64,000 nucleotides of DNA, taken from Brevundimonas viscosa. GTDB lineage: Bacteria > Pseudomonadota > Alphaproteobacteria > Caulobacterales > Caulobacteraceae. The stretch covers positions 62,001 to 126,000 of the forward strand of contig NZ_FOZV01000006.1 of NCBI RefSeq assembly GCF_900116065.1. Reading direction: 5' to 3'. The position numbers and the translations under genes were made by a program. Below the pieces are notes generated by a model, which made no database searches, had not been told where the DNA came from, and saw only the letters and a list, made by a program, of their open reading frames with translations. Shown in pieces: positions 1 through 64,000 of this stretch. The number at the start of each line of letters is the position of its first letter. The stretch's first letter is position 1.

Positions 1-1692
1 CAGCTGCTGGAGGCCTTCCTCGAGTTCCGCGAGGAGGTGGTGGTCCGCCGCACCAAGTACGAGCTGGCCAAGGCCCGCGACCGCGGCCACGTGCTGGTCG
101 GTCTGGCCGTGGCGGTGGCCAACATCGACGAGGTCATCCACATCATCCGCTCCTCGGCCGATCCCGCCGAGGCGCGCGAGCGGCTGCAGGCCAAGTCCTG
201 GCCGGTCGGCGACATGATGGCCCTGATCGAGCTGATCGCCGACCCGCGCTCGGCCCTCGTCGACGGCGACAAGCTGAACCTGACCGACGAGCAGGCGCGC
301 GCCATCCTCGCCCTGACCCTGTCCCGCCTGACGGGCCTCGGCCGCGACGACATCTTCAGCGAGGCGCGGAGCCTGGCCGAGACGATCCAGTCGCACCTGA
401 CCCTGCTGTCTGACCGGGCCAACATCCTGGCGGTGATCCGCGAGGACCTGCTGAAGGTGAAGGACGAGTTCGCCGTGCCGCGCCGGACCCTGATCGGCGA
501 GGGCGACGCCGAGATGGAGGACGAGGACCTGATCCCGCGCGAGGACATGGTCGTCACCGTCACCCACGGCGGCTACGTCAAACGCGTGGCGCTGAACGCC
601 TACCGGACCCAGCATCGCGGCGGCAAGGGCCGCTCGGGCGTGGCGATGAAGGAGGACGACGCCGTCGTCGGCGTGTTCTCGGCCTCGACCCACACCCCGG
701 TGCTGTTCTTCGCCACCAACGGCAAGGCCTACAAGCTGAAGACCTGGCGGCTGCCGCTGGGCAACCCGCAGTCGCGCGGCAAGGCCTTCGTCAACCTGCT
801 GCCGATCGAGCCCGGCGACAGCATTATGAACGTGCTGCCGTTGCCCGAGGACGAGGCTGAGTGGGCGAACTACGACATCATGTTCGCCACCCGCTCAGGC
901 GACGTGCGCCGCAACAAGCTCAGCGACTTCGCCACCGTCAACCGGGCCGGCAAGATCGCCATGAAGCTGGAGGACGGCGACCGCATGGTGGGCGTGGCCC
1001 TGTGCACCGCCGAGGACGACGTCATGCTGACCACCGCCCTCGGCCGGGCCATCCGCTTCAAGGCGGACGACGTGCGCGTGTTCAAGGGCCGGGACTCCAC
1101 CGGCGTCCGCGGCGTGCGCCTGCAGGAGGGCGACGAGGTGATCTCGATGGCCGTGCTCGGCCGGGTCGACGCCACGCCCGAGGAACGCGCCGCCTACGTC
1201 AAGCACGCCAACGCCATGCGCCGCGCCGCCGGCGAGGCCGAGGACGAGGCGCCCTCGGCGGAAGCCGAGGACGAGGCCGCGGGCGACGCCGTTCTGTCGG
1301 TGGAGCGCATCGCCGAACTGGGCGCGGCCGAGCAGTTCATCCTGACCGTCACCGAAACCGGCTTCGGCAAGCGCTCGTCGGCCTACGAGTATCGCCGCAC
1401 CGGCCGTGGCGGACAGGGGCTGACCGCCCATGGTCTCGGCGGCCGCGCCGGGGCCCGGCTGACCGCCGCCTTCCCGGTCGAGGAGGGCGACGAACTGTTG
1501 CTGGTCACCTCGGGCGGCCAGATGATCCGCACCCCCGTCGGCCAGGTCCGCATCGTGGGTCGGTCCAGCCAGGGCGTGACCATCTTCCGCACCGCCGAGG
1601 GCGAACGGGTGGTCTCGGTCGAACGCCTGCCCGACAGCGGCGGCGGCGAGGACGTCGGCGCCGACGAAGCCGAAGAGGGCGGCGAGGACTGA
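1..1692 (+). CDS. gyrA: DNA gyrase subunit A, C-terminal part (5' truncated by window edge)
   Basis: The reading frame is open from base 1, so this is the last 563 residues of GyrA. The subunit cuts and rejoins DNA in the gyrase A2B2 complex that introduces negative supercoils. The first part is the end of the breakage-reunion domain with its coiled coil. After it comes the beta-pinwheel DNA-wrapping domain, whose GyrA-box has the form QHRGGKG at about bases 609-629. An acidic Ala/Glu-rich insertion lies near bases 1225-1290 between pinwheel blades. The protein ends in an acidic Gly/Glu/Asp tail, as seen in Caulobacterales GyrA. The catalytic tyrosine region lies outside the window. The next gene starts 2 bp after the stop codon. 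Confidence 0.97.
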   Translation, partial: QLLEAFLEFREEVVVRRTKYELAKARDRGHVLVGLAVAVANIDEVIHIIRSSADPAEARERLQAKSWPVGDMMALIELIADPRSALVDGDKLNLTDEQARAILALTLSRLTGLGRDDIFSEARSLAETIQSHLTLLSDRANILAVIREDLLKVKDEFAVPRRTLIGEGDAEMEDEDLIPREDMVVTVTHGGYVKRVALNAYRTQHRGGKGRSGVAMKEDDAVVGVFSASTHTPVLFFATNGKAYKLKTWRLPLGNPQSRGKAFVNLLPIEPGDSIMNVLPLPEDEAEWANYDIMFATRSGDVRRNKLSDFATVNRAGKIAMKLEDGDRMVGVALCTAEDDVMLTTALGRAIRFKADDVRVFKGRDSTGVRGVRLQEGDEVISMAVLGRVDATPEERAAYVKHANAMRRAAGEAEDEAPSAEAEDEAAGDAVLSVERIAELGAAEQFILTVTETGFGKRSSAYEYRRTGRGGQGLTAHGLGGRAGARLTAAFPVEEGDELLLVTSGGQMIRTPVGQVRIVGRSSQGVTIFRTAEGERVVSVERLPDSGGGEDVGADEAEEGGED

Positions 1693-1694
1693 CC

Positions 1695-2495
1695 ATGCCC
1701 GCCGGCGACCTCCGCATCGACGGGGCGCCGGCGACGGCCGGGGATCTCGCCCACCTCGCCCTGGTCAACTACGGGGCCTACACCTCCTTCCGGGTCGAGC
1801 ACGGCGCGGTGCGAGGGCTGGATCTCCATCTCGCCCGGCTGGAGGCCTCCGCCGTCGAACTGTTCGGAGCCGCCGTCGGCGAGGATCGCCTGCGCGGCCT
1901 GATGCGGGAGGCCGTGGCCGGCCGGCCGGAGTGCTGGCTCCGAATCAGCCTGTTCTCGCCGGAGATCGGACCGCGAACCCCGGAGTGGAATGGCGCGCCC
2001 AGGGTCCTGACGGCGGTATCTCCGCCGCCGCCGCCGCTGGCCGACTCGCTGCGACTGGATGTCCAGCGGTACAGTCGCAGCGCTCCGCATCTGAAGCACG
2101 CCGCCACCTTCGACCTGATCCGGGCCCGCCGGCTGGCCAGGGCATCGGGCTTCGACGACGCCCTGTTCGTGGACGGGGCCGGGCGGATCTCCGAAGGCAG
2201 CCTGTGGAACATCGGCTTCATCGAGGGCGAACGGGTGGTCTGGCCGGATGCGCCGATGCTCGCTGGCGTCGGACAGGCGCTGATCCGCCGGGGGCTCGCC
2301 GGGGCAGAGCTGGACGACGCGGTCGAGCCGGTGGGTCTGCACGACCTGCCGAGGTTCGAAGCCGCCTTCGTCTGCAACAGCGCCACGCCCGCCTGCCCGG
2401 TCGCCGCCGTCGGACGGCATCAGCTCGCGCTCAGGCCGGATCTGATCAAGCGCGTGCGGACCGCCTGGGCCTCGAACGCGCCCCAGCCGATCTAG
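1695..2495 (+). CDS. Class IV PLP-dependent aminotransferase / aminodeoxychorismate lyase-like
   Basis: This 266-residue protein has the fold-type IV aminotransferase layout. The likely PLP lysine is in LKHAATF at about residue 134, and the EGSLWN cofactor-phosphate motif is near residue 168. The family includes branched-chain aminotransferase, D-amino acid aminotransferase and 4-amino-4-deoxychorismate lyase (PabC). The short length and lack of an extended N-terminus favour a PabC/D-amino acid aminotransferase-like enzyme, but the substrate cannot be decided from sequence. The start ATG lies 2 bp after the gyrA stop, which suggests cotranscription. A longer in-frame extension upstream overlaps gyrA and was rejected. 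Confidence 0.8.
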   Translation: MPAGDLRIDGAPATAGDLAHLALVNYGAYTSFRVEHGAVRGLDLHLARLEASAVELFGAAVGEDRLRGLMREAVAGRPECWLRISLFSPEIGPRTPEWNGAPRVLTAVSPPPPPLADSLRLDVQRYSRSAPHLKHAATFDLIRARRLARASGFDDALFVDGAGRISEGSLWNIGFIEGERVVWPDAPMLAGVGQALIRRGLAGAELDDAVEPVGLHDLPRFEAAFVCNSATPACPVAAVGRHQLALRPDLIKRVRTAWASNAPQPI

Positions 2496-2546
2496 GCCGC
2501 TCCGTTCCCGCCTGCTAAACCCGGCCTCAGCGGCGGGGAGAACTGT

Positions 2547-3029
2547 ATGCGCATCGGGCTCTATCCCGGCACCTTCGATCCCATCACCAATGGGCACATG
2601 GACATCATCGGCCGGGCCGTGAAGCTGGTCGACCGGCTGGTCATCGGCGTCGCCCGCAACGACGACAAGGGGCCGTTGTTCACGACCGACCAGCGGGTCG
2701 AAATGGTGCGCGCGGAGGTCCGGCGCTTCGGGCCGCAGGTGGAGGTGCGGGCCTTCTCCAGCCTGCTGATGCATTTCGCCGAGGAACTGGACGCCACCGT
2801 CATCGTGCGCGGCCTGCGCGCGGTCGCCGACTTCGAATACGAGTTCCAGATGACGGCGATGAACCAGCGCCTCAATGCCGACATCGAGACGGTCTTCCTG
2901 ATGGCCGACCCGCGGCACCAGGCCATCGCCTCGCGGCTGGTCAAGGAAATCGCCCGGCTGGGCGGGGATATCGGGAGTTTCGTCAGCCCGGCGGTTGCGG
3001 CCGCGGTGCTGGACAGGGTCAAGGCCTGA
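2547..3029 (+). CDS. coaD: Phosphopantetheine adenylyltransferase
   Basis: This 160-residue protein matches CoaD over its full length. CoaD transfers AMP from ATP to 4'-phosphopantetheine to make dephospho-CoA, the penultimate step of coenzyme A synthesis in the cytosol. The N-terminus has the nucleotidyltransferase pattern [12 protein letters not shown], with the TNGH form of the (H/T)xGH motif at residues 15-18. The typical [12 protein letters not shown] segment follows in mid-protein. A GGGGAG Shine-Dalgarno-like stretch sits shortly before the ATG. The gene is followed within 2 bp by a secreted cyclophilin, an order also found in other Caulobacterales. Confidence 0.96.
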
Positions 3030-3031
3030 AC

Positions 3032-3868
3032 ATGCGAGCATTGTGGATTGCGGCTGCTGCGGCGGCGACGATGGCGGGGGCGCCCGCGGCGGCCCAGGAC
3101 TGGCGTCCGGTGGCCCCGGAGAATCTGCTGGTCATCGACACGGCGAAGGGCCGGATCGTCGCCGAGCTCGATCCGCGGGCAGCGCCCCGGGCGGTGGAGC
3201 GGATCCGCACCCTGGCCGACCAGGGTTTCTATGACGGCCTCAAGTTCCACCGGGTGATTCCGGACTTCATGGCGCAGACCGGCGATCCCCTCGGAACCGG
3301 CGCGGGCGGCAGCGAGCTGCCGGACATCCCCGGCGAGTTCGAATTCCGTCGGGGTCGAGGGGACCCCTTCCTGCGGATCGGGGACCCGGCCGCGAACGGC
3401 GTGCAGCGCGGGCTGCTCGGCTCCATGGCGGTGACGACCCAGCCGGACGCGCAGATGATGGTGACCGCCGACTTCAAGACCTCGGCGACGGCGCTGTTCT
3501 GTCCCGGCGTGCTGGGGATGGCCCGCAACGGCGATCCCGACAGCGCCAACAGCCAGTTCTTCATCATGACCGGGCGCAACGAGAACCTCGACGGCGCCTA
3601 TACGCCGTTCGGCCGGGTGCTCGCCGGGTTCGAGGCCGTGCGCGCGCTGAAGAGCGGCTCCGAGGCCGAGGACGGGCGGGTGACCGATCCGGACGTCATG
3701 ACCCGGGTGCGGACCGCCGCCGCCCTGCCGGAGGCCGAGCGGCCGACGGCGCGGGTGCAGACGCCGGCGAGCGCCGCCTTCGTGGCCGAGGTGGAGCGGA
3801 TCCGGGCCGCCGAAGGCGCCCGGTTCGACATCTGCGACGTCCAGCCGGCGGCCGAGGTCGCCGGCTGA
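3032..3868 (+). CDS. Secreted cyclophilin-type peptidyl-prolyl isomerase (copy 1)
   Basis: This 278-residue protein has an N-terminal signal peptide ending in Ala-rich sequence near residue 20, so it probably acts in the periplasm. The cyclophilin core shows [15 protein letters not shown], which carries the catalytic Arg, and ANSQFFIM, which carries the substrate-binding Gln and Phe. The family catalyses cis-trans isomerisation of Xaa-Pro bonds. An insertion lies between these blocks, and a C-terminal tail ends near a conserved FDICDV. The next gene encodes a paralogue with the same layout, 23 bp downstream. The protein is longer than simple bacterial PpiA/PpiB because of the insertion and tail. 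Confidence 0.9.
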
Positions 3869-3891
3869 TCCAGACCCCGGGGGAGGGACCC

Positions 3892-4776
3892 ATGAGATCG
3901 CTGCTCGCCATCGCCGCCACGCTGCTCGCCGCCAGCGCCGCCGCCGCCCAGGAGGCGCCGCCGGCGCCGCCGCCGCCGACGCCGGAGACGACCATCGCGG
4001 AGACCGACTGGCGGGCCGTGCCGCCGGCGAACCTGCTGGTGATCGACACCACCAAGGGCCGGATCCTGGTGGAGCTGCTGCCCGAGGTTGCGCCGCAGCA
4101 CGTGGAGCGCATCCGGCTGCTGGCGCGGGCGGGCTTCTACGACGGCCTGGCCTGGCATCGGGTGATCGACTGGTTCATGGCCCAGACGGGCGATCCGCTG
4201 GGCAATGGCGAGGGCCAGAGCTTCCATCCCGACCTGGCGGCCGAGTTCACCTTCCGCCGGGATCCGTCGATGCCCTTCGCCGCCGTGGCCGAGCCGCAGG
4301 GCGCGCGGGTCGGTTTCCTGCAGTCGTTGCCGGTGCAGACCCAGCCCGACTCGGCCTTCGCCCAGACGGGGGACGGCAAGGTGCACGGCTGGGGCCTCTA
4401 CTGCCCCGGGGTCGCGGGCATGGCGCGGGACGAGGACCCGGACACCGCCAACAGCCAGTTCTTCATCATGCGACAGGCCTATCCGGCGCTGGACAAGCGC
4501 TACACCGTCTGGGGCATGACGGTGGGCGGTCTCGAGGTCGTGCGGGCGCTGCAGGTCGGCGACGGCGACAACGGCATGATGGCCCAGGCGGCGCCCGACC
4601 GCATGACCCGCGTGCGCCTCGCCGCCGACCTGCCTGAAGCCGAGCGGCCCTCGGTGCAGGTGCTGTCCACGGCCTCGGCCCGCTTCCGGGCGCTGGTCGA
4701 CGAGGCGCGGGCGGCGAAGGCCGCCGACTTCTCGGTCTGCGATGTGGCGCTGCCCACTCAGGTGGCCGGCGGCTGA
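3892..4776 (+). CDS. Secreted cyclophilin-type peptidyl-prolyl isomerase (copy 2)
   Basis: This is a 294-residue paralogue of the preceding gene and probably arose by tandem duplication. It has a signal peptide, then a Pro/Ala-rich linker near residues 20-33, then the cyclophilin core. [15 protein letters not shown] keeps the catalytic Arg, and ANSQFFIM is also retained. The tail again ends near a conserved Cys (SVCDV). GGGGGAGGG directly before the ATG serves as a strong ribosome binding site. The 3' end overlaps the convergent Ppx/GppA gene by 19 bp. Confidence 0.9.
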   Translation: MRSLLAIAATLLAASAAAAQEAPPAPPPPTPETTIAETDWRAVPPANLLVIDTTKGRILVELLPEVAPQHVERIRLLARAGFYDGLAWHRVIDWFMAQTGDPLGNGEGQSFHPDLAAEFTFRRDPSMPFAAVAEPQGARVGFLQSLPVQTQPDSAFAQTGDGKVHGWGLYCPGVAGMARDEDPDTANSQFFIMRQAYPALDKRYTVWGMTVGGLEVVRALQVGDGDNGMMAQAAPDRMTRVRLAADLPEAERPSVQVLSTASARFRALVDEARAAKAADFSVCDVALPTQVAGG

Positions 4777-5897
4777 CCACCGCCGCCGCGCCGCCGTCGG
4801 CGACGGCGCGGGGAGGGGCGATCCTCGCGCATGCGCCGCAGCAGCAGGCCTTCGCGCAGACCACGGTCGGCGACGCGGACCCGCTCCGACGGCCAGGCGC
4901 GCTGCACCGCCGCCATGATCGCGGCGCCGGCCAGCACCAGATCGGCGCGGTCGGGGCCGATGCAGGACTCGGCGGCCCGGCCGTGCGGGCCCAGGGCCTT
5001 GAGCCGCTCGGCGGCGGCCTCGCAGTCGGCGCGGGTCATCCACAGACCGTCGACGAGATTGCGCTGGTAGCGCTCCAGCCCGAGGTGGATGCCGGCCAGG
5101 CTGGTGATCGCGCCCGAAGTGCCGACGAGGTGAGCGCGGCCGGCGGCGAAAAGGCGGCGGATCGCGGGGTCCACGGGCGCGGCCGTGAGGGCGGCGGCCA
5201 TGTCGGCGACCATGGCCTCGTACCAGGCCGCATGGGCCGCCGGGCCGGTGTCGGCGGGCTCCGGGTGCCGCTCGGCGAGGGTGACGACCCCGATCGGCGC
5301 CGACATCCAGCCCTCGGAGACGAAGCCCGAGGCCGAGCGGCGCAGCCAGCTGAGCTCGGTGGAGCCGCCGCCGACGTCGACGACAAGGACGGCCTCGGCC
5401 GCCGGGTCGAACAGGTTCAGGCAGCCCTCGACCGACAGGCGGGCCTCCTCGACCGGGTCGATGACCCGCAGGCGCAGGCCGGTGCCGGCGCGGACCCGTT
5501 CGATGAAGGCGGGGCCGTTGTCGGCCTGGCGGCAGGCCTGGGTGGCGACCGCCATCAGCCGGTCCGGGTCGACCCCCCGGCGAATGAGGCGTTCCCCGCA
5601 CAGCGCCAGCGCCTCGTAGGCGCGATGCATGGCGGCGTCGTCGAGGCGGCCGGTGCGCGACAGGCCTTCGCCCAGCCGGACGATGCGGCTGAAGGAGTCG
5701 ACGACGCGGAAGCCGTCGCGGGCCGGCCTGGCGATCAGCAGGCGGCAATTGTTGGTCCCCAGGTCGAGGGCGCCGTAGAGCGGCGTCTCGCGACCCGGCG
5801 CCCCGGAGCCGGCGGGCGCGCCGTTCCGGGCGCGCTGACCGTCGGACCGCCGGGGCTGGGACCGGAGGCGGCGGGCGCCGCCGGCGGTCTCCGGCAT
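4758..5897 (-). CDS. Ppx/GppA family exopolyphosphatase / pppGpp phosphatase
   Basis: This 379-residue protein belongs to the sugar kinase/HSP70/actin-fold phosphatases. The first phosphate-binding loop is ALDLGTNNCRLLIA and the second is VVDVGGGSTEL. Family members hydrolyse terminal phosphates of polyphosphate or the 5' gamma-phosphate of pppGpp. It lacks the C-terminal HD-like extension of long Ppx enzymes, so it is the short form common in alphaproteobacteria. ATG at 5897 is preferred over an in-frame TTG at 5912. A basic, low-complexity stretch precedes the core and another Arg-rich stretch ends the protein. It is divergent from hspQ. Confidence 0.88.
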   Translation of the reverse strand: MPETAGGARRLRSQPRRSDGQRARNGAPAGSGAPGRETPLYGALDLGTNNCRLLIARPARDGFRVVDSFSRIVRLGEGLSRTGRLDDAAMHRAYEALALCGERLIRRGVDPDRLMAVATQACRQADNGPAFIERVRAGTGLRLRVIDPVEEARLSVEGCLNLFDPAAEAVLVVDVGGGSTELSWLRRSASGFVSEGWMSAPIGVVTLAERHPEPADTGPAAHAAWYEAMVADMAAALTAAPVDPAIRRLFAAGRAHLVGTSGAITSLAGIHLGLERYQRNLVDGLWMTRADCEAAAERLKALGPHGRAAESCIGPDRADLVLAGAAIMAAVQRAWPSERVRVADRGLREGLLLRRMREDRPSPRRRRRRRGGGGQPPAT

Positions 5898-6045
5898 AGG
5901 CCGTGCTTTCAAGGTGGGCGGTCCGGAACGGCGCCCGTCCCCCGCAGCCTAGACCGGCGCCGGCGCCCGCGCCAACCGCTCCTGACGCGAAAATGAACGG
6001 CGCCGTACGGGCTGCGCTCAGGCCCGGGGGTGCAGGATCGGGCTC

Positions 6046-6360
6046 ATGATGACCCAGACCTCCGCCCGCTTCGCCCTCGGCCATGTCGTCCGCCACCGCG
6101 ACGCCGCCTTCCGCGGCGTGGTGGTCGACGTCGACCCGAGCTTCGCCGGACAGCCGGGCGAGACCGGCGACATCTCGCCGGATCAGCCCTTCTACCAGGT
6201 GCTGGCGCTGGGCGAGGGCGGCGGCTTCATCGCCTACGCCCCCGAGGACGCGCTGGAGCCGGACCCGGAGATCAAGGGCCTGTCGCAGGTCGATGAAAGG
6301 CGCTTCTTCACCGTCGACGCGCGCGGCCGGCACGCGCCGCGGACCCACGCCATCCATTAG
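6046..6360 (+). CDS. hspQ: Heat shock protein HspQ (YccV-like hemimethylated-DNA-binding family)
   Basis: This 104-residue protein matches the HspQ/YccV family. It has the FALGHVVRHRDAAFRGVVVDVDP start, the PDQPFYQVL centre and an ALEPD segment. In Escherichia coli HspQ acts as a specificity factor for Lon and binds hemimethylated DNA; its role here is inferred from family membership. The start is one of two consecutive ATG codons at 6046 and 6049. The gene stands alone between the divergent ppx-like gene and phhA, with 72 bp to the latter. Confidence 0.88.
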   Translation: MMTQTSARFALGHVVRHRDAAFRGVVVDVDPSFAGQPGETGDISPDQPFYQVLALGEGGGFIAYAPEDALEPDPEIKGLSQVDERRFFTVDARGRHAPRTHAIH

Positions 6361-6432
6361 CATGGGTGGCGCGGCCGCCGCCGGGGGCCTAGATTGCCGG
6401 AAAAGGCCGACAGAGCCTGACGAGGAGCGCCC

Positions 6433-7308
6433 ATGTCCGATTTCGAGCACGTCTTCGAGAGCCCGCCGGAAGGCGCCGCCGCCGACTGGACCATCCCCCA
6501 GGACTGGCGGGCCTACACCGAGACCGAGCACCGGACCTGGGACACCCTGTACGCGCGGCAGATGAAGATCCTGCCCGGCCGGGCCGCCGACGTCTTCTTC
6601 CGGGGGCTGGAGGCGCTGGACCTGAACACCGGCGGCATTCCCGACTTCGCGCTGATGAATCCCAGGCTGGAGGCGCTGACCGGCTGGACCGTGGTCTGCG
6701 TGCCGGGGCTGGTGCCGGACGAGGTGTTTTTCGACCACCTCGCCAACCGCCGTTTCCCGTCGGGCCAGTTCATCCGCAAGCCGGACCAGCTCGACTACCT
6801 GCAGGAGCCGGACATCTTCCACGACGTCTTCGGCCACGTGCCGATGCTGACCGATCCGGACTTCGCCGCCTATATGGAGGCCTATGGCAAGGGCGGCCAG
6901 CGCGCGGCGAAGCTGGGCATGCTGCCGAATCTGGCCCGGCTGTACTGGTACACGGTCGAGTTCGGCCTGATGCAGGACGCCGGGGAGCTGCGCATCTACG
7001 GCGCGGGCATCGTGTCCTCGGCGACCGAAAGCGTCTTCGCCCTGGAGGATCCGTCGCCGAACCGGCTGGGCTTCGACCTCGAGCGGGTGATGAAGACCCT
7101 CTACCGGATCGACGACTTCCAGCAGGTCTATTTCGTCATCGAGTCCCTCGACCAGCTGAAGCGCGACACCCTGCAGGACTTCGGGCCGATCTACGGGCGG
7201 CTGCAGGACGCCGAGCCGATCCCGATCGACGCCATCCTGCCGACCGACCGGGTCTTCACCCGCGGCACCCAGGCCTACGCCACCAAGGGCGGTCGGTTCG
7301 CGGCCTAG
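6433..7308 (+). CDS. phhA: Phenylalanine 4-monooxygenase
   Basis: This 291-residue protein is a bacterial pterin-dependent aromatic amino acid hydroxylase that converts phenylalanine to tyrosine using tetrahydrobiopterin-type cofactor and O2. The non-haem iron ligands are the two His residues of HDVFGH at about residues 129-134 and the Glu of YWYTVEFGL near 176. Length and motif order match the single-domain bacterial enzyme without the regulatory ACT domain found in animals. The ATG is preceded by GAGGAGCG as ribosome binding site. No pterin-recycling (phhB) or Lrp-type regulator gene was seen next to it. Confidence 0.95.
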   Translation: MSDFEHVFESPPEGAAADWTIPQDWRAYTETEHRTWDTLYARQMKILPGRAADVFFRGLEALDLNTGGIPDFALMNPRLEALTGWTVVCVPGLVPDEVFFDHLANRRFPSGQFIRKPDQLDYLQEPDIFHDVFGHVPMLTDPDFAAYMEAYGKGGQRAAKLGMLPNLARLYWYTVEFGLMQDAGELRIYGAGIVSSATESVFALEDPSPNRLGFDLERVMKTLYRIDDFQQVYFVIESLDQLKRDTLQDFGPIYGRLQDAEPIPIDAILPTDRVFTRGTQAYATKGGRFAA

Positions 7309-7702
7309 GCCGGGCCTGACTTTCATCATCGGCGCCTCCGGACATGGCTGAGCGTCCTCCGGCGCGGTCGCGTCGCAGGCTGGGAAGGGGGCGGGGCGCC
7401 GGGCCTTCGCCCGGTCTGTGCATTGAGAGTGACCGTATTCGGCGGAAGCCTGCGCCCCGCGTGGTCGTTTTCCGTTCACCCCGCCGACTGGCGGCCCTGT
7501 TCGGGCCTTGAAGGCTCGCCGGTTCGGCCTTGCGGCGTCGCCGGGAGGCGGGACTTTCCGGATCATGTCCGCATCGACCCCGCCTGGTCGGGCGCGCGGC
7601 GAGCAAGGGACGCCATCCACTCGACGTCCACGAGGACCCCGGGACTCTCCTCCACCCCGGCTTCATCGCTCGACCACAGCCCGCCGTCGTCGAGGTCGTG
7701 TC
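7309..7702. other. Intergenic region between convergent phhA and dinB with no recognised gene
   Basis: No reading frame here looks coding in either direction. The only structure seen is a short hairpin at 7399-7414 (6-bp GC stem, CTTC loop), which has no T-run and is a weak terminator candidate for phhA. No tRNA fold or repeat unit was recognised. Confidence 0.5.
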
Positions 7703-8956
7703 TCAGCCGCCGCCCTTGAGGGCGCGGCCGGCGACGACGGCGGCGGCGCCGAATTTGGCGCGGAGGGCATCGATGGCGGTTTCCGTCTTCAGGACGCGCG
7801 CCTCGGGGGATTCGAACAGGGCGGAGGGGGCGTCCACCGCCTCCCCCACCTCGGCCATGCCGATGCCGATCAGGCGGTAGGGGCGGCCCAGTTCGGGGCG
7901 GAGCAGGTCGCGGCCGGCGGCGAACAGGGCGCGGGCGGTCTGGACCGGCTCGGACAGGGTGATCCGCCGGGTGACGATGCGGAAGTCGGCGCGGCGCAGC
8001 TTGAGCACGACCACCCGGCTGGCGACGCCGTCGCGGCGCGCCTTGGCGGCCAGCTTCTCGCACAGGGGCCAGAGCTCGGCCTCGAGATCGGCGGCGGCGG
8101 TCAGGTCGTCGTTGAAGGTGGTCTCGGCGCTCATCCCCTTGCGCTCGTGGCCGGGATCGACGCTGCGGGCGTCGCGCCCGTGGGCGAGCTCGTGCAGGCG
8201 CAGGCCGTGCTCGCCGTAGCGCCGCACCAGGTCGCGGACGTCGGCGGCGGCAAGATCGCCGACGGTGGCGTAGCCGTCGCTCTGCAGGGTCTTGCCGAAC
8301 ACAGGACCGACGCCGGGCAGGACGCGGACGGACTTCGGGGCCAGCAGGGGCGGGGCCTCGGAGCCGATGACCGAGAAGCCGCGCGGCTTGTCGAGCTCGG
8401 AGGCGATCTTGGCGAGGAAGCGGTTGCCGGCCAGGCCGATGGAGACTGTCAGCCCGGTGTCGCGCTCGATGCGTTGCTGCAGCCGGACCAGCTGCAGGAC
8501 CGGCGGGCCGCCGTTGAGGCGCTCGGTGCCGGACAGGTCGATCCAGGCCTCGTCCAGCGACAGGGTCTGGACCAGCGGGGTCAGCTCGCGGACGGCGCCG
8601 AAGATCTGCGCGCTGGCGGCCTTGTATTTCGCGAAGTCGGGCTTGACGACCACGGCGTCGGGACAGGCCTTGAGCGCCTTGAACATCGGCTGGGCCGAGC
8701 CCACGCCGTAGAGGCGGGCGATATAGCAGGCGGTGGTGACCACGCCGCGCTTGCCGCCGCCGACGATGACGGGGAGGTCGCGCAGCTCGGGCCGGTCGCG
8801 CTTCTCCACCGAGGCGTAGAAGGCGTCGCAGTCGAGGTGGGCGATGGTCAGGGCCGCGAGCTCGTCGTGCGCGAGGACGCGGCGCGAGCCGCAAGCCGGG
8901 CAGCGGGCGACGATGCGGTCGTCGGTGCGGAGGCAGTCGCGGCAGATGGATTTCAT
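7703..8956 (-). CDS. dinB: DNA polymerase IV (Y-family) with N-terminal CxxC-CxxC motif
   Basis: This 417-residue Y-family translesion polymerase has catalytic carboxylates in AHLDCDAFYASVE (residues 39-51) and in LSLDEAWIDLSG near residue 134. The helix-hairpin-helix segment VLPGVGPVFGKTL and the little-finger domain follow. Ahead of the polymerase core lie about 35 extra residues with Cys5, Cys8, Cys19 and Cys22, a pattern expected for a small zinc ribbon. The ATG at 8956 was chosen because it gives exactly this extension; a longer open frame upstream runs through a repeat element. dinB beside divK-pleD also occurs in Caulobacter. Expected role: error-prone bypass synthesis after DNA damage. 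Confidence 0.93.
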   Translation of the reverse strand: MKSICRDCLRTDDRIVARCPACGSRRVLAHDELAALTIAHLDCDAFYASVEKRDRPELRDLPVIVGGGKRGVVTTACYIARLYGVGSAQPMFKALKACPDAVVVKPDFAKYKAASAQIFGAVRELTPLVQTLSLDEAWIDLSGTERLNGGPPVLQLVRLQQRIERDTGLTVSIGLAGNRFLAKIASELDKPRGFSVIGSEAPPLLAPKSVRVLPGVGPVFGKTLQSDGYATVGDLAAADVRDLVRRYGEHGLRLHELAHGRDARSVDPGHERKGMSAETTFNDDLTAAADLEAELWPLCEKLAAKARRDGVASRVVVLKLRRADFRIVTRRITLSEPVQTARALFAAGRDLLRPELGRPYRLIGIGMAEVGEAVDAPSALFESPEARVLKTETAIDALRAKFGAAAVVAGRALKGGG

Positions 8957-9042
8957 CGCGGGCGGATTGTGCCCGATGGGGCGGCGGGTGGGGAGCAGAA
9001 TCGTGGCCGGTTCCCGTCCGCCACGATGCGGCCGAGGCAGCT

Positions 9043-9217
9043 GGTTCATCGCGAAGAACACGAAGGATTCACAAAGGACACGAAGGGGCCGACACCTTCT
9101 GTGGCGCCCGAAGGGCGACGCCTTCGAATTGATTGGGGGCCTGCGCCCGCGGGCGCAGGGGACGGTCTCGTTCTCTTCGGGCTCTTCGTGCCCCCTTCGT
9201 GTTCTTCGTGATGAACC
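9043..9217. repeat. Inverted-repeat intergenic element (24-bp arms) between dinB and divK
   Basis: Arms at 9043-9066 and 9194-9217 are inverted repeats of 24 bp with one mismatch and read GAAGAACACGAAGG internally. Between them lies a perfect 20-bp palindrome at 9140-9159 and a further GGCGCCC/GGGCGACGCC hairpin near 9103. The whole region 8957-9346 has no gene. It looks like a dispersed palindromic repeat rather than a mobile gene. Confidence 0.7.
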
Positions 9218-9346
9218 AGCGATGTCGGCCACCTGCGCCGGCCTCCATGGCTTCACGCCAACTTAAGAGACCGTCGGCCAGACTGCATCGGAACAAGGAA
9301 GCCTCCCGCGCGGCCGCGCACAGAGGGGCGGACGGGCCGGGTGTCG

Positions 9347-9721
9347 ATGTCGAAGAAAGTCCTCATCGTCGAGGATAACGAGCTGAACATGAAGCTCTTT
9401 CATGATCTGCTCGATTCCCAGGGCTACGAGACGCTGCAGACCCGTGAGGGGCTTCAGGCGCTCGCCCTGGCGCGCCAGCACCGACCGGACCTGATCCTGA
9501 TGGACATCCAGCTGCCGGAGATTTCCGGGCTGGAGGTCACCAAATGGCTGAAGGACGACGAGGAGCTGAACCAAATCCCCGTCGTCGCGGTCACCGCCTT
9601 CGCCATGAAGGGCGACGAGGAGCGCATCCGCCAGGGCGGTTGCGAGGCCTACATCTCCAAGCCCATCTCGGTGGCCCACTTCCTCGAGACGGTGAGAAAG
9701 CACCTCGGAGCCGGCGCGTGA
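9347..9721 (+). CDS. divK: Single-domain cell-fate response regulator DivK
   Basis: This 124-residue protein is a stand-alone receiver domain that closely matches Caulobacter DivK. The phospho-acceptor is Asp53 in [10 protein letters not shown], the acidic pocket is EDN at residues 9-11, and the switch residues are Thr/Ala in VTAFAMKG and Lys in YISKPIS. In Caulobacter, DivK signals between the kinases/phosphatases DivJ and PleC and DivL-CckA to control CtrA activity and polar development. ATG at 9347 places the Asp at position 53 as in the known protein; an in-frame GTG at 9341 would add two residues. It overlaps pleD by 4 bp, so the two are translationally coupled. Confidence 0.97.
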
Positions 9722-11085
9722 CGGCGCGCATCCTCGTCGTCGACGACGTGGAGCCGAACGTCCGGCTGCTCGAGGCCAAGCTGACCCTCGAATACTACGA
9801 GGTGCTGACCGCCCAGGACGGGGCGACGGCGCTGCAGGTGGCCGCCGCGGAGCGGCCCGACCTGATCCTGCTCGACGTGATGATGCCCGGCATGGACGGC
9901 TTCGAGACCTGCCGCCGGCTGAAGGCCGATCCGGTCACCCGCCACATTCCGGTGGTGCTGGTCACCGCGCTGGACGGGCGCGAGGACAAGATGAAGGGCC
10001 TCGAGGCCGGAGCCGACGACTTCGTCACCAAGCCGATCGACGACGTGATCCTGTTCGCCCGGGTGAAGTCGCTGGTGCGGCTGAAGGCGGTGATGGACGA
10101 GCTGCGCGAGCGCGAGGAGAGCGGGCGCCGTTTCGGCGTCGACACCGACGGGGCCGGGCGGCTGCGCGCCTCCGGCGGCCGGGTGCTGGTGGTCGACGAC
10201 AACGCGCGACAGGCCGACAAGATCGTCAGCCAGCTGGCGGCCGAGCACCGGCCCGTGGCCGAGCCCGATCCGACGGCGGCGCTGGTCGCCGCCCGCGGGC
10301 CGGTCGACCTGATCATCGTCAACGTGTCCAGCGGCGAGTTCGACGGTCTGAGGTTCGTCGCCCAGATCCGCTCGACCGAGGCCACCCGGCGGACGCCGAT
10401 CCTCGGGGTGGTCGATCCCGCCGACCGGCCGCGGCTGGTCAAGGCGCTGGAGCTGGGCGTCAACGACATCCTGCCCCGGCCGGTGGACACCGAGGAGCTG
10501 GAGGCGCGAGCGCGGACGCAGATCCGGCGCAAGCGCTACGCCGACTTCCTGCGCCAGAAGCTCGACTACAGCCTGGAGATGGCGGTCACGGACGCGCTGA
10601 CGGGGCTGCACAATCGCCGCTACATGGCCGGGCAGTTGCAGGCGCTGGTGGGCCGGGCCGGGCAGGGCGGCGACCAGGTGGCGGTGCTGGTCATGGACAT
10701 CGACCACTTCAAGGCGGTCAACGACGGCTTCGGCCATGACGCCGGCGACGAGGTGCTGCGCGAGTTCGCGGTGCGGCTGGCGACCAATGTACGGGCCATC
10801 GACCTGCCGTGCCGGCTGGGGGGCGAGGAGTTCGTCGTGGTCATGCCGGGGGCTCCGCTCGAGGCGGCCCACCGGGTCGCCGAGCGCATCCGCCGCGACG
10901 TGGCCGAGACGCCCTTCCCGATCATGGGCGGGGCCGAGAGCCTGTCGATCACCGTGTCGATCGGGGTGGCGTGGAGCGACGGGACCGGCGGCGACACGCC
11001 CGACGCCCTGCTCAAGCGGGCCGACGAGGGTGTGTACGAGGCCAAGAGCCGCGGCCGAAACCAGGTGATCGCGCGGGCGGCCTAA
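9718..11085 (+). CDS. pleD: Diguanylate cyclase response regulator PleD
   Basis: This 455-residue protein has three domains: a receiver with Asp53 in [10 protein letters not shown], a second degenerate receiver-like adaptor (about residues 155-285) and a GGDEF domain. The active-site motif is GGEEF near residue 368. The allosteric c-di-GMP inhibitory RxxD site is RAID just before it. In Caulobacter, PleD is activated by phosphorylation and makes c-di-GMP at the differentiating pole to drive flagellar ejection and stalk growth. Translation starts at GTG, whose bases overlap the divK stop as GTGA. The order and overlap with divK match Caulobacter. Confidence 0.97.
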
Positions 11086-11092
11086 GCGTCGG

Positions 11093-11254
11093 TCAGGGAG
11101 CCGCAGCCGCAAGCAGCATGATCAGCCCGAGCCAAACGATCGCGGCGAAGGCGGCGAAGCCAATGGCGCACTGCACCGCGAATTTCAGGAGCATCACGCT
11201 CGTCTCGACCAGGCCGGGCTTCGCTGCCCCGGGTTGGTGTAGTTCCGGCGCCAT
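11093..11254 (-). CDS. Possible small single-pass membrane protein (53 residues)
   Basis: A minus-strand frame from ATG at 11254 to TGA at 11093 encodes 53 residues. Residues 1-20 are polar and Pro/Gly-containing, and residues 20-52 are strongly hydrophobic (FAAFAAIVWLGLIMLLAAAA). This resembles small inner-membrane proteins. It lies between pleD and the rpmG terminator, and its stop is only 7 bp from the pleD stop. There is no convincing Shine-Dalgarno sequence, so the start is uncertain. Function unknown. Confidence 0.4.
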   Translation of the reverse strand: MAPELHQPGAAKPGLVETSVMLLKFAVQCAIGFAAFAAIVWLGLIMLLAAAAP

Positions 11255-11291
11255 TGGAGGAGCATGAACGCGAGGCGAGCAGAGCTCAACG

Positions 11292-11323
11292 AAAAACGCC
11301 CGGCCGTTTCCGACCGGGCGTTT
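11292..11323 (-). terminator. Rho-independent terminator of rpmG
   Basis: Read on the minus strand, a 10-bp stem (AAACGCCCGG with its complement) is followed by TTTTTCG. It lies about 25 bp beyond the rpmG stop and includes the A/T flanks of a bidirectional hairpin. Confidence 0.8.
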
Positions 11324-11348
11324 GAAAAGCCGTCAGGCGATCAAGCGC

Positions 11349-11516
11349 TTACTTGATCTTGCCTTCCTTGAACTCGACGTGCTTCTTGACCACCGGGTCG
11401 TACTTCTTGACGACCATCTTCTCGGTCATGGTGCGGGCGTTCTTCTTGGTGACGTAGAAGAAGCCGGTGTCCGCCGTGGAGTTGAGGCGGATCTTGATGG
11501 ATGCCGGTTTGGCCAT
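11349..11516 (-). CDS. rpmG: Large ribosomal subunit protein bL33
   Basis: This 55-residue basic protein starts [23 protein letters not shown] and ends in a Lys-rich tail, matching bacterial bL33 over its full length. It has no Cys zinc-binding pairs, so it is the zinc-independent form. It is monocistronic, with its own terminator downstream. Its place next to divK-pleD fits Caulobacterales gene order. Confidence 0.96.
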
Positions 11517-11643
11517 CGGGAATTACCTTTGCGACGGCGAAAGCCGCTGAAATAAGAGGCGCGGAACATACTCAGGCGCGGCCCGAAGTCAACGGGCGGA
11601 TGGTCGCCTTGAGCGTCGCCGCCGCGCGGTCCACTGTCGCGGC

Positions 11644-12213
11644 ATGAAAACCCCGACGATCGCGGCTGCGGCCGCCCTGGCCCTGACCCTGTCCGCCTGC
11701 GCCACGGCGCCGGAGCCGGTGCATCCGCCGGACGCCTTCATGGCGCGGCTGCAGGCCCTGTGCGGGCAGCGCTTCGAAGGGCGGGTAGTCTCCACCGACG
11801 AGGCCGACGCCGACTTCCGGGGCCAGCGGCTGGTCATGCACGTTCGCGACTGCGCGCCCGACGAGGTGGGCATCCCGTTCGCGGTGGGCGAGGATCGCTC
11901 GCGCCGCTGGGTGGTGACGCGGACGGGCGCGGGGCTGCGGCTCAAGCACGACCACCGCGATCCGCAGGGCGAGATCCACGGCTATCACATGTACGGCGGC
12001 GACACCGCCGGACCGGGCACGGCGACGCGGCAGGAGTTCCCGGTCGACGCCGAATCGATCGCCCAGTTCCGCGCCGGCGGGGCCGAGGTCTCGACCACCA
12101 ACGTCTGGGCCATGGAGGTCCATCCGGGCGAGATGTTCGCCTATGAGCTGCGCCGGCCGTCGGGGCGGTTCTTCCGGGTCGAGTTCGATCTGACGGGGCC
12201 GGTCGCCGAATAA
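11644..12213 (+). CDS. Hypothetical lipoprotein
   Basis: This 189-residue protein has a lipoprotein signal: a hydrophobic stretch ending in LSAC with Cys19 as the likely lipid-attachment site. No known catalytic motif was recognised. The mature part is rich in charged residues and has Cys40 and Cys70, which could form a disulfide in the periplasm. It stands alone between rpmG and a convergent secreted protein, with the stop codons adjacent. The function is unknown. Confidence 0.7.
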   Translation: MKTPTIAAAAALALTLSACATAPEPVHPPDAFMARLQALCGQRFEGRVVSTDEADADFRGQRLVMHVRDCAPDEVGIPFAVGEDRSRRWVVTRTGAGLRLKHDHRDPQGEIHGYHMYGGDTAGPGTATRQEFPVDAESIAQFRAGGAEVSTTNVWAMEVHPGEMFAYELRRPSGRFFRVEFDLTGPVAE

Positions 12214-13023
12214 TCAGCGGTCGCGCAGCTCCTTCAGCATCGCCTCGGCCTCGTCCCACCGCCGGAAGACATCGGCGGCGTCGCCGGTGACGCAGCCGGC
12301 GTCCCAGCGCAGCTGCTGGTCTTCGTGCCCCTCCTGCGACCAGGTGACCGTGCCGTAAGGTCCGTCGGCGATGACCCGCTCGCACTCGAACGGCACGCCT
12401 TCGTAGGGGCGGAACAGCTCGCGCAGGCGGTCGAACTCCGCCTCGGAGACGGCGAACACCTCGCTCCTGCCGTCAGCCTGCGACCAGCGGCCCTCGCCGC
12501 CGCGGGGGATGGACCATTCCTGTACGGTCCGGCCCCAGTACAGGCTGGTGAAGGTGAGGCGGTCGGGATCGGGCAGCACCGGCAGGGGCGGCGGGACGTG
12601 ACGGGCCTCGCCCATCTCCTCCATGGCGTAGTAGGCGCGGCTCAGGGACCGCCCGGCGGCGCGGGCGGCGTCGGTGTAGCACAGGCCCTCGTGCGGTCGG
12701 CGGTTTTCGACCCCGTCCTCGCGAAAGACGAGATAACCGTTGCTCCCCAGGTAGTCGGGATCGTCGCAGCGCAGCCCCTCCTCGCGGTAGGGGCGCATCA
12801 GCCGGGCGATGCGCCGGTAGTCTTCCCGGGTGACGGAAAAGGTGTAGTCCTCGCGCTCGCTGGTGCGGAAGCGGCCGGTCCCGCCGTCCTCGATCGACCA
12901 GAACATCGAGTCCGGATGGTAGACGACCTCGATCCGGTCCGGGGGCGGCTCCTGCGCGGCGGCCGGGGGGCCGGCGGCCAGAAGGCTGGCGAGGGCCGCG
13001 AAGCCGAGGAGCAGTTTGCGCAT
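12214..13023 (-). CDS. Secreted protein with two homologous halves
   Basis: This 269-residue protein has a clear signal peptide (MRKLLLGFAALASLLAAGPPAAAQ). The mature part contains two copies of one roughly 100-residue unit: F/EWSI-(D/P)-GG-GR(F/W), a (Y/F)xF(A/S)V(S/T)xx(D/E)(Y/F)xR(I/L) stretch, xPY, and a conserved Cys pair per unit. The units run from about residue 40 to 140 and from about 165 to 265. ATG at 13021-13023 was chosen because GGAGGGA precedes it and it begins the signal peptide. No enzymatic motif was seen. The function is unknown; an envelope-associated binding protein is possible. Confidence 0.7.
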   Translation of the reverse strand: MRKLLLGFAALASLLAAGPPAAAQEPPPDRIEVVYHPDSMFWSIEDGGTGRFRTSEREDYTFSVTREDYRRIARLMRPYREEGLRCDDPDYLGSNGYLVFREDGVENRRPHEGLCYTDAARAAGRSLSRAYYAMEEMGEARHVPPPLPVLPDPDRLTFTSLYWGRTVQEWSIPRGGEGRWSQADGRSEVFAVSEAEFDRLRELFRPYEGVPFECERVIADGPYGTVTWSQEGHEDQQLRWDAGCVTGDAADVFRRWDEAEAMLKELRDR

Positions 13024-13104
13024 GCCGTGTCCCTCCAGTGCGGTTCCAGTAGAACCCGGGCGGAGAATCGACACAACCGCCGATGGAGAGGTCGTCAGGG
13101 ACGG

Positions 13105-13821
13105 TCAGGCCGGCTGGTCGTCGTAGTCGATCCGGTGGCTGCCGCGGACCATGCGCACGAAGGGGAGGGGACGGTTCGGCTCCTCCAGCCGGGCGCGGAC
13201 CTCGCCAAGGACGAAGCGGGTAATGGCCGGCAGATCGAGGGCGGTCGTCTCGTCCAGCGGAATCCACGCGATCTCGTCCAGCTCGCCGCAGCCGGCGGTC
13301 GGCTCCGGGCGCAGCAGGGCGGCGGCCCCGGCCATGAAGAAGCGGGCGTCGAAGCGCCGCGTGCGGCCCGGCGGGGTGACGGCGCGGGCGACGTAGGACA
13401 GGGCGGCGAGGTCGGGCAGCGCCCCTTCGGCCCGGAAGGCGCGCCACGGCCCGGCCACCGAGGCCGGCGGGGCCGGCTCGGCCAGCAGCAGGCCGGTCTC
13501 CTCGAAGGTCTCGCGCACGGCGGCGAGGGCGAGAGCGCGGGCGCGGCGGACCGGCGCCTCGCGGACGAGGCGGGCGAGGTCGCCGGCGGGCAGCTCGCTG
13601 GCCGCGGCCGCGCTGAAGTCGCCGCGCTCGATGCGTCCGCCGGGGAAGACCCACTTGGAGGCCATGAACACGTGCCCGGGAGCCCGGCGGCCCATCAGCA
13701 CCTCCGGCCGGCTGCGACGGGAGCGGGTCAGGATCAGGGTGGCGGCGTCCTTCGGGCGCTGGCGCTCCCCGGTGCGGGGGGCGTCGGCGAGATCCTGTGC
13801 GGCGTCAAACGGCTGGTTCAC
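13105..13821 (-). CDS. Nudix hydrolase with long insertion in the Nudix box (NUDT19-like)
   Basis: This 238-residue protein carries a split Nudix motif. GGRIERGD is followed by about 40 residues and then the catalytic half AVRETFEETGLLL with the metal-binding RETFEE glutamates. The long insertion is a feature of NUDT19/CoA-diphosphatase-like members, so an acyl-CoA or CoA diphosphatase role is possible but unproven. It starts at GTG (13821), which overlaps the rnr stop as GTGA and indicates translational coupling. It is the last gene of the antitoxin-toxin-rnr-nudix run. Confidence 0.82.
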   Translation of the reverse strand: MNQPFDAAQDLADAPRTGERQRPKDAATLILTRSRRSRPEVLMGRRAPGHVFMASKWVFPGGRIERGDFSAAAASELPAGDLARLVREAPVRRARALALAAVRETFEETGLLLAEPAPPASVAGPWRAFRAEGALPDLAALSYVARAVTPPGRTRRFDARFFMAGAAALLRPEPTAGCGELDEIAWIPLDETTALDLPAITRFVLGEVRARLEEPNRPLPFVRMVRGSHRIDYDDQPA

Positions 13822-16127
13822 CGCCGCTTGCCCTTCCGCACCCCCTTCAGCCCGCCCGAGGGCTTGGCGCCGTCGCGGGGGCGCGGGCCGCCGCGTTTGG
13901 GGTAGCGGCCGCCCTTCGGGCCGCGGGCGCGCATGCCGAGGCGAGGGGAGGGGGCGTTCGGATCGCGCGGCTGGGGTTCCGAGAGCATCTCGAACAGCAG
14001 GCCGCCGGTGACCGGCGTGGCCTCGACGAGCCGCACCTCGACCGACCGGCCCAGCGTCCAGCGCCGGCCGGTGCGCTCGCCGACGAGGGCGTGGGTGCGG
14101 TCGTCGTGGGTGAAGTATTCGTCGCCGAGCGTCGAGACGGGCACGAGGCCGTCGGCGCCGGTCTCCTCAAGCCGCACGAACAGGCCGAAGCGGGTCACGC
14201 CGGTGATGCGGCCCGGGAAGGTCGCGCCGACGCGATCCTCGAGGAAGGCGGCGATGTAGCGGTCCATGGCGTCGCGCTCGGCCGCCATGGAGCGGCGCTC
14301 GGTCTGGGTGACTTGTTCGGCGATGGTCGCCAGCTCGGCGATCTCGCGGTCGGTGAGGCCGTCCTTGCCGAGGTTCAGCGCCCGGATCAGGCCGCGGTGG
14401 ACGATCAGGTCGGAGTAGCGGCGGATCGGTGAGGTGAAGTGGGCGTAGCGGTCGAGGTTGAGGCCGAAGTGGCCGATGTTCTCGGGGCTGTAGATGGCCT
14501 GCATCTGGGTGCGCAGGACGACCTCGTTGACCACCTCGGCGTGCGGCCCGTCGCGGGTCTCGTCGAGCAGGCGGTTGAAGCGTTTGGTGGTGGCCAGCTC
14601 GCCCTTGGCCCAGGGTTTGCCGATGGTCTGCAGGAAGTCGGCGAGGTTGAAGATCTTCTCCTGGCTGGGCGCCTCGTGCACCCGGTAGATCAGGGGCGTG
14701 CGCTTCTGCTCCAGGGTCTCGGCGGCGCAGACGTTGGCCTGGATCATCATCTCCTCGATGAGCCGGTGGGCCTCCAGCGACTTGCGGGGCTCAATGGCGC
14801 CGATGCCGCCGCCCGGGTCCATCAGCACCTTGCGCTCCGCGCTTTCGATCAGCAGCGGGCTGCGCTTCAGCCGGCCCTTGAGCATGGCGTGGTAGGCGTT
14901 CCACAGCGGATAGAGGATACGGTCCATGATCGGACCGGTGACGTCGTCCGGCTGGCCGTCGATGGCGCCTTGGGCCTGCTCGTAGCTGAGGCTGGCGTGC
15001 GAACGCATCAGGCCGCGCACGAAGCGGTGCGACAGCTTTCGGCCGTCCTTGTCGAACACCATGCGCACGGCCAGGCAGGCGCGGTTCTCGCCCTCCTTGA
15101 GGCTGCACAGGCCGTTCGACAGCACCTCCGGCAGCATCGGTTCGACGCGGTCGGCGAAGTAGGTGGAGTTGCCCTTGGCGCGGGCCTCCCGGTCCAGCGC
15201 CGTGCCGACGCGGACGTAGGCGGAGACGTCGGCGATGGCCACCCAGACCACCCAGCCGCCCTCGTTCTTCGGGTCATCGTCACGGTGGGCGTGGACGGCG
15301 TCGTCGTGGTCGCGGGCGTCGGCCGGGTCGATGGTGATCAGCGGCAGGTCGCGCAGGTCCTCGCGGCCCTTGAGCGAGGGCAGCTCCTGGTCCTGCGCCT
15401 CGGCCTCGACCGCCTCGGAGAAGCCGGTCGGGACGCCGTGGGCGTGGATGGCGATCAGGGAGGCGGCGCGGGGATCGTCCTCGCGGCCGATGGTCTCGAG
15501 GATCTTGCCGCGCTTCGGCCCGTAGCGCTGCTCGCCCTTCTCGATGGCGGCCAGCACGAGGTCGCCGTCCTTCAGGTCCCCGGCTTGGGCGTGAGGGACC
15601 AGCAGGACGTCCTTCGAGCGCCGGTCGACGGGTTCAACCCGGACCTCGCGGTTCGACTTGCGGATCACGCCGAGGACCCGGTTGGTCCCGGCGTCGAGCC
15701 GCTTGATCAGCCGCGCCTCCCAGCCCTCCTCGCCGCGCTGGAACTTGCACAGCAGGCGGTCGCCCATGCCGGGCGCGGGGCCGGCGCGGCCGCCGCGGTC
15801 AGGGACGAGCAGGGCCCGCGGCGCGTCATCGGAGGCCTCGACCAGACGGACGTAGATCTCGCCGTCGACGTCGCGCTCGACCACGTCGGCCACGCCGACC
15901 GGGGGCAGGCCGCCGGCCTCGCTGAAGCCCTTGCGGCCGCGCTTGCCGAGCGCGCCTTCGGCCTCGAGATCGCGGATCATCTCGCGCAGGGCCCGTCGGT
16001 CGCCGCCCTTGAGGCCGAAATGGCGGGCGATGTCGCCCTTCTCGGCCGATCCGGCGTCGCGCAGGAAGGCGAGGAGGGTTTCGCGGTCGGGGAGGCCGGC
16101 GGGCGGCCGCTTGGGAGATCTGGTCAT
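13818..16127 (-). CDS. rnr: Ribonuclease R
   Basis: This 769-residue protein is a processive 3'-5' exoribonuclease of the RNase II/R family that degrades structured RNA. Domains in order are an N-terminal winged-helix region, cold-shock OB domains, the RNB catalytic domain and a C-terminal S1 domain. DPADARDHDDAV at about residues 269-280 carries the Asp residues that bind Mg2+. The S1 domain (near GRITGVTRFGLFVRLEETGADGLVP) is followed by a basic Arg/Lys/Gly tail. The length agrees with RNase R. It sits 8 bp after the vapC-like stop and overlaps the Nudix gene by 4 bp. Confidence 0.95.
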   Translation of the reverse strand: MTRSPKRPPAGLPDRETLLAFLRDAGSAEKGDIARHFGLKGGDRRALREMIRDLEAEGALGKRGRKGFSEAGGLPPVGVADVVERDVDGEIYVRLVEASDDAPRALLVPDRGGRAGPAPGMGDRLLCKFQRGEEGWEARLIKRLDAGTNRVLGVIRKSNREVRVEPVDRRSKDVLLVPHAQAGDLKDGDLVLAAIEKGEQRYGPKRGKILETIGREDDPRAASLIAIHAHGVPTGFSEAVEAEAQDQELPSLKGREDLRDLPLITIDPADARDHDDAVHAHRDDDPKNEGGWVVWVAIADVSAYVRVGTALDREARAKGNSTYFADRVEPMLPEVLSNGLCSLKEGENRACLAVRMVFDKDGRKLSHRFVRGLMRSHASLSYEQAQGAIDGQPDDVTGPIMDRILYPLWNAYHAMLKGRLKRSPLLIESAERKVLMDPGGGIGAIEPRKSLEAHRLIEEMMIQANVCAAETLEQKRTPLIYRVHEAPSQEKIFNLADFLQTIGKPWAKGELATTKRFNRLLDETRDGPHAEVVNEVVLRTQMQAIYSPENIGHFGLNLDRYAHFTSPIRRYSDLIVHRGLIRALNLGKDGLTDREIAELATIAEQVTQTERRSMAAERDAMDRYIAAFLEDRVGATFPGRITGVTRFGLFVRLEETGADGLVPVSTLGDEYFTHDDRTHALVGERTGRRWTLGRSVEVRLVEATPVTGGLLFEMLSEPQPRDPNAPSPRLGMRARGPKGGRYPKRGGPRPRDGAKPSGGLKGVRKGKRR

Positions 16128-16135
16128 TCAGTCTT

Positions 16136-16824
<689 letters not shown>

Positions 16825-16839
16825 TTACCTCCTGTTCTG

Positions 16840-16860
16840 GCCATAAATATAGCCATAAAT
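16840..16860 (-). promoter_or_regulatory. Direct repeat in the toxin-antitoxin promoter
   Basis: GCCATAAAT occurs twice, at 16840-16848 and 16852-16860, with 12-bp spacing, in an AT-rich patch just upstream of the antitoxin gene. The patch also contains a TATA-rich potential -10 region. It is a likely autoregulatory operator for the antitoxin. Confidence 0.5.
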
Positions 16861-16937
16861 CCTGTCGGCGCCACTCGGGTTGTCCGCGGGGCGGGCCGCG
16901 CCTAGCCTCCGCCGCTCACGACCAAGGAGTCTCCTGA

Positions 16938-18341
16938 ATGTCTCTCGCCCCCGCCCCGGTCCTGACCGGCCCGACCGGATCCCTGCTGGATCTGATCGGG
17001 AAGACGCCGATGGTGGAGGTGACCAAGATCGACACGGGGCCGTGCCGGCTGTTTCTCAAGCTGGAGAGCCAGAACCCCGGCGGGTCGATCAAGGACCGCA
17101 TCGCGCTGTCGATGATCGAGGCGGCCGAGAAGGAGGGCTTCCTGAAGGCGGGCGGGACGATCGTCGAGGCCACGGCGGGCAACACGGGCCTGGCCCTGAC
17201 GCTGGTCGGCCAGGCCAAGGGCTACAAGGTCCTGCTGGTCATCCCGGACAAGATGTCGAAGGAAAAGATCCAGCATATCCGTGCGATGGGGGCAGATGTT
17301 CGCCTGACGCGTTCGGACGTGCCGCACGGACATCCCGAATACTACACCGACATGGCCGAGCGGCTGGCGCAGCAGATTCCCGGCGGCTTCTACGTGAACC
17401 AGTTCGCCAACGACGCCAACTCCGAGGCCCACTTCCGCTCCACCGGACCCGAGATCTGGGAGCAGATGGGCGGCGACATCGACGCCTTCGTGGCCGGCAT
17501 CGGCTCCGGCGGGACCATCACCGGCATCGCGCGGTACCTGAAGTCCAAGGGCTCGAACGCTCAAATCATCCTGGCCGACCCCGTGGGCTCCACCCTGGCC
17601 GGACTGGTCAACGAGGGGGTGCCCGGACCGGAGGGCAGCTACACGGTCGAGGGCATCGGACAGAACTTCGTGCCTGATACGGCGGACATGGACCTGATCG
17701 ACAAGGCCTATTCGATTCCCGACGCCGAGGCGGTGGCGACCGTGCGGGAGCTGTTGCTGAAGGAGGGGGTCCTGGCGGGCTCGTCTTCGGGGACGCTGAT
17801 CGCGGCGGCCCTGCGCTGGTGCCGGGAGCAGACCGAGCCGAAGCGGGTGGTCACCTTCGTCTGCGACACCGGCGCCAAGTACCTGTCGAAGGTCTACAAC
17901 GACGCCTGGCTGGCCGACCACGGCCTGACCGAACGCGAGCTGCACGGCGACCTGTCGGACCTGATCACGCGCAAGTACGAGAACGGCGACGTGGTCGTCA
18001 TCGGGCCGGAGGATACCCTCGACACAGCCTTCAAGCGGATGAAGGGCGCGGACGTGTCGCAACTGCCGGTGATCCGGGACGGCCGGCTGGTCGGCATTCT
18101 CGACGAGAGCGACATCGTTCATGTCATGGACACCGATGAGATCACCCGCAGGGAGCGTTTCGCCAAGCCGGTGTCGTCGGCGATGACCCGCGACCTGGAT
18201 ACGGTGCAGGTCGGCGAGTCGCTCGACGCCCTGATTCCGCTGTTCGACCGGGACCGGGTGGCGATCGTGCTGGATGGAGAGCGGTTCATCGGCCTGATCA
18301 CCCGGACCGACCTGATCAACCATCTCAGCCTGAACCGGTAG
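16938..18341 (+). CDS. cbs: Cystathionine beta-synthase
   Basis: This 467-residue protein has a fold-type II PLP domain followed by paired C-terminal CBS domains. The PLP lysine is Lys52 in NPGGSIKDR, and the cofactor phosphate loop is GSGGTITG. Residues about 345-465 form the CBS pair (SAMTRDLDTV and VVVIGPEDTLDTA regions). The enzyme condenses serine and homocysteine to cystathionine, the first step of reverse transsulfuration. The gene heads an operon with an alpha/beta hydrolase and a cystathionine gamma-lyase/synthase family gene. A cysteine-synthase role is less likely because of the CBS pair and this neighbour. Confidence 0.92.
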   Translation: MSLAPAPVLTGPTGSLLDLIGKTPMVEVTKIDTGPCRLFLKLESQNPGGSIKDRIALSMIEAAEKEGFLKAGGTIVEATAGNTGLALTLVGQAKGYKVLLVIPDKMSKEKIQHIRAMGADVRLTRSDVPHGHPEYYTDMAERLAQQIPGGFYVNQFANDANSEAHFRSTGPEIWEQMGGDIDAFVAGIGSGGTITGIARYLKSKGSNAQIILADPVGSTLAGLVNEGVPGPEGSYTVEGIGQNFVPDTADMDLIDKAYSIPDAEAVATVRELLLKEGVLAGSSSGTLIAAALRWCREQTEPKRVVTFVCDTGAKYLSKVYNDAWLADHGLTERELHGDLSDLITRKYENGDVVVIGPEDTLDTAFKRMKGADVSQLPVIRDGRLVGILDESDIVHVMDTDEITRRERFAKPVSSAMTRDLDTVQVGESLDALIPLFDRDRVAIVLDGERFIGLITRTDLINHLSLNR

Positions 18342-18345
18342 ATCC

Positions 18346-19101
18346 GTGCGGGAGGCCGACGTTCCGGCGGATCGGCGGCAGGTGATCGCCGGCGCTTGCG
18401 CGGCGCTGGCGGCATCGCCCGTCGCCTGGCGGCAAGAGCCGGAGCCGACCTACGAAGGGCTGACCTTCAGCAGCCACGGGAGGCCGATCCGCGCGATCCA
18501 CTACCGACCGGTCGGTGAGGGCCGGAGGGCGGCGATCGTCATGATGCACGGCTCGGGAGGGCGCATCCGCAACGCCGGGCCGTGGCACGAGCTGGCGATG
18601 CGCTTCGCCGGGGACGGTTACGAGGTGCTGACCCCGCTCTACACCGACGCCTTCGCCGACGACGGGGTGCGTCCGCCGCGCATGATGGAGGCCTGGCGGG
18701 ACGTCGGGGAGCACGCGGTCGACTGGTTCATCGCCCGGGGCGTCGACCGGCGGCGGGCGGGCGTGTTCGGCTATTCGCTGGGCTCCCATGTGGCGGTCGA
18801 CGGGGCGTTGGGCGACAGCCGGGCGGCCGCAGCGATCGGCGTGGCCGGCGGCGTCGACGTGTATACGCCGCGCCGTCCCCGCCGCCGCATACCGGTGCTG
18901 ATCATCCGGGCCGGGAGCGACACCCACGTGCTGCCCCGCAACACCGCCGCCTGGGTCGATTTCCTGCGCGATCACGAGGTGCCCGCGAGCGTGGAGGTGA
19001 TAGACGGTGCCGGACACCTGTTCACGCCGCCGGAATGGGCCGAGGTCTTCGCCCGCTCCGCGGCCTTCTACGCCGGCAACATCGGCCGTCCCGAGGATTG
19101 A
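18346..19101 (+). CDS. Alpha/beta hydrolase, dienelactone hydrolase-like
   Basis: This 251-residue protein shows the alpha/beta hydrolase motifs. The nucleophile Ser is in GYSLG at about residue 146, a catalytic His is in GAGHLF near the C-terminus, and an Asp lies in between. The N-terminus has a twin-arginine-like motif (DRRQVIAGACAALAAS), so export through Tat is possible. The start is GTG at 18346, only 4 bp after the cbs stop. The gene overlaps the start of the next PLP enzyme. The substrate is unknown; its place inside a transsulfuration operon is the only clue. Confidence 0.75.
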   Translation: MREADVPADRRQVIAGACAALAASPVAWRQEPEPTYEGLTFSSHGRPIRAIHYRPVGEGRRAAIVMMHGSGGRIRNAGPWHELAMRFAGDGYEVLTPLYTDAFADDGVRPPRMMEAWRDVGEHAVDWFIARGVDRRRAGVFGYSLGSHVAVDGALGDSRAAAAIGVAGGVDVYTPRRPRRRIPVLIIRAGSDTHVLPRNTAAWVDFLRDHEVPASVEVIDGAGHLFTPPEWAEVFARSAAFYAGNIGRPED

Positions 19102-20267
19102 TGATGAGTACGCTGAAAAACAGCCAGGGCTTCTCCACCCGCGCCATCCACGCCGGCCAGCGACCGGACCCGACGACCGGGGCGGTGATGACCCCGATCT
19201 ACGCCACCTCGACCTACGCCCAGGAAAGCCCGGGCGTGAACAAGGGCTACGAGTACGCGCGCGGCAAGAACCCGACGCGGGAGGCGTTCGAGGCCTGCCT
19301 GGCCGATCTCGAGGGCGGGGTGCAGGGCTTCGCCTTCGCCTCGGGCATGGCGGCGACGGCGACGGCGCTGGAGCTGCTGGACGCCGGCTCGCACATCGTC
19401 ACCGGCGACGACCTGTACGGCGGCAGCTGGCGGCTGTTCGAGCGCGTGCGGCGGCGCTCGATGGGGCTGGACTTCGCCTATGTCGACCTGTCGGACCTCG
19501 ATGCGGTCGAGGCGGCGATCACGCCGAAGACGCGGATGATCTGGGCCGAGACCCCGACCAATCCGCTGATGAAGCTGGCCGACATCGAGGGGCTGTCGCG
19601 GATCGCAAAGGCGCGGGGGCTGAAGCTGGTGGTCGACAACACCTTCGCGACGCCGTGGAGCCAGCAGCCCCTGTCGCTGGGCGCCGACATCGTCATGCAC
19701 TCGGCGACGAAGTACCTGAACGGCCACTCCGACATCATCGGCGGTGCGCTGGTGACGGGCGACCCGGAGCTGGCGAAGGAGCTGAAGTTCCTTCAGAATT
19801 CGGTCGGCGGCGTGATGGGGCCGTTCGACGCCTTCCTCGCCAACCGCGGGCTGAAGACGCTGGGGCTGCGGATGAAGGCGCACAACGAGAACGCCCTCGC
19901 CGTCGCCCGCTGGCTGGAGACCCGCAAGGGGATAGCGAAGGTGATCTATCCCGGCCTGATCAGCCATCCGCAGCATGAGCTGGCGGCGCGGCAGATGAAC
20001 GGCCGCTTCGGCGGCATGGTGACGGCGATCATCGACGGCGACCTGGCGCGCACCAGGCAGGTGCTGGAACGGGTGCAGGTGTTCACCCTCGCCGAGTCGC
20101 TGGGCGGGGTGGAGAGCCTGGTCAATCACCCGGCCATCATGACCCACGCCAGCGTGCCGAAGGAGGTGCGCGAGGCCGGCGGGGTGACCGACAGCCTGAT
20201 CCGGCTGTCGGTGGGGGTCGAGGACCTCGATGACCTGATCGCCGACCTCGACCGGGCGCTGGGCTAG
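19101..20267 (+). CDS. Cystathionine gamma-lyase / gamma-synthase family PLP enzyme
   Basis: This 388-residue protein is a Cys/Met-metabolism PLP enzyme. The cofactor lysine is at about residue 204 in SATKYLNGHSD, and the family signature SLGGVESL lies in the C-terminal half. Family members include MetB, MetC, MccB and CTH and are hard to tell apart by eye. The cbs gene two places upstream favours cystathionine gamma-lyase, which would give cysteine by reverse transsulfuration. Two adjacent ATG codons overlap the upstream stop as TGATG, with GAGG upstream, so translation is coupled. Confidence 0.88.
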   Translation: MMSTLKNSQGFSTRAIHAGQRPDPTTGAVMTPIYATSTYAQESPGVNKGYEYARGKNPTREAFEACLADLEGGVQGFAFASGMAATATALELLDAGSHIVTGDDLYGGSWRLFERVRRRSMGLDFAYVDLSDLDAVEAAITPKTRMIWAETPTNPLMKLADIEGLSRIAKARGLKLVVDNTFATPWSQQPLSLGADIVMHSATKYLNGHSDIIGGALVTGDPELAKELKFLQNSVGGVMGPFDAFLANRGLKTLGLRMKAHNENALAVARWLETRKGIAKVIYPGLISHPQHELAARQMNGRFGGMVTAIIDGDLARTRQVLERVQVFTLAESLGGVESLVNHPAIMTHASVPKEVREAGGVTDSLIRLSVGVEDLDDLIADLDRALG

Positions 20268-20527
20268 GCGGCGGTCTTCGCTTGCAGGGCCGTCTGGTGG
20301 CCGGTGACGGGGACCACCTTCTTCTTCGCCGGGGCGCGCTTCTTCGGGACGGCCACGGGGGCGAGGGCGGCGCGGCGGGTGGTCTCGGCGTCGATGATCG
20401 GGATGATCTCGGCGGCGGCGGCGGCCTTGACCGTCGAGGCGTCCGTCGACAGGCGTTCGGCGTTGGCGCGCAGGGCCTTGAGGTCGGCGTCGCTCATGGC
20501 TGGCACCATTTCGGCGAGGGGGGTCAT
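20264..20527 (-). CDS. Hypothetical small Ala/Lys-rich protein
   Basis: This 87-residue protein starts MTPLAEMVPAMSDADLKALRANAERL and has a basic tail with KKRAPAKKK, like histone-H1-type or nucleic-acid-binding tails. The N-terminal half is likely helical. No family was recognised. It is convergent with the upstream PLP enzyme and shares the CTAG of the two stop codons. It is separated by 27 bp from the IF-1-like gene upstream of it on the same strand. Confidence 0.55.
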   Translation of the reverse strand: MTPLAEMVPAMSDADLKALRANAERLSTDASTVKAAAAAEIIPIIDAETTRRAALAPVAVPKKRAPAKKKVVPVTGHQTALQAKTAA

Positions 20528-20554
20528 GGTCGTCTCCGGGGAAGGGGGCAGGCT

Positions 20555-20788
20555 TCAGGGCCGGCGCGCGAGGCGCCAGCCCTTCAGCTGATTGAAGGCG
20601 ATCTCGACGACCACCCGGTCCCCCACGAGGGGCACCTCGGTGGCCCGGCCGAAGGACGGCAGGACCGTCACCATGTGGCCGTTGTCGAGCCGCACCCGGC
20701 GCAGACCGAGCGGCAGCAGGCTCACGATCTCGCCGTCGAAGGCGATGGCGCGGGAGTCGCTGGACGGAAGCGGGCCGGGGGCGGTCAC
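20555..20788 (-). CDS. IF-1-like OB-fold RNA-binding protein
   Basis: This 77-residue protein resembles translation initiation factor IF-1 across its OB fold: FDGEIVSLLPLGLRRVRLDNGH, then VLPSFGRA, then VPLVGDRVVVEI and KGWRLARR. IF-1 binds the 30S A site; this copy may be a paralogue rather than the housekeeping InfA. The N-terminus lacks the usual IF-1 start and is Pro/Ser-rich. GTG at 20788 is chosen because it lies 4 bp after the cspA stop, suggesting translational coupling. Longer frames run into the csp gene in a different frame. Confidence 0.65.
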   Translation of the reverse strand: MTAPGPLPSSDSRAIAFDGEIVSLLPLGLRRVRLDNGHMVTVLPSFGRATEVPLVGDRVVVEIAFNQLKGWRLARRP

Positions 20789-20792
20789 CGGA

Positions 20793-21005
20793 TCAGTCGG
20801 CGTTGCGCAGACGGCCCGCCGATTCCTTGCCCGAGCGAGCGTCGCGCTCGACTTCGTAGGAAATCTTCTGGTTCTCGCTGAGCATGCCCAGGTCGGACGT
20901 TTCGACGGCCGAGGCGTGGACGAACACGTCCTTGCCGCCGTCGTCAGGGGCGATGAAGCCATAGCCCTTGGTGGAATTGTACCATTTCACAGTGCCGGTA
21001 GCCAT
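20793..21005 (-). CDS. Cold-shock domain protein (copy 1)
   Basis: This 70-residue protein is a single cold-shock domain with RNP1-like KGYGFIAP and RNP2-like VFVHASAV motifs. It binds single-stranded RNA/DNA and melts secondary structure. The start ATG is preceded by GGAGG. A roughly 128-base leader upstream shares blocks with that of the second csp gene nearby, which suggests post-transcriptional control. The IF-1-like gene follows within 4 bp on the same strand. Confidence 0.95.
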   Translation of the reverse strand: MATGTVKWYNSTKGYGFIAPDDGGKDVFVHASAVETSDLGMLSENQKISYEVERDARSGKESAGRLRNAD

Positions 21006-21133
21006 TTTCAGGACCTCCGCTAGCAGTTGACCGCCGGAAGAGGTTCCGGGTCGGCCTGTCGGGTCTGAATGGGATCGGCTTTGGACCTCGGTGCGCGATG
21101 CAAAGGGCAGCAGCGTTTCGCAGTGAGATCGAC
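21006..21133 (-). promoter_or_regulatory. Probable structured 5' leader of csp copy 1
   Basis: The segment at 21051-21133 shares two near-identical blocks with the leader of the second csp gene (21514-21590): GTCGATCTC-CTGCGAAACGC and CCATTCAGACCCGACAGG. Both blocks sit at the same distance from their start codons (45 and 43 nt to the ATG). This fits a cold-shock RNA leader. Confidence 0.5.
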
Positions 21134-21183
21134 AGAGGGGAGATGGGGACGGGGAGGGCGCTGCGCAAGTCCCGGAGCGAAAC

Positions 21184-21220
21184 GAAAACGGCGGCGGAGG
21201 CTTTCGCCCCCGCCGCCGCG
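21184..21220 (-). terminator. Rho-independent terminator of csp copy 2
   Basis: A GC-rich hairpin (GCGGCGG...CCGCCGC) is followed on the minus strand by GTTTTCGTTT. It lies about 40 bp beyond the stop of the upstream csp gene. Confidence 0.75.
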
Positions 21221-21257
21221 GACATTCGGTGCGCCCGCCGGGGCGGGCGCGAGGGGC

Positions 21258-21470
21258 TTAGCCCTCGACCTTGAGCTGGCCAGCCGATTCCTTGCCCGAG
21301 CGACGGTCGCGCTCGATCTCGTAGGAGATCTTCTGGTTTTCATCGAGGCCGCGCAGGCCCGCGCCTTCGACGGCCGAGATGTGGACGAAGACGTCCTTGC
21401 CGCCGTCGTCCGGCTGGATGAAGCCGTAGCCCTTGGTGGAGTTGAACCATTTCACGGTGCCGGTAGCCAT
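21258..21470 (-). CDS. Cold-shock domain protein (copy 2)
   Basis: This 70-residue cold-shock protein is a close paralogue of the copy 250 bp away. Its motifs are KGYGFIQP and VFVHISAV, and a strong AGAAGGAGG ribosome binding site precedes the ATG. The single-domain length is standard. It has its own terminator, so it is probably monocistronic, unlike copy 1. The shared leader suggests the two genes were duplicated with their regulatory region. Confidence 0.95.
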
Positions 21471-21590
21471 TAGAGACCTCCTTCTGGCGTTGGCCGCAGG
21501 GAACAGCCCCTGATCGGCCTGTCGGGTCTGAATGGGAGCGGCTGGACCTCGGGCGAAAGCAGAGGGGTGGCGTTTCGCAGAGAGATCGAC
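21471..21590 (-). promoter_or_regulatory. Probable structured 5' leader of csp copy 2
   Basis: This is the leader matching that of csp copy 1, with conserved blocks at 21514-21537 and 21571-21590. Conservation of non-coding sequence and its spacing to the ATG points to an RNA-level control element. Confidence 0.5.
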
Positions 21591-21636
21591 GTGGGCCCTT
21601 GTGCACGGCTCGTGCGGCCGAAGCAAGGCGCGTCGC

Positions 21637-21849
21637 TCAATCCGCGGGATGCGCCCCCGTGGGCGGCATGTAGTGCTGCTGGCACAGCTTGCGCAGGTCG
21701 GCGGTCAGGGACGGGCCGTAGAGGGCGTCCTGGATCCGGTCGTAGCCCTCGGAGGAGAGCGCCTGCTTGATGTCGGACACGGTGCGGCAGCGGCCCTCGC
21801 GCGCCAGTTCGTAGGCGCGCTCAAGGGTTGTGGGGCGTAGATTGGACAT
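21637..21849 (-). CDS. Small conserved hypothetical protein
   Basis: This 70-residue protein starts [21 protein letters not shown] and continues with [22 protein letters not shown], which looks like a compact helical, possibly helix-turn-helix-like, domain. Two Cys residues occur but no metal motif is evident. The ATG at 21849 was chosen because the frame upstream runs into the porin gene in another frame. It follows the porin gene by 38 bp. The function is unknown; a small DNA-binding or adaptor role is only a guess. Confidence 0.65.
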
Positions 21850-21887
21850 TGCCCCAAGATAGGTCGGGGCGCGGCCGATTGCGAGGG

Positions 21888-22580
21888 TCAGAAGGCGAAG
21901 CTGATCCCGGCGACGAGGGCGTCGGCGTAGGTCTCGCCCGGAACTTCGGCGTCGGTGCCGTACCAGCGGAGGTCGAGCTCGATGTCGCGGGTCAGGGCGT
22001 AGGCGACGCCGACGTTGTAGCCGGTGTAGTCCACGCTGGTCTCCTGCTCGCGGCGGCCGATGGCGGCCGAGCCGGAGAGCTTGTTGGTGAAGTCCCAGCC
22101 GACCTGGGCCTCGTACCACATCCAGCCTTCGCTGGAGCCGAGGTTGTCCGGCGAGTGCTGGACGCGCAGGCGGGCGCTGGCCGGGCCGATCGACCGCTTC
22201 ATGTCGGCCGTGAACTCCCAGGCGTCGTCGTCGGTCCCCGGGTTGGCGTCGATCAGCCACTTGTGCTTGGCGCTGAAGTCGAAATCGAAGCCGGCGAATT
22301 GGGGGCGCACGCCGCCGACCAGGCCGGCTTCGGCGTTCGAGCCGGAGCTGTCGACCGTCTCGATCGACGGGCCGGCGTAGAACAGACCGCTGTCGCTTTC
22401 CCATTCCGCCTCGGCCCAGACGACCGGGTCGCCATTGGTCTTGGAGGTGTCCTTGGAGCGGTTGTCGGTGGCCGCGCCGAAGGCGAAGGACCAATTGTCC
22501 GCATCCTGGGCGGCGGCGCCCGGCGCGAAGGCGAGGAGGGCGGTCGCGGCGGCGGCGACGGTCGTCAGGGTGCGGAGCAT
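21888..22580 (-). CDS. TorF-like putative porin / outer-membrane beta-barrel protein
   Basis: This 230-residue protein has an N-terminal signal peptide ending in APGAAAQ. The rest alternates short hydrophobic and polar strands, with many aromatic residues, and ends in SFAF, a terminal Phe typical of outer-membrane barrels. The WSFAFGAATDNRSKD start of the mature part resembles TIGR02001-type (TorF) putative porins. Substrate unknown. A 9-bp perfect hairpin lies only 4 nt before the ATG and no Shine-Dalgarno is evident. It is downstream of the nitronate monooxygenase-like gene with a 30-bp gap. Confidence 0.75.
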   Translation of the reverse strand: MLRTLTTVAAAATALLAFAPGAAAQDADNWSFAFGAATDNRSKDTSKTNGDPVVWAEAEWESDSGLFYAGPSIETVDSSGSNAEAGLVGGVRPQFAGFDFDFSAKHKWLIDANPGTDDDAWEFTADMKRSIGPASARLRVQHSPDNLGSSEGWMWYEAQVGWDFTNKLSGSAAIGRREQETSVDYTGYNVGVAYALTRDIELDLRWYGTDAEVPGETYADALVAGISFAF

Positions 22581-22584
22581 GAAT

Positions 22585-22608
22585 CGGCCTCGTGCTTGGA
22601 CGAGGCCG
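22585..22608 (-). other. Perfect hairpin between the nitronate monooxygenase and porin genes
   Basis: CGGCCTCGT at 22585-22593 pairs with ACGAGGCCG at 22600-22608 across a 6-nt loop. No T-run follows on the minus strand, so a simple terminator is unlikely. The stem covers the expected ribosome binding position of the porin gene. Confidence 0.6.
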
Positions 22609-22610
22609 CT

Positions 22611-23537
22611 CTAGAGGCGCTTCTTGTCGAATTCATCACAGGCTTGCGAATATTCGTCCCGCAGACGGCCCACCAGGTCGCGGACGGGAAGGATGTCGTG
22701 GACCGCCCCGGCGCCCTGGCCGGCCGACCAGACGGTCTTCCAGGCCTTCGCTTCCTCGCCCATGTCGAGCTTGTGCTCGGGCAGGGACTTGGGATCGATG
22801 CCGTTCTCGACCAGCGACGGGGTGAGGAAGTTGGCCGGGATGCCGGACACGGCGGGCGTGTAGGTGATGTCCATCGAGCCGGCCTCGACGATCATGTCCT
22901 TGTAGTGCGGCTGGGCCTGGCTTTCGGTCGTGGCGATGAAGCGGGTGCCCATGTAGGCGAAGTCGGCGCCCATCATCAGGGCGGCGGCGACGTCGCGGCC
23001 GGTGGACAGGCAGCCGGACAGGATGATGGTCCCGTCGAAGAAGCCGCGCACCTCCTCGACGAGGGCGAAGGGATTGACGACCCCGGCGTGGCCGCCGGCG
23101 CCGTTGGCGACGAGGATCAGGCCGTCGACTCCCGCCTGGGCGGCCTTCCTCGCATGGCGCACGTTGGCGATGTCGTGGAAGACCACGCCGCCATAGCCGT
23201 GCACCGCCTCGACCACGTCGCGGACCGCGCCCAGCGAGGTGATGACCAGCGGCACCTGTTCCTCGACCGTCACCTGCATGTCGGCCAGCAGGCGAGGATT
23301 GGTCGGGTGGACGATGTGGTTGACCCCGAAGGCGGCGGCGTCGGGGTTGCGGCGCGCCTTGATGTCCCGCAGCCACTCCCGATAGCCCTCGGTGGTGCGC
23401 TGGTTCAGCGACGGGAAGGTGCCGATCACGCCGGCGTTGCAGGCCTCGACGACGAGGTCGGGCCCGGAGACGAGGAACATCGGCGCTGCGACGACCGGCA
23501 GCGTCAGTCCCGATTGCAGCGAAGCCGGAATGGCCAT
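22611..23537 (-). CDS. Nitronate monooxygenase-like FMN enzyme
   Basis: This 308-residue protein is a TIM-barrel flavoprotein of the 2-nitropropane dioxygenase/nitronate monooxygenase family. Typical segments are [27 protein letters not shown] and [11 protein letters not shown], the last being part of the FMN phosphate site. The family oxidises alkyl nitronates with O2; some members are NADH:quinone reductases or enoyl reductases. It is divergent from queF across a 269-bp region with three GTGCAC hexamers. The porin-like gene follows. Confidence 0.85.
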
Positions 23538-23624
23538 GGCGAACCCCCGCGTTGTCTTTGACTACGGATAGCGGCCTGTCCCAGGGGAAGGCAACAAGGT
23601 GGGATTCGTCCAAAATTTTTCTGA

Positions 23625-23694
23625 GTGCACATAGTGCACATTTCGGCGTTCCACCTTTGATATCGCGCAGTTTTCTATCGTCCGGAAAGTGCAC
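23625..23694. promoter_or_regulatory. Cluster of GTGCAC hexamers in the divergent nmo/queF region
   Basis: GTGCAC occurs at 23625-23630, 23634-23639 and 23689-23694 inside an unusually AT-rich stretch. The first two lie 9 bp apart as AGTGCACATAGTGCACA. They could be binding sites for a regulator of either divergent gene; the regulator is unknown. Confidence 0.4.
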
Positions 23695-23806
23695 TCCGTT
23701 CGCTTTCACGGCCTCCCGCCGTTCAGCCAGCAAGTCTGGCACGCGCGTGCGTCAAAAATGGTCGCAGCCCGGTGACGGCGGCGCGGCGAAGGCCTACATC
23801 GGCCGG

Positions 23807-24268
23807 ATGACCACCGACACTTCCGGCCTGCACCAGCTGGGCCAGATGACTCCCGCGCCGACCAGTCCGGAAACCGCGGTGCTGGAGCGGGTCCCGAACC
23901 CGCACGCCGACACGCTTTACCTTGCGCGGTTCACCGCCCCGGAGTTCACCAGCCTGTGCCCGGTGACGGGCCAGCCGGACTTCGCCCACATCGTCATCGA
24001 CTATGCGCCCGGCGACTGGCTGGTGGAGTCCAAGTCGCTGAAGCTCTACCTCACCTCGTTCCGCAACCACGGCGCCTTCCACGAGGACTGCACCGTCGCC
24101 ATTGGCAAGCGGCTGGTCGATCTGCTGCACCCGAAGTGGCTGCGCATCGGCGGCTACTGGTATCCGCGCGGCGGCATACCGATCGACGTCTTCTGGCAGA
24201 CCGGGCCGGCGCCGGAGGGGCTGTGGCTGCCGGATCAGGGCGTGCCGACGTATCGCGGGCGGGGGTGA
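23807..24268 (+). CDS. queF: NADPH-dependent 7-cyano-7-deazaguanine reductase
   Basis: This 153-residue protein is the short (YkvM-type) QueF. It reduces the nitrile of preQ0 to the aminomethyl group of preQ1 in queuosine synthesis. Key residues are the nucleophile Cys in [13 protein letters not shown] near residue 48, the ESKSLKLY family motif, and the nearby His-Glu pair in FHEDC. ATG at 23807 gives the usual family length; a longer frame upstream extends into the AT-rich regulatory region. No other queuosine gene is adjacent, and no preQ1 riboswitch was seen. Confidence 0.93.
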
Positions 24269-24340
24269 GGAGCCGTCCGCGCGGAAATTCCTCATGATCC
24301 TCTCATGAGAAGCGCCCGCCGCTCCGGCTAGCGTCGGCGC

Positions 24341-25210
24341 ATGACCGACGCACACCGCCTGCCTGTCGAAGCCTGGGGCCGCCGCCTCCTGACCGACGCC
24401 CAGGCGTGGGCCGACCGCTCGCGCTGGCGCGGCCATGCCTTCGAGTTTCTGTGGTTCGGGCTGAAGCAGGGGTGGGCCTGCCTGTTCGGCGGGGCCATGC
24501 TGGCGCTGATCGTGGCCACCTTCCTGTGGTGGCCGGAAGGAGCGCCGGTCTCGCGCTACGATTTCCTGGTGGTCGGAGCGGTGGCGATCCAGGCGGCGAT
24601 GCTGGCCTTCCGGCTGGAGAGTTGGGAAGAGGCGCGGGTCATCTTCCTGTTCCACCTCGCCGGGACGGTGATGGAGCTGTTCAAGACCCACCACGGCTCG
24701 TGGGTCTATCCGGAGGACAGCATCCTGCGCATCGGGGCGGTGCCGCTGTTCTCGGGCTTCATGTATGCGGCGGTCGGCAGCTACATCGCCCGGGTGCAGC
24801 GCATCTTCCACATCCGGGTGACGCGCTATCCGCCCCTGTGGACGACATGGCTGCTGGCGGTGGCGGTCTATGTCAACTTCTTCGCCCACCACTGGCTGCC
24901 GGACGTGCGGCTGGCGCTGTTCGCGGCGACGGCGCTGCTGTTCGGGCGCGGGTGGTTCCACTTCACGGCGGACCGAAGGCGGCGGTCCATGCCGCTGCTG
25001 CTCGGCTACCTCCTCGTCGCCCTGTTCATCTGGATCGCCGAGAATCTGGCGACCTTCGGCCGGGCCTGGGCCTATCCGGGCCAGGCGGACGGCTGGGAGA
25101 TGGTGGGGTTCGAGAAGCTGGGCAGCTGGTTCCTTCTGATGATCGTCTCGGTCGTGCTGGTGTCGCTGGTGCACCGGCCCGAAGAGGAGGTTCTAGGGCC
25201 TAGGGACTAG
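24341..25210 (+). CDS. DUF817 integral membrane protein
   Basis: This 289-residue protein has about seven to eight hydrophobic segments and matches the DUF817 family. Family landmarks are FEFLWFGLKQGWACLFGG, GTVMELFKTHHGSW, PLFSGFMYAAVGSY and the C-terminal LGSWFLLMI. The function of DUF817 is unknown; conserved Glu, Lys, His and Trp residues in the central part suggest a transport or enzymatic site in the membrane. The stop codon lies inside the left arm of the CTAG palindrome. Confidence 0.85.
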   Translation: MTDAHRLPVEAWGRRLLTDAQAWADRSRWRGHAFEFLWFGLKQGWACLFGGAMLALIVATFLWWPEGAPVSRYDFLVVGAVAIQAAMLAFRLESWEEARVIFLFHLAGTVMELFKTHHGSWVYPEDSILRIGAVPLFSGFMYAAVGSYIARVQRIFHIRVTRYPPLWTTWLLAVAVYVNFFAHHWLPDVRLALFAATALLFGRGWFHFTADRRRRSMPLLLGYLLVALFIWIAENLATFGRAWAYPGQADGWEMVGFEKLGSWFLLMIVSVVLVSLVHRPEEEVLGPRD

Positions 25211-25276
25211 GTGCTAGGGGAGGGAGAGCCAGCGTCGCCGTTCTTCCCTAGCACCTAGTCCCTAGAACCTAGAACC
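25189..25276. repeat. CTAG-rich palindrome built of 7-bp repeats
   Basis: Arms at 25189-25219 and 25246-25276 are 31-bp inverted repeats with two mismatches around a 26-nt loop. CTAG occurs at 25193, 25200, 25207 and 25214 and again at 25248, 25255, 25262 and 25269, which is exactly one per 7 bp in each arm. The left arm holds the DUF817 stop codon. The right arm ends directly at the next gene's ATG. Confidence 0.85.
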
Positions 25277-26860
25277 ATGTCCATGACCGACGTCGTCATC
25301 CTCGGAGCCGGCCACAACGGCCTTGTCTGCGCCTTCTACCTGGCGAAGGCCGGGCTGAAGGTGACCGTGCTGGAGCGGCGGCACGTGGTCGGCGGGGCGG
25401 CGGTGACCGAGGAGTTCCATCCGGGCTTCCGCAACTCCACCGCCAGCTACACGGTCAGCCTGCTCAATCCGAAGGTGATCGCCGACATGGAGCTGGCCCG
25501 GCACGGGCTGACCGTGGTCGAGCGCAAGGTCTCGAACTTCCTCCCGCTGCCGGACGGCCGGCATCTGCTGGCCGGGGAGGGGCGGACCCAGGCGGAGGTG
25601 GCGAAATTCTCGGCGCGGGACGCGGAGCGGCTGCCGGAATACGAGCGCCGGCTGGAGGTCGTGGCGGCGATCCTGCGCGACTGGATCCTGAAGGCGCCGC
25701 CCAATGTGGTCGAGGGCGGCTGGATGGCCATGCTGCCGGAGCTGCTCAAGGCCGGATCGCTGGGCCGGCGGGCGGCGGGGCTGGACGTCGAGGGGCGGCG
25801 CGACCTGCTGGACCTGTTCGCCAAGTCGGCCGGCGACTGGCTGGACGGCTGGTTCGAGAGCGATCCGATCAAGGCGCTGTTCGGCTTCGACAGCGTGGTC
25901 GGCAACTACGCCAGCCCCTACACGCCGGGCTCGGCCTATGTGCTGCTGCACCACGTGTTCGGCGAGGTGAACGGCCGCAAGGGCGTCTGGGGCCACGCCC
26001 TCGGCGGCATGGGGGCGATCACCCAGGCCATGGCCAAGGCCTGCGCCGAGGCCGGGGTCGATGTGCGGCTTGAGGCGCCCGTCGCCGAGGTGCTGACGGA
26101 GAAGGGCCGGGCGGTCGGGGCCGTGACCGAGGCCGGCGACGTGGTGCGAGCGCGGGCGGTGGTCTCGAGCCTGCATCCGCGGCTGCTGTTCGAGCGGCTG
26201 GTGGACGACGCTGTGGTCCCGGCCGACTTCCGCGAGCGGATCGGGAACTATCAGTCAGGGTCGGGGACGTTCCGGATGAACGTCGCCCTGGCAGAGCTGC
26301 CGAACTTCACCGCCTTGCCGGGACAGGGTGACCATCTGACAGCCGGGATCATCGTTGCGCCGAGCCTCGCCTACATGGACCGCGCGCACGCCTCGGCGCG
26401 GCTGAAGGGATGGTCAGACGAGCCGATCGTGGAGATGCTGATCCCCTCGACGCTGGATGACAGCCTGGCGCCGCCGGGACAGCATGTGGCCAGCCTGTTC
26501 TGCCAGCATGTCGATCCCACCATGGGCGACGAGCACCGCGAGACGGTGGCGGACCTGATGATCGAGACGGTCGACGCCCATGCGCCGGGGTTCAAGGCCT
26601 CGGTGGTCGGTCGGCTGGCGCTGGGGCCGCGCGATCTGGAGCGGCGCTTCGGCCTGGTCGGGGGCGACATCTTCCATGGCCGGCTGACGCTGGATCAGCT
26701 GTTCAGCGCCCGGCCGGTGCTGGGCCACGCCGACCATCGCATGCCGGTTCCAGGGCTGTACCTGTGCGGTTCGGGCGCGCATCCGGGCGGGGGCGTGACG
26801 GGCGCCCCGGGCCACAATGCGGCGCGGGCGGTGCTGAAGGATCTGGGCTCGCGCCGCTAG
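25277..26860 (+). CDS. PYROXD2-like FAD-dependent oxidoreductase (phytoene desaturase family)
   Basis: This 527-residue protein starts with the FAD-binding Rossmann motif VVILGAGHNGL (GxGxxG) and ends with the family signature LCGSGAHPGGGVTGAPGHNAA. Both are typical of phytoene dehydrogenase-like and PYROXD2 proteins. No carotenoid or other pathway genes are adjacent, so the substrate is unknown. Two candidate ATGs (25277 and 25283) lie directly after the CTAG palindrome, and neither has a usual Shine-Dalgarno. Its stop overlaps the convergent response regulator gene by 4 bp. Confidence 0.85.
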   Translation: MSMTDVVILGAGHNGLVCAFYLAKAGLKVTVLERRHVVGGAAVTEEFHPGFRNSTASYTVSLLNPKVIADMELARHGLTVVERKVSNFLPLPDGRHLLAGEGRTQAEVAKFSARDAERLPEYERRLEVVAAILRDWILKAPPNVVEGGWMAMLPELLKAGSLGRRAAGLDVEGRRDLLDLFAKSAGDWLDGWFESDPIKALFGFDSVVGNYASPYTPGSAYVLLHHVFGEVNGRKGVWGHALGGMGAITQAMAKACAEAGVDVRLEAPVAEVLTEKGRAVGAVTEAGDVVRARAVVSSLHPRLLFERLVDDAVVPADFRERIGNYQSGSGTFRMNVALAELPNFTALPGQGDHLTAGIIVAPSLAYMDRAHASARLKGWSDEPIVEMLIPSTLDDSLAPPGQHVASLFCQHVDPTMGDEHRETVADLMIETVDAHAPGFKASVVGRLALGPRDLERRFGLVGGDIFHGRLTLDQLFSARPVLGHADHRMPVPGLYLCGSGAHPGGGVTGAPGHNAARAVLKDLGSRR

Positions 26861-27234
26861 ACTTCCGCCACGCCCATCGCCTTCATCAGCGCGTCCCGCA
26901 CGGCCGCCTCGGTGAAGGGCTTCTGGATCGTCGGATGGCCGCGCCACTGGTCGGGCAGACCGCCTTCGCCGTAGCCGGTCGAGAAGACGAAGGGCACGCC
27001 GTTGCGCTGCAGGATCTCGGCCACTGGAAACACCTGCCGGCCGGCCACGTTGACGTCCAGCAGGGCGGCGTCGAGGCGCTCGCCATCGGTGGCGAGGGCG
27101 AGCCCGTCGTCGACCGTGGCGGCCGGCCCGACCGGGGTGCAGCCCATATCCTCGAGAATGGTCTCCAGCAGCATGGCGACGAGGGATTCGTCCTCCACGA
27201 CCAGAATGCGACGACCCGCCAACGCCTCGCTCAT
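26857..27234 (-). CDS. Single-domain response regulator
   Basis: This 125-residue protein is a lone receiver domain. The acidic pocket is VVEDES and the phospho-acceptor is Asp60 in ALLDVNVAG. The switch residue is Thr in FSTGYG, and the conserved Lys is in IQKPFT. There is no output domain. It starts within the stop codon of the HWE kinase (ATGA), so the two form a kinase-regulator operon. Such regulators often act as phosphate sinks or adaptors in the general stress (HWE/HisKA2) networks of alphaproteobacteria. Confidence 0.9.
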   Translation of the reverse strand: MSEALAGRRILVVEDESLVAMLLETILEDMGCTPVGPAATVDDGLALATDGERLDAALLDVNVAGRQVFPVAEILQRNGVPFVFSTGYGEGGLPDQWRGHPTIQKPFTEAAVRDALMKAMGVAEV

Positions 27235-28772
27235 GACACCCTCCCGCGGTCCAGGGGGACCGAAAATTCCGCACAGAAACCGGCGTCTGCGTAGTCCAGT
27301 TCGACCGTGCCCGCCAGATCGTGGCGGACATTGCGTTCGATCAGTCGGCTGCCGAACCCCTTGCGCGTCGGCGTCGCCGCGGGCGGGCCGCCGCGCTCAC
27401 GCCAAGTCAGGTGCAGCACCGGCTTCGTCAGGTCGGAAACAGCCCAGTCGACGAACACCTGCCCGTCCGGCGCCGACAGGGCGCCGTACTTCGCGGCGTT
27501 GGTGGCCAGTTCGTGGAAGATCATGCCGAACGACAGGGCGGGCGAGGGCTCCAGGGCCACCGGCGGCCCGACCAGACTGATCCGGTGGGGGCCGTGGGCC
27601 GCGGTCTCGTGCTCGAGGATGGCGCGCAGATCCGCGCCCTCCCAGTGGCTGCGGGTGAGCAGGTCGTGAGTGTGCGAGAGGGCGAGCAGCCGGGCCTGGA
27701 AGCTCTCGGCGAAGCTCCGGGGATCCTCGTGCGAGCGGGCGGTCTGCATGGCGATCGACTGCACCGTCGCCAGGGTGTTCTTCACCCGATGGTTCAGCTC
27801 GTCGATCATCAGCTTCTGGCGTTCGGCGGCGAGGACGGTGCCGGTAACGTCGTGGCCCTGGACGAAGATGCCGATCACGCCGCCTGAATCGTCGCGGATC
27901 GGCTGGTAGATGAAGTCCAGCCAGACCGTCTCGAGCGGAGCGTCCGGGGACCGCTGCAGCTCGACCCGGCTGGCGCGGCCCTCGTGCGGTTCGCCGGTGG
28001 CGTAGACCGAGTCCAGCAGCTCGATGTAGGCCTGACCCACCACCTCCGGCAGGGCTTCGCGCACCGGCTTGCCGGCGATGTCGCGGTGGCCGATCAGCTG
28101 GGCATAGGCGGCGTTGTGCATCTGGAAGACATGGTCGGGGCCGGACAGCACCGCCACGAACCCGGGGGCCTGCATGAACATGTCGAGCAGCCGGTTCCGT
28201 TCGGTCTCCAGCTGACGGTTGGCCTCCTGCACGTGCTCGGCGCGCTGCAGCACGTTGCCGCTGAGAATGGCGTTGATGGCGCGCTTGCGATCGGCGCCCG
28301 CGACCCGCCGGCGGAGCTGCTCCAGCTCGGTGATGTCGGTGGTGTGCTGAAGGATGTAGGCGATGCGCCCGTCGGCGTCGTGGATCGGCGTGTGGGTCGC
28401 CGACCAGAAGCGCTCCTCGAAGGTGGTCTCGCCGTCCGGACCGGTGGCGGGGAGGGCGTAGCGGATCAGGGCGAGATGATCCCTACGGTTCTCCCTCAGC
28501 ACCCGCTCGAAGGAGGCGCGCAACTGGCGGGCGTTCTCGCGACCCTGATCGGTCGGACCGGCGTCGAACACCTCGAACAAGGGGCGCCCCAGCAGGTCTT
28601 CGCGCCGCGCGCCGACGGCGGCCAGATAGGCGGAGTTCATGCCGGCGTAGCGCAGCTCGGGCGTCAGCAGCATGTAGGGGTTCGGAGAGGCTTCGAACGC
28701 GGCCGCGAGGTCCGCATCGATCGCTCCGGTTATCGCCAGTTCTTTCAAGTGCGGCCCCGCCCCTACAGCCAC
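27231..28772 (-). CDS. PAS-domain HWE-family sensor histidine kinase
   Basis: This protein of about 513 residues has two PAS domains (near residues 10-150 and 155-310) and a HWE/HisKA2 kinase core. The phospho-acceptor is His in MIDELNHRVKNTLATVQSIA at about residue 326, and the family-defining motif SHWEGADL lies in the kinase domain. No transmembrane segment is evident, so it is probably cytosolic and senses through PAS. The start is uncertain: GTG at 28772 and TTG at 28748 are both possible and neither has a good ribosome binding site. Its stop overlaps the response regulator start. Confidence 0.87.
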   Translation of the reverse strand: MAVGAGPHLKELAITGAIDADLAAAFEASPNPYMLLTPELRYAGMNSAYLAAVGARREDLLGRPLFEVFDAGPTDQGRENARQLRASFERVLRENRRDHLALIRYALPATGPDGETTFEERFWSATHTPIHDADGRIAYILQHTTDITELEQLRRRVAGADRKRAINAILSGNVLQRAEHVQEANRQLETERNRLLDMFMQAPGFVAVLSGPDHVFQMHNAAYAQLIGHRDIAGKPVREALPEVVGQAYIELLDSVYATGEPHEGRASRVELQRSPDAPLETVWLDFIYQPIRDDSGGVIGIFVQGHDVTGTVLAAERQKLMIDELNHRVKNTLATVQSIAMQTARSHEDPRSFAESFQARLLALSHTHDLLTRSHWEGADLRAILEHETAAHGPHRISLVGPPVALEPSPALSFGMIFHELATNAAKYGALSAPDGQVFVDWAVSDLTKPVLHLTWRERGGPPAATPTRKGFGSRLIERNVRHDLAGTVELDYADAGFCAEFSVPLDRGRVS

Positions 28773-28847
28773 GCTAACGCGAAAACCGCCGTCCGGTTCT
28801 CCCCTGTCGCAAATTGGCTTGAGCGGAGAAGTGGTTATCGTGGCCGC

Positions 28848-30374
28848 ATGTTTCTGACCAGTCTGATCGTCGCCCTGATGAGTGTCACGCCGCCCGCCGC
28901 CGCAGATGTCCGACCGGCGGAAGTGCGCGTCGCGGAGGGACTGGTGGTGGGTCGCGAGGCGGACGGCGTCGCCTCGTTCAAGGGGCTTCCCTATGCGGCG
29001 CCGCCGGTGGGGAACCAGCGCTGGCGGCCGCCGCATCCGGCGCAACCGTGGACCGGGCCGCGCGACGCCTCGCGCCTCGGGGCCATCTGCATCCAACCGC
29101 CGGCGAATGGCGACAACGGCGTCGGGCCGCTGCCGATGAGCGAGGACTGCCTGACGGTGAACGTCTGGGCGCCCGTCGAGCGGGCGGAGCCGGTTCCCGT
29201 CATGGTCTGGATCCATGGGGGCGGACTGAACAACGGTTCCGGCACGGCGGCGCTGTACGACGGAACCCGACTGGCGAGGCGGGGCGTGGTGGTGGTGACC
29301 CTGAACTACCGGCTGGGGCGGCTGGGATTCTTCGATCATCCGGCGCTGGCGGCGGAGCGGGAGCCGGAGGAGCCGGCGGCCAACTACGGGATGATGGACG
29401 TGGTCGCGGCCCTGCGGTGGGTCAGGGACAACGCGGCCGCCTTCGGCGGCGACCCGGGCAATGTGACCATCTTCGGCGAATCAGCCGGCGGCGCGCTGAC
29501 GACGCGGCTGATGATCTCGCCCGAGGCGCGAGGGCTGTTCCACCGGGCGGTGGTGCAGTCCGGCCTGGGACGGGACGAGGGCACGCCGCTGGATGGCCCG
29601 CGGCGCGACGGCGGCCCGTCCCTGCAAGCAAGGGGACAGGCGTTCGCGGCGGCGCATGGCGCGACCACGGCCGATGCCTTGCGCGCCCTTCCGGCGGAGG
29701 CCTTCCTGCGGCCGGCGCCGAACTTCTACGGCGGCGATCTGCTGGTGCGCGACGGGACCTATGTGACGGAGGATGTCGAGGCCGCATTCGCCGCCGGTCG
29801 CGAAGCGCCTGTACCCTTGATCATCGGGACCAACAGCGCCGAGTTCTGGTGGATGAAGCCGTCGGATCTCAGTCCCTACGGCGCGCTGGACGACGCCATG
29901 ACGCCCGGGGAGCGATCGGACTTCCTGCGGGCCTACGGCGGGCAGGCGGGCTATGACGCCCACGTGCTCAGCGACCTGGTGTTCAACGAGCCGGCGCGCC
30001 ATCTCGCCCGGCTGCATGCGCGGAACGGCCACCCGACGTACCTGTATCGCTTCGACGTGGTGTCGGCGGCCATGCCGGAGCCGCATGAGGGCGCGACCCA
30101 CGCTTCGGAGCGGCAGTACGTCTTCGACAACCTGACAGCCTCGCCGTGGCCGACCGCCGAGATGGACCAGCGGCAGGCGGACCAGATGGCCGCCTACTGG
30201 ACCACCTTCGCCCGCGCCGGCGATCCCAACGGCGGGATGCGCCAGGCCTGGCCCGAGTTCGGGGCCGAGCCGGACCGGCTGCTGGAGTTCACCAACGAGG
30301 GGCCGGTGGCGAAGGCCGTGCCGTTCGCGGAGCGGCTGGACCTGATCGAGGCTTATTACGCGCGGGTGCGGTGA
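28848..30374 (+). CDS. Type B carboxylesterase
   Basis: This 508-residue protein has a short signal peptide (about residues 1-20) and the carboxylesterase type B fold. The oxyanion motif is VWIHGGG, the nucleophile is the Ser in GESAGG near residue 212, and SEDCLTVNVWAP is a family signature. Such enzymes hydrolyse esters of varied acids in the periplasm or outside the cell. The start ATG at 28848 begins the signal peptide. It is divergent from the HWE kinase and convergent with the beta-glucosidase, with only 3 bp between their stops. The substrate cannot be read from sequence. Confidence 0.87.
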   Translation: MFLTSLIVALMSVTPPAAADVRPAEVRVAEGLVVGREADGVASFKGLPYAAPPVGNQRWRPPHPAQPWTGPRDASRLGAICIQPPANGDNGVGPLPMSEDCLTVNVWAPVERAEPVPVMVWIHGGGLNNGSGTAALYDGTRLARRGVVVVTLNYRLGRLGFFDHPALAAEREPEEPAANYGMMDVVAALRWVRDNAAAFGGDPGNVTIFGESAGGALTTRLMISPEARGLFHRAVVQSGLGRDEGTPLDGPRRDGGPSLQARGQAFAAAHGATTADALRALPAEAFLRPAPNFYGGDLLVRDGTYVTEDVEAAFAAGREAPVPLIIGTNSAEFWWMKPSDLSPYGALDDAMTPGERSDFLRAYGGQAGYDAHVLSDLVFNEPARHLARLHARNGHPTYLYRFDVVSAAMPEPHEGATHASERQYVFDNLTASPWPTAEMDQRQADQMAAYWTTFARAGDPNGGMRQAWPEFGAEPDRLLEFTNEGPVAKAVPFAERLDLIEAYYARVR

Positions 30375-30377
30375 AGC

Positions 30378-31748
30378 TCAGAGGGTGTCCAGCACTTCGC
30401 CGTGGCTCCTGATCACCTCGGCGTAGAGCAGGCCCGAGTCCTTGATGGTCCGCTCCTGGGTGGCGAAGTTGACGTGGGTGATGCCGAAGCGCTTGGAGTA
30501 GCCCAGCGACCATTCGAGGTTGTCGAGCAGCGACCAGGCCATGTAGCCGCGCAGGGGCACGCCCTTGCCGATGGCGTCGTGCATCGCCTTCAGATGGGTC
30601 TGCAGATAGTGGACCCGCATCGGGTCGTGGATGCGGCCTTCGATGGCGTGGGGGGGGTCGTACCAGGCCGAGCCGTTCTCGGTGACCATCAGCGGCAGCT
30701 TGCCGCCCGTCTGTTCGGAGAGCCAGACGAGGGTGTCGGTGAAAGCGGGGGGGTAGACCTCCCAGCCGGTCTCGGTGTGGGCGTGCTGGACCTGTTTCAC
30801 CGGACGGGCGCGGACCGGCCAGGCGTCAGGGGCGTTCTCGGGAACGGCGCGGGTGTACCAGTTCAGCCCCATCCAGTCGGTCGGCTCGGCGATGAGCTCG
30901 AAGTCCTCCCGCGGGAACTCGCGCCAGGCCTCGCCGTAGACGTCCTTCAGCTCCTCGGGGTAGCCGCGCCCCATCAGGGGATCGAGGAACCAGCGGTTCA
31001 TCTGGGCCTCGGCGCGTTTGCGGGCGGCCTCGTCCTCCGGCTTGTCGGAAGCGGGGTACTTCGGCTCGATGTTGAGGACGATGCCGATCCGGCCCTCGCC
31101 CACTTCACGGAAGCGCTTCACCGCGGCGCCGTGGGCGCGGAGGACGTTGTGGCCGGCGATCACCGCCTCGAAGGCCGAGCGGTGGCCCGGGGCGAGGGCG
31201 CCGTGCAGGTAGCCGCCGTCGACGATGACCCAGGGCTCGTTGATGGTGCCCCAGGTCTTCACCCGGCCCTTGAACGTCTCGAACAGCACCTGGCCGTAGT
31301 CGGCGAACCAGTCGGCGATGTCCGGGTTCAGCCAGCCGCCGCGGTCATCCAGCGCCGCCGGCAGATCCCAGTGATAGAGGGTGGCCAGCGGCTCGATGCC
31401 CGCCTCGAGCAGGCCGTCGACGAGGCGGTCGTAGAAGTCGAGGCCCTTTGCATTGATGGCGCCGCGGCCCTCGGGAATCACCCGGCTCCAGCTGACCGAG
31501 AATCGGTAGGCCTGGAGGTTCAGGCGCTTCATCAGTTCGATATCCTCGCGCCACCGGTTGTAGTGGTCGCAGGCCACGTCTCCGGTGTCGCCGTCCTTCA
31601 TGTTGCCCGGGGTGTGGCTGAACCGGTCCCAGATCGACTCCCCTGCGCCGTCGGCCATCGAGGAGCCTTCAATCTGATAGGCGGCCGTCGCGGCTCCCCA
31701 CAGAAAACCCTCAGGAAAGCGATAGCTGCGGGTGGTTTCTGAGGACAT
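30378..31748 (-). CDS. GH1 beta-glucosidase (cytoplasmic)
   Basis: This 456-residue glycoside hydrolase family 1 protein has the acid/base Glu in TINEP near residue 171 and the nucleophile Glu in TENG near residue 357. It starts FPEGFLWGAATAAYQIEGS, the family N-terminal signature. No signal peptide is present, so it acts on imported oligosaccharides in the cytosol. ATG at 31748 is chosen as the conserved start, though no good Shine-Dalgarno precedes it. It is divergent from the LacI gene, with a palindromic operator between them, and forms part of the glycan-use locus. Confidence 0.93.
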   Translation of the reverse strand: MSSETTRSYRFPEGFLWGAATAAYQIEGSSMADGAGESIWDRFSHTPGNMKDGDTGDVACDHYNRWREDIELMKRLNLQAYRFSVSWSRVIPEGRGAINAKGLDFYDRLVDGLLEAGIEPLATLYHWDLPAALDDRGGWLNPDIADWFADYGQVLFETFKGRVKTWGTINEPWVIVDGGYLHGALAPGHRSAFEAVIAGHNVLRAHGAAVKRFREVGEGRIGIVLNIEPKYPASDKPEDEAARKRAEAQMNRWFLDPLMGRGYPEELKDVYGEAWREFPREDFELIAEPTDWMGLNWYTRAVPENAPDAWPVRARPVKQVQHAHTETGWEVYPPAFTDTLVWLSEQTGGKLPLMVTENGSAWYDPPHAIEGRIHDPMRVHYLQTHLKAMHDAIGKGVPLRGYMAWSLLDNLEWSLGYSKRFGITHVNFATQERTIKDSGLLYAEVIRSHGEVLDTL

Positions 31749-31866
31749 GGATGAGAATCTCGACAACTGGAAGCAGAACGCGGAAGCGGATTTCGCGGGC
31801 TGTGGGTACGCCTGTGTCCGGCTGACCACAACCGCGGTGTGGCCAAACTAGGGCACTTGCGGGGGG

Positions 31867-31896
31867 CATGACCAGTGTGTCATGTAATCGGTTACA
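31867..31896. promoter_or_regulatory. LacI-type operator between beta-glucosidase and lacI genes
   Basis: TGTAATCGGTTACA at 31883-31896 is a 14-bp palindrome of the kind bound by LacI-family regulators (TGTAAnCGnTTACA pattern). It overlaps CATGACCAGTGTGTCATG at 31867-31884, a second inverted repeat. Both lie in the 256-bp gap between the divergent genes, which is otherwise free of coding sequence. Confidence 0.6.
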
Positions 31897-32004
31897 AGGA
31901 AACTTACGGACGGACCCGCGGCAAGCGGGCCGGGACCGGACCTTCCAGGGAGCGGATCCTTTGCCACAGATGAGGACGCAGTCCACCGGCGCGGGCGGCG
32001 AGGC

Positions 32005-33075
32005 ATGAAGCCCGCCACGATTCGCGATGTCGCGCGCCGCGCGGACGTGTCCGTGGCCTCGGTCTCGCGCGTCCTGACGGGCGCCGGGCCGGTGACCGAC
32101 GCGACCCGGAAACGGGTGATGGAAGCGGTCGAGGCGCTGCAGTACGTGCCGCATTCGGGCGCGCGCAGCCTGTCGACCAGCAAGACCAGCACGGTCGGGG
32201 TGATCCTGCCCGACCTGTACGGCGAATACTTCTCGGAGCTGATCCGGGGCATGGACCTCGCGGCCCGGGCGCTGGGCTATCACCTGATCGTCTCGTCGTC
32301 GCATGACGACGCCGAGGAGGCGTCGGCCGCGATCCGTTCGATGCGCGGGCGGGTCGACGGACTGATCGTGCTGTCGCCGCACCTCGGCGCGGCCAACCTC
32401 GCCGGCAGTCTCGCCGGACGCCTGCCGGTGTTGCTGATGAACGCCGGAGCCGACGCCGGACGGCCGTCGATCGTGGTCGACAACCATGGCGGGGCGGTCG
32501 CCGCGGTCGAGCACCTGATCGCCACCGGACGCCGCCGGATCGCCCACATCGCCGGGCCGACGGGCAACCTCGAGGCCGAAGCGCGTCTGGCGGGCTATCT
32601 GGAAGCCATGGCCGCGGCCGGCCTGCCCACGACGGTGGTCGACGGCGCCTTCACCAAGGCGTCGGGCCATGAGGCCGGGGTGCAGCTGGCCGCCATGGCG
32701 ACGCGACCCGACGGCGTCTTCGCCGCCAACGACAACATGGCGATCGGCGCCATGCTGGCGCTCCAGGAGGCGGGGGTGCGCGTGCCCGAGGATCTGGCCG
32801 TGGTCGGTTTCGACGACGTTCCGCTCGCAGGCCTGGTCCACCCCGGCCTGACCACGCTCAGGATCAACATCGCCGAGATGGGCCGCAGCGCCCTCGAACG
32901 GCTGGTGAAGCTCATCCAATCCGCAGGCGCGGCCGACGCCGACGCCGCCTGCGAAGTCGTGCGACCCCAACTGGTCGTTCGGCCTTCCACCAATCCGGCG
33001 ACCCAGAACCCGACCCGGGCAAGCCGCGCCAGCGCGGCGGCCGCCGTTCCGCTTCCAGAGGGGGAGAACCCGTAA
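32005..33075 (+). CDS. LacI-family transcriptional regulator
   Basis: This 356-residue protein has an N-terminal LacI helix-turn-helix (TIRDVARRADVSVASVSRVL) with a hinge helix near GARSLSTSKTSTVGV, followed by a periplasmic-binding-protein-like ligand domain. It is expected to repress the divergent beta-glucosidase gene and its own operon until a sugar inducer binds. The C-terminus has an unusual tail of about 25 residues. The stop TAA overlaps the ATG of the TonB receptor (TAATG), so regulator and receptor are translationally coupled. Confidence 0.92.
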   Translation: MKPATIRDVARRADVSVASVSRVLTGAGPVTDATRKRVMEAVEALQYVPHSGARSLSTSKTSTVGVILPDLYGEYFSELIRGMDLAARALGYHLIVSSSHDDAEEASAAIRSMRGRVDGLIVLSPHLGAANLAGSLAGRLPVLLMNAGADAGRPSIVVDNHGGAVAAVEHLIATGRRRIAHIAGPTGNLEAEARLAGYLEAMAAAGLPTTVVDGAFTKASGHEAGVQLAAMATRPDGVFAANDNMAIGAMLALQEAGVRVPEDLAVVGFDDVPLAGLVHPGLTTLRINIAEMGRSALERLVKLIQSAGAADADAACEVVRPQLVVRPSTNPATQNPTRASRASAAAAVPLPEGENP

Positions 33076-36000
33076 TGACCCGCAAATCCAGACTCTATTT
33101 CGGGGCGGCTTCCGCCCTCGCCATGGCGATCTCGCTGTCGGCCGCCGGCGGCGCCGCCGCGCAGGTCGCGACTTCCACGATCCGCGGCAGTGTGACCGAG
33201 GGCGCCGTCGCCGAGGCCGGCGCCCAGGTCGTGGCCCGCGACGTCGCGACCGGCTTCACCTCCCGGACCACCGCCAACAGCAGCGGCGGCTACGTGCTGT
33301 CGGGCCTGCGGCCGGGCACCTACGAGATCACCGTGACCACCACCGACGGCGAGACCGCCAGCGAGGTCGTCACCATCGGCGTCGGCCAGGTGGGCGAGCT
33401 GGATCTGGCGATCGGCGGCGGAACGACGGTCGTGTCGGAGACCGACACCACCACCCTCGGCGAAGTCGTGGTCACCGGCCGGCGTCTGGCCGAGGTCCGC
33501 ACCCCGGAGGTGGCGACCAACGTCACCACCCAGCAGATCCAGACCCTGCCGCAGATCAACCGCAACTTCCTGAACTTCGCCGCCCTGGCGCCGGGCGTCC
33601 GGGTGTCGGTGAACGAGCAGGAGCAGACCATCACCGCCGGCGGCCAGCGCGCCGAGTCGGTCAACGCCTTCATCGACGGCGCCAGCCTGAAGTCGAACAT
33701 CATCGACGGCGGCATCGCCGGCCAGGATGACAGCCGCGGCAACCCCTTCCCGCAGGCCGGCATCCAGGAGTTCCGGGTCGTCAGCCAGAACTTCAAGGCC
33801 GAGTACGAGCAGGCGTCGTCGGCGATCATCACCGCCGTCACCCGCTCGGGCACCAACGAGTTCCACGGCGAGGTGTTCGGCACCTACCGCGACCAGGAGT
33901 TCATCACCCAGGACGTGTTCTCCGAGCGCCGCGGCGACGAGCAGCCGCCGCTGGAGGTGCAGCAGTACGGCTTCGCCCTCGGCGGGCCGATCATCCAGGA
34001 CCGGCTGCACTTCTTCGGCACCTACGAGCGCAAGGAAGAGGGCCGCGCCGCGACCGTGAACCTGGGCCGCCAGGAGCCGCGCTTCCAGACGCAGTTCGCC
34101 GACTACATCGGCACCTTCGGCGTGCCGTTCGAGGAAGACCTGTACTTCGGCAAGCTGAGCTGGCAGCCGATGGACGGCCATCTGCTGGACCTGAGCGTCA
34201 CCTGGCGCGACGAGTTCGACACCCGCGGCATCGGCGGCGCCAACTCGGTCGAGCGCGCCTCGCAGCTGAACCAGACCACCCTGAACGTCAACGGCCGCCA
34301 CCAGTGGACGACCGACGCCTTCCTGAACGAGTTCGCCGTCAATTACCGCGAGTACAACTACAACCCGCAGGCGGTGAACTTCAGCGACGTCGGCGAGACC
34401 TATCGCTACTTCGACCCTGCGCAGCCCGTGAACCCGAGGGGCGGCAGCGCGATCCTGAATCTTGGCGGAGCCGACAGCCGCCAGGACATCGTCGACGAGG
34501 TCCTGACCTTCCGCAACGACCTGACCTTCAACGACATCGAGTGGAACGGCTTCCACACGATCAAGCTGGGCGGCAAGTTCTCGCGCCAGAACTACCAGGT
34601 CACCAAGGAGTTCGGACGGAACCCGCTGTTCTACTACGACGTCGACGGGCGGCCTGAGCTGAGCGGCAGCACCACCGTCCCGTACCGGGTCGAACTGGGC
34701 AACGCCTTCCCCTCGGTCGACCTGACCAACAACGTCATCGGCCTGTACATCCAGGACGACTGGCAGATCACCGACAGGCTGGAGCTGAACCTCGGCATCC
34801 GTTGGGACTACGAGGACAACGCCAACAACAACGACTACGTCACCCCGCAGTCGGTGATCGACGGCCTCGACCAGTGGATCGCTTCGACGGACGGCGGGAA
34901 GCCCGCGGGCTATGCGCCGAGCTGGTTCAATCGCGACGACTACATCTCGACGGGCGACAACCGCGATCCGTTCGCCGGCGCTTTCCAGCCGCGGATCGGC
35001 TTCTCCTATGATCTGTTCGGCGATCGCTCGACGGTGATCTTCGGCGGCGCCGGCCGGTACTATGACCGCGTCCAGTTCAACTTCTCGTTCGACGAGATCG
35101 TCAAGCCGTTCGACTTCCGTCAGGAGGTGTTCTTCTCGACGACCGGGCGTCCGCTCGGCCAAGATCGCGATCCGGGCCCGGGCGTCGATACGCCGGGTGA
35201 CGCGGGCGACCCGATCCTGTGGCAGGAATCCTACCGCACCGTGGCGGGTCTCGACTCCGTGCTCGACACCTTCCCCGGACGCGGGGAGGTCTTCCTCCTC
35301 GACAACGATTTCGAGCCGCCGCGCACGGACCAGTTCAACCTCGGCGTTCGCCAGCGCTTCGGCGACTGGCAGACGGAACTCACGGTCGCCTATGGCAAGA
35401 CCGACAACGAATTCACCTGGCAGTACCTCACCCGCTGCCGCGAGCCGAACCGTCCGAACGACGGCGACGGGTTCGGCGACAACGGCGGCTTCTGCGGGCC
35501 GAGCGGGACGAACCCCTATCGCGGCTACTTCGTCTCCGATCACAACAAGGAGCGCGAGTTCACGGCCCTCTATCTGAAGGCCGACAAGCCCTACACGGCC
35601 GCCTCCGGCTGGGGCTTCAACCTCGCCTACACCCTCTCGGAGTCGCTGCAGAACGGCGGCAACGACAACTTCTGCTTCGACTGCTTCTCGGTCGAGACCT
35701 CGCCGATGCGCTCGTCCGCCAATGACGAGAGGCATCGCATCGTCGCCAACGGCATCGTCGACCTGCCGCTGGACTTCCAGCTGTCGGGGATCCTGACCCT
35801 TGGGTCGGGGACGCCGTTCAACGTCTTCGACGGCACCGGCTCGCAGTTCTACTACCGGCCCTACGCCGGTCGTCCGGAGCAGCACAGCTTCATCATTCCG
35901 AACGCCTTCGCCTACCGGAACCTGGACCTGCGCCTGACCAAGAACTTCGAGATCGGCAACGGGTCGGAGCTCGAGCTCTTCGTGGACGCCATCAACGTCT

Positions 36001-36134
36001 TCAACTTCCGGAACTACACCGGCTTCGACGGCGGCACGGGGTCGGCGGCCAATCCGAACCCGAACTTCGGCCAGCCGAGCGCGGTGCTGTTCCCGACCCG
36101 GACCTTCCAGGTGGGCATGCGCTACGCCTGGTGA
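33075..36134 (+). CDS. TonB-dependent receptor with N-terminal carboxypeptidase-regulatory-like domain
   Basis: This 1019-residue outer-membrane receptor has a signal peptide (about residues 1-30), a Carboxypeptidase-regulatory-like beta-sandwich (STIRGSVTEGAV to GELDLAIGG), a plug domain (from about residue 130) and a long beta-barrel ending in FQVGMRYAW with terminal aromatic Trp. Such receptors import large substrates with energy from TonB-ExbBD. The neighbours suggest an oligosaccharide. Many GTNEF, ADKPY and DNxxF segments typical of Oar-like receptors are visible. A strong terminator follows 18 bp later. Confidence 0.92.
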   Translation: MTRKSRLYFGAASALAMAISLSAAGGAAAQVATSTIRGSVTEGAVAEAGAQVVARDVATGFTSRTTANSSGGYVLSGLRPGTYEITVTTTDGETASEVVTIGVGQVGELDLAIGGGTTVVSETDTTTLGEVVVTGRRLAEVRTPEVATNVTTQQIQTLPQINRNFLNFAALAPGVRVSVNEQEQTITAGGQRAESVNAFIDGASLKSNIIDGGIAGQDDSRGNPFPQAGIQEFRVVSQNFKAEYEQASSAIITAVTRSGTNEFHGEVFGTYRDQEFITQDVFSERRGDEQPPLEVQQYGFALGGPIIQDRLHFFGTYERKEEGRAATVNLGRQEPRFQTQFADYIGTFGVPFEEDLYFGKLSWQPMDGHLLDLSVTWRDEFDTRGIGGANSVERASQLNQTTLNVNGRHQWTTDAFLNEFAVNYREYNYNPQAVNFSDVGETYRYFDPAQPVNPRGGSAILNLGGADSRQDIVDEVLTFRNDLTFNDIEWNGFHTIKLGGKFSRQNYQVTKEFGRNPLFYYDVDGRPELSGSTTVPYRVELGNAFPSVDLTNNVIGLYIQDDWQITDRLELNLGIRWDYEDNANNNDYVTPQSVIDGLDQWIASTDGGKPAGYAPSWFNRDDYISTGDNRDPFAGAFQPRIGFSYDLFGDRSTVIFGGAGRYYDRVQFNFSFDEIVKPFDFRQEVFFSTTGRPLGQDRDPGPGVDTPGDAGDPILWQESYRTVAGLDSVLDTFPGRGEVFLLDNDFEPPRTDQFNLGVRQRFGDWQTELTVAYGKTDNEFTWQYLTRCREPNRPNDGDGFGDNGGFCGPSGTNPYRGYFVSDHNKEREFTALYLKADKPYTAASGWGFNLAYTLSESLQNGGNDNFCFDCFSVETSPMRSSANDERHRIVANGIVDLPLDFQLSGILTLGSGTPFNVFDGTGSQFYYRPYAGRPEQHSFIIPNAFAYRNLDLRLTKNFEIGNGSELELFVDAINVFNFRNYTGFDGGTGSAANPNPNFGQPSAVLFPTRTFQVGMRYAW

Positions 36135-36152
36135 TCGTCTCCTGAGCCTGAC

Positions 36153-36190
36153 GGCCGCCTTCGCTCCGGCGAGGGCGGCCGATTTTTTTT
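36153..36190 (+). terminator. Rho-independent terminator after the TonB receptor
   Basis: GGCCGCC at 36153-36159 pairs with GGCGGCC at 36174-36180, followed by GA and eight T residues. It separates the lacI-receptor transcript from the GH144-like/ABC operon. Confidence 0.92.
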
Positions 36191-36222
36191 CCTCAGTATG
36201 CGTTTGGAGTAGGGTGACCGGC

Positions 36223-37659
36223 ATGGATCGTCGCAACTTCCTGATGGGATCCACGATGGCGGCTGCGGCCATGGCCGCGGCCGGGTGCGCCACGCCCTTC
36301 GCCCAGGGACCCGGGCGTTCTCCGACCGTCGACCCGGGGATCGACGAACTGCAGCGCCGGACCTTCGACTGGTTCGTGCACGTCACGAACCGCGACAACG
36401 GCCTGACCCCCGACCGGTGGCCGCGACGGTCGTTCGCCTCCATCGCCGCCGTCGGCTTCGCCCTGACCTGCTGGCCGATCGGCGTGGAGCGGGGCTGGAT
36501 GACGCGCGAGGAGGCGCGCGAGCGGACCCTGATCACCCTGCGCTTCTTCCACGAGGCGCCGCAGGGGCCGCAGGCGACCGGCGTGACCGGCCACAAGGGC
36601 TTCTTCTACCACTTCCTCGACATGGAGACGGGCCACCGCTACCGAGACACCGAGCTGTCGACGGTCGACACCACCCTGCTGCTGGGCGGCATGCTGTTCG
36701 CGGCGCGCTGGTTCGACGGCGACCATGCCGACGAGGCCGAGATCCGGCGGCTGGCCCAGGCCATCTACGAGCGGGTCGAGTGGGACTGGACCGAGATCCG
36801 CCCGAACCGCATCACCATGGGCTGGCGGCCCGAGCGCGGCTTCATCGAGGCCGACTGGAACGTCTACAACGAGGGCATGCTGGTGCTGCTGCTGGCCATG
36901 GGCAGTCCCACCCATCCGCTGCCGAAGGCGGTGTGGGACGAATGGTGCGGCGTCTACGACCGCAGCTGGACCGACGAGTACGGTCCGGCGCACCTGCATT
37001 TCGCGCCGCTGTTCGGCCACCAGTACAGCCACATCTTCGTGGACTTCCGCGGCATCCACGACGAATTCATGCGGTCGAAGCAGGCCGAGATTCCGGGCTT
37101 CGACTACTTCCAGAACAGCGTCCGCGCGGTGGCGGCGCAACGGAACTACGCGATCCGCAACCCGATGGGCTGGGCCGGCTATTCGGCCGACGTCTGGGGC
37201 CTGACCGCCTGTGACGGGCCGGGGGACTTCCGGCAGGTCATCGACGGGCGCGAACGGCAGTTCTTCAGCTACTCCGCGCGCGGACCCGGCGAGCGCGACG
37301 ACGGGACCCTGGCGCCGACCGCGGCGCTCGGCTCCATGCCGTTCGCGCCGGCCGAGGTCACCGCCTGCTTCCATGCGATGAAGACGCGCTACGGGGCGGC
37401 GATCTACACCGAGTACGGCTTCCTCGACTCGTTCAACCCGACCCTGGCCGCGACCGACCGCGAGCTGCGGCATGGCCGGATCGTGCCGGGTGTGGGATGG
37501 GTCGACGGCGACTACCTGGGCATCGACCAGGGCCCGATCGTGATCCAGATCGAGAACCATCGCACCGACGCCGTGTGGCGGCGGATGCGCGGCGAACCGA
37601 ACATCACCCGCGGACTCAGGGTCGCCGGCTTCACCGGCGGCTGGCTGGATCGCGCATGA
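36223..37659 (+). CDS. Tat-exported lipoprotein of the glycoamylase-like family (PF10091 / GH144-like)
   Basis: This 478-residue protein has a twin-arginine signal (MDRRNFLMGS) and a lipobox ending AAGC, which predicts a periplasmic lipoprotein. The catalytic part has the family motif WNVYNEGMLVLLLAMGSPTHP, also found in PF10091 proteins and in GH144 endo-beta-1,2-glucanases. It also keeps TFDWF near the N-terminus. It probably cleaves imported glucan chains in the periplasm; the exact linkage is inferred. ATG at 36223 starts the Tat signal; a GTG at 36214 is an alternative. Its stop overlaps the binding protein start. Confidence 0.82.
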   Translation: MDRRNFLMGSTMAAAAMAAAGCATPFAQGPGRSPTVDPGIDELQRRTFDWFVHVTNRDNGLTPDRWPRRSFASIAAVGFALTCWPIGVERGWMTREEARERTLITLRFFHEAPQGPQATGVTGHKGFFYHFLDMETGHRYRDTELSTVDTTLLLGGMLFAARWFDGDHADEAEIRRLAQAIYERVEWDWTEIRPNRITMGWRPERGFIEADWNVYNEGMLVLLLAMGSPTHPLPKAVWDEWCGVYDRSWTDEYGPAHLHFAPLFGHQYSHIFVDFRGIHDEFMRSKQAEIPGFDYFQNSVRAVAAQRNYAIRNPMGWAGYSADVWGLTACDGPGDFRQVIDGRERQFFSYSARGPGERDDGTLAPTAALGSMPFAPAEVTACFHAMKTRYGAAIYTEYGFLDSFNPTLAATDRELRHGRIVPGVGWVDGDYLGIDQGPIVIQIENHRTDAVWRRMRGEPNITRGLRVAGFTGGWLDRA

Positions 37660-38927
37660 TCCCGTTCCGGCCGGACCGGCGCGCGACGCTCGGCCTGATG
37701 GCCGGGGCCGCCGCGTCGGGGCTGGCCGGGTGCGGGGCGGGCGACGGCGGGGGGGTGCGGCTTCGTTTCTGGGCCATGGGCAACGAGGCGACCCACGTCC
37801 CGCAGATCCTGCCTGAGTTCGAGCGGCTGAACCCGGGCATCCGGGTCGACGTCCAGGCCCTGCCGTGGACCGCAGCGCATCAGAAACTGCTGACCGCCTA
37901 CGCCGGCGACTCGTTGCCGGACGTCAGCCAGGTGGGCAACACCTGGGTGTCGGAGATGGAGGCGATCGGCGCGATCAGCCCCTTGCCGGCCTTCGCCTCG
38001 GATCTGCTGACCGACCAGTTCCCCGCGGTGCTGGAGACCAACCGCATCGACGGCCGTCCGGTGGCGACGCCGTGGTACGTCGACACCCGGCTGATCTTCT
38101 ATCGCAGCGACCTGTTGGCCGAAGCGGGGTACCCCGCTGTGCCCCCGACCTGGGCGGGCTGGAAACAGGCGATGCACGCGGTGAAGCGGGTGGTGGGTCC
38201 CGACAAGTACGCGGTGCTGCTGCCGCTCAACGAGTTCGAGCAACTGCTGACCTTCGGCCTGCAGGGCGACGAGCCGTTGCTGCGGGAGGAGGGGACGCGG
38301 GGCAACTTCTCGAGCCCGTCTTTCGTGGCCGCGCTGGCCTTCTACAGGAGCCTGTTCGACGAGGACCTGGCCCCGGTGGCCTCGGCGGCGCAGATCTCCA
38401 ACGTCTGGACCGAGTTCGAGCGCGGCTGGTTCAGCTTCTACTTCTCCGGCCCCTGGACCATCGGCGACTTCCGCAACCGGCTGAGTCCCGGGACGCAGTG
38501 GATGACCTCGGGCGTGCCCGGTCCGGACGGACCCGGCGCCTCGGCCCCCGGCGGCTCGTCGCTGGTGGTGTTCCGCTCGTCGCCCCGTCAGGAGGCGGCG
38601 TGGAAACTGGTGCGGTTCCTGTCCGATCCGGCGGTGCAGGCGCGGTTCAACGAGATCACCGGCGACCTGCCGGCGCGGCGCAGCGCCTGGGAGACGCCGA
38701 CGGTGGCGAACGATCCCTACATTGCCGCCTTCGAGGGGCAGCTGGCGCGAGCCGAGGCCGTGCCCAAGGTGCCCGAGTGGGAGCGCATCGTCACCGAGAT
38801 GCAGATCGTCGCCGAGCGCATGGTGCGCGGCGAGTTCACGCCTGAACAGGCCGGGGCCGAGATCGACCGCCGGGCCGACCGGCTGCTGGAGAAGCGCCGC
38901 TGGATGCTGGAGCGGGGGCGGGCATGA
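37656..38927 (+). CDS. ABC-transporter sugar-binding lipoprotein (family 1)
   Basis: This 423-residue protein has a Tat-type lipoprotein signal: RRATLGLMAGAAASGLAGC. The rest is a type 1 solute-binding protein with LRFWAMGNE near the N-terminus, the region usual in maltose/sn-glycerol-3-phosphate-type binders. It should capture oligosaccharides in the periplasm and deliver them to the two downstream permeases. It starts inside the stop of the GH144-like gene (ATGA) and ends inside the start of the first permease. All joints in this operon are overlaps of 4 bp. Confidence 0.92.
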   Translation: MIPFRPDRRATLGLMAGAAASGLAGCGAGDGGGVRLRFWAMGNEATHVPQILPEFERLNPGIRVDVQALPWTAAHQKLLTAYAGDSLPDVSQVGNTWVSEMEAIGAISPLPAFASDLLTDQFPAVLETNRIDGRPVATPWYVDTRLIFYRSDLLAEAGYPAVPPTWAGWKQAMHAVKRVVGPDKYAVLLPLNEFEQLLTFGLQGDEPLLREEGTRGNFSSPSFVAALAFYRSLFDEDLAPVASAAQISNVWTEFERGWFSFYFSGPWTIGDFRNRLSPGTQWMTSGVPGPDGPGASAPGGSSLVVFRSSPRQEAAWKLVRFLSDPAVQARFNEITGDLPARRSAWETPTVANDPYIAAFEGQLARAEAVPKVPEWERIVTEMQIVAERMVRGEFTPEQAGAEIDRRADRLLEKRRWMLERGRA

Positions 38928-39883
38928 CCGACATCCGCCTGAACGCGGCGAAGGTCGAGGCGGAGGCGGCGGGCCGGCCGTCACGGCGACCGTCGCAGTT
39001 CCGCGCCCGGGAGCGGGCGGCGTGGGGTTTCCTCGCGCCGGCGCTGATCGCCATCGGCCTGTTCTTCTGCATTCCGGTGGCCGCGGCGCTGCTGCTCAGC
39101 CTGACCGACTTCGACATCTACGCGCTCGCCGACCTCGCCAACCTCCGTTTCGTCGGGCTGCAGAACTACGAGCGGCTGTTCGCCAATCCCCTGTTCTGGG
39201 GGGCGATGAGGAACACGGGCCTGTTCGCCCTGTTCGGCGTGCCCCTGTCGATCGCGGCCTCGCTGCTGGCGGCGGTGATCCTGAACGACCGGACGGTGAA
39301 GTGGCGGCCGGTGTGGCGGGTGATCTTCTTCGCCCCCTTCGTCACCACCCTGGTCGCCACCGCGGTGCTGTGGAACTACCTGCTGCACACCCGTTACGGC
39401 GTCATCAACTGGGCGATCACCTCGGTCGGCCTGCCGGCGGTGGACTGGCTGGGCGACCCCTCGACCTCGATCCCGGCCATCCTGATGTTCGTGGTGTGGA
39501 AGATCTTCGGCTACAACATGCTGATCTTCCTGGCGGTTCTTCAGACGGTGCCGGACGATCTGTATGAGGCGGCGCGGATCGACGGGGCCGGGCCGTGGAG
39601 CCGTTTCCGGCATGTCACCCTGCCGGCCATCGCGCCGACCGTGCTGCTGGTCTCGATCATCTCGGTGGCCAGCTTTTTCCAGCTGTTCGCCGAGCCCTAC
39701 GTCATGACCCAGGGCGGGCCGGCCCAGTCCACGGTGACGGTGCTCTACTTCATGTACGAGGAGGGCTTCAAATGGTGGAACCTCGGCTCCGCCAGCGCCG
39801 TGGCCTTCATCCTGTTCCTGTGCATCCTCGCCGTCACCCTGGTGCAGCTGTGGGTGGCGAAGCGGGTGGGGGCCTACGAATGA
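38924..39883 (+). CDS. Sugar ABC-transporter permease (MalF/UgpA-like)
   Basis: This 319-residue protein is a binding-protein-dependent permease with about six membrane spans. The EAA loop is EAARIDGAGPWSRFRHVTLPAIAPT, cut here to the EAA...G core near residue 220, which docks the ATPase. The N-terminal cytosolic part is hydrophilic for about 35 residues. It forms the heterodimeric channel with the next gene product. It starts and ends in 4-bp overlaps. Confidence 0.93.
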   Translation: MTDIRLNAAKVEAEAAGRPSRRPSQFRARERAAWGFLAPALIAIGLFFCIPVAAALLLSLTDFDIYALADLANLRFVGLQNYERLFANPLFWGAMRNTGLFALFGVPLSIAASLLAAVILNDRTVKWRPVWRVIFFAPFVTTLVATAVLWNYLLHTRYGVINWAITSVGLPAVDWLGDPSTSIPAILMFVVWKIFGYNMLIFLAVLQTVPDDLYEAARIDGAGPWSRFRHVTLPAIAPTVLLVSIISVASFFQLFAEPYVMTQGGPAQSTVTVLYFMYEEGFKWWNLGSASAVAFILFLCILAVTLVQLWVAKRVGAYE

Positions 39884-40695
39884 AGCCCCGCGCCCTCCTG
39901 CTGAACCTCGCCGTCGCCGTGATCGCGCTGGTCGTGCTGTTCCCGCTGGCGTGGATGGTGTCGGTCAGCTTCATGTCCACGGGCGAGGCCGCCAACTTCC
40001 CGCCGCCCTTGCTGCCGTCCACGTGGACGCTCGAGCACTATCGCGAGCTGTTCGTGACCCAGGGCATGGGACGGTACCTGCTGAACAGCGTCGTGCTCGC
40101 GACCCTGGCCACGATCCTCGCCCTGCTGTTCACGGTCCCGGCCGGCTACGCTTTCGCCAAGCTTCGCTTCCGCGGTCGCGAACGGCTGTTCCAGCTGCTG
40201 GTGGCGGCGCTGGTGGTGCCGGCGCAGATCGGCACCCTGCCGCTGTTCCTGATGCTGAAGGGCATGGGACTGGTGAACACCTACGCCGGGGCGCTGGTCC
40301 CGTGGCTGGCCTCGATCTTCGGTCTGTTCCTCGTCCGCCAGTACGCCCTGTCGATCCCCGACGAAATGCTGGAGGCGGCGCGGGTGGACGGCGCCTCGGA
40401 AGGGCAGATATTCCGGCGCATCGTCCTGCCCAGCCTGAAGCCGATCGTGGTGACGCTGGCCCTGTTCGTCTTCCTCGGCAGCTGGAACGACTTCCTGTGG
40501 CCGCTGATCATCCTCACCGACCAGTCGAACTACACCCTGCCGGTGGCGCTGGCGGCCCTGTCGCGCGAGCATGTGCAGGACATCGAGATGATGATGGCCG
40601 GTGCGGTGATCACGGTGGCGCCGGTGCTGATCCTCTTCCTCGCCCTGCAGCGCTACTACATCCGCGGCATGCTGGCCGGCAGCGTCAAGGGCTGA
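39880..40695 (+). CDS. Sugar ABC-transporter permease (MalG/UgpE-like)
   Basis: This 271-residue protein is the second permease, with six predicted spans and the EAARVDGAS EAA motif near residue 165. It pairs with the MalF-like protein in the inner membrane. ATG at 39880 overlaps the upstream stop. No ATP-binding subunit gene follows; the next gene encodes an unrelated lipoprotein. The importer must therefore use an ATPase encoded elsewhere, such as an MsmK/UgpC-like protein. Confidence 0.93.
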   Translation: MKPRALLLNLAVAVIALVVLFPLAWMVSVSFMSTGEAANFPPPLLPSTWTLEHYRELFVTQGMGRYLLNSVVLATLATILALLFTVPAGYAFAKLRFRGRERLFQLLVAALVVPAQIGTLPLFLMLKGMGLVNTYAGALVPWLASIFGLFLVRQYALSIPDEMLEAARVDGASEGQIFRRIVLPSLKPIVVTLALFVFLGSWNDFLWPLIILTDQSNYTLPVALAALSREHVQDIEMMMAGAVITVAPVLILFLALQRYYIRGMLAGSVKG

Positions 40696-40755
40696 ACCGG
40701 CCGGAACCTGTGCCGCGGCGACGGTGTTGGGCTTGCGGGGGAGGAGGAGAGACCG

Positions 40756-41103
40756 ATGACACGTTTCCTGATCCTCGCCGCCACGGCCTCCGCCGCGGCT
40801 GTGCTGGCCGGCTGCGCCACCACGGACCGTTACGCCTCGGCCTGCGAACGGGACTATGCCGAGAACCGCAATCGCGCCATGGCCGCCGGCGCGGTGCTGG
40901 GCGGAGCCATCGGCGCCGCGGTGGCCGGCGACGACGACCGGGAGAAGGGAGCCGCCATCGGCGCGGCGGCCGGCGCCCTGCTCGGCCACCAGCTGTCGGC
41001 CGAGGACGACCCCTGCGGCTACGGGTTCGGCGGCTACAATACCGATGGCCGCTACGGCTATCAGCGGGTCCCCCGCTACGGCGACTATCCGCGCTACTGG
41101 TAG
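40756..41103 (+). CDS. Glycine-zipper lipoprotein
   Basis: This 115-residue protein has a lipoprotein signal ending in LAGC (Cys19). A glycine-zipper segment (AGAVLGGAIGAAVAG, then GAAIGAAAGALLG) fits YMGG-like and 17-kDa surface-antigen-type proteins. The C-terminal third is rich in Tyr, Gly and Arg. Glycine zippers insert into or associate with the outer membrane. A strong GAGGAGGAGAG ribosome binding site precedes the ATG. It is convergent with dnaB, with 4 bp between stops. Confidence 0.8.
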   Translation: MTRFLILAATASAAAVLAGCATTDRYASACERDYAENRNRAMAAGAVLGGAIGAAVAGDDDREKGAAIGAAAGALLGHQLSAEDDPCGYGFGGYNTDGRYGYQRVPRYGDYPRYW

Positions 41104-41107
41104 GGTC

Positions 41108-42607
41108 TCAGTCCCCGTAGCTGTCGTAGCGCTGGCCGTGGGCCAGGTTGCCGAACTTGGTGGTGTCGGCGTCGAAGCTCAGCTTGACGATGCCGATGGG
41201 GCCGTGACGCTGCTTGCCGATGACGACCTCGGCCTGGTTGCGCAGCCGGTCCATGTCCTCCTGCCACTTGAGGTGCTCCTCGGTGCCCTCGCGCGGCTCG
41301 GCGCGGCCGAGGTAGTAGCTCTCGCGGTAGACGAACATGACGCAGTCGGCGTCCTGCTCGATCGAGCCGGATTCGCGCAGGTCGGACAGCTGGGGCCGCT
41401 TGTCCTCGCGCTGCTCGACCTGACGCGACAGCTGCGACAGGGCGATGATCGGCACCGAGAGCTCCTTGGCCAGGGCCTTCAGGCCGCCGGTGATCTCGGA
41501 GACCTCCTGCACCCGGTTCTTCTGGCTGTTTCCCTCGCCGGTGGTGACCAGCTGCAGGTAGTCGACGATGATCAGGTCGAGGCCGTGCTCCATCCGCTTC
41601 AGGCGGCGGGCGCGGGCGGCCAGCTTGGAGATCGACAGGCCGCCGGTGGCGTCAATGTAGAGCGGGCTTTCGCCGATCTCGACGGCGGCGTCGCGGATGC
41701 GTCCGAAGTCGGCGGCGTCGATCTCGCCCTTGCGCAGCTTGTCCGAGGAGACGCCCGAGGCGTCGGCGAGGATACGCATGGCCAGCTGTTCGGCCGACAT
41801 TTCCAGCGAATAGAAGGCGACGACGCCGCCGTTGACGGTCTTGCGGCCCTCCGGCGTCGGCTCCCAGCGGTAGTTGCGAGCGACGTTGAAGGCGATGTTG
41901 GTGGCCAGCGCCGTCTTGCCCATCGACGGGCGGCCGGCGAGGATCAGCAGGTCGGACGGATGCAGCCCGCCCAGCTTCTGGTCGAGATCGTCGAGGTGGG
42001 TGGCCAGCCCCGCCAGCTTGCCGTCGCGCTGGTAGGCCTCGGCGGCCATCTGCACGGCGCCCGACAGCGCGTGCGAGAAGCTGACGAAGCCCGAGGACGG
42101 CTTGCCGGTCTCGGCCAGGGTGTAGAGCTGCTGCTCGGCGCTCTCGATCTGGTCGATGGCCGGCGTTTCGGGGGCCGGAGCCTCCTTGATGATCTCGCCG
42201 CCGATGCGGATCAGGTCGCGGCGCAGGGCGAGGTCGTAGACGACGCGGGCGTAGTCAGGGGCGTTGGCCGCCGGCGGAGCGCGGTCGACCAGGTCGGCGA
42301 GGTAGCGCAGGCCGCCGAACTCCTGGAAGGCCGGATCCTGCTTGAACCGCTCCATCAGGATGGTCGGCTCGGCCAGCATGCCCTGGCGGATGTGATCCTC
42401 AATGGCGTCGTAGAGCCGCTGGTGAAAGGGCTCGTAGAAGTGGCTGCCGCGCAGCCGGTCGCTGAGCCGCTCGAACACGGCGTTGTCGAACATCAGCGCG
42501 CCGAGCAACGCCTGCTCGGCCTCGAGGTTGTGGGGGAGCGACGGGATCGACGAAGGATCCGCGGACGTCGGGAAGGGCAGGGGGGCGAGAGCGTTCATCG
42601 GGGTCAT
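41108..42607 (-). CDS. dnaB: Replicative DNA helicase
   Basis: This 499-residue protein is the hexameric 5'-3' helicase of the replication fork. The N-terminal DnaB domain (LPHNLEAEQALLGALM) is followed by the RecA-like core with Walker A GRPSMGKTAL near residue 227 and Walker B LIIVDYLQL. There is no intein. Two nearby starts (ATG at 42607 and at 42598) are possible. The upstream genes on the same strand are a small secreted protein and the rpsF-rpsR-rplI operon, a common arrangement in bacteria. Confidence 0.96.
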   Translation of the reverse strand: MTPMNALAPLPFPTSADPSSIPSLPHNLEAEQALLGALMFDNAVFERLSDRLRGSHFYEPFHQRLYDAIEDHIRQGMLAEPTILMERFKQDPAFQEFGGLRYLADLVDRAPPAANAPDYARVVYDLALRRDLIRIGGEIIKEAPAPETPAIDQIESAEQQLYTLAETGKPSSGFVSFSHALSGAVQMAAEAYQRDGKLAGLATHLDDLDQKLGGLHPSDLLILAGRPSMGKTALATNIAFNVARNYRWEPTPEGRKTVNGGVVAFYSLEMSAEQLAMRILADASGVSSDKLRKGEIDAADFGRIRDAAVEIGESPLYIDATGGLSISKLAARARRLKRMEHGLDLIIVDYLQLVTTGEGNSQKNRVQEVSEITGGLKALAKELSVPIIALSQLSRQVEQREDKRPQLSDLRESGSIEQDADCVMFVYRESYYLGRAEPREGTEEHLKWQEDMDRLRNQAEVVIGKQRHGPIGIVKLSFDADTTKFGNLAHGQRYDSYGD

Positions 42608-42719
42608 GTCTTACCCCTACAGGCGCGATACGACATGCGCGGACGCAAGGTTGGCCGGGGACAGTCGGGGGGTCGTTGTGGGCAGTCCGGAATTCCGCAG
42701 ACGGATCAGCCCGGCCGGG

Positions 42720-43100
42720 TCAGCGACACGGGTGGCGGGAGGCGAGCCATTCGCGGAAGCCGTCGCGCACGCTCATCCGCGCACGGCGCGACGGGGGGAT
42801 GGCGTTGAAGAAGCCGAGCAGCTGGCCTGCGTCCACCTCGACCCGCTCGGGCGGACAGGCTGCCGTCGGGCGACCGGCCGCGCGGGCCGCCCGGGCCTCT
42901 TCGATGACTTCGCGCATGGCGGTCCCGCCCTCGTTCAACAGCCGCCTCGCGCTCGGGCGGAAGGCGGCCGTCGCGTTCCTCGGGACGCGATTGGCCTCGG
43001 CGACAAAGGCGTCGAGCGTCCGCGTCTGCGCCTGCGCGAGGTCGGGCGCCGAGGCGGCGAAAAGGGCGATCGCCGCCCCGAGGCTGATGGTGCGGATCAT
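42720..43100 (-). CDS. Hypothetical secreted protein
   Basis: This 126-residue protein has a signal peptide (MIRTISLGAAIALFAASAPDLAQAQ). The mature part is Arg/Ala-rich, with Cys residues in ACPPERVEV and at the C-terminal HPC. AGGGGAG precedes the ATG at 43100, which was chosen over an ATG eight codons upstream. No domain was recognised. It lies between dnaB and rplI on the same strand. Confidence 0.6.
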   Translation of the reverse strand: MIRTISLGAAIALFAASAPDLAQAQTRTLDAFVAEANRVPRNATAAFRPSARRLLNEGGTAMREVIEEARAARAAGRPTAACPPERVEVDAGQLLGFFNAIPPSRRARMSVRDGFREWLASRHPCR

Positions 43101-43183
43101 GAGTCTCCCCTGCGTCCTTGCCACGCTGTCGGGGACTATGGCCGAAATTGCCGCCGGACGCTCGCTGAACGCGGGTTGGCGAG

Positions 43184-43218
43184 CAAAAAAAGAGGCGCGG
43201 TCCGAAGACCGCGCCTCC
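43184..43218 (-). terminator. Rho-independent terminator of the rpsF-rpsR-rplI operon
   Basis: GAGGCGCGGTC pairs with GACCGCGCCTC around CGAA. On the minus strand the stem is followed by seven T residues. It lies about 25 bp beyond the rplI stop. Confidence 0.92.
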
Positions 43219-43240
43219 TGATCCTTCGACCTGAAGCCGA

Positions 43241-43825
43241 TCAGGCTTCCTGGCCCAGGTTCTCCTGCTGACCGGCGCCGCCGGCGATCATGTCCTGGGC
43301 GGCCTGTTCGGCGGCCAGGCGCTCGTCGTCGAACTGCGAGCGGATGACGTCCTCGCCGCGCGCCTGGCGCTCGGCCTCGTCGGCCGAACGGGCGACGTTG
43401 ACCTTGACGGTGGCCAGCACCTCGGCGTGCAGGCGAACCAGCACGTCGTGGACGCCCAGCGTCTTGATCGGCGTGTGCAGCACGACCTGCGAACGCTCGA
43501 TCTTGCCGCCCTCGGCCTGGACCGTTTCGGCGACGTCGCGACCGGCGACCGAACCGTACAGCTGACCGGTCTCGCCCGCCTGGCGGATCATGACGTAGGT
43601 CTGGCCGTCGATCTTGTCGGCGATCTTCTGCGCGTCGGCCTTGTTCTTCTCGTTACGCGCCTCGATGGCGGCGCGCTCGACCTCGAAGGCCTTCAGGTTC
43701 GCGGCGGTGGCCCGGCGGGCCTTGTCGCGCGGCAGAAGGAAGTTGCGGGCGAAGCCGTCCTTGACAGTGACGACGTCGCCGATGGCGCCGAGGTGCTCGA
43801 CGCGTTCCAGCAGAACGACCTTCAT
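43241..43825 (-). CDS. rplI: Large ribosomal subunit protein bL9
   Basis: This 194-residue protein starts [32 protein letters not shown], the conserved bL9 N-terminus that binds 23S rRNA, followed by a long helix and a C-terminal globular domain. It is longer than the usual 149 residues because of a C-terminal extension rich in Glu, Ala and Gln (from about residue 150), common in Caulobacterales. It starts 1 bp after the rpsR stop and ends the operon. Confidence 0.96.
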
Positions 43826-43826
43826 C

Positions 43827-44102
43827 TTACTTCACCACGTAGGGCAGGAGGGCCAGATAGCGGGCGCGCTTGATGGCCTTGGCCAGTTCGCGCTGCTTCT
43901 TCTGGGAAACGGCCGTGATGCGCGACGGGACGATCTTGCCGCGCTCGGAGATGTAGCGCTGCAGGAGCTTGACGTCCTTGTAGTCGATCTTCGGCGCGTT
44001 CGGGCCGGAGAACGGGCACACCTTGCGGCGGCGGAAGAACGGGCGGCGGGCCGGGCCGGAGCCGGCCGGCGCGCCCGGGGTCGGGGCGGTGGTATCGGTC
44101 AT
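43827..44102 (-). CDS. rpsR: Small ribosomal subunit protein bS18
   Basis: This 91-residue protein has the bS18 core: [37 protein letters not shown] and [15 protein letters not shown]. The N-terminus carries an extra Pro/Ala/Gly stretch of about 20 residues. It forms the S6-S18 pair in the 30S platform. It lies 11 bp after rpsF and 1 bp before rplI. No ssb or priB gene lies between rpsF and rpsR, as in many alphaproteobacteria. Confidence 0.97.
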
Positions 44103-44113
44103 GATCCGGTTCC

Positions 44114-44497
44114 TCAGGCGGCTTCGGCGGCGTCGTCGCGCGGACCGCGCTCACGCTCGCGTTCACGTTCACGCTCGCGGCGGGCGAGCAGCGGCGACAG
44201 CTCGAGGTCGAGTTCCTCGACGCGGACGGTCAGCCAGCGCAGCACGTCCTCGTTGATCGACAGCTGGCGCTCGACTTCGGCCATGGCGGCCGGCGGGCAG
44301 TCGACGGCGAGGAGCGAGTAGTGCGCCTTGCGGTTCTTCTTGACCCGGTAGGTCAGGTTGCGCAGACCCCAGTACTCGATCTTGGCGACGGCGCCGCCGT
44401 TCTCCTCGATCAGAGCCTTGATGGTGTCGTTCAGCGCTTCGGCCTGCTGCGCCGAGATGTCCTGGCGCGTCATGACCGTGTGCTCGTAAAGAGCCAT
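44114..44497 (-). CDS. rpsF: Small ribosomal subunit protein bS6
   Basis: This 127-residue protein starts [15 protein letters not shown] and contains [17 protein letters not shown], the conserved bS6 core. The C-terminus ends in alternating Arg-Glu repeats and an acidic Asp/Ala tail, which is an extension beyond the core. ATG at 44497 gives the conserved start; a longer frame adds 32 non-conserved residues. It is the first gene of the rpsF-rpsR-rplI operon. Confidence 0.97.
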
Positions 44498-44680
44498 GCG
44501 GCAGTTCTCCCTTGTGGGCGTCGGCGCGGGCGGACCGGGTTCAGTCCGTTCCACGATGGTTCCCGAAGCGGCGGCCGGACCGGTTGTCCGCACCCTTTGG
44601 CGTTCCGCGCCGGGACCGAAGCCCTGGAAAGCGGCGGCGTATAGGGGAAAAGCCGGCGGCGGGCAAGGCGGGCGGCGGGA

Positions 44681-46051
44681 TTACTCCGGCCGCACCACCA
44701 TGCAGGTCACCCGACGTTCGGCGAGCGCAGCGCAGGCGGCCTGGGCGGTGGCTTCGGTCATGCCGGTGAAACGGGACCGGTACCAGCCGGAGGCGTTCTG
44801 CACGGTGCGCTCGGCGTTGGCGAACTGGCCGCGGAAGCGGCGGTTGACCTCGGTCAGCCAGTCGCGCGCCACAGCCTCGTCGCGGAAGGCGCCCACCTGG
44901 ACCATCCAGCCGTCGTCGGTCTGGCGCGGGGCCGGGCGCGTCGTCCGGGTCGGGGCCGCCGGGGCGCCGTTCAGCGCGGCGGTGACGTCCGAGGCGGCGG
45001 CGTCGGCGCGCAACAGGGCGGCCACGGTGCGGGTCTCGGCCGGAGCGGGCGCCGGCGTCGCCGGAGTCGAGGGCAGCGAGGCGTAGGTCACGGTGCTCCG
45101 GTCCGACTCTTCGCGCTCGAGCGAGGCGTACTGCACAGGGCCGCCGTTGTCGGAACCGATGCCGAAGCCGCGCTCCTCGAAATACGTCTGGGCGACGCGG
45201 ATGAGCTGGCCGTTGGCGCGGGCCCGCTCGACCTCGAAGCCGGTGTTCATCAGTTCCGCCACGTGGGCGTTGCGGCTGGCGGTGGTGCGGCCGCCGAGGA
45301 CGATGGTGATCAGCCGCTTGCCGTCGCGCACGGCCGAGGCCGCGAGGTTGTAGCCGGACGCATTGGTGTAGCCGGTCTTCATCCCGTCGTAGCCGAGCCC
45401 GGTGCGCAGCAGGCCGTTGGTGTTGCGGTACTCGCGACCCTGGTAGACCCAGTCGTGCATGCCGAAATAGCGGTAGTACTGGGGATAGTCGCGCATCACC
45501 GCCCGCGCGAGAATGGCCAGGTCGCGCGCCGAGGTCAGCTGTCGCGCGTCGGGAAGGCCATTCGGGTTGACGTAGCGGGTCTGGGTCATCCCCAGCTCCC
45601 GGGCCTTCAGCGTCATCTGCGCGGCGAAGCGCTCCTGCGAGCCGCCGACGTGCTCGGCGATGGCCACCGCCATGTCGTTGGCGCTGCGCACGGCGGTCGC
45701 CTTCATGGCGTCGTCGAGGGTGATGGTCTGGCCCGCCGCGAGGCCGAGCTTCGACGGCGGCTGGCTCGCCGCGTGGGGCGACACGGTGATGACGTCGTCC
45801 GGCTTGACCCGACCCTCGGCCAAGGCCTCGAAGGCGAGGTAGAGGGTCATCACCTTGGTGATCGAGGCCGGATAGCGCCGGCTGTCGGCGTGGCGGGCGA
45901 ACAGCACCTCGCCGCTCTCGGCGTCGACCACGATGGCGGCGTAGCGGAGATTGTCGGACGACTGCGCGACCAGCGACGGCGTGCTCGGAACCAGCGCCAG
46001 AGAGGCGATCAGGATCAGGGTGACGAATCCGCGACGGATCAGTGCAGTCAT
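44681..46051 (-). CDS. D-alanyl-D-alanine carboxypeptidase with C-terminal SPOR domain
   Basis: This 456-residue protein has a signal peptide and a serine-type DD-carboxypeptidase domain. The active motifs are SITK (Ser near residue 64), SAN and KTG. A long Ala/Pro/Thr-rich linker follows, then a SPOR domain (WMVQVGAFRDEAVARDW) that binds denuded glycan strands at the division septum. The enzyme trims terminal D-Ala from peptidoglycan stems. ATG at 46051 is preferred to a TTG at 46057. It is divergent from the phasin gene. Confidence 0.93.
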   Translation of the reverse strand: MTALIRRGFVTLILIASLALVPSTPSLVAQSSDNLRYAAIVVDAESGEVLFARHADSRRYPASITKVMTLYLAFEALAEGRVKPDDVITVSPHAASQPPSKLGLAAGQTITLDDAMKATAVRSANDMAVAIAEHVGGSQERFAAQMTLKARELGMTQTRYVNPNGLPDARQLTSARDLAILARAVMRDYPQYYRYFGMHDWVYQGREYRNTNGLLRTGLGYDGMKTGYTNASGYNLAASAVRDGKRLITIVLGGRTTASRNAHVAELMNTGFEVERARANGQLIRVAQTYFEERGFGIGSDNGGPVQYASLEREESDRSTVTYASLPSTPATPAPAPAETRTVAALLRADAAASDVTAALNGAPAAPTRTTRPAPRQTDDGWMVQVGAFRDEAVARDWLTEVNRRFRGQFANAERTVQNASGWYRSRFTGMTEATAQAACAALAERRVTCMVVRPE

Positions 46052-46204
46052 CGGCAAAGCGCAGGCCTCGTAACTGTGGCGCGACGGCGGCCCCCCGGCG
46101 CGACGCTGATCAAAAACGTAACATGCGTCCCCGGGGTTTCATGAGGGTAAACAGGGCGTCAACGGATTTGTGAAGCCGGTTCGCCCTACAGGCGCAGCGA
46201 GCAT

Positions 46205-46253
46205 GTTGCGCTGCACAATATTTCTTGACCTTTGTTCGCACATGCACCATATG
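46205..46253 (+). promoter_or_regulatory. Candidate phasin promoter with PhaR-like TGC-rich site
   Basis: TTGACC at 46225-46230 and CATATG at 46248-46253 form a possible -35/-10 pair with 17-bp spacing. Directly upstream, GTTGCGCTGCACAA at 46205-46218 resembles TGC-rich sites of PHB regulators such as PhaR. The binding protein is inferred only. Confidence 0.35.
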
Positions 46254-46328
46254 TCGGCTGTCGCAGCGGAAACCTGCTGCGGAACGATCACAAGCGGCCA
46301 AGCCGCGACAGGTTCAGGAGAGACTCCC

Positions 46329-46808
46329 ATGGCCGACAGCGCCGAAACCGTGAAGAAGACCGCCGACACCGCCAAGGTCGCCGCCGACAAGGTCCAGGCC
46401 CAGGCCGAGAAGATCCAGGCCGCCGGCGCCCAGGCGTTCCGCGAAGGCGTCGACAAGTCCGTCGCCGGCCTCGCCGAACTGAACGCCGAGGGCAAGAAGA
46501 ACCTCGAGGCGCTGGTCGCCTCGGCCACCGCCGCCCAGAAGGGCGCCGAGGCGATCTCGGCCCAGACCCTCGCTTACGGCAAGAAGAGCTGGGAAGACGG
46601 CGTCGCCGCCGCCCAGTCGCTGGCCGCCGCCCGCTCGGTGCAGGAACTGGTCGAGCTGCAGACCTCGTGGGCCAAGACCGCCGCCGAGAGCTACCTCGCG
46701 GAAGTCACCCGCATGACCGACGTCTTCACCGCCTCGGTGAAGGACAGCTTCAAGCCGATCAACGAGCGGGTCACCGCCTCGGTCGAGAAGTTCCAGGCCG
46801 CCCGCTAA
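46329..46808 (+). CDS. Phasin family protein
   Basis: This 159-residue protein is almost entirely amphipathic helix, rich in Ala, Lys, Glu and Gln, like phasins that coat polyhydroxyalkanoate granules. Segments such as NLEALVASATAAQKGAEAISAQ and WAKTAAESYLAEVTRMTD match the phasin pattern. AGGAGAG precedes the ATG. A rho-independent terminator follows. No phaC or phaZ gene is present in the window, so PHB storage is suggested but not shown here. Confidence 0.88.
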   Translation: MADSAETVKKTADTAKVAADKVQAQAEKIQAAGAQAFREGVDKSVAGLAELNAEGKKNLEALVASATAAQKGAEAISAQTLAYGKKSWEDGVAAAQSLAAARSVQELVELQTSWAKTAAESYLAEVTRMTDVFTASVKDSFKPINERVTASVEKFQAAR

Positions 46809-46836
46809 GGCGTCCCGCTTCTTCACAGCGAACGAA

Positions 46837-46868
46837 GGGCCTCCGGGAGCGATCCCGGGGGCCTTTTT
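46837..46868 (+). terminator. Rho-independent terminator of the phasin gene
   Basis: GGCCTCCGGGA pairs with TCCCGGGGGCC (one mismatch) around GCGA, followed by TTTTT. It may also serve the convergent hypothetical gene. Confidence 0.82.
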
Positions 46869-46872
46869 CGCG

Positions 46873-47223
46873 TCAGTCGTCGGCGGCCGGGTGCAGGTTC
46901 AGGTGCAGCCAGCGAAGGGCCGGCAGGAAGGCGGCCCCGTGGAGGCGCCCGTCCCAGACGGCGAACCGCTCGCCACCTTCGCCTTCGGCGCGCCATCCCT
47001 GGGCGAGATCCGCCAGCAGGGCCTCGAAGGCGGCGGCCGGCCGCGCGGCGTCGAGGTCCAGCCAGACCCCGTACTGGTCCTCGAACTTGTTGTAGGGCCT
47101 CACCCGGCATTCCCGCACGGCGGCCACGGAGCCGATCCGCCGGATCAGCGACTCCGCGGATTGCAGCGTCTGCGGGTATCCGTCGGCGGCGACATAGGCC
47201 TGGAGGAAGAGGCGCCGGTCCAT
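46873..47223 (-). CDS. Hypothetical protein
   Basis: This 116-residue protein starts [19 protein letters not shown] and contains [18 protein letters not shown]. No family was recognised and no signal peptide is evident. ATG at 47223 was chosen because the upstream frame lacks a good start near clpS. It lies between the phasin gene and clpS and is divergent from clpS. Confidence 0.55.
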
Positions 47224-47333
47224 GGCGAAAGTCTGTGCGCCGTCGTCGCCGTAACGCAAGCTGTGACTGGACGGACCTCGCAAAGCGTTCGACAGTTTCC
47301 TATCTGTCCATCCGACTTCCAACCGGACAACGA

Positions 47334-47666
47334 ATGCCGCCGTCACGTAAGGTCGGTGATCCCGTCGGGGCCCCCGGGGCCGCCACGATCACCGAGACAA
47401 AGCCGAAGCTTCAGAGGCCCTCGCTCTATCGGGTGCTGATCCTGAACGACGACTACACGCCGATGGAATTCGTCGTCTACGTGCTGGAGCGGTTCTTCCA
47501 GAAGAGCCGCGAGGACGCCACCCGCATCATGCTGCACGTGCACCAGCACGGTGTCGGCGTGTGCGGCGTGTTCACCTACGAGGTGGCCGAGACCAAGGTC
47601 GCCCAGGTGGTCGAGACGGCGCGTCGCCACCAGCACCCCCTGCAATGCACGATGGAAAAGGACTGA
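47334..47666 (+). CDS. clpS: ATP-dependent Clp protease adaptor ClpS
   Basis: This 110-residue protein is the N-end-rule adaptor that delivers substrates with bulky hydrophobic N-termini to Clp[22 protein letters not shown] has the NDD substrate-pocket motif and Met gatekeeper, and [19 protein letters not shown] follows. The first roughly 35 residues are a flexible tail. ATG at 47334 is chosen; a longer frame upstream is non-conserved. clpA follows within 7 bp. Confidence 0.96.
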
Positions 47667-47673
47667 GAGGATC

Positions 47674-49983
47674 ATGCCCTCGTTTTCCCGTCCTCTCGAA
47701 GAGACCCTGCACCGGGCGGTGCACTACGCCAACGAGCGCCGGCACGAGTACGCCACGCTCGAGCACCTGCTGCTGGCCCTCGTCGACGATCCGGACGCGG
47801 CCAATGTGATGACCGCCTGCAATGTCGACCTGGTCGCGCTGAAGACGGCGCTGACGCTTTATGTCGACACCGACCTGGCGGCGCTGGCCACCTCGGACGG
47901 CGACGACGCCAAGCCGACGGCGGGCTTCCAGCGCGTGATCCAGCGCGCCGTGATCCATGTCCAGTCCTCGGGCCGGGAGGAGGTCACCGGCGCCAATGTG
48001 CTGGTGGCCATCTTCAGCGAGCGCGAGAGCCATGCCGCCTACTTCCTGCAGGAGCAGGACATGACGCGGTACGATGCGGTCAACTTCATCGCCCACGGCA
48101 TCGCCAAGAAGCCGGGGGCCGGCGAGACGCGGCCCGCCAAGGCCGGCGGCAGCCCCGAAGACGCCGAGGACGCGGCCGCGACCAAGACCGGCGGCGAGGC
48201 CCTGGAGGCGTATTGCGTCGACCTGAACGCCAAGGCCCGCGAGGGCCGGATCGATCCGCTGATCGGGCGTCACGCCGAGGTCGAGCGCTCGATCCAGATC
48301 CTGTGCCGGCGGACCAAGAACAATCCGCTGCTGGTCGGCGATCCGGGGGTCGGCAAGACGGCCATCGCCGAAGGGCTGGCCCGCAAGATCGTCAAGGGCG
48401 AGGTGCCGGACGTCCTGAAGAACGCCACCATCTACAGCCTCGACATGGGGGCCCTGCTGGCCGGGACCCGCTATCGCGGCGACTTCGAGGAGCGGCTGAA
48501 ACAGGTCGTCAAGGAGCTGGAGCAGCACGACGACGCGGTGCTGTTCATCGATGAGATCCATACGGTGATCGGCGCCGGGGCGACCTCGGGCGGGGCGATG
48601 GACGCCTCCAACCTGCTGAAGCCGGCGCTGGCCTCGGGCAGCCTGCGCTGCATGGGCTCGACCACCTACAAGGAATACCGCCAGCACTTCGAGAAGGACC
48701 GGGCCCTGGCCCGCCGCTTCCAGAAGATCGACGTCAACGAGCCGACCGTCGACGACACCATCCGCATCCTCAAGGGGCTGAAGACCTCCTACGAGGGCCA
48801 CCACAAGCTGCGCTACACCGACGCGGCGATCCGTACGGCGGTGGAGCTGTCGGCGCGGTACATGACCGACCGCAAGCTGCCGGACAAGGCGATCGACGTG
48901 ATCGACGAGGCGGGGGCGTCGCAGATGCTGCTGCCGGAGTCGAAGCGGAAGAAGGTCATCGGCCAGAAGGAGGTCGAGGCCGTCATCGCCAAGATGGCGC
49001 GCATCCCGCCGAAGTCGGTGTCCAAGTCCGACACCGAGGCGCTGCGCGAGCTGCAGGCCGACCTGAACCGGGTGGTGTTCGGCCAGGAATCGGCGATCGA
49101 GCAGGTTTCGGCGGCGATGAAGCTGGCCCGCGCCGGGCTGCGCGACCCGCAGAAGCCGATCGGCGCCTTCCTGTTCTCCGGCCCGACCGGCGTCGGCAAG
49201 ACCGAGGTGGCCAAGCAGCTGGCGGCGACGCTGGGCATCGAGATGCTGCGCTTCGACATGTCCGAGTACATGGAGCGGCACACCGTCAGCCGGCTGATCG
49301 GCGCGCCTCCGGGCTATGTCGGCCACGACCAGGGCGGCCTGCTGACCGACGCCGTCGACCAGCACCCTCACGCCGTGGTGCTGCTGGACGAGATCGAGAA
49401 GGCCCACCCGGACGTCTACAACATCCTGCTGCAGGTGATGGACAACGGCCAGCTGACCGACGCGGTCGGCAAGAAGGTCGACTTCCGGAACGTCATCCTG
49501 ATCATGACCACCAACGCCGGCGCGGCCGACAATGCGCGGGCGGCGATCGGCTTCGGCCGGGGCAAGGTCGAGGGCGAGGACGAGAAGGCCATCCAGCGGC
49601 TGTTCGCGCCCGAGTTCCGCAACCGTCTGGACGCGATCGTGGCATTCAAGGCGCTGGACGCCGAGACCATCCGCTCGGTGGTGACCAAGTTCGTGCTGCA
49701 GCTGGAGGCCCAGCTGGCGGACCGCAACATCACCATCGAACTGACCGACGAGGCCAACGACTGGCTGGCCAAGAACGGCTTCGACGAGCTGTACGGCGCG
49801 CGTCCGCTGGCGCGGGTCATCCAGGAGCACATCAAGAAGCCGCTGGCCGACGACATCCTGTTCGGGCGTCTGACCCGCGGCGGGCATGTGAAGGTCGAGC
49901 TGAAGGACGGCAAGATCGCCTTCGACGTCACCGGGCCTTCCGGAGCGCCGGTGAAGGAGCCGGCGGACGAAGCCGCGGGCTGA
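47674..49983 (+). CDS. clpA: ATP-dependent Clp protease ATPase subunit ClpA
   Basis: This 769-residue AAA+ unfoldase has the double Clp N-terminal domain (about residues 1-150), D1 with Walker A GDPGVGKT near residue 224, and D2 with Walker A GPTGVGKT near residue 504. It lacks the ClpB middle coiled coil and ends with a Pro/Ala/Glu tail. With ClpP it unfolds and degrades proteins, guided by ClpS. The start lies 7 bp after clpS, with GAGAGG as ribosome binding site. The stop is followed by a strong terminator. Confidence 0.97.
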
Positions 49984-50006
49984 GGCTCCCGCAGCGCAAA
50001 CGAACA

Positions 50007-50039
50007 GGCCCCCGGAGTCGCCTCCGGGGCCCTTTTTTC
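50007..50039 (+). terminator. Rho-independent terminator of clpSA
   Basis: GCCCCCGGAG pairs with CTCCGGGGCC around a short TCGC loop, followed by TTTTTT. It lies about 25 bp beyond the clpA stop and faces the convergent CsbD-like gene. Confidence 0.92.
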
Positions 50040-50059
50040 TCGCCGGAGGGCGCGGGCGG

Positions 50060-50365
50060 TCAGCGGCGGCGGCCGGCCCCGGCCAGCAGGATGGCCAGGC
50101 CGGCGACGATGCCGGTGGTCAGCAGCGGCTTGCGACGGGCGAAGTCGAGGCCGGTGCGGGCATGGGCGCGATACTGCTCCGGCGCCTTCTCGACCAGGCC
50201 GTCGAGGCCGTCGATGACCCGGCCGTAGGCCTGCTGGGCCTGACCCTTGGCCTGCCTGAGGCGGCCCTCGATCTGCATCTTCGTATCGCCGGCGAAGCGG
50301 CCGGAGGCGGCCTGCACCTTGCCTTCCATCTCGTTGGCGACGCCTTCGATGCGCTGATCGGTCAT
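50060..50365 (-). CDS. CsbD-like stress protein with C-terminal membrane anchor
   Basis: This 101-residue protein starts MTDQRIEGVANEMEGKVQAASGRF, the CsbD-family N-terminus often found in general stress regulons. Residues about 80-97 form a hydrophobic segment (LLTTGIVAGLAILLAG) like that of DUF883/ElaB-type proteins. It may attach stress factors or ribosomes to the membrane, but its role is unknown. It is convergent with clpA and divergent from the DUF2239 gene. Confidence 0.8.
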   Translation of the reverse strand: MTDQRIEGVANEMEGKVQAASGRFAGDTKMQIEGRLRQAKGQAQQAYGRVIDGLDGLVEKAPEQYRAHARTGLDFARRKPLLTTGIVAGLAILLAGAGRRR

Positions 50366-50648
50366 GGGGGGAGCTCCCGCTATGGAGGTGAGGGGTTGGA
50401 TTGCTCCACTAGCGCGGAGGAGGCCGGGCGGTTCCGGACGCGGGGCGCGTCGCGCGGTCGCGGGCCCTGGTTTTTGTCCGGGTGATATTGACCGACCAGG
50501 TTTCGTCCGGGTATTACCGCCGCGGTTGGCGCGATTTCGGGGCGCCAAACCTGCCAAACCTGCCAGATCCACCCGATCGACAGGGCATATCGGTCGATAT
50601 GGGGGCCCGCCCCGTCGGCGCCAGGGGCCCGAGCGAGGAGAGAGTTCC

Positions 50649-51227
50649 ATGACCGTCCGCGCCGATCTCCCGGTCGTGTCCTTCCTCGGCGACCGCCGCG
50701 TCGCCGCGGGGGCGCTCGGCGAGGTCCTGCCGCTCATCCGCGAGGCCTTGCGCAAGGCCGGCCGGGAGCCCCTGACCTTCGACCGGACCACGGGCAAGGC
50801 GGTCGACCTCGACCTGCGCGGAACCCTGGAGGAGGCGCGGGGCCGGCTGGCCGCGCCGCCGGCGCCGGAGAAGCGCGGGCCGGGGCGGCCGAAGCTGGGA
50901 GTGACGGCGCGCGAGGTCACGCTGCTGCCGCGCCACTGGGACTGGCTGTCGGCCCAGCCGGGCGGCGCCTCGGTGGCTCTGCGCAAGCTGGTCGAGACGC
51001 AGATGAAGGACGGGGAGGGGCCGGAGCGGGCGCGGCGGGCGAAGGAGGCGACGTATCGCTTCATCACCGCCATGGCCGGGGACCGGCCGGGCTATGAGGA
51101 GGCGACGCGCTGGCTGTTCGCCGGCGACTGGACGGCCTTCGACGCGGCGGTGGAGGGCTGGCCCGAGGACGTGCGCGAGACGGCGCGGGCGATGGCGGCG
51201 GGGGCGTGGCGGAACGGGGCGGGGTGA
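50649..51227 (+). CDS. DUF2239 family protein
   Basis: This 192-residue protein matches DUF2239, with GRPKLGVTAREVTLLPRHWDWL in the centre. The sequence GRPKLGV resembles an AT-hook-like DNA-binding motif. The C-terminal part is helical. The function is unknown. ATG at 50649 is preceded by AGGAGAG. Its stop is followed by an inverted-repeat element 15 bp away. Confidence 0.82.
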   Translation: MTVRADLPVVSFLGDRRVAAGALGEVLPLIREALRKAGREPLTFDRTTGKAVDLDLRGTLEEARGRLAAPPAPEKRGPGRPKLGVTAREVTLLPRHWDWLSAQPGGASVALRKLVETQMKDGEGPERARRAKEATYRFITAMAGDRPGYEEATRWLFAGDWTAFDAAVEGWPEDVRETARAMAAGAWRNGAG

Positions 51228-51242
51228 GGCCGCTCAGACGAA

Positions 51243-51295
51243 CCTTCTCCCCTTGCGGGAGAAGGTGGCCGCGCAGCGGCCGGATGAGGGGTCGC
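51243..51295 (+). repeat. Palindromic intergenic element, copy 1 (left of DUF559 gene)
   Basis: CCTTCTCCC and GGGAGAAGG form one hairpin. GGCCGC and GCGGCC form a second, followed by GGATGAGGGGTCGC. The same unit in the opposite orientation lies at 51757-51813, beyond the DUF559 gene. It looks like a dispersed alphaproteobacterial intergenic repeat. Confidence 0.8.
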
Positions 51296-51340
51296 GCCGC
51301 TCCCTCGACAGAAAGCAGTTTTGAGCGCAGCGTGCAACCT

Positions 51341-51694
51341 ATGGGCGATTGGCTTCGTCAGCGGGCGAGAGAGATGCGCCGCGAACCGGCCGTCTACGAG
51401 CGCCGGCTGTGGAAGCTGCTGCGCGACCGGCGCCTGGTCGGTCTCAAGTTCCGGCGTCAGCTCGTGTTCGAGGATGGACCGTACATCGCGGACTTCATCT
51501 GCTTCCGCCACAGGCTGATCGTGGAGGCGGACGGGCCGCGGCACGATCCCGAGCGGGACGCGGAGCGGGATGCGTGGCTGCGAGGTCAGGGGTTTCGCGT
51601 GCTGCGGTTCGCCAATCAGGTGATCGAGACGCGGGGACATGAGGTCGTCGCGGCGATCCTTGCGGCTGCCGAGGCGAACGTCGACCGCAACTGA
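51341..51694 (+). CDS. DUF559 domain protein (Vsr-like endonuclease fold)
   Basis: This 117-residue protein has the DUF559 pattern: LWKLLRDRRLVGLKFRRQ, then a catalytic-looking ADFICFRHRLIVEADG and VLRFANQVI. These resemble Vsr/restriction-like nuclease folds with an Asp-Glu pair as metal site. DUF559 proteins are often associated with mobile or repeat-flanked regions. The gene is enclosed by two inverted copies of a palindromic element, which suggests a small repeat-flanked unit. ATG at 51341 is preferred; upstream extension runs through the repeat. Confidence 0.8.
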   Translation: MGDWLRQRAREMRREPAVYERRLWKLLRDRRLVGLKFRRQLVFEDGPYIADFICFRHRLIVEADGPRHDPERDAERDAWLRGQGFRVLRFANQVIETRGHEVVAAILAAAEANVDRN

Positions 51695-51756
51695 TCCGTC
51701 TTTGGAGAGCCGGTTTACGGGAGGGAGGCCAGAGGTCTTCTGCGGTCGTTACTGGT

Positions 51757-51813
51757 GCGACCCCTCATCCGACCCCGCTTCGCGGGGCCACCTTCTCCCC
51801 CAAGGGGAGAAGG
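51757..51813 (-). repeat. Palindromic intergenic element, copy 2 (right of DUF559 gene)
   Basis: This is the unit at 51243-51295 in the opposite orientation. It has CCTTCTCCC/GGGAGAAGG-type and CCCCGC/GCGGGG hairpins and the GATGAGGGGTCGC tail read on the minus strand. It also lies 3 bp beyond the cobS stop and could end that transcript. Confidence 0.8.
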
Positions 51814-51816
51814 ATT

Positions 51817-52821
51817 TCATCCCACCTTCACCCGCGTCGCCGCCTCCGGGAGATCCTCCCCGAACGCCCGCTGGTAGAACTCCGCGATGGTCGGGCGCTC
51901 CAGCTCGTCGCACTTGTTGAGGAAGGTGAGCCGGAAGCCGAGGGCCACGTCGCCGCCGAAGATGATGGCGTTCTGGGCCCAGGTGATCACCGTCCGCGGC
52001 GACATCACGGTGGAGATGTCGCCGTTCATGAAGGCGTTGCGGGTCATGTCGGCGACGCGGACCATGGCGGCGATGCGGCGCTTGCCCTCGGCGTCGTTCC
52101 ACTCGGGCACCTTGGCGGCCACGATCTCGGCCTCGACGTCGTGGTCGAGGTAGTTGAGCGTGGTGACGATGTTCCAGCGGTCCATCTGACCCTGGTTGAT
52201 CTGCTGGGTGCCGTGATAGAGGCCCGAGGTGTCGCCGAGGCCGATGGTGTTGGTCGTCGAGAACAGGCGGAACCAGCGGTTCGGGCGGATGACGCGGTTC
52301 TGGTCGAGCAGGGTCAGGCGGCCCTGGGCCTCGAGCACGCGCTGGATCACGAACATCACATCGGGCCGGCCGGCGTCGTATTCGTCGAAGACGAGGGCGA
52401 TCGGGCGCTGCAGGGCCCAGGGCAGCATGCCCTCGCGGAACTCGGTGACCTGCTTGCCTTCCTTGAAGACGATGGCGTCCTTGCCGACCAGGTCGATGCG
52501 GCTGACGTGGCTGTCGAGGTTGACGCGCACCAGCGGCCAGTTGAGGCGGGCGGCGACCTGCTCGATGTGCGTCGACTTGCCGGTGCCGTGATAGCCCTGG
52601 ACCATCACGCGGCGGTCGAAGGCGAAGCCGGCGCAGATGGCCAGCGTCGTCTGCGGATCGAACCGGTAGGCGTCGTCGATGTCCGGCACGTGGCTGTCGC
52701 GCGTGTCGAAGGCCGGCACGACCATGTCGGAATCGACCCCGAACATCTCGCGCACGCTCACCTTGCGGTGGGGTTCGAGGGTCAGCAGCGGGTCGGGGGT
52801 CGAGTCGAGGGGGGAGGTCAT
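51817..52821 (-). CDS. cobS: Cobaltochelatase subunit CobS
   Basis: This 334-residue AAA+ protein matches CobS, the ATPase subunit of the aerobic cobaltochelatase CobNST. Walker A is GYHGTGKST near residue 75, Walker B is LVFDEYDAG, and the sensor region is FSTTNTIG. With CobT it forms a ring that drives cobalt insertion by CobN. CobT and CobN are absent from the window. In many alphaproteobacteria cobS lies next to a J-domain gene and bolA; here these are 4.4 kb away on the other side of an exporter block. Confidence 0.92.
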
Positions 52822-52915
52822 GGCCGCACACTTAAGAGCGCGGCGGCGCGGGGTCCAGCGGCAGGGCGGGCGGTGTGAAAGAACGCCGCTTTACAGTTCT
52901 CGCCCGCGAGCGTAA

Positions 52916-52933
52916 TAACTGACCAGTCAGTTA
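52916..52933. promoter_or_regulatory. TetR-type operator before the exporter operon
   Basis: TAACTGACCAGTCAGTTA is a perfect palindrome around CA, 13 bp before the TetR start codon. Operators of AcrR/TetR-type regulators often have this TGACnnnnGTCA form. It lies between cobS and tetR, so it could act on both. Confidence 0.75.
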
Positions 52934-52946
52934 GCAAGGACGCGCG

Positions 52947-53573
52947 ATGCTGCCGCCCGGTGAGCCGAAGTTCCGTCGTCGACCCGCCGACCGCCCGGCC
53001 GAGATCCTCGCCGCGGCGCTGGAGGTGTTCGCCGCGCGCGGCTTCCAGGCGGCCCGGCTGGAGGAGGTGGCAAAGCGCGCCGGCGTCTCGAAGGGCGCGC
53101 TCTACCTCTATTTCGAGACCAAGGCCGACCTGTTCCGGGCGGTGGTCACCGACGCGGTGTCGCCGAACATCGAGCGGGTGAAGGCGGTGGCGACGGCCGA
53201 CCTGCCGCTGGAGCAGGTGGTGCGCATGGCGCTGCCGATGCTGGCGCGGCAGGTGGTCGGCGACCGGCGCATCACCGGCGTGGTCAAGCTGGTCATCGCC
53301 GAGAGCCGCAACCATCCGGAACTGGCGAGCATCTGGCGCGAGGCGGTGGTCGAGCCGGGGGTGCAGTTGATCAGCGGGCTGATCGCGGCGGCCCAGGCGC
53401 GCGGCGAGGTGCGGCCGGGCGACCCGCGGCTGTTCGCCTTCGGCCTGATGGGGCCGATGGTGCTGTCGATGGTGTGGCGCGAGACCTTCGAGCCGGTCGG
53501 GGCGGAGCCGATCGACGTGGTCGCGCTGGCGGAGCAGCATGTCGAAACGGTGCTGAGGGGGATGCGGCCATGA
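52947..53573 (+). CDS. TetR-family transcriptional regulator
   Basis: This 208-residue protein has an N-terminal TetR helix-turn-helix (ILAAALEVFAARGFQAARLEEVAKRAGVSKGALYLYF) and a C-terminal ligand/dimerisation domain. It probably represses its own operon, which includes the HlyD-like and ABC exporter genes, until a toxic compound binds. The ATG is preceded by AAGGA, and a perfect palindrome lies just upstream. The stop overlaps the next gene's start by 4 bp. Confidence 0.93.
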   Translation: MLPPGEPKFRRRPADRPAEILAAALEVFAARGFQAARLEEVAKRAGVSKGALYLYFETKADLFRAVVTDAVSPNIERVKAVATADLPLEQVVRMALPMLARQVVGDRRITGVVKLVIAESRNHPELASIWREAVVEPGVQLISGLIAAAQARGEVRPGDPRLFAFGLMGPMVLSMVWRETFEPVGAEPIDVVALAEQHVETVLRGMRP

Positions 53574-54547
53574 AGCGTCTGCGGCCGGTGCTGGTGATCG
53601 TGGGGGTGGCGGTTTTCGGCTCGATCATGTGGGCGCTGATCGCCCGCGACGGCGGGCCGCGGGTGCTGACCGGCTACATCGAGGGCGAGCGGGTTTATCT
53701 GGCCGCCCCGGTCTCGGGGGCGGTGGCTGAGCTCTACGTGCGCGAGGGCGAGCGGGTGGCGGCGGGCGGTCGCACCTTCCTGATCGATCCGGCGGTGCAG
53801 CGGGCCCAGGCGGGCAGCGCGGCGGCGGCGGTGGGCGCGGCCGAGGCGCGGGTCGAGGACTTGAGGAAGGGCCAGCGGGCCGAGGAGCTGTCGGTGTTCG
53901 ACGCCGAGCTGGCGGCGGCCGAGGCGGCCGAGCGTCAGGCCGAGGCGGAGTATGGCCGCATCGAGCCGCTGGTGCGGCAGGGCATCTACGCCCCGGCGCG
54001 GCTGGACCAGGTGCGGTCGGCCCGCGACGCGGCGCGCGCGCAGACGGCGGCGGTGCGCAGGCGGCGCGAGGTGGCGACGCTGGGCGCGCGGCGCGACGCG
54101 GTGGCGGCGGCCCAGCGGCAGGCCGAGCAGGCGGCCGGCGGGCTGGAAGAGGCGCGGGTCCGGCTGGGCCAGCTGGCGCCGGCGGCGCCGGCGGCGGCGC
54201 GGGTCGAGGAGATTTTCTTCCGGCCGGGCGAATGGGCGGCGGCCAACCAGCCGGTGCTGGCCCTGCTGCCGGACAGCGAGGTCAAGCTGGTGTTCTTCGT
54301 CCCCCAGGCGGAGATGGCGTTGTACCGGCCCGGCCAGACGGTGCGCTTCGGGTGCGACGGCTGCGCCGGCGAGGGACGGGCGCGGATCGCCTGGGTCAGC
54401 CCGCGGCCGGAGTTCACCCCGCCGGTGCTGTACAGCCGGGGCAGCCGCGACCGTCTGGTCTACCGTATCGAGGCGCGGCCCGAGGGCGCGGCGACGCTGA
54501 ACCCGGGCCTTCCGGTCGACGTGATCCCGCTGGAGGCGGGGGAGTAG
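53570..54547 (+). CDS. HlyD-family periplasmic adaptor protein
   Basis: This 325-residue protein has an N-terminal membrane anchor (VLVIVGVAVFGSIMWALI), a lipoyl-like half with VSGAVAELYVREGERV, a long Ala/Arg/Glu coiled-coil hairpin (about residues 85-200), and a second lipoyl/beta-barrel part (RVEEIFFRPGEWAAANQPVL). These are the parts of membrane-fusion proteins such as YbhG. It should link the ABC transporter to an outer-membrane channel. It overlaps tetR by 4 bp and abuts the ATPase gene. Confidence 0.9.
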   Translation: MKRLRPVLVIVGVAVFGSIMWALIARDGGPRVLTGYIEGERVYLAAPVSGAVAELYVREGERVAAGGRTFLIDPAVQRAQAGSAAAAVGAAEARVEDLRKGQRAEELSVFDAELAAAEAAERQAEAEYGRIEPLVRQGIYAPARLDQVRSARDAARAQTAAVRRRREVATLGARRDAVAAAQRQAEQAAGGLEEARVRLGQLAPAAPAAARVEEIFFRPGEWAAANQPVLALLPDSEVKLVFFVPQAEMALYRPGQTVRFGCDGCAGEGRARIAWVSPRPEFTPPVLYSRGSRDRLVYRIEARPEGAATLNPGLPVDVIPLEAGE

Positions 54548-55543
54548 ATGGCGGCCCCCGGGCCAGCGCCGCGTCGGGTCGAGAAGGCGGAGCCCTCTGA
54601 CCGCGGCGCCCACGAAAAGGTCATCGACGTCCGCGGGCTGAACAAGTCGTTCGGCGCCCTGCACGCGGTGAAGGACTTCGGCATCGTGGTGGAGCGCGGG
54701 CGCATCTGCGGCTTCCTGGGGCCCAACGGCGCGGGGAAGACGACGACGCTGCGCATGCTGTTCGGGCTTCTGCGGCCCGACAGCGGCGAGGGCACGGTGC
54801 TGGGCTTCGACGTGCTGAAGGACTCGCGCGAGATCAAGCGGCGGGTCGGCTACATGACGCAGCGGTTCTCGCTCTACGAGGACCTGTCGATCGAGCAGAA
54901 CCTGACCTTCACCGCCCGGGTGCACGAGCTGGACCGGCGGCGCGAGCGGGTGCAGGCGGCGCTGGACGGGCTGGGGCTGACGGCGCGGCGGGCGCAACTG
55001 GCCGGCACGCTGTCGGGCGGCTGGAAGCAGCGGCTGGCGCTGGCGGCGGCGACCCTGCACGGGCCCGAGCTGCTGCTGCTGGACGAGCCGACGGCGGGGG
55101 TCGACCCGGAGGCGCGGCGCACCTTCTGGGACGAGATCCACGGCCTGGCGGCCAGGGGCATGACCGTGCTGGTCTCGACCCACTACATGGACGAGGCCGA
55201 GCGCTGTCACGAGATCGCCTACATCGCCGGCGGACGGACCCTGGCGCGCGGCACGGCGGACGAGGTGATCGACGCCTCCGGCCTGGTCACCTTCCACGCC
55301 GAGGGGCCGGGCGCGGACCGGCTGGCGCGCGAACTGCGCGGGACGCCGGGCGTGGAGATGGCGGCGCCGTTCGGCACGGTGCTGCACGTGTCCGGCCGGG
55401 ATCGGGCGGCGCTGGAGGCCGCCATCGCGCCTTACCGCAAGTCGCCGCTGGTCTGGAGCGAGACCCGGCCGACGCTGGAGGACGTGTTCATCCAGCTGAT
55501 CCACGACCGTGAGGCGGCGAAAGCCAAGGCGGAGGCGGCCTGA
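54548..55543 (+). CDS. ABC-transporter ATP-binding protein (YbhF-like)
   Basis: This 331-residue protein has one ATPase domain with Walker A GPNGAGKTT at about residues 58-66, the signature LSGGWKQR, Walker B LLLLDEPTAG and the switch His in STHYMDE. It resembles half of the two-domain YbhF. It pairs with the permease gene that follows by overlap (TGATG) to form an exporter. A hydrophilic N-terminus of about 25 residues precedes the domain. Confidence 0.93.
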   Translation: MAAPGPAPRRVEKAEPSDRGAHEKVIDVRGLNKSFGALHAVKDFGIVVERGRICGFLGPNGAGKTTTLRMLFGLLRPDSGEGTVLGFDVLKDSREIKRRVGYMTQRFSLYEDLSIEQNLTFTARVHELDRRRERVQAALDGLGLTARRAQLAGTLSGGWKQRLALAAATLHGPELLLLDEPTAGVDPEARRTFWDEIHGLAARGMTVLVSTHYMDEAERCHEIAYIAGGRTLARGTADEVIDASGLVTFHAEGPGADRLARELRGTPGVEMAAPFGTVLHVSGRDRAALEAAIAPYRKSPLVWSETRPTLEDVFIQLIHDREAAKAKAEAA

Positions 55544-56670
55544 TGATCTCGCTGACCCGGACCTGGGCGGTGATGGCCAAGGAGTTCGTGCAGCTGACGC
55601 GCGACCGGCTGACCTACGCCATGATCCTGGCCATGCCGATCGTGCAGCTGCTGCTGTTCGGCTACGCCATCAACGATGACCCGCGGAACCTGCCGACCGC
55701 GGTGCTGGTGCAGGACCAGGGCGGCTTCTCGCGCTCGGTCCTGACCGCGCTGGACAACAGCGGCTATTTCGAGGTCACGCGGGTGGCGCGCAGCACCGCC
55801 GAACTGGACCGGGCGCTGGAGCGGGGCGAGGCGCAGTTCGCGGTGATCATCCCGGCCGACTTCACCCGGCGGGTGGTGCGCGGCGAGGGGGCGCAGATCC
55901 TGGTCGAGGCCGACGCCTCGGATCCGTCGGCGACCTCGGGCGCGGTGGCGGCCCTGCTGCAGCTGCCGCAGCAGGCGCTGGCCCGCGAGCTGGCGGGGCC
56001 CTTGGCGACCCGGGCGTCGGGTCCGCCGCCGTTCGAGGTCGTGGTTCACCGGCGCTACAATCCGGAGGCGATCACCGCCTACAACATCGTGCCCGGCCTG
56101 CTGGGCGTGATCCTGTCGATGACGCTGGTGATGATGACCTCGCTGGGCATGGCGCGGGAGCGCGAGCGGGGCACGATGGAGAGCCTGCTGGCCACGCCGG
56201 TGCTGCCGATCGAGGTCATGGTCGGCAAGCTGACGCCCTATGTGCTGGTCGGGCTGGTGCAGGCCGTGCTGATCCTGGTGCTGGCGCGGGTCCTGTTCGC
56301 GGCGCCGATGAGCGGCGGCTGGCTGGCGCTGGGGGCGGGGCTGATGCTGTTCATCGTCGGTTCGCTGGCGCTGGGGTTCCTGATCTCGACGTTGGCGAAG
56401 ACGCAGCTGCAGGCCATGCAGATGAGCGTCTTCTACATGTTGCCGTCGATCCTGCTGTCCGGCTTCATGTTCCCGTTCCGCGGCATGCCCGACTGGGCGC
56501 AGTGGCTGGGGCTGGCGATCCCCGTGACCCACGTCCTCAGGGTGGTGCGCGGATCGGTGCTCAAGGGCGTGGGCCTGGAGAACGCGGGACCCAGCCTGCT
56601 GGCGCTGCTGCTGTTCGTGCTGGTCGTGGGGACACTGGCGATGCTGAGGTACCGGACGACCCTGGACTGA
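55543..56670 (+). CDS. ABC-2 type exporter permease (YbhS/YbhR-like)
   Basis: This 375-residue protein has a first membrane span near the N-terminus, a large periplasmic domain (about residues 50-175) and five or so spans in the C-terminal half (ABC-2 core with RERERGTMESLLATPV). It should move the substrate across the inner membrane. Only one permease gene is present, so it probably works as a homodimer. The stop is followed by a hairpin and the convergent Ohr-like gene. Confidence 0.92.
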   Translation: MISLTRTWAVMAKEFVQLTRDRLTYAMILAMPIVQLLLFGYAINDDPRNLPTAVLVQDQGGFSRSVLTALDNSGYFEVTRVARSTAELDRALERGEAQFAVIIPADFTRRVVRGEGAQILVEADASDPSATSGAVAALLQLPQQALARELAGPLATRASGPPPFEVVVHRRYNPEAITAYNIVPGLLGVILSMTLVMMTSLGMARERERGTMESLLATPVLPIEVMVGKLTPYVLVGLVQAVLILVLARVLFAAPMSGGWLALGAGLMLFIVGSLALGFLISTLAKTQLQAMQMSVFYMLPSILLSGFMFPFRGMPDWAQWLGLAIPVTHVLRVVRGSVLKGVGLENAGPSLLALLLFVLVVGTLAMLRYRTTLD

Positions 56671-56678
56671 ACGCGCAC

Positions 56679-56697
56679 CCTCTCCCGGCGGGAGAGG
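56679..56697. terminator. Hairpin between the convergent exporter and Ohr-like genes
   Basis: CCTCTCCC at 56679-56686 pairs with GGGAGAGG at 56690-56697 around GGC. No T-run is present, so termination would be weak. The 34-bp gap holds no other feature. Confidence 0.5.
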
Positions 56698-56704
56698 AAC
56701 TGCG

Positions 56705-57133
56705 TCAGGCGGCGCTCAACCGGACGTCCACGTTGTTGCGCGTGGCGTTGGAGTAGGGGCAGACGGCGTGGGCCTTCTGAATCAGGTCGTCGATGACCGC
56801 CTGGTCGAGGCCGTGGTCGACGACCTCCAGCTCAATGTCGAGGTTGAAGCCCTCGCCGCGGGTGTTCTTGCCGAAGCCGACGGTCGACCGGACCCTGGTG
56901 TCCGGGCCGACGGGCGTGCCCGCCTTGCCGGCGACGAGGCGCAGCGCGCCGAGGTAGCAGGCGGCGTAGCCGGCGGCGAACAGCTGCTCGGGATTGGTCC
57001 CGTCGCCGCCCTTGCCGCCCATTTCGGTCGGCGTGGACAGGCGGACGTCGACCTTGCCGTCGTCGGTGGCGGCGCGGCCGTCTTCGCGGCCGCCGCCGCT
57101 GGCCGTGGCGTGGGCTCGGTACAGGACTTCCAT
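56705..57133 (-). CDS. Ohr/OsmC-family organic hydroperoxide resistance protein
   Basis: This 142-residue protein matches Ohr-type peroxidases. The two redox Cys residues are in AAGYAACYLGAL and HAVCPYSNATR, and the surrounding NPEQLFAAGYAAC fits Ohr more than OsmC. It reduces organic hydroperoxides using lipoylated partner proteins. No OhrR regulator is adjacent. It is convergent with the exporter operon and downstream of the J-domain gene. Confidence 0.93.
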   Translation of the reverse strand: MEVLYRAHATASGGGREDGRAATDDGKVDVRLSTPTEMGGKGGDGTNPEQLFAAGYAACYLGALRLVAGKAGTPVGPDTRVRSTVGFGKNTRGEGFNLDIELEVVDHGLDQAVIDDLIQKAHAVCPYSNATRNNVDVRLSAA

Positions 57134-57186
57134 GGCGGGTCTCCTTTGATCGGGGCCCCCTGAGGTAGGCGTCCCCGGGAGGGACG

Positions 57187-57858
57187 CTAGGCCAGACCCG
57201 ACTTCTTCAGCGTCTTGTAGGCCTTGATGACCCGCTGCAGCTTGGCTTCGGCGCCGCGGTCGCCCTTGTTCAGATCGGGGTGGAAGCGCTTGAGCAGCTC
57301 GTGGTAGCGGGCCTTGATCGCCTTCCTGTCGGTGCGGACGTCGAGGTCGAGGTCGGCGAGGGCGGCGCGCTCGAGACGGCCGATGCGCAGGTCGTCCTGG
57401 CCCTCCGGCGCCGCCTGTTCGCGCGTGCGGCGGCCGAACAGGCCGAAGCTGTCGCGCCAGTTGCCGGCGCCCTGGGTGTTGGCCGTGCCCATCTTGGCGG
57501 CGAAGGCGGCGGCCTCGCGGCTGAACTTGCCGGCCTTCATCTCCCACGTCGGGCGGCCGCCGGTCATGGCCTCGTTCTCCTGGGCGGCGCGGATCTCTCC
57601 CTCGCTCATCCCGGCGTAGAAGTTCCAGCCCTTGTTGTACTCGGCGGCGTGGCCCTGGCAGAAGTCGTAGAAGTCGTGCAGCCGCTCGCGCGACTTCGGC
57701 GCCTTCGCCGTGGCGGGACGGCTGCAGTCGGGCCACTGGCAGGCCTTCTCCCCCGGCTTGAGACCGAGCACGTCGGCGGCCGCGGCCTCCTCTTCCGGGC
57801 GCGGCGGCTTGACGCGCATATCCCTGAATCGCGGCTTGTATTGAAAGGCGGACGACAT
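57187..57858 (-). CDS. J-domain protein
   Basis: This 223-residue protein carries a C-terminal J-like domain (about residues 170-220) with the HPD motif in RFHPDLN, the part that stimulates DnaK ATPase. The N-terminal half has Cys residues in ACQWPDCSRPATAK and FCQGHAAEYNKGWNF, which look like a zinc-binding or structural region. Proteins of this type commonly lie near bolA and cobS in alphaproteobacteria. It is divergent from bolA. Confidence 0.87.
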   Translation of the reverse strand: MSSAFQYKPRFRDMRVKPPRPEEEAAAADVLGLKPGEKACQWPDCSRPATAKAPKSRERLHDFYDFCQGHAAEYNKGWNFYAGMSEGEIRAAQENEAMTGGRPTWEMKAGKFSREAAAFAAKMGTANTQGAGNWRDSFGLFGRRTREQAAPEGQDDLRIGRLERAALADLDLDVRTDRKAIKARYHELLKRFHPDLNKGDRGAEAKLQRVIKAYKTLKKSGLA

Positions 57859-57903
57859 CCCCCGAAGTGTAGGGCTGAATTGGTCTGCAACAAGGAGCCG
57901 CCC

Positions 57904-58206
57904 GTGACCGAGGGTCCGATCGCACGGAAAATCCGTGAAAAACTCATCGCCGGCCTGAATCCGGAGCGGCTGGAGGTCGAGGACGACAGCGCCCGCCACG
58001 CCGGTCATCATCACGAAGGGGGCATCGACGGCCGCGCCGGCGGCGAGAGCCACCTCAACCTGACCGTCGTCGCCGCGGCTTTCGAGGGGCAGGGGCGGGT
58101 GCAACGGCAGCGTGCGGTGACCGACCTGTTGCGCGAGGAACTGGCGGGCCCGGTGCACGCCCTGTCGATTCGCGCGCTGACGCCCGCGGAGGCCGATCAG
58201 GCCTGA
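57904..58206 (+). CDS. bolA: BolA family protein
   Basis: This 100-residue protein matches BolA. It starts at GTG (57904) with AAGGAG upstream. The conserved part runs from IREKLIAGLNPERLEVEDDS to SHLNLTVVAAAFEGQGRVQRQRAV, which includes the Asn/His residues and the FxGxxxxxRxRxV motif. BolA proteins pair with monothiol glutaredoxins in iron-sulfur and iron sensing. It is divergent from the J-domain gene, the usual alphaproteobacterial arrangement. Confidence 0.9.
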   Translation: MTEGPIARKIREKLIAGLNPERLEVEDDSARHAGHHHEGGIDGRAGGESHLNLTVVAAAFEGQGRVQRQRAVTDLLREELAGPVHALSIRALTPAEADQA

Positions 58207-58294
58207 CGACGTCCGGGGAGACAAACCACCGTTCACCTCGTCTTAGAACCTTCGCCCTAGCGTTCCGGCGGGCTGAACCGGGGGGACGCGCGCG

Positions 58295-60112
58295 ATGGTG
58301 GAATCGGACGGCATCGGCAAGGCTGCGGGCGACCCCGACGCGGGAGAAGCCGCCCAGGCGCTGCGCGCGATCCTCCAGACCCAGTATCTCCGCTATGTGA
58401 TCATCGCCAGCTGGGCCCTGGGCCTGCTCGCGACCGTCGGGTGGGCGCCGGCGACGCTATGGTTCATCGGCACCCTCGCCGCCGGCGCGGTCCGGGGCGC
58501 GTTCGAGAAGCGCATCAGCCAGCGCGTCGGGACCGGCTGGGGGCTGATCTTCCCCGCGGTCGCCACCGCCACCACCGCGGCGTGGGCGGCGGCTCCGCTG
58601 ATCGCCTGGTTCTCGGGCGCCGAGTTCGGCCCGGCGCTCGCCCTGGCCCTGCTGGTGTCCGGCTATGTGCTGGTGTTCGCCCAGCTGCGCAGCTCGCCGC
58701 GTCAGGCGGTGGTGATCTCGTCCCCCTACGGCGTGGCCGCGGTGATCATCGCCGCCAGCCTGTGGGGCACGCCCCTGTTCTGGCAGTTCCTGGCCATCGT
58801 GCCCTTCACCGCCGCCGGCCTGTTCGTGCTGGTGATGATGACCATGCTGCGTGAGGAGCGCATCCGCGCCTTCCAGGAACATCAGGCCCATCTGATCGAG
58901 GAGCTGGAGGCGGCGCGCGACCGCGCCAACGCGGCGTCCGACGCGAAATCGAACTTCCTCGGCGTGATCTCGCACGAACTGCGCACGCCGATGAACGGCG
59001 TGCTGGGCGCGGCCCAGCTGCTCAACGCGACCCGGCTTGAACCGACCCAGCGCGAGTATCTGTCGATCATCCGCAACTCGGGCGACAACCTGCTGTCGCT
59101 GCTCAACGACATCCTCGACATGACCAAGATCGAGGCTGGCAAGATGACCTTCGAGGTTGTCGACGTGAACGTGGACGACCTGCACAAGCGGGTCATCGGC
59201 CCCTTCCAGGCCCAGGCCGAAGCCAAGGGGCTGACCTTCACCACGCGGCTCGAAGGCGAGATTCCCGCAGTGGTGCGCGGCGACCCGCTACGGGTCTGCC
59301 AGGTGATCCACAATCTGCTGTCGAACGCCGTCAAGTTCACCGACGCCGGAGAGATTCTGTACACGGTGCGGGGCGAGCGGCTGGACGAAGGGCGGGTTCG
59401 CTTCCATTTCGCGGTCAAGGATTCCGGAGCCGGCATCGCCCCCGAGGACCTCGAGCGCCTGTTCCAGCCGTTCACCCAGGTCGACGCCTCGTCGACCCGC
59501 CGGTTCGGGGGCACGGGCCTCGGCCTGACCATCTCCCGCCGCATGGCCAACATCATGGATGGCGACATCACGGTGGAATCCACCCTCGGGGAGGGCTCCA
59601 CCTTCCTGTTCTCGGTCGAGGCCCCGGTGGTCGAGTGGGCGCGCCAGGAAGAGGCCCAGCCGATCGTGGCCGAGGTCGCCGGCGGTCAGTCGCTGAGCGT
59701 GCTGGTGGTCGAGGACCACCCCGTCAACCGCATGATTCTGGAAGCCTGGATGGGGTCCGCCGGCCACGTCTCCGCCACGGCGGAGAACGGCCAGATCGCC
59801 CTCGAGGCGGCCGGAGAGCAGCGCTTCGACCTGATCGTCATGGACGTGAACATGCCCGTGATGGACGGCCTGACCGCGACCCGGGCGATCCGGGCGGGCG
59901 ACGGACCGAATGCGGACACGCCGATCGTGGTCCTGTCGGCCTCGGCGCGCACCGAGGACCACGAGGCCGGCCTCGAGGCGGGCGCCGACGCCTATCTGAA
60001 CAAGCCGATCGATTTCGCCGCCCTCGCCCTGGTGATGAACCGGGTCGGCGCCGGCCGTGCGGCCGTGCGGGCGCTGGTCGACAGCGGCGAGACGGCGGCG
60101 GCCGCCGCCTGA
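58295..60112 (+). CDS. Hybrid sensor histidine kinase with C-terminal receiver
   Basis: This 605-residue protein has about six N-terminal membrane spans (residues 35-185), a coiled-coil linker, a HisKA domain with phospho-acceptor His227 in ISHELRTPM, a HATPase_c domain (G1 box DSGAGI, G2 GGTGLGL), and a receiver with Asp517 in LIVMDVNMP. The kinase input is probably sensed in the membrane. Phosphate is expected to pass from His to Asp and then to an Hpt protein encoded elsewhere. The ligand and output are unknown. It is monocistronic. Confidence 0.94.
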   Translation: MVESDGIGKAAGDPDAGEAAQALRAILQTQYLRYVIIASWALGLLATVGWAPATLWFIGTLAAGAVRGAFEKRISQRVGTGWGLIFPAVATATTAAWAAAPLIAWFSGAEFGPALALALLVSGYVLVFAQLRSSPRQAVVISSPYGVAAVIIAASLWGTPLFWQFLAIVPFTAAGLFVLVMMTMLREERIRAFQEHQAHLIEELEAARDRANAASDAKSNFLGVISHELRTPMNGVLGAAQLLNATRLEPTQREYLSIIRNSGDNLLSLLNDILDMTKIEAGKMTFEVVDVNVDDLHKRVIGPFQAQAEAKGLTFTTRLEGEIPAVVRGDPLRVCQVIHNLLSNAVKFTDAGEILYTVRGERLDEGRVRFHFAVKDSGAGIAPEDLERLFQPFTQVDASSTRRFGGTGLGLTISRRMANIMDGDITVESTLGEGSTFLFSVEAPVVEWARQEEAQPIVAEVAGGQSLSVLVVEDHPVNRMILEAWMGSAGHVSATAENGQIALEAAGEQRFDLIVMDVNMPVMDGLTATRAIRAGDGPNADTPIVVLSASARTEDHEAGLEAGADAYLNKPIDFAALALVMNRVGAGRAAVRALVDSGETAAAAA

Positions 60113-60137
60113 GCAATAAGGTCGGAAAGCGGCGACG

Positions 60138-60170
60138 GTCTGAACCGGACCTGACCCGGGCCGTTCAGAC
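60138..60170 (+). other. Inverted repeat between the hybrid kinase and RcnB-like genes
   Basis: GTCTGAAC at 60138-60145 pairs with GTTCAGAC at 60163-60170, with further partial GC pairing inside. No T-run follows. It could be a weak terminator or an operator for the downstream secreted protein. Confidence 0.4.
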
Positions 60171-60238
60171 GAGGCTCAAACGCGCCACTCCATGATGCGG
60201 ACAAGTCGAAATCCTTCGGCCGCATCGGGAGTTACACC

Positions 60239-60712
60239 ATGAAGAAGTTCGTCACCGCGGCCGTGGCCGCGACCCTCGCCCTGGGTTCGGTCGGCATGGC
60301 CTCGGCCGCCGAGGCGCAATCGCGCGGCGACCGTTACGAGCAGCGCCAGGACCGCCGCGAGTGGCGTCAGGAGCGTCGGGAAGACCGTCGCGAATGGCGT
60401 CAGGACCGCCGCGAGGACCGGCGCGAAGCCCGTCAGCAGCAGCGCGCCTACGCCCGCTGGCAGCAGGCCCAGCGTCGCTATCACGCCCCGCGCTACTATG
60501 CGCCCAGCGGCTACCAGGTCCGCAGCTGGTCGTACGGCCAGCAGATGCCCTACGCCTACCGGACCCAGCGCTACGTGATCAACGACTACGGCCGCTACGG
60601 CCTCGAGCGTCCGCCGCACGGCTACCAGTACGTCCGCAGCGGCAACGACGTGGTCCTCGCCGCCGTCGCCGGCGGGCTGATCAGCGCGGTCATCGCCGGT
60701 CTGTTCAACTAA
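60239..60712 (+). CDS. RcnB-like secreted protein with Arg/Glu/Asp repeats
   Basis: This 157-residue protein has a signal peptide (MKKFVTAAVAATLALGSVGMASA). A strongly charged repeat region at about residues 30-65 repeats the unit RREDRREWRQ. A Tyr/Arg-rich part (YRTQRYVINDYGRYGL) follows, then a C-terminal hydrophobic segment. The YxxNDYxxYGLxxPPxGYQYVR block matches the RcnB family of periplasmic proteins linked to Ni/Co efflux in E. coli. Its role here is inferred only. A terminator follows. Confidence 0.82.
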   Translation: MKKFVTAAVAATLALGSVGMASAAEAQSRGDRYEQRQDRREWRQERREDRREWRQDRREDRREARQQQRAYARWQQAQRRYHAPRYYAPSGYQVRSWSYGQQMPYAYRTQRYVINDYGRYGLERPPHGYQYVRSGNDVVLAAVAGGLISAVIAGLFN

Positions 60713-60734
60713 CAGGGCGGTCGCGCAGCCGAGA

Positions 60735-60764
60735 CGCCCCGGAAGGAGACTTCCGGGGCGTTTT
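60735..60764 (+). terminator. Rho-independent terminator of the RcnB-like gene
   Basis: CGCCCCGGAAG pairs exactly with CTTCCGGGGCG around GAGA, followed by TTTT. It lies about 25 bp beyond the stop. Confidence 0.88.
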
Positions 60765-60799
60765 CGCGTTTGCTCCGGGCTGTGCCGTGATGAGGTCGG

Positions 60800-62491
60800 A
60801 TGCGCGCCTTCGCCGAACTGCTGGACCGCCTGTCGCTGACGGCGTCGCGCAACGCCAAGCTGGTGCTGCTCCGGGACTATCTTCGCGCCACGCCCGACCC
60901 CGACCGCGGCTGGGCGCTGGCGGCGCTGACCGGCGACCTGACGTTCGACGCGGCCAAGCCGGCGATGATCCGCAAGGCGGTCGAGGCGCGGGTAGATCCG
61001 GTGCTGTTCGGCTGGTCCCGGGACTACGTCGGCGACATGGCCGAGACGGTCAGTCTGATCTGGCCCTCCAATCCCGAGCTTCGGCCCAACCGGGAACCGG
61101 AGCTGGGGGAGGTGGTCGAGGCGCTGCGGACGGCCGGGCGGCGCGACGTGCCGCGACTGCTCGAGGGCTGGCTGGACGCGCTGGAGCCGAAGGGGCGCTG
61201 GGCGCTGCTGAAGCTGATGACCGGCGCGCTGCGGGTGGGCATGTCGGCGCGGCTGGCCAAGACCGCCGCGGCGATGATGCGGCCGGCGGCGCTCAGCGAG
61301 CCGCCGGACCCGGACGGCCACGAAGCGGCGACCCCGCTGGAGCCCGTCGAGGCATCGGACATCGAGGAGGTGTGGCATGCGCTGGAGCCGCCCTATGCCG
61401 ACCTGTTCGCCTGGCTGGAGGGGCGCACGGGGCCGCCGGACGCCGACGCGCCGGGACGTTTCCGGCCGGTGATGCTGGCGACGGCGCTGGACGAGGCGGT
61501 GGACTTCGAAAAGCTGCAACCGGCCGACTACGTCGCCGAATGGAAGTGGGACGGCATCCGTGTGCAGGCGGTGCGCGAGGGCGGGGTGGAGAAACTCTAT
61601 TCCCGCACCGGCGACGAGATCTCGCGCGCCTTTCCCGATGTGATGGCCGGACTGGGCTTCGACGGGGCGGTGGACGGGGAGCTGGTGGTCTGGCGCGACG
61701 GCGTCGTGGCCCCCTTCGCCGATCTGCAGCTGCGGCTGAACCGCAAGACGGTCGATGCGAAGCTGATGGCCGACCAGCCGGCGGCGATCGTCGCCTATGA
61801 CCTGCTGGCCGAGGGGGGCGAGGATCTGCGGGCCCTGCCGCTGGCGGCGCGGCGCGCGCGGCTGGAGGCGCTGGTCCCCTGCGGCGGGCCGCGGCTGCAC
61901 CTGTCGCCGATCGTGCCCTACGGAAACTGGGACGAACTGGCCCGGCTGCGGGCCGATCCGCCGGTCGGGGCAGCCGCCGAGGGCCTGATGCTCAAGCGGC
62001 GCGACAGCCCCTATGTGGCCGGACGCCCGAAAGGCCCGTGGTTCAAGTGGAAACGCGATCCGCACGTCATCGACGCGGTGCTGATGTACGCCCAGCGGGG
62101 CAGCGGCAAGCGCTCCAGCTTCTATTCCGACTACACCTTCGGCGTCTGGACCGGGGAGGGGGCCCTGACCCCGGTGGGCAAGGCCTATTTCGGCTTCACC
62201 GACGAGGAGCTGAAGCAGCTCGACAAGTTCGTGCGCGATCACACGGTCGAGCGCTTCGGTCCGGTGCGCTCGGTGCGGGCCGGCCGCGACTTCGGCCTGG
62301 TGCTGGAGGTCGCTTTCGAGGGACTGCAGCGCTCCGGGCGGCACAAGTCGGGCGTGGCCATGCGCTTCCCGCGGATCAGCCGCATCCGCTGGGACAAGCC
62401 GGCGCGGGAGGCCAACACCCTCGACGACGTGATGGATCTACTGGACGCGATCGAGGGCGGCGGCGGGCGGGTGGCGCGGCCGATCGGATAG
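60800..62491 (+). CDS. ATP-dependent DNA ligase
   Basis: This 563-residue protein has the adenylation motif EWKWDGIRVQ with nucleophile Lys near residue 249, DGELVVW, EGLMLKRR and WFKWKRD as further nucleotidyltransferase motifs, and a C-terminal OB domain. An N-terminal DNA-binding domain of about 200 residues is present. It resembles ligases found with Lhr-like helicase and exonuclease genes in DNA repair clusters, but none of these partners is adjacent here. It is probably a second ligase besides LigA. Confidence 0.92.
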   Translation: MRAFAELLDRLSLTASRNAKLVLLRDYLRATPDPDRGWALAALTGDLTFDAAKPAMIRKAVEARVDPVLFGWSRDYVGDMAETVSLIWPSNPELRPNREPELGEVVEALRTAGRRDVPRLLEGWLDALEPKGRWALLKLMTGALRVGMSARLAKTAAAMMRPAALSEPPDPDGHEAATPLEPVEASDIEEVWHALEPPYADLFAWLEGRTGPPDADAPGRFRPVMLATALDEAVDFEKLQPADYVAEWKWDGIRVQAVREGGVEKLYSRTGDEISRAFPDVMAGLGFDGAVDGELVVWRDGVVAPFADLQLRLNRKTVDAKLMADQPAAIVAYDLLAEGGEDLRALPLAARRARLEALVPCGGPRLHLSPIVPYGNWDELARLRADPPVGAAAEGLMLKRRDSPYVAGRPKGPWFKWKRDPHVIDAVLMYAQRGSGKRSSFYSDYTFGVWTGEGALTPVGKAYFGFTDEELKQLDKFVRDHTVERFGPVRSVRAGRDFGLVLEVAFEGLQRSGRHKSGVAMRFPRISRIRWDKPAREANTLDDVMDLLDAIEGGGGRVARPIG

Positions 62492-62550
62492 GCGACGCGA
62501 ATCCCGCCGCGCGGGCTTCCAAATCCCGCGTCAGACGCTAGACCCGGCGC

Positions 62551-63498
62551 ATGCCCGACCTGATCACGCCCCTGAACCAGGCCGTCGCCGCCGGCCGCGA
62601 GGCGGCGGCCGTGGACATCGCCATGGTCGCCAAGCTGACCGACATGGCCGGCGACTTCGCCATCAACCTGCTCGTCGCCCTGATCATCCTGGCGGCGACC
62701 ATCTTCGCGTCGCGGTGGGCGGCGCGGGTGGCCCGCCGGGTGCTGGGGCGCGTGCGCGGCTTCCGCCAGGATCCGACGGTGCTCAGCTTCGCCGTCCAGG
62801 TGGTGCGGGTGCTGGTGCTGATCGTCGGCCTGATCGCCGTGCTGCAGCGGCTCGGGGTGCAGACGACCTCGATCATCGCCGTGCTGGGGGCCGCCTCCCT
62901 GGCGGTCGGTCTGGCCCTGCAGGGGACGCTTTCCAACGTCGCGGCGGGGGTGATGCTGCTGGTGCTCCGCCCCTACCGGGTCGGCGAGGTGATCGACCTG
63001 AACGGCGTGGCCGGCACGGTGCAGCGCCTTGACCTGTTCACCACCCAGCTGTCGAACGCCAACAATCACAAGATCGTGGTGCCGAACTCCAAGGTGCTGA
63101 GTGACGTGGTCGTCAATCTCACCGGCCAGAAGACGCGGCGCATCGAGATCAACTTCACCGTCGGCTACGGCGAGGACCTGGGGGCGGCGCGGGCGGTTCT
63201 GGCCGCGACGGCGTCGGCGCACGACAAGGTGCTGGAGGACCCGGCTCCGTGGACCGGGGTCACGGGCCTGCTGGACAGCGCGGTGCAGATCACCCTGCAC
63301 GCCTGGGTCAAATCGGACGACTGGTGGCAGACCCAGGCCGACCTGATGCAGGGCGGCAAGGAGGCGCTGGACGCCGCGGACATCGAGATCCCGTTCCCGC
63401 ACCAGGTCGCCGTACCCTATGGCGACGAGAAGGACGTCCTGCCGGTCGTGCGGGTGCGCAAGGAGCCCGCGGTGGACGCGCGGGCGGAGGAAGGCTGA
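62551..63498 (+). CDS. Small-conductance mechanosensitive channel (MscS family)
   Basis: This 315-residue protein has three membrane spans in the first 150 residues and the MscS pore helix near GAASLAVGLALQGTLSNVAAGVMLL, followed by a cytosolic beta-rich domain. VVPNSKVLSDVVVNLT is a typical family segment. The channel opens on membrane tension and releases solutes in hypo-osmotic shock. The next gene starts 4 bp after its stop. Confidence 0.93.
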   Translation: MPDLITPLNQAVAAGREAAAVDIAMVAKLTDMAGDFAINLLVALIILAATIFASRWAARVARRVLGRVRGFRQDPTVLSFAVQVVRVLVLIVGLIAVLQRLGVQTTSIIAVLGAASLAVGLALQGTLSNVAAGVMLLVLRPYRVGEVIDLNGVAGTVQRLDLFTTQLSNANNHKIVVPNSKVLSDVVVNLTGQKTRRIEINFTVGYGEDLGAARAVLAATASAHDKVLEDPAPWTGVTGLLDSAVQITLHAWVKSDDWWQTQADLMQGGKEALDAADIEIPFPHQVAVPYGDEKDVLPVVRVRKEPAVDARAEEG

Positions 63499-63501
63499 GG
63501 C

Positions 63502-64000
63502 ATGCGCTACGATTTCGGCTCCGACAATACGGCCGGCATGGCGCCCGCGGCGCTGCAGGCGCTGGTCGAGGCCAACGCCGGCTACGCGCGGGCCTACGGC
63601 GCTGACGACGCCACGGCGCGGGCGGCCGAGCTGATCCGCCAGCGGCTGGACGCCGACGCCGAGGTGCGGTTCGTTTTCTCGGGCACGGCGGCCAACGCGG
63701 TCGGCCTGTCGATGCTGGCCTGGCCGCACGAGGCGGTGCTGGCCCATCACGCCGCCCACGTCTGCACCGACGAGACCGGCGCCCCGGGCTTCTTCGGCCA
63801 CGGGGTGGGCCTGATCGGCCTGCCGGGGTTCTCGGGCAAGATCGACAGGACCGCGCTGGAGGCGGCGCTGGGCGAGCCGGAGGTGGGTCATCGTCAGCCG
63901 CCGGCGGCGCTGAGCCTGACCCAGTCGACCGAGTACGGCGCGGTCTACACCGAGGAGGAGCTGCGCCACCTGATCGAGCCGGTGAAGCTGCGCGGCTACG
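63502..64000 (+). CDS. L-threonine aldolase-like PLP enzyme, N-terminal part (3' truncated by window edge)
   Basis: The frame is open from ATG at 63502 to the end of the window (166 residues). It starts MRYDFGSDNTAGMAPAALQAL and contains AEVRFVFSGTAANAVGLSML, then CTDETGAPGFFGHGVGL and LSLTQSTEYGAVYT. These are typical of fold-type I threonine aldolases that cleave threonine to glycine and acetaldehyde. The PLP lysine lies beyond the window. TGAGG precedes the ATG. Confidence 0.88.
   Translation, partial: MRYDFGSDNTAGMAPAALQALVEANAGYARAYGADDATARAAELIRQRLDADAEVRFVFSGTAANAVGLSMLAWPHEAVLAHHAAHVCTDETGAPGFFGHGVGLIGLPGFSGKIDRTALEAALGEPEVGHRQPPAALSLTQSTEYGAVYTEEELRHLIEPVKLRGY

Follow-up and report, generated by a model that had tools for sequence, protein, structure and literature searches.

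A palindrome of CTAG heptamers at a gene end in Brevundimonas viscosa and its resemblance to convergent heptamer arrays that enclose S23 genes

The hairpin and its neighbouring genes

The window, by which we mean the whole stretch of 64,000 nucleotides that was analysed, comes from the Brevundimonas viscosa genome (G000 where genomes are compared) and carries a long inverted repeat between a DUF817 gene and a flavin amine-oxidase/PYROXD2-like gene (Table 1). Four CTAG tetramers occur in each arm (at 25193, 25200, 25207 and 25214, and at 25248, 25255, 25262 and 25269). The first-pass annotation had recorded these eight tetramers and their exact 7-bp steps correctly, but the inverted repeat that it put at 31 bp has arms of 34 nt each, which are 91% complementary and enclose a 20-nt loop. 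CTAG, which had been described as rare in many proteobacterial genomes, is indeed scarce locally: the 64 kb contain 23 copies where 68 are expected from dinucleotide shuffles, an approximately threefold depletion, and the hairpin accounts for eight of the 23. It was also correctly noted that the upstream stop codon lies within the left arm and that the right arm extends to the next start, stopping one base short of the ATG at 25277, with no Shine-Dalgarno sequence for the PYROXD2-like gene. By frame arithmetic, the TAGs at 25194, 25201 and 25208 place stops in all three reading frames. For a possible G-quadruplex on the G-rich strand, units that contain AGGTT offer only two consecutive Gs.

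Table 1. Features of the DUF817-PYROXD2 junction in the window
Feature	Position	Strand	Remarks
Upstream gene, DUF817 (PF05675)	24341..25210	+	Conserved up to ...VHRPEEE; the array encodes the final VLGPRD
GGAGGTT ahead of the left-arm heptamers	25186-25192		
Left G-rich arm: CTAGGGC, CTAGGGA, CTAGGTG, CTAGGGG	25189..25222	+	G-rich-first polarity, as in 76/81 adjacent pairs
TAG stop of the DUF817 gene, from the third heptamer	25208..25210	+	
20-nt loop without an ORF	25223..25242	.	Alignable with the loop of the counterpart in G006, the nearest relative
Right C-rich arm: minus-strand heptamers of the left-arm family	25243..25276	+	Abuts the ATG of the downstream gene
Downstream gene, flavin amine-oxidase/PYROXD2-like	25277..26860	+	Start directly after the right arm

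The RNA fold predicted for the hairpin reaches -73.9 kcal/mol, as compared with -39.5 +/- 3.8 for shuffled sequences (z = -9.1). An intrinsic terminator is ruled out by the missing T-tract, which is found neither past this stem nor at any of 152 element ends across the family described below. Known RNA families returned just sub-threshold matches, to models of microRNA hairpins, which any long perfect hairpin would be expected to give. An assembly artefact is likewise ruled out, since a diverged copy exists in the nearest relative, G006.

The same junction in related genomes

The DUF817-PYROXD2 junction was compared among 30 relatives, where retained. A CTAGG array occupies it in G000, G006 and G018, an array of a different, CTAGTGG-type dialect occupies it in G014, and in G010 the junction consists of 38 bp only. 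In G012, G030 and G032 (L279, L283, L284) it contains unrelated inverted repeats, of the CATCCTCCGGC...CCCCCGGTC type and the CATCCTCGGGCTTGACCCGAGGATC type. The impression is of a site at which several REP-like families have landed. The G006 copy aligns with that of the window, loop included, yet is much less paired (-44.9 vs -69.0 kcal/mol).

A structured RNA that controls translation of the PYROXD2-like gene had been among the initial proposals, and the strong fold and Shine-Dalgarno position of the hairpin are what one might expect of a local regulatory hairpin or protein-binding array. We nevertheless consider local control of this gene very improbable: the hairpin is not conserved at the junction, the copy in the nearest relative has decayed and lost much of its pairing, and like elements adjoin unrelated genes, mostly at stops rather than starts. 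The variety of junction states and the weakened pairing in G006 therefore argue against a conserved regulatory role.

A family of convergent heptamer arrays

The genome of origin, which is complete at 3.0 Mb and was read in stretches around elements, contains CTAG heptamers at 11 places, a count whose reversed-CTAG control reads GATC and is unfair because GATC is common; with the unit written as AGGKNNN, 21 convergent heptamer pairs are found. These copies lie in intergenic spacers at gene ends, as do many in related genomes, and the earlier suggestion of a dispersed element, together with the genome-wide count and intergenic placement proposed as its check, is borne out. Far from being absent elsewhere in the genus, CTAG-kind arrays are present in seven of 37 genus genomes and in none of 24 other genomes of the order, the more inclusive AGGK kind in 22 of the 61 genomes, and the AGTRRNN kind in 23 of the 37 and none of the 24, all three surveys having controls as limited as that for the own-genome counts. 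CTAG heptamer arrays of at least four units also occur in Bacteroidota, Cyanobacteria, Acidobacteria, Patescibacteria, Shewanella, Vibrio and others (L016-L133).

In 73 stretches from six genomes, 76 adjacent pairs of arrays are convergent with the G-rich arm first, as compared with five in other orientations. The family unit is NNAGGKN, and CTAGGNN is its commonest spelling (295 of 770 units). CTAG itself is rejected as the defining feature, as the same architecture is shared by arrays of AGGGATT, AGGGATG, AGTGGCG, AGGCAGT and GGGTGTG units. Loops range from 4 to 430 bp and are mostly shorter than 75 bp; no shared loop motif was found in them beyond a weak GGGAAG at inner arm ends, which is mildly enriched next to the last heptamer on its loop side (19 of 152 arm ends in 76 elements, vs 4 in shuffles). 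One array in G025 has a period of 6 bp, with GCTAGG as its repeat, and is located next to units of 7 bp (L250 2025-2066).

The two arms of an element resemble each other more than they resemble other arms: unit sharing is 0.285 between partners vs 0.130 +/- 0.018 for shuffled partners, and true partners pair more strongly (-56.2 vs -48.4 kcal/mol). Mirror order of the units scores 6.45, compared with 5.95 in shuffles (maximum 6.30) and 6.11 for reversed order. This effect is small, and the arms therefore have vocabulary in common more than order.

Being intergenic, palindromic and present in many copies, these elements call to mind REP/REPIN sequences mobilised by a RAYT transposase. Y1_Tnp (PF01797) has no match in the complete own genome, which rules out RAYT/REP there, and among the 37 genus genomes a single one gives a match; moreover, the arms are arrays of 7-bp units with no fixed core of 20-40 bp, and we find the REP/REPIN explanation scarcely credible.

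Attachment to stop codons

To assign gene boundaries around the elements, we used a purpose-built gene caller that had learned from confirmed window genes, and the following counts are approximate. The flanking gene pairs are co-directional in 44 cases, convergent in 23 and divergent in seven, and 82 of the 92 gene 3' ends that face an element are located within -40 to +10 nt of it. Among these 82 stops, 48 are TAG in one heptamer phase and are thus supplied by the array, and 32 gene ends are located in the first heptamer unit. Three CTAG units suffice to stop all frames because 7 = 1 mod 3, and they do so on both strands because CTAG is palindromic.

S23 genes within convergent arrays

A search for empty sites led to an S23/IVP four-helix-bundle gene in the 430-bp loop of the element at G000:C6:28168-28659, and the 192-bp loop at G000:C7:592978-593226 holds a truncated S23 gene. 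The S23 family (PF05635, TIGR02436) is weakly similar to the Avd protein of diversity-generating retroelements and has relatives of solved structure (2gsc from Xanthomonas, and 2rld); to our knowledge no catalytic motif has been recognised in it. Values of dN/dS of about 0.06-0.2, at high dS, indicate that S23 is under purifying selection.

Throughout the genus, PF05635 genes are bracketed by convergent arrays, in dialects that include GAGTGGC, AGGCAGT, GGGTGTG, GGTGATT, AGGTTCG and CTAGGGG. Arrays are present on both flanks of 27 of 30 genus S23 loci. The period-7 signal in the flanks of these 30 loci is 0.80, as compared with 0.45-0.53 for periods 4-6 and 8-11 and 0.46 for shuffles, and the two arrays match each other at 6.2 of 7 positions when inverted and 3.2 of 7 when direct. 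At 30 S23 loci outside the genus, period 7 alone stands out again (0.752 vs 0.46-0.53), these loci coming from genomes that were chosen for CTAG arrays, although most of the arrays beside S23 there have other dialects. When the 30 genus loci and the 30 from other phyla are taken together, flank windows score 0.773 vs 0.490 for displaced windows at those same loci (p = 8e-39). The clearest arrays outside the genus belong to Calothrix, Moorena, Geomonas, Thiobacillus, an acidobacterium, Chryseobacterium and Xanthomonas pisi, whose S23 gene sits between GGGATTC/GGGAATC-type arrays; arrays are weak or absent in Shewanella, Sediminibacterium, Subsaximicrobium and Aequorivita, among others.

S23 genes were found in 25 of 30 tested genomes that had been chosen for CTAG heptamer arrays of at least four units. 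The association can also be seen at the level of whole genomes. Array loads of at least five matches occur in 18 of 24 S23-bearing genomes vs six of 37 others (p = 8e-6; p = 0.04 for the genus only), and the dialect of a genome's hairpins tracks that of its S23 loci (counts 8,1/1,5; p = 0.011), all three tests ignoring kinship. PF05635 has no match in G032 (100% complete) or G027 (99%), though both contain many arrays. The two intact S23 genes of the own genome lie in AGGGATG and GGTGGCT arrays, and its only S23 in the CTAGG dialect is the truncated one. Intact S23 genes in CTAGG arrays are found in G010 and G018, so that the S23 genes of these two genomes and the truncated copy of G000 are flanked by arrays of the same dialect as the window hairpin.

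Gain, decay and change of dialect

The whole 495-bp element that contains the S23 gene at G000:C6:28168-28659 is missing from the relatives G006 and G028, with no hairpin in its place. No target-site duplication is evident at empty sites, where the insert apparently takes the place of a few bases. Loss of S23 can be followed at one junction, that of the truncated gene, where most relatives are empty (~10-35 bp). There, the S23 gene is intact in G010 and broken in G018, and G000 retains only the first 47 residues (PF05635 1-47) followed by the right array; all non-empty states lie in CTAGG/CCAGG arrays. This series from empty to intact, broken and truncated states comes from that junction only. 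In G018, two S23 copies 1.7 kb apart are 80% identical over ~430 bp that span both the gene and its arrays.

It might be argued that the hairpins came first and spread by another route, S23 being a guest that inserted into their loops. The majority of hairpins do lack S23, and G032 and G027 have many hairpins and no S23 gene at all. We regard a guest role for S23 as unlikely, given that all but three of the genus S23 genes have both arrays, that the gene and its arrays are missing as one from the relatives of G000, and that truncated and broken copies indicate loss from full elements.

At shared S23 sites, both arrays switch dialect together between species (AGGCAGT/AGGCAAC, GGTGATT/GGTGGCT and GAGTGGC/AGTGATT), and similarity of the S23 genes correlates with similarity of dialect even across sites (Spearman 0.26 in the genus, equalled in 0 of 500 label permutations). 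In about eleven species, an S23 element is found between agmatine deiminase-like and N-carbamoylputrescine amidase-like genes (L317-L320, L322, L325, L328, L329, L333, L340, L341), and its heptamer dialect varies by species.

A purely mutational origin would have slippage grow heptamers beside TAG or TGA stops and fold-back template switching make and repair the inverted arm, with no part for S23 and no function. Heptamers are over-represented among bacterial repeats (PMC4692102, PMC4679880), the arms are imperfect and fast-changing, and the order of their units is barely mirrored (6.45 vs 5.95), all of which would fit. Such an origin leaves unexplained the S23 genes between arrays in distant phyla, the presence or absence of a whole 495-bp element, and the copies at two sites whose homology covers both S23 and arrays, and it too seems improbable to us, a shade more so than the arrival of S23 as a guest.

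A proposed history of the elements

On balance, we think it probable that the window palindrome belongs, as a copy without an ORF, to a dispersed family of small elements with two convergent arrays, whose complete form holds an S23 gene and most of whose copies, after spreading at gene 3' ends, lost S23. The hairpin itself is best read as being related to, or decayed from, an S23-heptamer element, with no ORF of its own, and the comparisons suggest that a widespread, largely unrecognised genetic element is present here in stripped-down form. The elements may spread by inserting at gene 3' ends with the aid of the S23 protein, perhaps together with a host enzyme, and S23 would promote their spread, the rewriting of their arrays, or both. 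Insertion would be tolerated because the 7-bp period gives TAG (or TGA) in every frame, such that an interrupted gene should terminate within ~20 nt. Most copies would then delete S23 and persist as hairpins like that of the window. In a DUF817-PYROXD2 transcript, the ~34-bp stem would be a plausible RNase III substrate, and by analogy with the intervening sequences (IVSs) of rRNA we would expect RNase III to cut it where transcribed; the effect of the window element on its host genes is probably slight.

A broader proposal can be made, although we lean somewhat against it as a whole. S23/IVP genes across phyla may supply the protein-coding portion of a single class of mobile elements that end in convergent heptamer arrays. 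An Avd-like S23 protein would direct insertion at gene ends and the copying or rewriting of heptamers; a single dialect would thereby be maintained in the paired arrays and in the ORF-less copies of the same genome. On this view, non-autonomous copies would account for the heptamer repeats in Xanthomonas, cyanobacteria and other bacteria, and the IVSs would have arisen by insertion into 23S rRNA.

The role of the very common S23/IVP four-helix-bundle proteins and the scatter of convergent heptamer repeats at gene ends in many bacterial genomes are two old puzzles that may be one. If S23 acts on the arrays, the elements would form a very small class of mobile element, of ~450 bp with one 120-residue protein and no recognised catalytic site, and an unusual mechanism in which both ends are rewritten jointly. 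They would also provide a natural case of an insertion that brings its own stop codons for every frame.

Comparison with known systems

REP/REPIN elements are numerous ORF-less intergenic palindromes whose protein-coding partner is encoded elsewhere in the genome. The heptamer family differs in having neither a RAYT nor a fixed core, and its candidate partner, S23, lies within the element. The TAACTGA heptamers of marine Beggiatoaceae are dispersed and intergenic and contain stops in all three frames (MacGregor 2015, PMC4679880). They are direct, nearly never inverted, and mostly lie ahead of starts, with no S23 link reported, whereas the arrays of the window are convergent.

In Coxiella burnetii, the 23S rRNA IVS is ~430 nt long and carries an S23 ORF between terminal inverted repeats that form a 28-bp stem; it contains (GACAGAT) heptamers in strain-variable number, and IVSs of this S23 type are excised from the RNA by RNase III (PMC4990558). 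The rRNA IVSs lie in helix 45 of 23S rRNA and the Brevundimonas elements at the ends of protein genes. The window copy has a 20-nt loop and no S23 ORF, whereas other members of its family carry PF05635 between inverted ends, as an IVS does; removal by RNase III is compatible with the ~34-bp stem of the predicted fold.

The closest parallels are the GGGAATC and GGGGA(C/T)T heptamers of Xanthomonas and Nostoc, which are G-rich, intergenic and located no more than 50 bp from sense stops or antisense starts; Xanthomonas genomes contain 70-75 convergent pairs each, no association with mobile elements was found, S23 was not mentioned, and the function was left open (Rehm et al. 2015, PMC4692102). 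Like these, the window hairpin consists of tandem G-rich 7-bp units in an intergenic convergent pair that adjoins a sense-strand stop or antisense-strand start. Both are G-rich arrays at gene ends, and they differ in the unit, which is NNAGGKN in the family of the window, mostly as CTAGGNN. A general link between S23 and heptamer arrays was not found in the literature searched, which leaves out most subscription journals. The feature in the window thus varies an established type of repeat, and its link with S23 is new and testable.
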